Source of the DNA: Phyllobacteriaceae bacterium UBA1940
Lineage (GTDB): Bacteria > Pseudomonadota > Alphaproteobacteria > Rhizobiales > Rhizobiaceae
NCBI GenBank assembly: GCA_002336975.1
Contig: DDFA01000127.1
Span: 1 to 18,898 of the forward strand
Length of the DNA: 18,898 nt
Reading direction: 5' to 3'
This document shows, piece after piece, positions 1 to 18,898 of the stretch. The position numbers and the translations under genes are program-made. The notes beneath the pieces were generated by a model that worked only from the letters and a program-made list of their open reading frames with translations, was not told where the DNA came from and did not search any database. The number at the start of each line of letters is the position of its first letter. Positions within the stretch are counted from its first letter, which is position 1.

Positions 1-1
1 T

Positions 2-547
<546 letters not shown>

Positions 548-576
548 CCGGGCGGATCGCCTTGATCTGAAGATCG

Positions 577-607
577 ACGGCGGCGATTGATCATCGCCGC
601 CGTTTTT
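577..607 (+). terminator. Rho-independent terminator after dnaK
   Basis: A perfect 11-bp stem (577-587 with 593-603, ACGGCGGCGAT and its complement) closes a 5-nt loop and runs directly into TTTTT at 603-607. It is a textbook intrinsic terminator. It lies between dnaK and dnaJ, so dnaJ would get only read-through from dnaK unless it has its own promoter in 608-750. I could not identify a convincing -35/-10 pair there. Confidence 0.85.
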
Positions 608-762
608 CGTTTCCTCAGCCGCGCCGCTTGCCGGCCATGTCCACACGAAAAGCGGTCTCGCGGCAAAACCGGCACTGGCAAGTTGGGCGAACACTTACTA
701 AATGCCGAAAGACTATTGTTCACGGGCATGGATGAGCGGCCCTATGGTGTTGAAGGCCGGTG

Positions 763-1887
763 ATGAAGGCTGATTTCTACGAGACACTTGGCGTCGGCAA
801 GACCGCCGACGAAAAGGAACTGAAAAGCGCCTATCGCAAGATGGCGATGCAGTTCCATCCCGACCGCAATCCCGGCGACGCGTCATGCGAGGCGAAGTTC
901 AAGGAAGTCAACGAGGCCTATGACACGCTGAAGGACCCGCAGAAGCGGGCGGCCTACGACCGTTTCGGCCATGCGGCGTTCGAGAACGGCATGGGCGGCG
1001 GTGGCGGCGGTTTCCAGGGCGCCGGCGGCTTCGCCGATATTTTCGAAGACATTTTCGGCGACATGATGGGGCGCCGCCAGCGGTCCTCGGGCGGCCGCGA
1101 GCGCGGCGCAGACCTGCGCTACAATATGGAGATTTCGCTCGAAGAGGCGTTCTCCGGCAAGACCGCCCAGATCAGGGTGCCGTCCTCCGTCACCTGTTCC
1201 GAATGCTCCGGCTCCGGCGCAAAGCCCGGCACCTCGCCGGTTTCGTGCACCACCTGCCAGGGGTCCGGCCGCATCCGCCAGAGCCAGGGCTTCTTCTCGA
1301 TCGAACGCACCTGTCCGACCTGCCAGGGCCGCGGCGAGATGATCAAGGACCCGTGCGGCAAGTGCGGCGGCCAGGGCAAGGTGACCGAGGAACGGGCGCT
1401 GTCGGTCAACATTCCCGCCGGCATCGAAGACGGCACGCGCATTCGCCTGGCGGGCGAGGGCGAAGCCGGCTCGCGCGGCGGCCCGACCGGCGACCTCTAC
1501 ATCTTCCTGTCGGTCAAGCCGCACGAATTCTTCCAGCGCGACGGCGCCGATCTTTACTGCAAGGCGCCGGTGTCGATGACGACGGCGGCGCTCGGCGGTT
1601 CGTTCGAGGTGGCGACGCTCGACGGCACCCAGTCGCGCGTCAAGGTCACCGAAGGCTCGCAGCACGGCAAGCAGTTCAGGCTCAAGGGCAAGGGCATGCC
1701 GGTCCTGCGTCAGCCGGCGGTCGGCGACCTCTACATCCAGATTGCGGTCGAGACGCCGCAGAACTTGACCAAGCGCCAGCGCGAACTGCTCGAGGAGTTC
1801 GAGCAGTTGTCGTCGAAGGAGAATTCGCCTCAGTCGGCCGGCTTCTTCACGCGCATGAAGGATTTCTTCGAATCCTTCGGCCAGTAG
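763..1887 (+). CDS. dnaJ: Chaperone protein DnaJ
   Basis: Hsp40 co-chaperone of 374 residues that stimulates the DnaK ATPase and delivers unfolded clients. It has all the type I DnaJ parts: a J domain at residues 1-70 with the HPD motif at 32-34, a Gly/Phe-rich linker (about 75-110, with a run of Gly), and a zinc-binding cysteine-rich domain with four CxxCxGxG repeats from about Cys145 to 205 ([32 protein letters not shown]). C-terminal client-binding beta domains follow, then a tail ([12 protein letters not shown]). Full length for the family. I chose the ATG at 763 because [11 protein letters not shown] matches the family N-terminus and AAGG lies six bases upstream; the GTG at 760 is an in-frame alternative adding one residue. 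The terminator after dnaK suggests partial uncoupling from dnaK transcription. Confidence 0.97.
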
Positions 1888-1917
1888 CCGGCGAGGTTCG
1901 GCTGCTCAGGTTTTTTT
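1883..1917 (+). terminator. Intrinsic terminator overlapping the dnaJ stop codon
   Basis: An 8-bp stem (1883-1890 with 1899-1906, one G-T wobble) closes an 8-nt loop, and a run of seven T lies at 1911-1917 after a CAGG spacer. The left arm contains the dnaJ TAG stop. The T-run is the strongest part of the signal. The 4-nt gap between stem and T-run makes it less ideal than the dnaK terminator. Confidence 0.55.
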
Positions 1918-1996
1918 CGAGGCTTGCGAAATACCGCCTTCATTTCGCCGGCGCGCTGGGGCATAACGCGGCAGCAATTCGGCACGGGAGCGATTG

Positions 1997-2596
1997 ATGG
2001 GCGGCACCGGTCTTAGAAAAGCGCTCGGCAAGAAGTTCGACGAAGAGCTGAAATTCTTCCGAGGCTGGATCGACAAGCCCCGCGCAGTCGGCGCCATCGT
2101 GCCGACCAGCCTCGTCACGGCGCGGCGCATGGCTTCGGTCATCGACGTCAATTCCGGCCTTCCGGTGCTCGAACTCGGCTCCGGCACGGGCGTGATCACG
2201 CGCGCCATCCTGGCGCACGGCGTCAAGCCGGAAAATCTCTGGTCGATCGAATACTCGCCCGAGTTCGTGCGGCATCTCAAGCTGACCCTGCCGGCCGTCA
2301 ATGTGATCCAGGGCGACGCGTTCGATCTCGACGCGACCCTTCCCAGCCCGGGCATGAAATTCGATTCGATCGTTTCCGGCGTGCCGCTGCTCAACTTCCC
2401 CGTCGCCCGGCGCGTCCGCTATATCGAGCACCTCCTCGACCACATTCCGACCGGCCGCCCGATCGTGCAGCTGACCTATGGTCCGCTGTCGCCGGTGCCG
2501 CCGCGCAAGGGGAACTACACGGTCGAACATTTCCACTTCATCGTGCGCAACATTCCGCCGACCCAGCTGTGGATCTATCGCCGTCCGCAAAACTGA
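1997..2596 (+). CDS. pmtA: Phospholipid N-methyltransferase (PmtA type)
   Basis: A 199-residue SAM-dependent methyltransferase of the PmtA family. These enzymes methylate phosphatidylethanolamine stepwise to phosphatidylcholine at the inner membrane surface. The N-terminus (KKFDEELKFFRGWIDKPRAVGAIVPTS, residues about 12-38) is the amphipathic and conserved PmtA leader. The SAM-binding motif I is VLELGSGTG at residues 57-65, followed by an acidic residue in SIEYSPEF (motif II) and QGDAFDL. Start choice: ATG at 1997 with GGGAG at 1986-1990; the TTG at 1994 is less likely. It is flanked by terminators or gaps and appears monocistronic. The family also contains rRNA adenine dimethylase-like relatives, but the length and N-terminal motif favour PmtA. 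Specificity (mono-, di- or trimethylation) cannot be read from the sequence. Confidence 0.85.
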   Translation: MGGTGLRKALGKKFDEELKFFRGWIDKPRAVGAIVPTSLVTARRMASVIDVNSGLPVLELGSGTGVITRAILAHGVKPENLWSIEYSPEFVRHLKLTLPAVNVIQGDAFDLDATLPSPGMKFDSIVSGVPLLNFPVARRVRYIEHLLDHIPTGRPIVQLTYGPLSPVPPRKGNYTVEHFHFIVRNIPPTQLWIYRRPQN

Positions 2597-2680
2597 CGGA
2601 ACAAGGCGTCATTCCGGTTCCGCGCCCTTGATCTGGGCCTGGCCTCGCGATAGCGGATGGCCAACTGGAGACGCCTGCCG

Positions 2681-3274
2681 ATGATCCCGAAAATCCTCGT
2701 CTTCGCTGGTTCGATCCGCACCGGCGCTTATAGCGGCAAGGTCGCCGATTGCGCTCAGAAGGAACTCGCGGTCCAGGGCGCGGACGTGACCCGCATTTCG
2801 CTGGCCGACTACCCGCTGCCGATCATGGACGAGGACCTGGAGGAGGAGAAGGGCATTCCCGACAATGCCTTGAAGCTCGCGCGCCTGTTTGCCGCCTATG
2901 ATGCGCTGCTGATCTGTACGCCGGAATACAACGGTTCGATCCCGCCGCTCCTGAAAAACACGATCGACTGGGTCAGCCGCGTCACCCGGGACGCCAACGG
3001 CGCGCCGCTGCACCCCTATCCGGGCAAAATCGTCGGCATCTGCTCGTCGTCCAGTGGCCACTTCGCCGGAATCCGTTCGGCCAATCATCTGCGCGCGGTG
3101 CTGTCGCATATCCAGATGGAAGTCGTGGCGCCGCAGGTTTCGGTTCCCAATGGCGACACGGCCTTTGACGAGGACGGCGCCTTCGTCGACGAACGGCTGC
3201 GCAAGGCAATGCGCCGGCTCTGTGCGACGCTGATCGAATATGCGGCGCTGCTTTCCAAGCGGACCGACAGGTGA
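2681..3274 (+). CDS. NAD(P)H-dependent FMN reductase family flavoprotein
   Basis: A 197-residue flavodoxin-fold protein of the NADPH-dependent FMN reductase family (PF03358). These enzymes bind FMN and reduce flavins, quinones, azo compounds or chromate. The FMN phosphate loop is FAGSIRTGAYS (about residues 8-18) and the flavin-ring loop is the hallmark CTPEYNGSIPPLLKNTIDW starting at residue 79. The start at 2681 (MIPKILVFAGS) fits the family; GGAG lies at 2667-2670. The in-frame ATG at 2657 would add eight unlikely residues. It overlaps the next gene by four bases (GTGA at 3271-3274), implying translational coupling and one transcript with the histidine-phosphatase-like gene and pyrF. Physiological substrate unknown. 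Confidence 0.85.
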   Translation: MIPKILVFAGSIRTGAYSGKVADCAQKELAVQGADVTRISLADYPLPIMDEDLEEEKGIPDNALKLARLFAAYDALLICTPEYNGSIPPLLKNTIDWVSRVTRDANGAPLHPYPGKIVGICSSSSGHFAGIRSANHLRAVLSHIQMEVVAPQVSVPNGDTAFDEDGAFVDERLRKAMRRLCATLIEYAALLSKRTDR

Positions 3275-3861
3275 TCGCCTACTACCTGACCCATCCCCAG
3301 GTGGCCGTCGATCCGGAAATTCCGGTTCCGGACTGGTCCTTGTCCCCGGCCGGCCGGGCTCGCGTCGAAGCCTTGCGCGGCAAGCCCTGGCTGGCGTCGC
3401 TTCGCCGCATCGTCTCGAGCAGGGAACGCAAGGCGATCGAGACCGCCGAACTGATCGGCGTCGCCACCGGCGTCGCTGTCGAAGTCAGGCCCGGCATGGG
3501 CGAGAACGACCGCTCGTCGACCGGCTTCATCGCGCCGGACAGGTTCGAGGCCGCCGCCGATGCGTTCTTCGCCGAGCCCGACGCCAGCTGGAACGGCTGG
3601 GAGACGGCGCGCGCCGCGCAGGCGCGCATTGTCTGGGCGGTGGAAACGGCGTTGGATGAGCAGGGCGCCGGATATCCCGTTCTCTTTGTCGGCCACGGCG
3701 CGGTTGGAACCCTGCTGAAGTGCAGCCTTGCGGGACGCAAGATAGCACGGCGCGAGGACCAACCGGGTGGAGGCGGCAATGTCTTTGCCTTCGATGTCCG
3801 GACACGGCGTCTTCTCACCGACTGGATTTCAATCGACAACTATGAGGGTGCAGCGACATGA
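3271..3861 (+). CDS. Histidine-phosphatase-fold protein with altered RHG motif
   Basis: A 196-residue protein of the histidine phosphatase (phosphoglycerate mutase-like) superfamily. The family's N-terminal LVRHGE motif is replaced by YYLTHPQV, so the presumed nucleophile His8 is kept but the preceding Arg is Thr and the following Gly is Pro. The second core is present: [14 protein letters not shown] (residues 49-62) corresponds to the SxxxRAxxTA helix, and [13 protein letters not shown] (138-149) holds the second catalytic His. A Glu lies in GMGEND (78). It starts with GTG at 3271, overlapping the upstream stop, and its own stop overlaps the pyrF start (ATGA). The T-H-P variant may alter activity or mark a distinct subfamily. 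Role unknown; the context suggests co-expression with pyrimidine synthesis, not necessarily a shared pathway. Confidence 0.8.
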
Positions 3862-4559
3862 CCAACGAAATGCGCAACCGCCTGATCGTCGGGCTCGACG
3901 TGCCGACCGTGGCGGAAGCCGAGCGAGTCGTGCGCGACCTCGACGGCGTGACCCATTTCTACAAGATTGGCTACCAACTGGTTTTCGCCGGCGGGCTGGA
4001 ATTCGCCCGCGACCTCGCCCGCGACGGTAAGAATGTCTTTCTCGACATGAAGCTGCTCGACATCGACAACACCGTCGCCAAGGGCGTCGAGAACATTGCG
4101 CGCATGGGCATGACCATGCTGACCCTGCACGCCTATCCCAAGGCGATGCGGGCGGCGGTCGAGGCGGCGCGCGGCTCCGGCCTGTGCCTGCTCGGCGTCA
4201 CCGTGCTGACCTCGATGGACGCCGATGACCTGATTGAGGCCGGCTACGAATACGATCCCCACACTTTGGTGCTGCGCCGCGCCGAACAGGCGCTTGCGGC
4301 CGGCATGGGCGGCGTGGTCTGTTCGGCCGAAGAGGCGAGCGCGGTGCGCAAGGTGCTGGGGGCCGAACTTGCGGTCGTGACGCCCGGCATCAGGCCCGAG
4401 GGCGCCGAGCACGGCGACCAGAAACGCGTGGTTACGCCCGCCCGGGCGCTGGCGATGGGCGCGAGCCATCTGGTCGTCGCGCGTCCGATCGTTCAGGCGC
4501 CGGACCGTGCGCATGCCGCAAGGCAGATCCTCGCCGAGATGGCGGAAGCAGGGAGGTAG
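3858..4559 (+). CDS. pyrF: Orotidine 5'-phosphate decarboxylase
   Basis: A 233-residue enzyme for the last step of de novo UMP synthesis, decarboxylating OMP in the cytoplasm. The TIM-barrel signatures are clear: LIVGLDVP at the start (substrate-binding Asp14), YKIGYQL with the active-site Lys36, and [13 protein letters not shown] (residues 61-73), which carries the Asp63-x-Lys65-x-x-Asp68 catalytic array. Also present are VTVLTSMD and the phosphate-binding VTPGIRP and VVARPI segments. The usual DIPNT is DIDNT here, a mild deviation. Length is normal for the bacterial type I enzyme. The ATG at 3858 overlaps the previous stop by four bases. A GGAGG just before its stop serves the next gene. 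Confidence 0.96.
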
Positions 4560-4563
4560 GACG

Positions 4564-4854
4564 ATGGCGAAAGGTTACTGGATCGCTCGGGTCGATGTGC
4601 GGGACCCCGAACGCTACAAGGACTACGTGTCGACGGCGAAACCCGCTTTTGAGCGGCACGGCGCGAAATTTCTCGCCCGCGGCGGCGCGACCTCGCCGGC
4701 GGAAGGCGTCTCGCGCGCCCGCAACGTGGTGATCGAGTTTGCCTCGGTCGCCGACGCGCTTGCCTGCTACAATTCCGCCGAATACCAGGCCGCCAGGGCG
4801 ATCCGGCAGAGCTGCGCCGACGGCGAGATCGTCATCGTCGAAGGCGCCGGCTGA
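4564..4854 (+). CDS. DUF1330 family protein
   Basis: A 96-residue protein of the DUF1330 family, which has a ferredoxin-like alpha+beta (dimeric barrel) fold and no settled biochemical function. The characteristic features are the N-terminal MAKGYWIARVDVRDPERYKDYV, the central AKFLARGG, the VIEFASVADALACYNSAEYQAA segment and the C-terminal IVIVEG strand. The start is firm: GGAGG at 4552-4556, inside the end of pyrF, lies seven bases from the ATG. With only four bases after the pyrF stop, it is the last gene of the FMN reductase-phosphatase-pyrF run. No membrane segment or signal peptide is seen. Confidence 0.85.
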   Translation: MAKGYWIARVDVRDPERYKDYVSTAKPAFERHGAKFLARGGATSPAEGVSRARNVVIEFASVADALACYNSAEYQAARAIRQSCADGEIVIVEGAG

Positions 4855-4940
4855 CCGGCTCTATCCCGCAATGCGAAAAGAAGGCGGCTGTCCGGGCCCG
4901 CCTGCGGCCTTGCCCGCCACGCAATATGCAGCCGGGATCG

Positions 4941-4994
4941 GCCGATTTTCGTCGTTTGGCGGCCAAATCGGGCGATCCGGAACGGAAAATCGGC
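4941..4994. repeat. Nested inverted repeats in the pyrF operon/phaZ intergenic region
   Basis: Between DUF1330 and the PHB depolymerase, outer arms GCCGATTTT (4941-4949) and AAAATCGGC (4986-4994) enclose an inner palindrome TTTGGC-G-GCCAAA. The whole could fold as a stem with an internal hairpin. It lacks an adjacent T-run, so it is not a classical terminator. It may be an mRNA-stabilising structure or a regulator site. The rest of 4855-5103 shows no convincing gene and is AT-richer than its surroundings. Confidence 0.45.
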
Positions 4995-5104
4995 TTCCAG
5001 ACAGCAATTTTCTTCCAAAATCAGGGTTCATTTAGAAATTGTTGCAATCGTGTGACGGTCCGGAGCCGAAAACGGCTCCTCACCCAAAGGTTGGAAACCA
5101 GCCA

Positions 5105-5119
5105 TGTTGCCATGCAGCA
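5105..5119. promoter_or_regulatory. Candidate PhaR-like operator upstream of phaZ
   Basis: TGTTGC-CAT-GCAGCA is an inverted repeat with one mismatch and closely resembles the CTGC-N3/4-GCAG site recognised by PhaR repressors of PHB genes in Paracoccus and relatives. It lies 75 bases before the preferred phaZ start at 5194, or across the alternative start at 5104. Assigning it to PhaR is inference from the site shape and the adjacent PHB gene. A 7-bp hairpin, GGAGCCG-AAAA-CGGCTCC, sits at 5062-5079 just upstream. Confidence 0.35.
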
Positions 5120-5193
5120 TCTTCGCGCATAGCCTAGCCGAATTCCAAAAGGCCCTGCTCAAGGCGGCGGCGGGGCGAAACCCGGGGCAACAT

Positions 5194-6471
5194 ATGTATT
5201 ACCAGATGTATGAGATGAACCACGCCGTGCTGCAGCCCTGGCGGGCGATGGCCGACGCGACCAGACTTCTCTACAGCCACCCGATGAACCCCTGGTCGTC
5301 GACCAGCGTCGGCCGTTCCATCGCTGGCCTCGCCGAAATGTTCGAACGCAACACCCGCCGCTACGGCAAGCCGGCCTTTGGCCTCAAGGAGACCGTCGTC
5401 GACTGGCGGAAGGTGGCGGTGCGCGAAGAAGTGGTCTGGTCCACGCCGTTCTGCAATCTGCTGCACTTCAAGCGCGACCTGCCCGCCGACCGCAAGCCCG
5501 ACCGCAAGCTTCTGATCGTCGCGCCGATGTCGGGCCACTATGCGACGCTGCTGCGCGGTACGGTCGAGTCGATGCTGCCCTATGCGGAAGTCTACATCAC
5601 CGACTGGATCGACGCCCGAAACATTCCGATCGTCGCCGGCAAGTTCGACCTCGACGACTACATCCAGCACGTCATCGACATGCTGCACCACCTGGGACGC
5701 GACACCCACGTCATGGCGGTGTGCCAGCCCTCCGTACCGGTGCTTGCGGCCGTCGCCGTGATGGAAGCTCGTGGCGACAAGTGCGCGCCGTCGACCATGG
5801 TCCTGATGGGCGGTCCGATCGACACCCGCATCAACCCGACCGCCGTCAACAAGCTGGCGGAAGAGCGCGGCATCGACTGGTTCCGCGACAATGTCATCAT
5901 GCAGGTGCCGTGGCCGAACGCCGGCTTCATGCGCGCCGTCTATCCCGGCTTCCTGCAATTGTCGGGCTTCATGGGCATGAACCTCGACCGCCACATCAGC
6001 GCGCATCAGGAATTTTTCGTCCACCTGATCAAGAACGACGGAGACAGCGCCGAGAAGCACCGCGAGTTCTACGACGAGTATCTGGCGGTGATGGACCTGA
6101 CCGCCGAATTCTACCTGCAGACGGTCGAAACGGTCTTCGTCAAGCACTCCCTGCCCAAGGGGGAGATGACGTTCCGTGGCGAGCGCATCGACCTGACCGG
6201 GATCAGGAACGTCGCGCTGATGACGGTCGAAGGCGAAAACGACGACATTTCCGGCCCCGGCCAGACCAAGGCCGCCCAGACGCTGTGCGCCTCGATTCCC
6301 GACGACATGCGCGTTCACTATATGCAGCCCGACGTCGGCCACTACGGCGTCTTCAACGGCTCGCGCTATCGCGCCGAAATCGTGCCGCGAATCGTCGACT
6401 TCCAGTCGAGCTACGGCCTGTCGGCGCGCGCCAAACCGCGGACAAAGGCGAAAGTCCCCACCGACGCATGA
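5194..6471 (+). CDS. phaZ: Intracellular polyhydroxyalkanoate (PHB) depolymerase
   Basis: A cytoplasmic, granule-associated hydrolase that breaks down stored poly-3-hydroxybutyrate (intracellular PhaZ, PHB_depo_C family), 425 residues from this start. It begins MYYQMYEMNHAVLQPWRAMAD, the normal family N-terminus. The nucleophile elbow is MAVCQPSVP with a cysteine (Cys177) in place of serine, as in the Ralstonia PhaZa1 class. PMSGHYATLLRGTVESMLP and YITDWIDARNIP are family hallmarks, and the catalytic His is in QPDVGHYGVFNGSRYR near the end. An in-frame ATG at 5104 would add 30 residues without family support, and it would place the PhaR-like site inside the gene, so I prefer 5194. However, 5194 has only a weak GGGGC ribosome site, so the longer form is possible. 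Confidence 0.88.
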   Translation: MYYQMYEMNHAVLQPWRAMADATRLLYSHPMNPWSSTSVGRSIAGLAEMFERNTRRYGKPAFGLKETVVDWRKVAVREEVVWSTPFCNLLHFKRDLPADRKPDRKLLIVAPMSGHYATLLRGTVESMLPYAEVYITDWIDARNIPIVAGKFDLDDYIQHVIDMLHHLGRDTHVMAVCQPSVPVLAAVAVMEARGDKCAPSTMVLMGGPIDTRINPTAVNKLAEERGIDWFRDNVIMQVPWPNAGFMRAVYPGFLQLSGFMGMNLDRHISAHQEFFVHLIKNDGDSAEKHREFYDEYLAVMDLTAEFYLQTVETVFVKHSLPKGEMTFRGERIDLTGIRNVALMTVEGENDDISGPGQTKAAQTLCASIPDDMRVHYMQPDVGHYGVFNGSRYRAEIVPRIVDFQSSYGLSARAKPRTKAKVPTDA

Positions 6472-6554
6472 TGCAACGGCGCAACAGAGCGCCGGAATAC
6501 CCCCGCACGACCTGTGCATGGTAACCATGAAGGCAGTTCGCACGGCTGTGTGAA

Positions 6555-6583
6555 TTGACTTGCTCCCGCCAACACCCTTAATT
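6555..6583 (+). promoter_or_regulatory. Possible sigma-70-type promoter for the BTLCP gene
   Basis: TTGACT at 6555-6560 and TTAATT at 6578-6583 are separated by 17 bases, in an AT-rich patch about 37 bases before the next start codon. The -35 is good (5/6) and the -10 is poor (3/6). There is no experimental support. Confidence 0.35.
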
Positions 6584-6619
6584 TTTCGTTAACGACAAGG
6601 GCGGCGGGGGCCGGCGCAG

Positions 6620-7234
6620 ATGACCGCACTGGGGACGAAGACTGGCGTGCCGATTCGCTTCGGCTTTGCGACGGTGGCTGTCTCGGTGCTGGCGGCGCTT
6701 CCCGCCTGGGCCGGCATGGCGACCGGCGGCCTGACGTCCCAGCCCATCGGCCATTATGAGTTCTGCAAGGTCAATCCGGCCGAATGCTCGATCCGCAGCG
6801 TCGACAAGGGGCCGGAGCGGCTGACCGGCGCCAAGTGGCGTGCGATCTCGACAGTCAACGTCTCCGTCAACCACGCCATCAAGCCGATGAACGACATCGA
6901 CATCTATGGCAAGGACGAGGTCTGGGCCTATCCCGACCAGGTCGGCGACTGCGAGGACTATGTCCTGCTCAAGCGGCGTATCCTGGCCGGCAAGGGCATC
7001 TCGCTGTCGAACCTTCTCATCACGGTTGTGCGCAAGCCCGATGGCGAGGGCCACGCGGTTCTGACGGTGCGGACCGACAAGGGCGATTTCATTCTCGACA
7101 ATCTGAACGACAAGGCCAAGCCCTGGAACGAGACTCCCTATCGCTTCCTCAAGCGCCAGGCGTCGGAGCATACCGGCCGGTGGGTCACCATTCGCGGCGA
7201 ATCCGCCCCGCTGGTCGGCTCGGTCACCGAATAG
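6620..7234 (+). CDS. Exported transglutaminase-like cysteine peptidase (BTLCP family)
   Basis: A 204-residue member of the bacterial transglutaminase-like cysteine proteinase family (BTLCP, formerly DUF920), common in rhizobia and predicted to act in the periplasm. A signal peptide is evident: a charged start, a hydrophobic stretch FGFATVAVSVLAALP at about 14-28, and an AWA cleavage region near residue 31. The papain-like triad is intact: Cys111 in VGDCEDYVLLKR, His145 in EGHAVL and Asp160 in FILDN. The family motif YGKDEVWAYPDQVGDCEDY is nearly canonical. ATG at 6620 follows a G-rich ribosome site. It converges with cydB, leaving only 13 bases between the two stops. Relatives are linked to c-di-GMP adhesion control (LapG is a sister group), but no LapD-like partner is seen here. 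Confidence 0.88.
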   Translation: MTALGTKTGVPIRFGFATVAVSVLAALPAWAGMATGGLTSQPIGHYEFCKVNPAECSIRSVDKGPERLTGAKWRAISTVNVSVNHAIKPMNDIDIYGKDEVWAYPDQVGDCEDYVLLKRRILAGKGISLSNLLITVVRKPDGEGHAVLTVRTDKGDFILDNLNDKAKPWNETPYRFLKRQASEHTGRWVTIRGESAPLVGSVTE

Positions 7235-7247
7235 GCTGCGGCGTCCC

Positions 7248-8252
7248 TCAGTCGTAGCTCAGGTCGCCCGCCTTGCCGCCGAACACCCGATACGAATAGA
7301 ACGAATAGCCGGCGATGACCGGCAGCACCACCGCCGTGCCGCCGAGTATGATTGCAAGACTTTGCGTCGCCGAGGCTGCCTGCCAGATCGTCAGCCGGTC
7401 CGGCACGACAAACGGGTAGAACGACCAGGCCAGTCCGACAAAGCCGAGGGCGAAGATCAGCGCAAGGGTCAGAAACGGACGCAGGGCGTGCCGGTCGCCG
7501 GGCTTGGGAAGGCGGAACGTGTCGCGCCACAGCTGGAAAAACAGCAGCGCCGACACGATGGGCAACGGCGACAGATAGAGTATCTGCGGCCAGCCGAACC
7601 AGCGGTCGAAAATGCGAGGCGAGGCCAGCGGCGTCGCCACCGACACCGCCGCCATGCCAAGCGCCGTGAACACCAGCGCCGAGCGCAGCCAGGCCACCGC
7701 CTTCTTCTGCAACTCGCCTTCGGTCTTGTAGATCAGCCACGCGGCGCCCATCGCGGCATAGGCGGCCGCCAGGCAGACGCCGGTCAGCAGGCCGAACAGG
7801 ACGGCGCCGGCGCCGGTCTCGAGCCCCAGAACATAGACGCCGAGCATATAGCCTTGCGCCAGCGACGCGGTCAGCGAGCCGATGAAGAAGGCGGCGTCCC
7901 AGCGTCGCTTGTGATGCGACGGCGCCTTGGCGCGGAAATCGAACGCGACGCCGCGCAGGATCAGCCCTACCAGCAGCACGAACACCGGCAGATAGAGCGC
8001 GGTCAAGATCACGCCGTGCGCCACCGGGAACGCCACCAGCAGCAACCCGACCGCAAGCACCAGCCAGGTTTCGTTGGCGTCCCAGAACGGCCCGATCGAG
8101 CTGATCATCCGGTCCTTCTGCGGATCATCGGCGGCAATGAACAGGATGCCGATGCCAAGGTCGAAACCGTCGAGAATGACGTAGACAAGGATCGCCGCGC
8201 CCATCGCGCCGGCGGCGATCAGCGGAAGCAGGGTTGGCCAGTCGATGGTCAT
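7248..8252 (-). CDS. cydB: Cytochrome bd-type (cyanide-insensitive) quinol oxidase subunit II
   Basis: Integral membrane subunit II (334 residues) of a cytochrome bd quinol:oxygen oxidase, which uses ubiquinol to reduce O2 to water under low oxygen or cyanide/NO stress. It starts MTIDWPTLLPLIAAGAMG, with the CydB hallmark YVILDGFDLGIGILF, then IGPFWDANETWLVLAVG and FPVAHGVILTALYLP. There are about eight hydrophobic spans, ending FYSYRVFGGKAGDLSYD. Length fits the CioB type (about 335), shorter than E. coli CydB. The ATG at 8252 has AGGAG eight bases upstream. It lies 46 bases downstream of cydA in the same operon. No cydX-like small gene or cydDC assembly transporter is visible nearby. Confidence 0.93.
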   Translation of the reverse strand: MTIDWPTLLPLIAAGAMGAAILVYVILDGFDLGIGILFIAADDPQKDRMISSIGPFWDANETWLVLAVGLLLVAFPVAHGVILTALYLPVFVLLVGLILRGVAFDFRAKAPSHHKRRWDAAFFIGSLTASLAQGYMLGVYVLGLETGAGAVLFGLLTGVCLAAAYAAMGAAWLIYKTEGELQKKAVAWLRSALVFTALGMAAVSVATPLASPRIFDRWFGWPQILYLSPLPIVSALLFFQLWRDTFRLPKPGDRHALRPFLTLALIFALGFVGLAWSFYPFVVPDRLTIWQAASATQSLAIILGGTAVVLPVIAGYSFYSYRVFGGKAGDLSYD

Positions 8253-8298
8253 TTCAATCGCTCCTGTTGATCCGGCCGGCCACGCCGGCGGTTCAAGC

Positions 8299-9657
8299 TC
8301 ATCCTTTCGCCGGCTGCGACATGGCGCGGCTTTCGACGGCGGGTCGCGGCTCGGGGTCGCCCTGCTTCGCCGCCTTGAGCGCCAGATGGACGAGCACGCC
8401 AAGATAGGCGGCCATCAGCGCGGCGTAGAGCGCCAAGTAGAGGACCAGCGTCAGCGCCACATGGCCGCCGGCGACGGGACCGACCGCATCTGCGGTCAAG
8501 AGCACGCCGGTGACCAGCCAGGGCTGTCGGCCGATCTCGGTGACGTACCAGCCGGCCAGCGTCGCCACCCAGCCCGACACCGCCATCGGAACCAGCGCGT
8601 AGGCGAGCAGCTGCGGCAGCCGGTTGCGGCGGTAGAGAAAGAACGCCGCGCTCCACGACAGGACCAGCATCAGCACGCCCGTGCCGACCATGATGCGAAA
8701 ACCCCAGAACAGCGGCAGCACCGGCGGGTGTTTGCCTTCGAACTGATCGAGACCCGGCACGACGCCTTCGGCATGGTGGCGCAGGATCAGCGACGCGCCG
8801 TTGGGAATGGCGATTTCGAAATGATTCTCGCGCGTTGCTTCATCCGGCCAGGCGAACAGAACCAGCGGGACATTGCCGCCGGTTTTCCAGTTCGCCTCCA
8901 TCGCGGCGATCTTGGCTGGCTGGTGTTCGAGCGTGTTAAGGCCGTGCTGGTCGCCGACGAAGATCTGCACCGGGATCAGGACCGCCGCGACGCCGACGGC
9001 GGTGCGCAACGCCTTCCACATCGATTCCGACCGGTCGCCCGCGAGATAGCGCAGCGACGACAGGCCGGCGATCAGGAACGAAACCGTCAGGCCCGACGCC
9101 AGCAGCATATGCGTCAGGCGATAGGGAAATGACGGGTTGAAGATGATCGCCCACCAGTCGACCGCATGCGCCACGCCATCGCGCATTTCGAACCCGGCGG
9201 GTGTCTGCATCCAGGAGTTCAGCGCAAGGATCCAGAAGGCCGAGGCGGTTGTGCCGCCGGCCACCAGCACGGTCGCCAGGGTGTGGACGCGGTTGGAAAC
9301 ACGGCGGAAGCCGAACAGCATGATCCCGAGGAACGCGGCCTCGAGGAAGAAGGCGGTCAGGATCTCATAGGCCAGCAGCGGCCCGGCGATGTTGCCGACC
9401 GTCTCCATGTAGCCCGGCCAGTTGGTGCCGAACTGGAAGCTCATGGTGACGCCGGTCACCACACCCATCGCAAAGGTCAGCGCGAACACCTTCACCCAGG
9501 TGAAATAGGCGTGCATCCACGCATAGTCGCGGGTGGCATTGTAGCGCAGCTTGAAGAACAGCAGCACCCAGCCCAGCGCGATGGTGATCGTCGGAAACAG
9601 GATATGGAAGGAAATGTTCGCGCCGAACTGAATCCGGGAGAGCAAGACTGGGTCCAT
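8299..9657 (-). CDS. cydA: Cytochrome bd-type (cyanide-insensitive) quinol oxidase subunit I
   Basis: Haem-binding subunit I (452 residues) of the bd oxidase. The haem ligands line up with E. coli CydA: His18 (in NISFHILFP), His183 (in YRLTHMLL) and Met323 (in FRIMVG). Glu98 and Glu106 of the proton path (YEILTAFFLEA) are present. The quinol-binding Q-loop has GDQHGLN, Lys249 and Glu254 but lacks the long C-terminal insertion of E. coli CydA, which marks the short-Q-loop, CIO-like group. The protein ends soon after GWYVTEIGRQPW and the last membrane span. ATG at 9657 follows AGGAG by eight bases, and a candidate promoter sits directly upstream. The gene is transcribed with cydB. The symbol cioA would fit equally well. 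Confidence 0.94.
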   Translation of the reverse strand: MDPVLLSRIQFGANISFHILFPTITIALGWVLLFFKLRYNATRDYAWMHAYFTWVKVFALTFAMGVVTGVTMSFQFGTNWPGYMETVGNIAGPLLAYEILTAFFLEAAFLGIMLFGFRRVSNRVHTLATVLVAGGTTASAFWILALNSWMQTPAGFEMRDGVAHAVDWWAIIFNPSFPYRLTHMLLASGLTVSFLIAGLSSLRYLAGDRSESMWKALRTAVGVAAVLIPVQIFVGDQHGLNTLEHQPAKIAAMEANWKTGGNVPLVLFAWPDEATRENHFEIAIPNGASLILRHHAEGVVPGLDQFEGKHPPVLPLFWGFRIMVGTGVLMLVLSWSAAFFLYRRNRLPQLLAYALVPMAVSGWVATLAGWYVTEIGRQPWLVTGVLLTADAVGPVAGGHVALTLVLYLALYAALMAAYLGVLVHLALKAAKQGDPEPRPAVESRAMSQPAKG

Positions 9658-9680
9658 GGCTGCGGCTCCTGTTGGCGATA

Positions 9681-9709
9681 ATGGTAAGCTCGCGAAGCTC
9701 TTCGGTCAA
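9681..9709 (-). promoter_or_regulatory. Candidate sigma-70 promoter of the cydAB operon
   Basis: On the minus strand, TTGACC (9709-9704) and TACCAT (9686-9681) are separated by 17 bases, 24 bases before the cydA start. These match the -35 and -10 hexamers at 5/6 and 4/6 positions. I saw no clear FNR box (TTGAT-N4-ATCAA) in the divergent intergenic region 9658-9827. Confidence 0.5.
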
Positions 9710-9755
9710 AGCGCCTCGATGGCGCAGGGACGCGGTGTCGCACCGGACCGGCCGA

Positions 9756-9784
9756 TTGCGCGGCGACCGATGAAAGAATAACAA
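9756..9784 (+). promoter_or_regulatory. Weak candidate promoter for the TMEM43 gene
   Basis: TTGCGC (9756-9761), 17 bases, then TAACAA (9779-9784), 43 bases before the TTG start. Each hexamer matches consensus at only 3/6 positions, so this is the best of poor options in the divergent region and not a firm call. Confidence 0.25.
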
Positions 9785-9827
9785 TCACGCCTGCGCCGGC
9801 CCCGGGACCAGGCGCAGGGGGCGGATC

Positions 9828-11000
9828 TTGAGCGATTTCATCACCGAGACGACCAGCCGTGGCTGGTTCAGCAGGATCGCGTCGTCTTTCGGCGGCATGC
9901 TGTTCGGATTCGTCTTGCTGCTGGCGATGGTTGCGCTGTTGTTCTGGAACGAAGGCAGGGCGGTGCAGACCGCCCGTTCGCTTGCCGAAGGCGCCGGTGC
10001 GGTCATCGCCGTTGCGTCGGACGCGGTCGACCCGGCGAACGAGGGCAGAATCGTGCATGTCGCCGGCGAGGTTCGTTCCAGCGAGATGGTGCGCGATCCC
10101 GAATTCGGCGTGCAGGCGGCCGGCGTCAGGCTGGTCCGCCACGCCGAGATGTTTCAGTGGATCGAAAAGCAGAAATCCGAAACACGCACCAAGTTCGGCG
10201 GCGGCGAGGAAACGGTGACGACTTACAGCTATTCGCGCGGCTGGAGCGACGAGGCGCAGGACTCCTCCAGCTTCCGCCAGCCGCAGGGCCATACAAACCC
10301 TGAAATGCGCTGGCGCGATCGCGCCTTCGAGCTGTCGTCGGCGCAATTGGGGGCGCGCACGCTCGATGTCCAGACGCTGGGCCGGATCGGCGGCGGCGAG
10401 CCGCTGGCGGTCAAGCCCTCCGATGCGGCGTCCATCGAACAGACATTCGGCTGGGCCGGTACCGCGGTGGTCGGCGGCCAGATCTATTTGGGCGAGGATC
10501 CGTCGGCGCCGAAAATCGGCGATCAGCGCATATCCTATGAACTGGCGCCGCTCGGGACAATCAGCGTCATCGCGCAGCAGGAGGGCGACGGCCTGGCCGG
10601 CTACCAGACCTCGGCCGGCGATGTGCTGCTTCTGGTCGACAGGGGCAATGTCCCGGCGGCGCAGATGTTTGCCGACGCGGTCAGCGCCAACACCGCCATC
10701 ACCTGGATTGTCCGCGCCGCCGGCATCGTGTTTCTCTCCGTCGCCTTCATGCTGACGATGGGACCGATCGGCGTCATCGCCGACGTCATCCCGTTCCTGG
10801 GGACGCTGGTTCGGATGGGAACCGGCTTCGTCGCCTTCGTCCTCGCCATCGCGGTCGGCACGGTGGTGATCGCCTTCGCCTGGTTCTGGTACAGGCCGAT
10901 CCTGTCGCTGGCGATATTGGCGGCCGGCGCAATCGCGGTATGGCTGCTGTCGCGCTATGCCCGCTCGCATGCGCCGGAGCCGCAGACGGCTACGGTCTAG
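9828..11000 (+). CDS. TMEM43 (LUMA) family membrane protein
   Basis: A 390-residue inner-membrane protein of the TMEM43/DUF1625 family, the bacterial relatives of the eukaryotic nuclear-envelope protein LUMA. One hydrophobic span lies near the N-terminus (about residues 21-41, FGGMLFGFVLLLAMVALLFW, followed by NEGRAVQTARSL, a family motif). A long periplasmic-type soluble region follows (about 45-290), then three further hydrophobic spans clustered at about 295-385. This 1+3 topology is typical of the family. The start is TTG at 9828: AGGGGG at 9816-9821 lies six bases upstream, and MSDFITETTSRGWF is a typical N-terminus. Function in bacteria is not established. The next gene begins 25 bases downstream and is probably cotranscribed. 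Confidence 0.85.
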   Translation: MSDFITETTSRGWFSRIASSFGGMLFGFVLLLAMVALLFWNEGRAVQTARSLAEGAGAVIAVASDAVDPANEGRIVHVAGEVRSSEMVRDPEFGVQAAGVRLVRHAEMFQWIEKQKSETRTKFGGGEETVTTYSYSRGWSDEAQDSSSFRQPQGHTNPEMRWRDRAFELSSAQLGARTLDVQTLGRIGGGEPLAVKPSDAASIEQTFGWAGTAVVGGQIYLGEDPSAPKIGDQRISYELAPLGTISVIAQQEGDGLAGYQTSAGDVLLLVDRGNVPAAQMFADAVSANTAITWIVRAAGIVFLSVAFMLTMGPIGVIADVIPFLGTLVRMGTGFVAFVLAIAVGTVVIAFAWFWYRPILSLAILAAGAIAVWLLSRYARSHAPEPQTATV

Positions 11001-11025
11001 GAGGCGGGCGCATCGGGAGGGTTCG

Positions 11026-11364
11026 ATGTCGCTTTCTGGGATTGTTCAGCTTGGCCTGTCGACGGTCATTTTCCTGATCGCCGCGACGGCGGCCAAGCAG
11101 TGGGCGCTGGCCCCCACGACGGCGAAGCTGGTGCTGACCCTGCTGCTCTATTCGGTCGGCAACCTGATCATGCTGCGTCTGGTGCGGGAGCTCGGCATGG
11201 CGACGTCGTTCAGCCTGTCGGCGGTCGTCCAGCTGGTGGCGGTCAATCTGATCGCCCTGATTTTCTTCGCCGAACGGCTGGAGCCGATCCAGAGCGTCGG
11301 CATCGGACTGGCGATCGTGTCGGTGGTGCTGATTACGCTCGGCCCGGCGATGATGTCGAAGTAG
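11026..11364 (+). CDS. Small SMR/EamA-like membrane protein
   Basis: A 112-residue, highly hydrophobic protein with about four transmembrane segments. The second half (LGMATSFSLSAVVQLVAVNL and FFAERLEPIQSVGIGLAIVSVVLIT) resembles the half-repeat of drug/metabolite transporters (EamA and small multidrug resistance proteins), with the ERL-x-x-x-Q-x-x-G-I-x-L pattern. SMR proteins usually carry a Glu in helix 1 (Glu14 of EmrE). Here helix 1 (GIVQLGLSTVIFLIAATAAK) has none, so classical proton-coupled drug export is doubtful. It may work as a dimer with unknown cargo. The ATG at 11026 is supported by GGGAGG five bases upstream. It is probably in one transcript with the TMEM43 gene. Confidence 0.75.
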   Translation: MSLSGIVQLGLSTVIFLIAATAAKQWALAPTTAKLVLTLLLYSVGNLIMLRLVRELGMATSFSLSAVVQLVAVNLIALIFFAERLEPIQSVGIGLAIVSVVLITLGPAMMSK

Positions 11365-11374
11365 CGCCCGCGCC

Positions 11375-11392
11375 TGTTGCTGCGATGCAACA
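11375..11392 (+). other. Hairpin after the SMR-like gene
   Basis: TGTTGC and GCAACA form a 6-bp stem around TGCGAT, 11 bases after the stop codon. There is no T-run, so it might be a Rho-dependent end or an mRNA-stability element. The remainder of 11365-11566 shows no other convincing feature apart from a short hairpin, TCGGAA/TTCCGA, at 11531-11548. Confidence 0.3.
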
Positions 11393-11566
11393 AGCCGGCA
11401 TGATTTTGGCGGTTGGGCCGGTTTTGCCGCCCATGTTTCCGCAAACCGACATGATCGCACGCTTTCTGTCAGCGCCATGAAGCGCCGATTCACCGCCTAT
11501 TCACGTTCGTTGCGTAAGATGCCTGTTCATTCGGAAGGGACATTCCGAGGGACAGGGATCAAGGGC

Positions 11567-11722
11567 GTGACCATTCTTTCAGCACTCGGCCACTATGTCG
11601 TGGCCCTTCGCGAATTCGTGTCGCCGACCTATCGTCCGGAGCGCTACTACATGCGCGGGCCCGGCCCCGCATGCGCGCGCCGCGGCGCAATCGCCATGAA
11701 CATTGGCGGCCGTCTGCGCTGA
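11567..11722 (+). CDS. Possible small hypothetical protein
   Basis: A candidate 51-residue protein starting with GTG at 11567 (reads MTILSALGHYVVALREFVSP...). The same frame stays open further upstream, with ATG codons at 11477 (81 residues) and 11519 (67 residues). The first half looks protein-like (a short hydrophobic helix followed by SPTYRPERYYMRGPGP), and the C-terminus is basic and Cys/Arg containing. GGG runs lie close before the GTG. I recognise no domain. The evidence is coding-like residue choice and a gap that otherwise holds nothing. It ends seven bases before the converging DUF1850 gene. It could equally be a chance reading frame. Confidence 0.35.
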   Translation: MTILSALGHYVVALREFVSPTYRPERYYMRGPGPACARRGAIAMNIGGRLR

Positions 11723-11728
11723 CGCCTG

Positions 11729-12097
11729 TCAGGACTTGTCGGCGCAGACCCTGATCGCAACCGCGTCGCCGGCTTGCGCGCCGAATTCCCGGCAACCGCG
11801 TTCACCGCAGATCCGCCAGCCTCCGACCGTCGCGCCCGACCGCGCCAGCACGATTTCCGGTCGCGGCCCGATCGCCGGGCGATAGGCCCAGGCGCCGTCC
11901 CTGAACACTGCTCCGTCGGGTATCTCCATGCCCGCCCCCGCGCCCCTGACGCGCGCCTCGACGATTTCCAGCCCGGCGGGCGTTTGCCGCCAGTCCTCCT
12001 CCCAGCGGATTTTTTCCACTGAATGCGTCCACGACAGCGTGAACAGGCTGGCGGCGACCGTGACCGCCTTGCCGCCGGCGTAGAGGCATATGCTCAT
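11729..12097 (-). CDS. DUF1850 family protein of the TAXI-TRAP operon
   Basis: A 122-residue DUF1850 protein. This family is regularly encoded next to TAXI-type TRAP transporters, and its function is unknown. Family features are visible: the N-terminal MSICLYAGGKAVTVAASLFTLSWTHSVEKIRWEEDW, where WTHSVEK-x-x-WEE is the signature, then GAGMEIPDGAVFRDGAWAYRP in the middle. The N-terminus has a moderately hydrophobic stretch that could be a membrane anchor or non-cleaved export signal. The ATG at 12097 overlaps the permease stop by four bases (ATGA), so translation is coupled to the permease and the protein probably acts with it. Two Cys pairs near the end (ICGERGC and VCADKS) could bind metal or form a disulfide. 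Confidence 0.82.
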   Translation of the reverse strand: MSICLYAGGKAVTVAASLFTLSWTHSVEKIRWEEDWRQTPAGLEIVEARVRGAGAGMEIPDGAVFRDGAWAYRPAIGPRPEIVLARSGATVGGWRICGERGCREFGAQAGDAVAIRVCADKS

Positions 12098-14286
12098 GCG
12101 GCGAGCGGCAGCCGCTGCGAGCGCCACCGGTGCAGCGCCACCAGGCAGATCGCCAGGGTCCAGCCGAGTTCATCGGTCACCGGCAGGGCCAGCACCAGCA
12201 GGCCGCCGGCGAGGAAGAAACCGAGCCGCTCCCACCAGGCCGCCCGGCCGAACAGGAAGCCGACGGCGGCCGCGCCCCAAAGGCCGATGCCGACGCAGGC
12301 TTTCAACAGAATGTAGGCGACCTCGCCCGGATAGCCGATATAGGCCGATAACGGCCCGGCGTCCTGCAGCATCAGCGCCGGCGTGTAGACCGCCATGAAC
12401 GGCACGACGAAGCCGGCGACCGCCAGCTTGGAGGCCTGCACGCCGATCTTGAAGCCGGACGTCTTGGCCATCGGCGCGGCCGCGAAGGCGGCCAGCGCCA
12501 CCGGCGGCGTCAGGTCCGCCAGGATGCCGAAATAGAACACGAACATATGGCTGACGATCAGCGGCACGCCGAGTTCCAGCAGCGCAGGCCCGGCGAGCGA
12601 CGAGGTGATGATGTAGTTGGGGATGGTCGGAATGCCCATCCCCAGCACGAGGCACACCAGCATGGTCAGCACCAGCGACAGGAACAGATTGTTCTGTCCG
12701 ACCGCGATGATGTAGCCGATGAAGGTCGAGGCGATGCCGGTCAGCGTCAGCGTGCCGATGACGATGCCGACGATGGCGCAGGCGATGCCGACCGGCAGTG
12801 CGTTCTTGGCGCCCTCCGCAAGCGCCTCGACGCACAGCCTGATCGTCTCGCGTCCGCCCTTGAAGGCGGCGGCGACGCCCAGCAGCACGATGATGATCGC
12901 AAGCAGCGCGTTGGGGCCGGCGAACACGATGCATGCGCCCGACAGCGCCGTGCCGTCGAGCGACTGGTCGCAGGCGATGCGCAGCGTGCCGCTGAACAAC
13001 GCCGAAGTGGCGATGCCGATGACGATCCAGAAGGCGAAGCGGAACGCCAGCGGGCCGATCAGCGTCGCGACGGCCATGCCGAGCACCAGCACGACCACCA
13101 GCGCCAGGCCGGCGGTGCCGGCGAAGACGGGCGTGTAGCCGGCGAACAGCAGGTAGACCAGCGCCGCCAGCGGCAACACCAGCGGCCAGTGCTGCTTCAC
13201 CGCGACCCACGGATTGGGCAGCGTCGACCTGTCCATGCCCTTGAGGCCCGCCTTGCCCGCCTCCAGGTGCACCTGCCAGAAGCAGGTGGCGAAATAGAGC
13301 GCCGCGGGAATGATCGCGGCGGTGACGATCGTCGAATAGGGCACGTTCAGCGTTTCGGCCATGATGAAGGCGACCGCGCCCATCACCGGCGGCATGATCT
13401 GGCCGCCCATCGACGACGTCGCCTCGACTGCGCCGGCGAAGGCGGACCGGAACCCGAAACGTTTCATCAGCGGGATGGTGAACTGGCCCGACGCCACCAC
13501 ATTGGCGACGCCCGAACCCGAGATCGTGCCCATCAGCGCCGACGACAGCACGCACACCTGCGCCGGGCCGCCGCGCCACGAGCCGACAAGGCCGAGCGCG
13601 AAATCATTGAACAAGGCGATCATGCCGGCGCGTTCGAGGAACGAGGCGAAGACCACGAAGATAAAGATGTAGGCGGCCGAGACATAGATCGGCGTGCCGT
13701 AGATGCCTTCGGTGCCGAAGGCGAAGTTCTCGATGATCTGGTCGAAGGAATAGCCGCGGTGCATGAATACGCCGGGCAGGTCGTTGCCGAAGAAGCAGTA
13801 GGCGAGGAACAGGCCGGCGATGATGGTCAGCGGCCAGCCCATCAGCCGCCTCGTCGCCTCGAAGCACAGCACGATCAGGATGGTTCCGATCGCCAGGTCG
13901 GCATGGGTGAGAAAGCCGGAGCGCTGGATCAGGTCGACGTAGAAGACCCAGTTGTAGATCCCGGTCGCAAAGCCGAGCGCGCCCAGTCCCCACAGCCACG
14001 CCTTGCCGGCCGGCGTCGTCGCCCGCAACGTCGCCAGAAGGCCGAACGCCAGCAGCAGCAGGAAGCCGACATGCATGGCGCGGATCACCTGGCTGGGCAG
14101 CGAGCCGATGCCGGGCACGCCGCCGAACAGCGCCACCGACAGCTGGAACAGCGAAAATACGACCGCGATGGCGAAGGCGATCCTGCCGCCTGGCCCCAGC
14201 CCCCAGCCGGGCGGCAGGCCTTCGAGCGCCTCTTCGTCGGGCGCGCCCATGGTTTCGGATTGCGGCTGGATTGGCGTGTTCGACAT
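12094..14286 (-). CDS. TRAP transporter permease, fused 4TM/12TM (TAXI type)
   Basis: The membrane component (730 residues) of a tripartite ATP-independent periplasmic transporter, with the small DctQ-like and large DctM-like units fused, as is usual for TAXI-TRAP systems. A short soluble N-terminus with GLPPGWGLGPGGRIAFAIA is followed by about four to five hydrophobic spans (DctQ-like, residues about 35-170). The large DctM-like domain follows, with conserved segments GSWRGGPAQVCVLSSALMGTISGSGVANVVASGQFTIPLMKR, AVEATSSMGGQIMPPVMGAVAFIMAE, and GMGIPTIPNYIITSSLAGPAL. These are ion- and substrate-path motifs of the DctM family. ATG at 14286 (MSNTPIQ) is preferred over an upstream TTG at 14313, although neither has a strong ribosome site. 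Uptake would use the Na+ or H+ gradient. The substrate is not predictable. Confidence 0.93.
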   Translation of the reverse strand: MSNTPIQPQSETMGAPDEEALEGLPPGWGLGPGGRIAFAIAVVFSLFQLSVALFGGVPGIGSLPSQVIRAMHVGFLLLLAFGLLATLRATTPAGKAWLWGLGALGFATGIYNWVFYVDLIQRSGFLTHADLAIGTILIVLCFEATRRLMGWPLTIIAGLFLAYCFFGNDLPGVFMHRGYSFDQIIENFAFGTEGIYGTPIYVSAAYIFIFVVFASFLERAGMIALFNDFALGLVGSWRGGPAQVCVLSSALMGTISGSGVANVVASGQFTIPLMKRFGFRSAFAGAVEATSSMGGQIMPPVMGAVAFIMAETLNVPYSTIVTAAIIPAALYFATCFWQVHLEAGKAGLKGMDRSTLPNPWVAVKQHWPLVLPLAALVYLLFAGYTPVFAGTAGLALVVVLVLGMAVATLIGPLAFRFAFWIVIGIATSALFSGTLRIACDQSLDGTALSGACIVFAGPNALLAIIIVLLGVAAAFKGGRETIRLCVEALAEGAKNALPVGIACAIVGIVIGTLTLTGIASTFIGYIIAVGQNNLFLSLVLTMLVCLVLGMGIPTIPNYIITSSLAGPALLELGVPLIVSHMFVFYFGILADLTPPVALAAFAAAPMAKTSGFKIGVQASKLAVAGFVVPFMAVYTPALMLQDAGPLSAYIGYPGEVAYILLKACVGIGLWGAAAVGFLFGRAAWWERLGFFLAGGLLVLALPVTDELGWTLAICLVALHRWRSQRLPLAA

Positions 14287-14321
14287 GAAGCGGCCCGGTT
14301 CGACGTCTGGCAAAAGGAAAC

Positions 14322-14352
14322 GCCGGGCAAGGTTGCGAAAACCTCGCCCGGC
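14322..14352 (-). other. Intergenic hairpin between TAXI receptor and permease genes
   Basis: GCCGGGC-A-AGGTT (14322-14334) pairs with AACCT-C-GCCCGGC (14340-14352) around a 5-nt loop, 12 base pairs with a single mismatch. Read on the transcribed minus strand it is followed by GTTTCCTTTT. It probably acts as a partial terminator or RNA-stabilising structure that keeps receptor mRNA in excess over permease mRNA. Confidence 0.65.
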
Positions 14353-14364
14353 TTTTCACGGCTT

Positions 14365-14385
14365 CCCTCCCCTCGGCGGGGAGGG
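14365..14385 (-). other. Second intergenic hairpin after the TAXI receptor gene
   Basis: CCCTCCCC (14365-14372) and GGGGAGGG (14378-14385) form a perfect 8-bp GC-rich stem with a 5-nt loop, beginning ten bases after the receptor stop codon on the minus strand. Together with the neighbouring hairpin, it fills most of the 109-base gap between receptor and permease. Confidence 0.6.
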
Positions 14386-14395
14386 GCTGCGTCTG

Positions 14396-15349
14396 CTATT
14401 TCAGGATGCCGGCTTCCTTATAGTAGCGCTCGGCGCCGGGATGCAGCGGCACCGGCATGCCGTCGAGCGCTTTCGCCGGGTCGATGCGCTTGGCGGCGGC
14501 GTGCGCGGCCACCATCTGCGGCAGGTTTTCAAACAGCAGTTTTGTCATCTGGTAGGCGGTCTCGTCCGAGACGCCGGAATGGGTGATGAGGAAATTGCCG
14601 ACCGCTGCGGTTTCGACATCGGCCGTCTGGCCCTCATAGGTGCCCGCCGGAATAGTCGCGGCGACATAGGGCGCGCCGATCTTTTCCACTTCCGCCTTGG
14701 GCACGGCGACGACCGTGATCGGCACCGAGGTGGCGAGGTCGCGGATCGAGGCGACGCCGAGGCCGGCCGACTGCAATGTGGCGTCGAGCTGACGGTTCTT
14801 GATCAGTTCGACGGATTCGGCGAACGGCAGATATTCCACCTTGCCGAGGTCCTCATACTTCATGCCGGCGGCGGCGAAGATGGTGCGCGCGTTGAGCTCG
14901 GTGCCGGAAGCCGGCGCGCCCACCGACAGGCTCTTGCCCTTCAGGTCGGCCAGCGACTTGACGCCCGATTCCTGCGACGCGACAATCTGGATGAAGTTGG
15001 GATAGATGGCGGCGATGCCGCGCAGCTTGTCGAGCGGCGCAGGGAAACCGGCTTCCTTGTTGCCCTTGACCGCTTCCTGCACCGAATCGCCGAGCGAGAA
15101 AGCGATTTCGCCCTTACCCTGCTGCAGCAGATTGAGGTTCTCGACCGACGCCTTGGTCGACTGCACCTGCGTCTTCGAGCCGGCGATGCCCTTGCCGTAA
15201 ATGTCGGCCAACGCCACGCCGAGCGGATAATAGACGCCCGACGTGCCACCGGTCAGCACGTTGATGAATTCCTGCGCCTTGGCGGCGGTGGCGCCCAGAC
15301 CCATGGCGAGCGCGAGCGCGCCGGCGGCGAATAGTTTTGTTGTTTTCAT
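14396..15349 (-). CDS. TAXI family TRAP transporter solute-binding receptor
   Basis: Periplasmic solute receptor (317 residues) of the TAXI family (TRAP-associated extracytoplasmic immunogenic). It captures the substrate and delivers it to the fused permease encoded downstream. The signal peptide is clear: MKTTKLFAAGALALAMGLGATAAKA with cleavage after AKA. The mature protein starts QEFINVLTGGTSGVYYPLGVALADI, the family hallmark GGTSGVYYPLG. SLSVGAPASGTELNARTI and the central LPFAESVELIKNRQLDAT segment are also typical. Normal length. The ATG at 15349 follows AGGGAGG by eight bases. First gene of the receptor-permease-DUF1850 operon. TAXI members studied bind C4/C5 dicarboxylates or glutamate-like ligands, but the ligand here is unknown. 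Confidence 0.94.
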   Translation of the reverse strand: MKTTKLFAAGALALAMGLGATAAKAQEFINVLTGGTSGVYYPLGVALADIYGKGIAGSKTQVQSTKASVENLNLLQQGKGEIAFSLGDSVQEAVKGNKEAGFPAPLDKLRGIAAIYPNFIQIVASQESGVKSLADLKGKSLSVGAPASGTELNARTIFAAAGMKYEDLGKVEYLPFAESVELIKNRQLDATLQSAGLGVASIRDLATSVPITVVAVPKAEVEKIGAPYVAATIPAGTYEGQTADVETAAVGNFLITHSGVSDETAYQMTKLLFENLPQMVAAHAAAKRIDPAKALDGMPVPLHPGAERYYKEAGILK

Positions 15350-15483
15350 TATTGTGACCTCCCTGATGTCGTCGCGTCCTCTGGCGATGGGCGCATGTTA
15401 CCCATAGCGGGCTTCTTGCCAACCCTTCGTATCCTAAACAAGTCATTGGCGCCCGCGATAGGCCAAGTTTGCCGGCGCGGCCG

Positions 15484-15515
15484 GCCCCGCCGCCGGCGAC
15501 GGCAAGCGGCGGGGC
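15484..15515. other. Strong GC-rich hairpin between TAXI operon and tRNA-Arg
   Basis: A perfect 10-bp stem, GCCCCGCCGC (15484-15493) and GCGGCGGGGC (15506-15515), encloses a 12-nt loop. No T-run follows on either strand. It sits just upstream of the candidate tRNA promoter. The rest of 15350-15594 holds only the receptor leader and that promoter. Confidence 0.4.
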
Positions 15516-15527
15516 GGCATTTGTCCG

Positions 15528-15556
15528 TTGAAGGGCCGGAAAGGTTCGTCTATGAG
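15528..15556 (+). promoter_or_regulatory. Candidate promoter of tRNA-Arg
   Basis: TTGAAG (15528-15533), 17 bases, then TATGAG (15551-15556), each 4/6 to the sigma-70 consensus with ideal spacing. It lies 38 bases before the mature tRNA 5' end, a usual distance for a stable RNA promoter. Confidence 0.5.
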
Positions 15557-15594
15557 AGTTGCGTTCCGCGCGCTGCGCCGGACGGTCCAGGCAT

Positions 15595-15671
<77 letters not shown>

Positions 15672-15718
15672 ATAAAATCAATGGCATAGTGAAAGCGCGG
15701 TTCGGCGAAATTTCGTTG

Positions 15719-15739
15719 GGCTAACACCCGGCTAACACC
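15719..15739. repeat. Tandem GGCTAACACC repeat at the tRNA-island junction
   Basis: GGCTAACACC occurs at 15719-15728 and again at 15730-15739, an exact 10-bp direct repeat with an 11-base period. It lies in the 86-base noncoding strip between the tRNA and the accessory genes. It could be arm-type integrase binding sites or a chance duplication. There is no integrase gene in the window. Confidence 0.35.
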
Positions 15740-15757
15740 GCCCTCAGATTCTTCACC

Positions 15758-16816
15758 TTATGAGGCGTCGTAGCTCGCGCCTAAGAAGGGAACGGCCTTC
15801 TCTACGTCCTTCTTCGTGCGGAGTGTGATTTCGAGGTCGCCGGTGCCAAAATGCCCGATCTGGCGCACGTCGCGCATCATGGCCGGGTCAAACTCAACCG
15901 CTTCGGGGTCAAGGTTCAGGTACACGCGCACAACGCGCTTTTGGTTGTAGACTTGCACGGACGCGAAGTTCCTGTTCCGGCGAAACGCCATGTAGTGCTT
16001 CTGTGGGTGAACCGTCACATCGTCGCCTAGAGCCCTAAGCTTTCCGGCTAGTTCGTCATAGATTGCCCGAAGGTCTTTCGGGGCGGCTTCTATCTTGTCC
16101 TTCACAGTCACCACGGCCTTTTGAGCGTGAGGCTTGCCACCGCCTGCACGGTCGGGGACGGCCTCCTTCAACTCTTCCGCCAACGTCGGCAGTACCAAGA
16201 GCCGGTGGATTAGCCCTTCAACGGTATCGAGGATGACGGCAATCTGTTCTTTCGTTGGTGCCCAACAACGGTGCGCAGCGGCGTTTCCAGCCTTCACCAC
16301 GGGGTCTAGAATCTCACGCTCTTGCGGCGAAAGCTTCCCCTCGTCCTCCAAAGCTTTAAGACCTTTGGTGAAGTTGCCTTTGTCGCCGACGGTCAGAACA
16401 ATCAGGCGGTCAATCAGAGTTCGAGAACCGAAGGTTGCGAGATAGTGCGACCCGGTTTGAAGCGACTTGTAAATTTCAGCGGAAATTTCCCTTAATGTAT
16501 CGTCAGGCAGGTCCTCAAACCATGGCGGTGAAGCGCGGTATGTCACGGGTGGGTAGATTTCCTCTTCCCAGATTGCCTCGGCATATTGCTTCCCGGTTGA
16601 AGGGTCTTCGTAGTGATCAATGTGTTCAGAAAAATGAGTCTTTCGGACAAGAGCTACATTTTCGCATCCGCAACATTCAGCGACGAGGTAACGAGAAGTC
16701 AGGCTGGTGCCACTTCTCTTGTCGTAATTTTCGGCCGTATGTTCAGCACGAACGTAGTGCCGCGTCAGACGCTTGCATTGGTTGCAGAAGAACTTTTCGA
16801 CTGCTGGTTCAGACAT
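15758..16816 (-). CDS. Zinc-ribbon + DUF4145 + DUF5655 domain protein
   Basis: A 352-residue soluble protein of unknown function, with three recognisable parts. (1) A four-cysteine zinc ribbon: CNQC at 11-14 and CCGC at 48-51. (2) A DUF4145-like helical domain at about 100-210, with SRTLIDRLIV and the VKAGNAAAHRCWAPTKEQI segment, where G-N-x-A-A-H is the conserved signature. DUF4145 is a HEPN-related domain frequent in restriction-modification and defence loci. (3) A DUF5655-like C-terminal domain at about 250-350 (VTVHPQKHYMAFRR, VVRVYLNLDP, GHFGTGDLEITL), associated with nucleic-acid and defence proteins. I start it at ATG 16816, whose first eight bases overlap the upstream gene's end (ATGTCTGA), so the two are coupled. 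Composition is less G+C-rich than the rest of the window. No membrane spans. Likely a partner of the TIR-like protein. Confidence 0.75.
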   Translation of the reverse strand: MSEPAVEKFFCNQCKRLTRHYVRAEHTAENYDKRSGTSLTSRYLVAECCGCENVALVRKTHFSEHIDHYEDPSTGKQYAEAIWEEEIYPPVTYRASPPWFEDLPDDTLREISAEIYKSLQTGSHYLATFGSRTLIDRLIVLTVGDKGNFTKGLKALEDEGKLSPQEREILDPVVKAGNAAAHRCWAPTKEQIAVILDTVEGLIHRLLVLPTLAEELKEAVPDRAGGGKPHAQKAVVTVKDKIEAAPKDLRAIYDELAGKLRALGDDVTVHPQKHYMAFRRNRNFASVQVYNQKRVVRVYLNLDPEAVEFDPAMMRDVRQIGHFGTGDLEITLRTKKDVEKAVPFLGASYDAS

Positions 16817-18107
16817 TTGCCAACTGCGCCCCTGAGACCCGCAAGATTGCTTCGATTTCTGCGCCGATCCTGTTCGGGATTTCCGCTGCCTGTGCGATCT
16901 GGACATATTTGAAGGTGTTCAGGTCAAACGGTACTTTGTCCGCTTCGTTCTTCGGCTCAAACAGGAAAATGAGTTTGTTTTGCTCGTGATGTTTGAGCGC
17001 GTAACCCGCTTCAATGTACACGTTGGGACGCTGCCCGGTTAGATCGCAAATGATGATGTCGGCTGAAGCTATGGCCTCATACATCTTGGAATGAATTGGG
17101 AACGTGCCGCCTTCTTCAGTTCCCATGTCCACAAGCTCCAACGAAATGCCGTGCGTTGCGAGCACGTTGGCCAAGGTTTGGCGCAGTTGTTGAAGGCGAA
17201 GGCCTGCACGATTGAAAGCGTCGTCCGGCGCATCTTGGGTAGGATACCAGCGCGCCAAAAAGACCCGTTTGGGAATCCGCGACTGCGCAGCCTTGAACGT
17301 TTCCAAAAGCTGTTCGGCGGGTGACAACCGGTTCAGAAGGCTGGTAATGCCCTGTCCTCCAAGCCAATGCCCAAGGCGGTCAAGAACTGCAACCGACGCC
17401 AACACCTTCTGTTCGTGGTTATCGCCCGGCGCTTCCTTCCACACACGCGCGGCAAGTTCGAAGAAGCCGTATGTCCGGCAAAGCGATGGGTGGTTCACGG
17501 TCAGGCGTATCGCGATTTCCGAAAGGCCAGCGAAGAGTTCTTCGGCAAACGCGGTCAGCGTTTGGCGATCTTGGGAAATCGCCGGGTCCATCGCAATGAG
17601 GTTCCGGGCGGACTCCCAAAGTGCCGTAAGTGGCCGCTCACCAAACTTCGCACGGGTTGGTGCTGCCAAACCCTTGAGGCGTTCCGAAAGCAACCTCGTC
17701 AGGTGCAAATCGGGGCTATAGGCGAACTCATTGTCGGGCAGCATCGCATGGGCTGGGTTCTGCCCAAGAAGCAATTGAAGGCCGTGTTCTGACTCCAAGG
17801 GAAGCGCCGTACTGTTGATCGTATGGAAGATCAAGGATTCGGCAAAGTCGTCCGCGTCGTTGGCCGCATCGCCAAGCAGGATCATGCAGAAAGGGGCTAG
17901 GTACTTTGTCGGCGTAAGCTCATCCTCGACAAGCTGTTCAGCCAAATGCAGCCGGTGGTTCCCGTCGATACGCCGCACAAGCTTGCCGTTCTTGATCGCC
18001 TCAAGTTGGTTCCGGGCCACACGAACACGCTGGATACGGCTTGTTTTGTTTGAATGGCGGCGGCTTATCTGGACAAGACTGCCAGCGGGGCTAGGGTCAG
18101 GACTCAT
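16809..18107 (-). CDS. DGQHR/ParB-like + TIR-like (NDT-fold) fusion protein, 5' end disrupted by IS
   Basis: The surviving reading frame encodes 432 residues. Residues about 25-120 resemble a DGQHR/ParB-type domain: IDGNHRLHLAEQL (47-59) and IFHTINSTALPLESEHGLQLLL (93-114, like the F-x-x-I-N-x-x-x-x-P-L motif). The middle (about 125-275) is helical and unassigned. Residues about 280-425 form a TIR-like or nucleoside-2-deoxyribosyltransferase-like domain: RVFLARWY, then ASADIIICDLTGQRPNVYIE at 347-366 with candidate catalytic Glu366, then LIFLFEP and VPFDLNTFKYVQI. Similar domains serve as NAD- or nucleotide-degrading effectors in antiphage systems. The first ~45 residues are too short for a whole DGQHR domain. 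The ATG at 18107 appears to lie inside the IS5-family element, so residues 1-5 are probably IS-derived and the native N-terminus is lost. Overlaps the next gene by eight bases. Confidence 0.7.
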   Translation of the reverse strand: MSPDPSPAGSLVQISRRHSNKTSRIQRVRVARNQLEAIKNGKLVRRIDGNHRLHLAEQLVEDELTPTKYLAPFCMILLGDAANDADDFAESLIFHTINSTALPLESEHGLQLLLGQNPAHAMLPDNEFAYSPDLHLTRLLSERLKGLAAPTRAKFGERPLTALWESARNLIAMDPAISQDRQTLTAFAEELFAGLSEIAIRLTVNHPSLCRTYGFFELAARVWKEAPGDNHEQKVLASVAVLDRLGHWLGGQGITSLLNRLSPAEQLLETFKAAQSRIPKRVFLARWYPTQDAPDDAFNRAGLRLQQLRQTLANVLATHGISLELVDMGTEEGGTFPIHSKMYEAIASADIIICDLTGQRPNVYIEAGYALKHHEQNKLIFLFEPKNEADKVPFDLNTFKYVQIAQAAEIPNRIGAEIEAILRVSGAQLANV

Positions 18108-18532
18108 ATCCAGAACATGACGACGGCGGCGAGTGCGCAGGCGGAGAGGAAGATGTCAGCGCACCTGTCGTAGCGGGTAGCGACGCGTCGCCAGTCTTTC
18201 AGGCGGGCAAACATGTTTTCGATTTTGTGGCGCTGCCGGTAGAGGTCCTGGTCGTGTGGGATGGCCTTGTGGCGTTTGCGCCGGGACGGGATGCAAGGAA
18301 GAATGTCACGCCCGGTCAATGCGTTGCGGAACCAGTCGGCATCATAGCCGCGATCCGCCAGCAAAACCCCCGCGCTTGGCAAGGACGACAGCAGCGCCCG
18401 AGCCCCGATGTAGTCGCTGACCTGGCCCGCGCTCAGGAACAACCCGACCGGACGCCCGTTGCCGTCCGTGATCGCGTGAAGTTTCGAGTTCAGCCCGCCC
18501 TTTGTGCGTCCGATAAGGCGGGGACGCCCCCC
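18104..18532 (-). CDS. IS5-family transposase, second frame (orfB, read by -1 frameshift)
   Basis: The C-terminal catalytic part of an IS427-type transposase, about 143 codons, in the -1 frame relative to orfA. Seen are GRTKGGLNSKLHAITDGNG, then LLADRGYDADWFRNAL with the second catalytic Asp, and YRQRHKIENMFARLKDWRRV with the Y-R-E-K signature that contains the catalytic Glu. It ends SACALAAVVMFWI. An ATG at 18442 could start a shorter form, but conserved residues extend upstream to the slippery site. It is expected to be made as a fusion with orfA of about 250 residues. The first catalytic Asp is in orfA. No internal stops, so it may be functional. Confidence 0.8.
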   Translation of the reverse strand, partial: GGRPRLIGRTKGGLNSKLHAITDGNGRPVGLFLSAGQVSDYIGARALLSSLPSAGVLLADRGYDADWFRNALTGRDILPCIPSRRKRHKAIPHDQDLYRQRHKIENMFARLKDWRRVATRYDRCADIFLSACALAAVVMFWI

Positions 18533-18861
18533 TTTTGAGCGCGCAGGGATGACGCCGTGCGGTGCGCCTTGAGATGGGTCGCATCGATCATCAGCGTGCC
18601 CGTCTCGCGACCCTCGGCGGACAGTTCCGTCAGCATCCGCGCGAAGACGCCCATCCGGCTCCAGCGGACCCAGCGATTGTAGAGCGTCTTCGGCGGACCG
18701 TAGGCCGCAGGTGCGTCCCGCCAGCGTAACCCATTGCGATTGATGAAGATGATCCCACTCAGCACCCGTCGGTCATCGACCCTCGGCACTCCGTGCGACA
18801 GCGGGAAGAATGGCTTCAAGCGCTCAATCTGCGCGTCGGTCAGCCAGAACAGATCACTCAT
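18490..18861 (-). CDS. IS5-family transposase, first frame (orfA)
   Basis: The N-terminal part (123 residues to its own stop) of an IS427-type transposase: MSDLFWLTDAQIERLKPFFP, then GVPRVDDRRVLSGIIFINRNGLRWRDAP and YGPPKTLYNRWVRWSRMGVF (DUF4096-like DNA-binding region). The first catalytic Asp is in LMIDATHLKAHRTA. ATG at 18861 is chosen because GGGAGG lies five bases upstream; the GTG at 18867 overlaps that site. The last ~14 residues, after the slippery run at 18536-18527, are out of frame with the catalytic domain and are not homologous to it. Confidence 0.85.
   Translation of the reverse strand: MSDLFWLTDAQIERLKPFFPLSHGVPRVDDRRVLSGIIFINRNGLRWRDAPAAYGPPKTLYNRWVRWSRMGVFARMLTELSAEGRETGTLMIDATHLKAHRTASSLRAQKGGVPALSDAQRAG
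18527..18536 (-). promoter_or_regulatory. Probable programmed -1 frameshift site of the transposase
   Basis: The transcribed strand reads AAAAGGGGGG. In the orfA frame this contains A-AAG-GGG, matching the X-XXY-YYZ form of a -1 slippery heptamer, and orfB continues exactly in the -1 frame. Such sites regulate transposase production in many two-frame IS5-type elements. Confidence 0.65.
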
Positions 18862-18898
18862 CGGCACCTCCCTCGTGACGTTGCCCCCAGTTTCTATC

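Follow-up and report, generated by a model that had tools for sequence, protein, structure and literature searches.

Restriction systems are usually viewed as enzymes that cut DNA, whereas TIR/NDT enzymes count as suicide effectors of a separate kind. In the BcgI layout, nuclease and N6-adenine methylase are carried by a single chain and the specificity protein is separate. Proteins with a DUF4145 domain have been described in operons with restriction-modification (R-M) genes (excerpts of PMC3710099). The locus studied here touches all of these: on balance, its gene A is probably the third component of a compact M-S-A restriction-modification operon with a glycosidase effector, M being a nuclease-methylase chain and S a specificity subunit, and its gene B an accessory.

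The window, i.e. the whole stretch of 18,898 nucleotides that was analysed, contains at 15758-18107 the two overlapping minus-strand open reading frames reported in the original prediction, gene A (16809-18107) and gene B (15758-16816). Their overlap on the minus strand, ATGTCTGA, was measured at exactly the 8 bases claimed (16809-16816). The claimed low G+C content is found as well (0.51-0.59 in 600-base windows inside genes A and B vs 0.60-0.72 elsewhere), as is the tRNA neighbour, a plus-strand tRNA-Arg(CCG) (15595-15671, ARAGORN) that lies 86 bases from the end of gene B and forms one edge of the low-G+C stretch. No att-like repeats of the tRNA end were found within the window. Upstream of gene A and abutting it is a minus-strand IS5-family transposase (18104-18867, NCBIfam NF033580), split between two frames (18490-18867 and 18104-18442); its stop codon and the ATG of gene A overlap.

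Gene A encodes 432 aa and is, according to its reading frame and its alignment with P0003, a 5'-truncated remnant of a DGQHR plus NDT/TIR-like protein of ~540 aa. P0003 (541 aa) is its nearest relative, with 94% identity, and aligns through its residues 115-541, so that ~114 N-terminal residues are missing from the window gene. Neither this loss nor the abutting transposase is easily recognised from the raw letters, although the original prediction had spoken of "an intact first gene"; it is the comparison with P0003 that shows the loss. Gene B is intact in the window. The contig ends at 18898, 31 bases past the transposase start; no further full copy of the IS5-family element was found in the genome's own assembly, and the outer 24 bases of the element (18875-18898) are found, identical, at the very start of another contig of the same genome (C14), followed by different sequence. 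Neither A nor B occurs a second time in the same assembly (81% complete). A close M was not found in the genome, which gave only distant matches, on contig C36, and S gave no match at E <= 0.001, a weak test as S diverges fast. The rest of the window operon is therefore lost or unassembled. With A short of its first ~114 residues and a close M not found in the assembly, the window module is a remnant. We read gene A as what a mobile element has left of the third gene in a DNA-methylation/restriction operon, and the direct value of the window copy is lowered by its being a remnant.

The operon was followed in 11 A loci, a convenience sample made up of eight loci from a genome-contig scan together with L014 (a plasmid), L021 and L027. 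A Methylase_S gene or domain lies directly upstream of A in 8 of the 11, recognised by Pfam in L003, L005, L006, L007, L009, L021 and L027; in L004, where S is fused to M, it was recognised by PADLOC. In L008, S is one gene away, with a YhcG nuclease gene in between; L027 has S and A without M; in L014, A is fused to an N6 methylase, and this methylase part shares 40% identity with M from L021; and in L010, where A is a fragment, neither M nor S was detected at E <= 1e-5. All seven M proteins scanned (L003, L004, L006-L009 and L021, i.e. 7 of the 11 loci) combine HSDR_N_2 with N6_Mtase, and the D...ECK core and NPPF are present in 7/7. S is separate in six of these seven loci and fused to M in L004. 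In the six loci measured, subtracting the end position of S from the start position of A gives -3 to +4, so that the two genes lie anywhere between overlapping by 4 bases and being 3 bases apart. The gene order is kept even at 22-26% A identity (L021).

Two of these loci have peculiarities of their own. The fused gene of L014 (6963-9206, on a Leisingera plasmid) is annotated as an N-6 DNA methylase, and its methylase part runs into DGNHR and NDT/TIR-like parts; it either arose as a fusion in nature or was produced by a deletion. L027 (2120-10569) is an integrative element that has no methylase. It encodes a 1016-aa protein matching RdRP (PF05183, 4.8e-10) and a Methylase_S domain joined to sigma-70 regions, after which come the A-like gene and an Mrr nuclease.

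The identities of M and A track each other over the seven loci (Spearman 0.88, a value reached by 46 of 5040 permutations). S identity ranges from 16 to 61%. When the two distant loci are left out, the correlation falls to 0.28 (p 0.43, five close loci), so that co-inheritance of M and A is not shown inside the close group. Between L003 and L006, M is 70% and A 71% identical, and S 19%. A conserved operon of this kind would place both a DNA cutter and a TIR/NDT-type enzyme under a single specificity subunit, M and A being retained and S diverging in this pair of loci.

The M-S core also occurs without A, as no A homologue was found at E <= 1e-3 in the plasmid M-S loci L015, L016 and L017. The Flammeovirga M-S pair of L015 (6974-12356) has an ABC/OLD-like ATPase as its third gene, which suggests an M-S core with exchangeable third genes. 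The defence setting proposed for A is supported by L003, the sole locus looked at for defence-island context, where genes for an integrase, Septu and SIR2 make up a defence island. In this locus (4316-21620, HTCC2083), a tRNA-Ser and the integrase are followed by M-S-A-B, a 470-aa gene that matches nothing in Pfam, NCBIfam or PADLOC, then Septu PtuA/PtuB and the SIR2 gene; a HerA-like ATPase past the latter is our reading from the DNA.

Both window genes are more than chance reading frames: 255 protein clusters match B and 566 match A (E <= 1e-3), the latter scored among only the 7997 candidates sharing most words. A is sparse among genomes, with a match in one of 397 other genomes of the phylum (1e-10), merely 25% identical. 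No match to A was found in a phage collection or, in a DNA-level search, in E. coli genomes; plasmids gave one partial match, and IMG/VR gave none by single sequence and one with the profile. Two A homologues of 624 aa, P0267 and P0294, carry additional precomputed domains (PF08364 in both, PF04760 in one), perhaps by fusion or from a mis-called start.

To describe the A family, we aligned 91 sequences, namely 90 picked for diversity from 195 of suitable length and the window's own. The predicted DGQHR motif (residues 48-52, 17952-17966, minus strand) actually reads DGNHR and is invariant in the 91 sequences (A1), as are Glu199, Phe203 and Asn207. The DGxHR motif with a downstream F..N that is expected of a TIGR03187 protein is thus present, and by hhalign its register is that of DndB. 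The assignment to a DGQHR-like domain stands in that the intact homologue P0003 matches TIGR03187 (35.2 bits, E 1e-8); this score, like those of P0243 (45.5), L021 (28.6) and L027 (25), is below the curated cut-off of 58.85. With hhalign, A against the DndB set gave a probability of 23.8 with a shared motif register, vs 0.1-0.3 for three unrelated profiles. More generally, the DGQHR, DndB and TIR matches of the close A family all fall under the curated cut-offs.

The C-terminal domain of A (residues 278-425, 16833-17276, minus strand) is predicted to adopt an NDT/DNPH1 fold and also a TIR-type fold with a conserved Glu, in line with the fold proposed originally for residues 280-425. The predicted ADIIICDLTGQRPNVYIE is found there, and its Glu366 (codon 17010-17012, minus strand; Glu475 in P0003), presumably catalytic, is the invariant Glu (91/91). 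Also invariant in the domain are Arg395-Trp396-Tyr397, Asp464, Gly467, Arg469 and Asp504. By hhalign, the domain reaches a probability of 84 with the NDT set and 63 with the CAP12-TIR set, vs 0.1 and 0.2 for two unrelated profiles. PADLOC "Effector TIR" matches window gene A (1e-9). CAP12-PCTIR (PF10137) gives it 17.1 bits (0.0058), short of the Pfam cut-off of 24.7, and gives 11.8-14.8 in four of five A homologues scanned and no match in the fifth; A was therefore rejected as a CAP12-TIR. The structural match list of the A model is filled by this C-terminal domain, and its best matches are the DNPH1/MilB nucleotide N-glycosidases. The position of DNPH1 Asp80 is occupied in A by Met (87/91), Ile (3/91) or Val (1/91). 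Against PDB sequences, the A1 profile has no match and the A2 profile two weak, unrelated ones (E <= 1).

The extra C-terminal domain of A likely destroys a nucleotide or NAD. An NADase is favoured over a nucleotide hydrolase because the Asp80 position is lost and a TIR-effector HMM matches; the preference is only modest, because nucleotide hydrolases are the best matches both by fold and by PDB sequence. A shares the catalytic Glu with DNPH1/MilB and differs at the Asp80 position. Another reading, which we find quite improbable, is that A hydrolyses modified deoxynucleotides in the manner of DNPH1/MilB; it would starve phages with hydroxymethylated DNA and so close the restriction gap left by such DNA. 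A different role is suggested by the N-terminal half: A could be a regulator, like DndB in phosphorothioation loci, with its DGQHR domain setting the expression or activity of M-S and its NDT/TIR domain acting as a ligand sensor or a dead enzyme. The DGQHR part resembles DndB/DpdB, the former being presented as a regulator of phosphorothioate modification (excerpts of PMC4507180) and proposed to limit ATP (excerpts of PMC12839542), and the Met found in 87 of the 91 sequences at the Asp80 position would fit a dead enzyme. The invariance of Glu475, Asp464, Gly467, Arg469 and Asp504 is, however, what is expected of an active site, and the regulatory role appears unlikely. We retain the glycosidase effector as the preferred reading of A.

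Gene B (352 aa, minus strand; Pfam, PADLOC and a structural model) has the architecture originally described: a CxxC ribbon, a HEPN-fold DUF4145 (1.9e-12) and a YjbR-like DUF5655 (9.5e-15), both Pfam matches being above cut-off. The zinc-ribbon-like pairs C11/C14 and C48/C51 (16664-16786) are conserved, with Cys in 78, 79, 80 and 80 of 80 sequences; the HEPN fold spans residues 102-224 (16145-16513) and the DUF5655/YjbR-like domain lies at 15767-16102. Residues 211-351 match the PADLOC candidate PDC-S18 (1.2e-38). Within the HEPN R-x(4-6)-H motif, His182 is kept in 80/80 sequences and no Arg is present at positions 175-177 (0/80); for want of this catalytic Arg, gene B was rejected as a HEPN RNase. 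Foldseek with the whole B model returned nothing at E <= 0.001.

The original prediction saw in A and B a dedicated effector-sensor pair. The genes do share an 8-base overlap both in the window and in L003, where A runs to 11626 and B begins at 11619, and one A and one B homologue lie on long contigs of equal size (719016), which does not imply adjacency. The expected adjacency is, however, rare, as a B homologue adjoins A in only 1 of the 11 A loci, and on this count A-B was rejected as a self-contained system. B is found as a remnant without A at L022 and L072, and in L020, where A is lacking, it is the last gene of a type I R-M operon. This operon (8671-17396) includes a HEC-08/DUF3644-like gene and a CBASS-type HNH effector-like gene, with B behind HsdS. 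As A is tied to S and an N6-adenine methylase while B can end a type I operon without A, B hardly looks like a sensor dedicated to A, and the effector-sensor pair is the least probable of the alternatives, with very little chance of being right. B relatives are also found in viral contigs (28 loci), with the ribbon-DUF4145 part only. Gene B is an add-on that joins different restriction operons and behaves as a travelling accessory, which corrects its earlier reading.

Starting from domain content, predicted C-terminal fold, invariant residues, homologue gene order and truncation, which are directly established, we infer complex formation, substrate, trigger and outcome of the M-S-A operon. In M, a single chain joins an HsdR-type PD-(D/E)XK nuclease domain at its N-terminus to an N6-adenine methylase; S is the specificity subunit; and A has a DGQHR (DndB/ParB-like) domain followed by the N-glycosidase-type (NDT/TIR) domain. 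M-S would mark self DNA and cut unmarked DNA. A could ride on the M-S complex, or listen to it, via its DGQHR domain and be triggered when unmarked DNA is engaged yet not destroyed. Its NDT/TIR domain, via the invariant Glu, would then cleave the glycosidic bond of NAD+ or of a nucleotide, and the cell or the phage would be halted. We tentatively propose, with chances somewhat short of even, a family of R-M systems in which a DGQHR adaptor connects the methylation-based reading of self and non-self directly with a TIR/NDT glycosidase, and in which an enzyme that meets unmarked DNA can switch from cutting to killing or stalling the cell by nucleotide or NAD depletion. If true, abortive infection would be tied to the recognition of self by methylation.

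As the original prediction held for its module, no named system is matched in the libraries used (PADLOC, NCBIfam and Pfam), and scans with them gave none of M-S-A make-up. In open-access PMC text, as far as excerpts go, no description of an M-S-DGQHR-TIR/NDT operon was found, subscription literature being outside this scope; the excerpted parts of a Dnd reappraisal (PMC10853773), a BREX survey (PMC12839542), a domain review (PMC10952713) and a preprint on TIR-like DUF4062 (PMC13174449) do not contain it either. The methylation-associated defense system (MADS), compared through NCBIfam/PADLOC models, has an M-like MAD2 (299.5 bits in L003, cut-off 720) and, weakly, an S-like MAD5 (31.6 bits, cut-off 400); these scores are far under the curated cut-offs, so that MADS membership was rejected, and no mads model matches A at E <= 0.01. 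Gene B is close to PDC-S18 and the DUF4145 HEPN proteins of R-M loci but lacks the catalytic HEPN Arg and has an added DUF5655. A shares with DndB and DpdB, the DGQHR proteins of Dnd and Dpd, the DGxHR motif in a QR...DG.HR...F..N register, but its partners are an adenine methylase and S, and its C-terminal domain is of the glycosidase type. Its fold and its invariant Glu in an ...NVxxExG motif are those of the TIR effectors of CBASS/Pycsar, SPARTA and TIR-STING, whereas its partners are M and S. M-S itself is most like the type IIB, single-chain R-M systems BcgI and BsaXI, with nuclease domain and N6-adenine methylase in the M chain and a separate S, the nearest solved relative of M by sequence being RM.BsaXI (8w0p, E 3.2e-22); the likeness is one of gene layout. 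Gene A is added here to this type IIB-like core. We rate M-S-A as a new form of restriction-modification.
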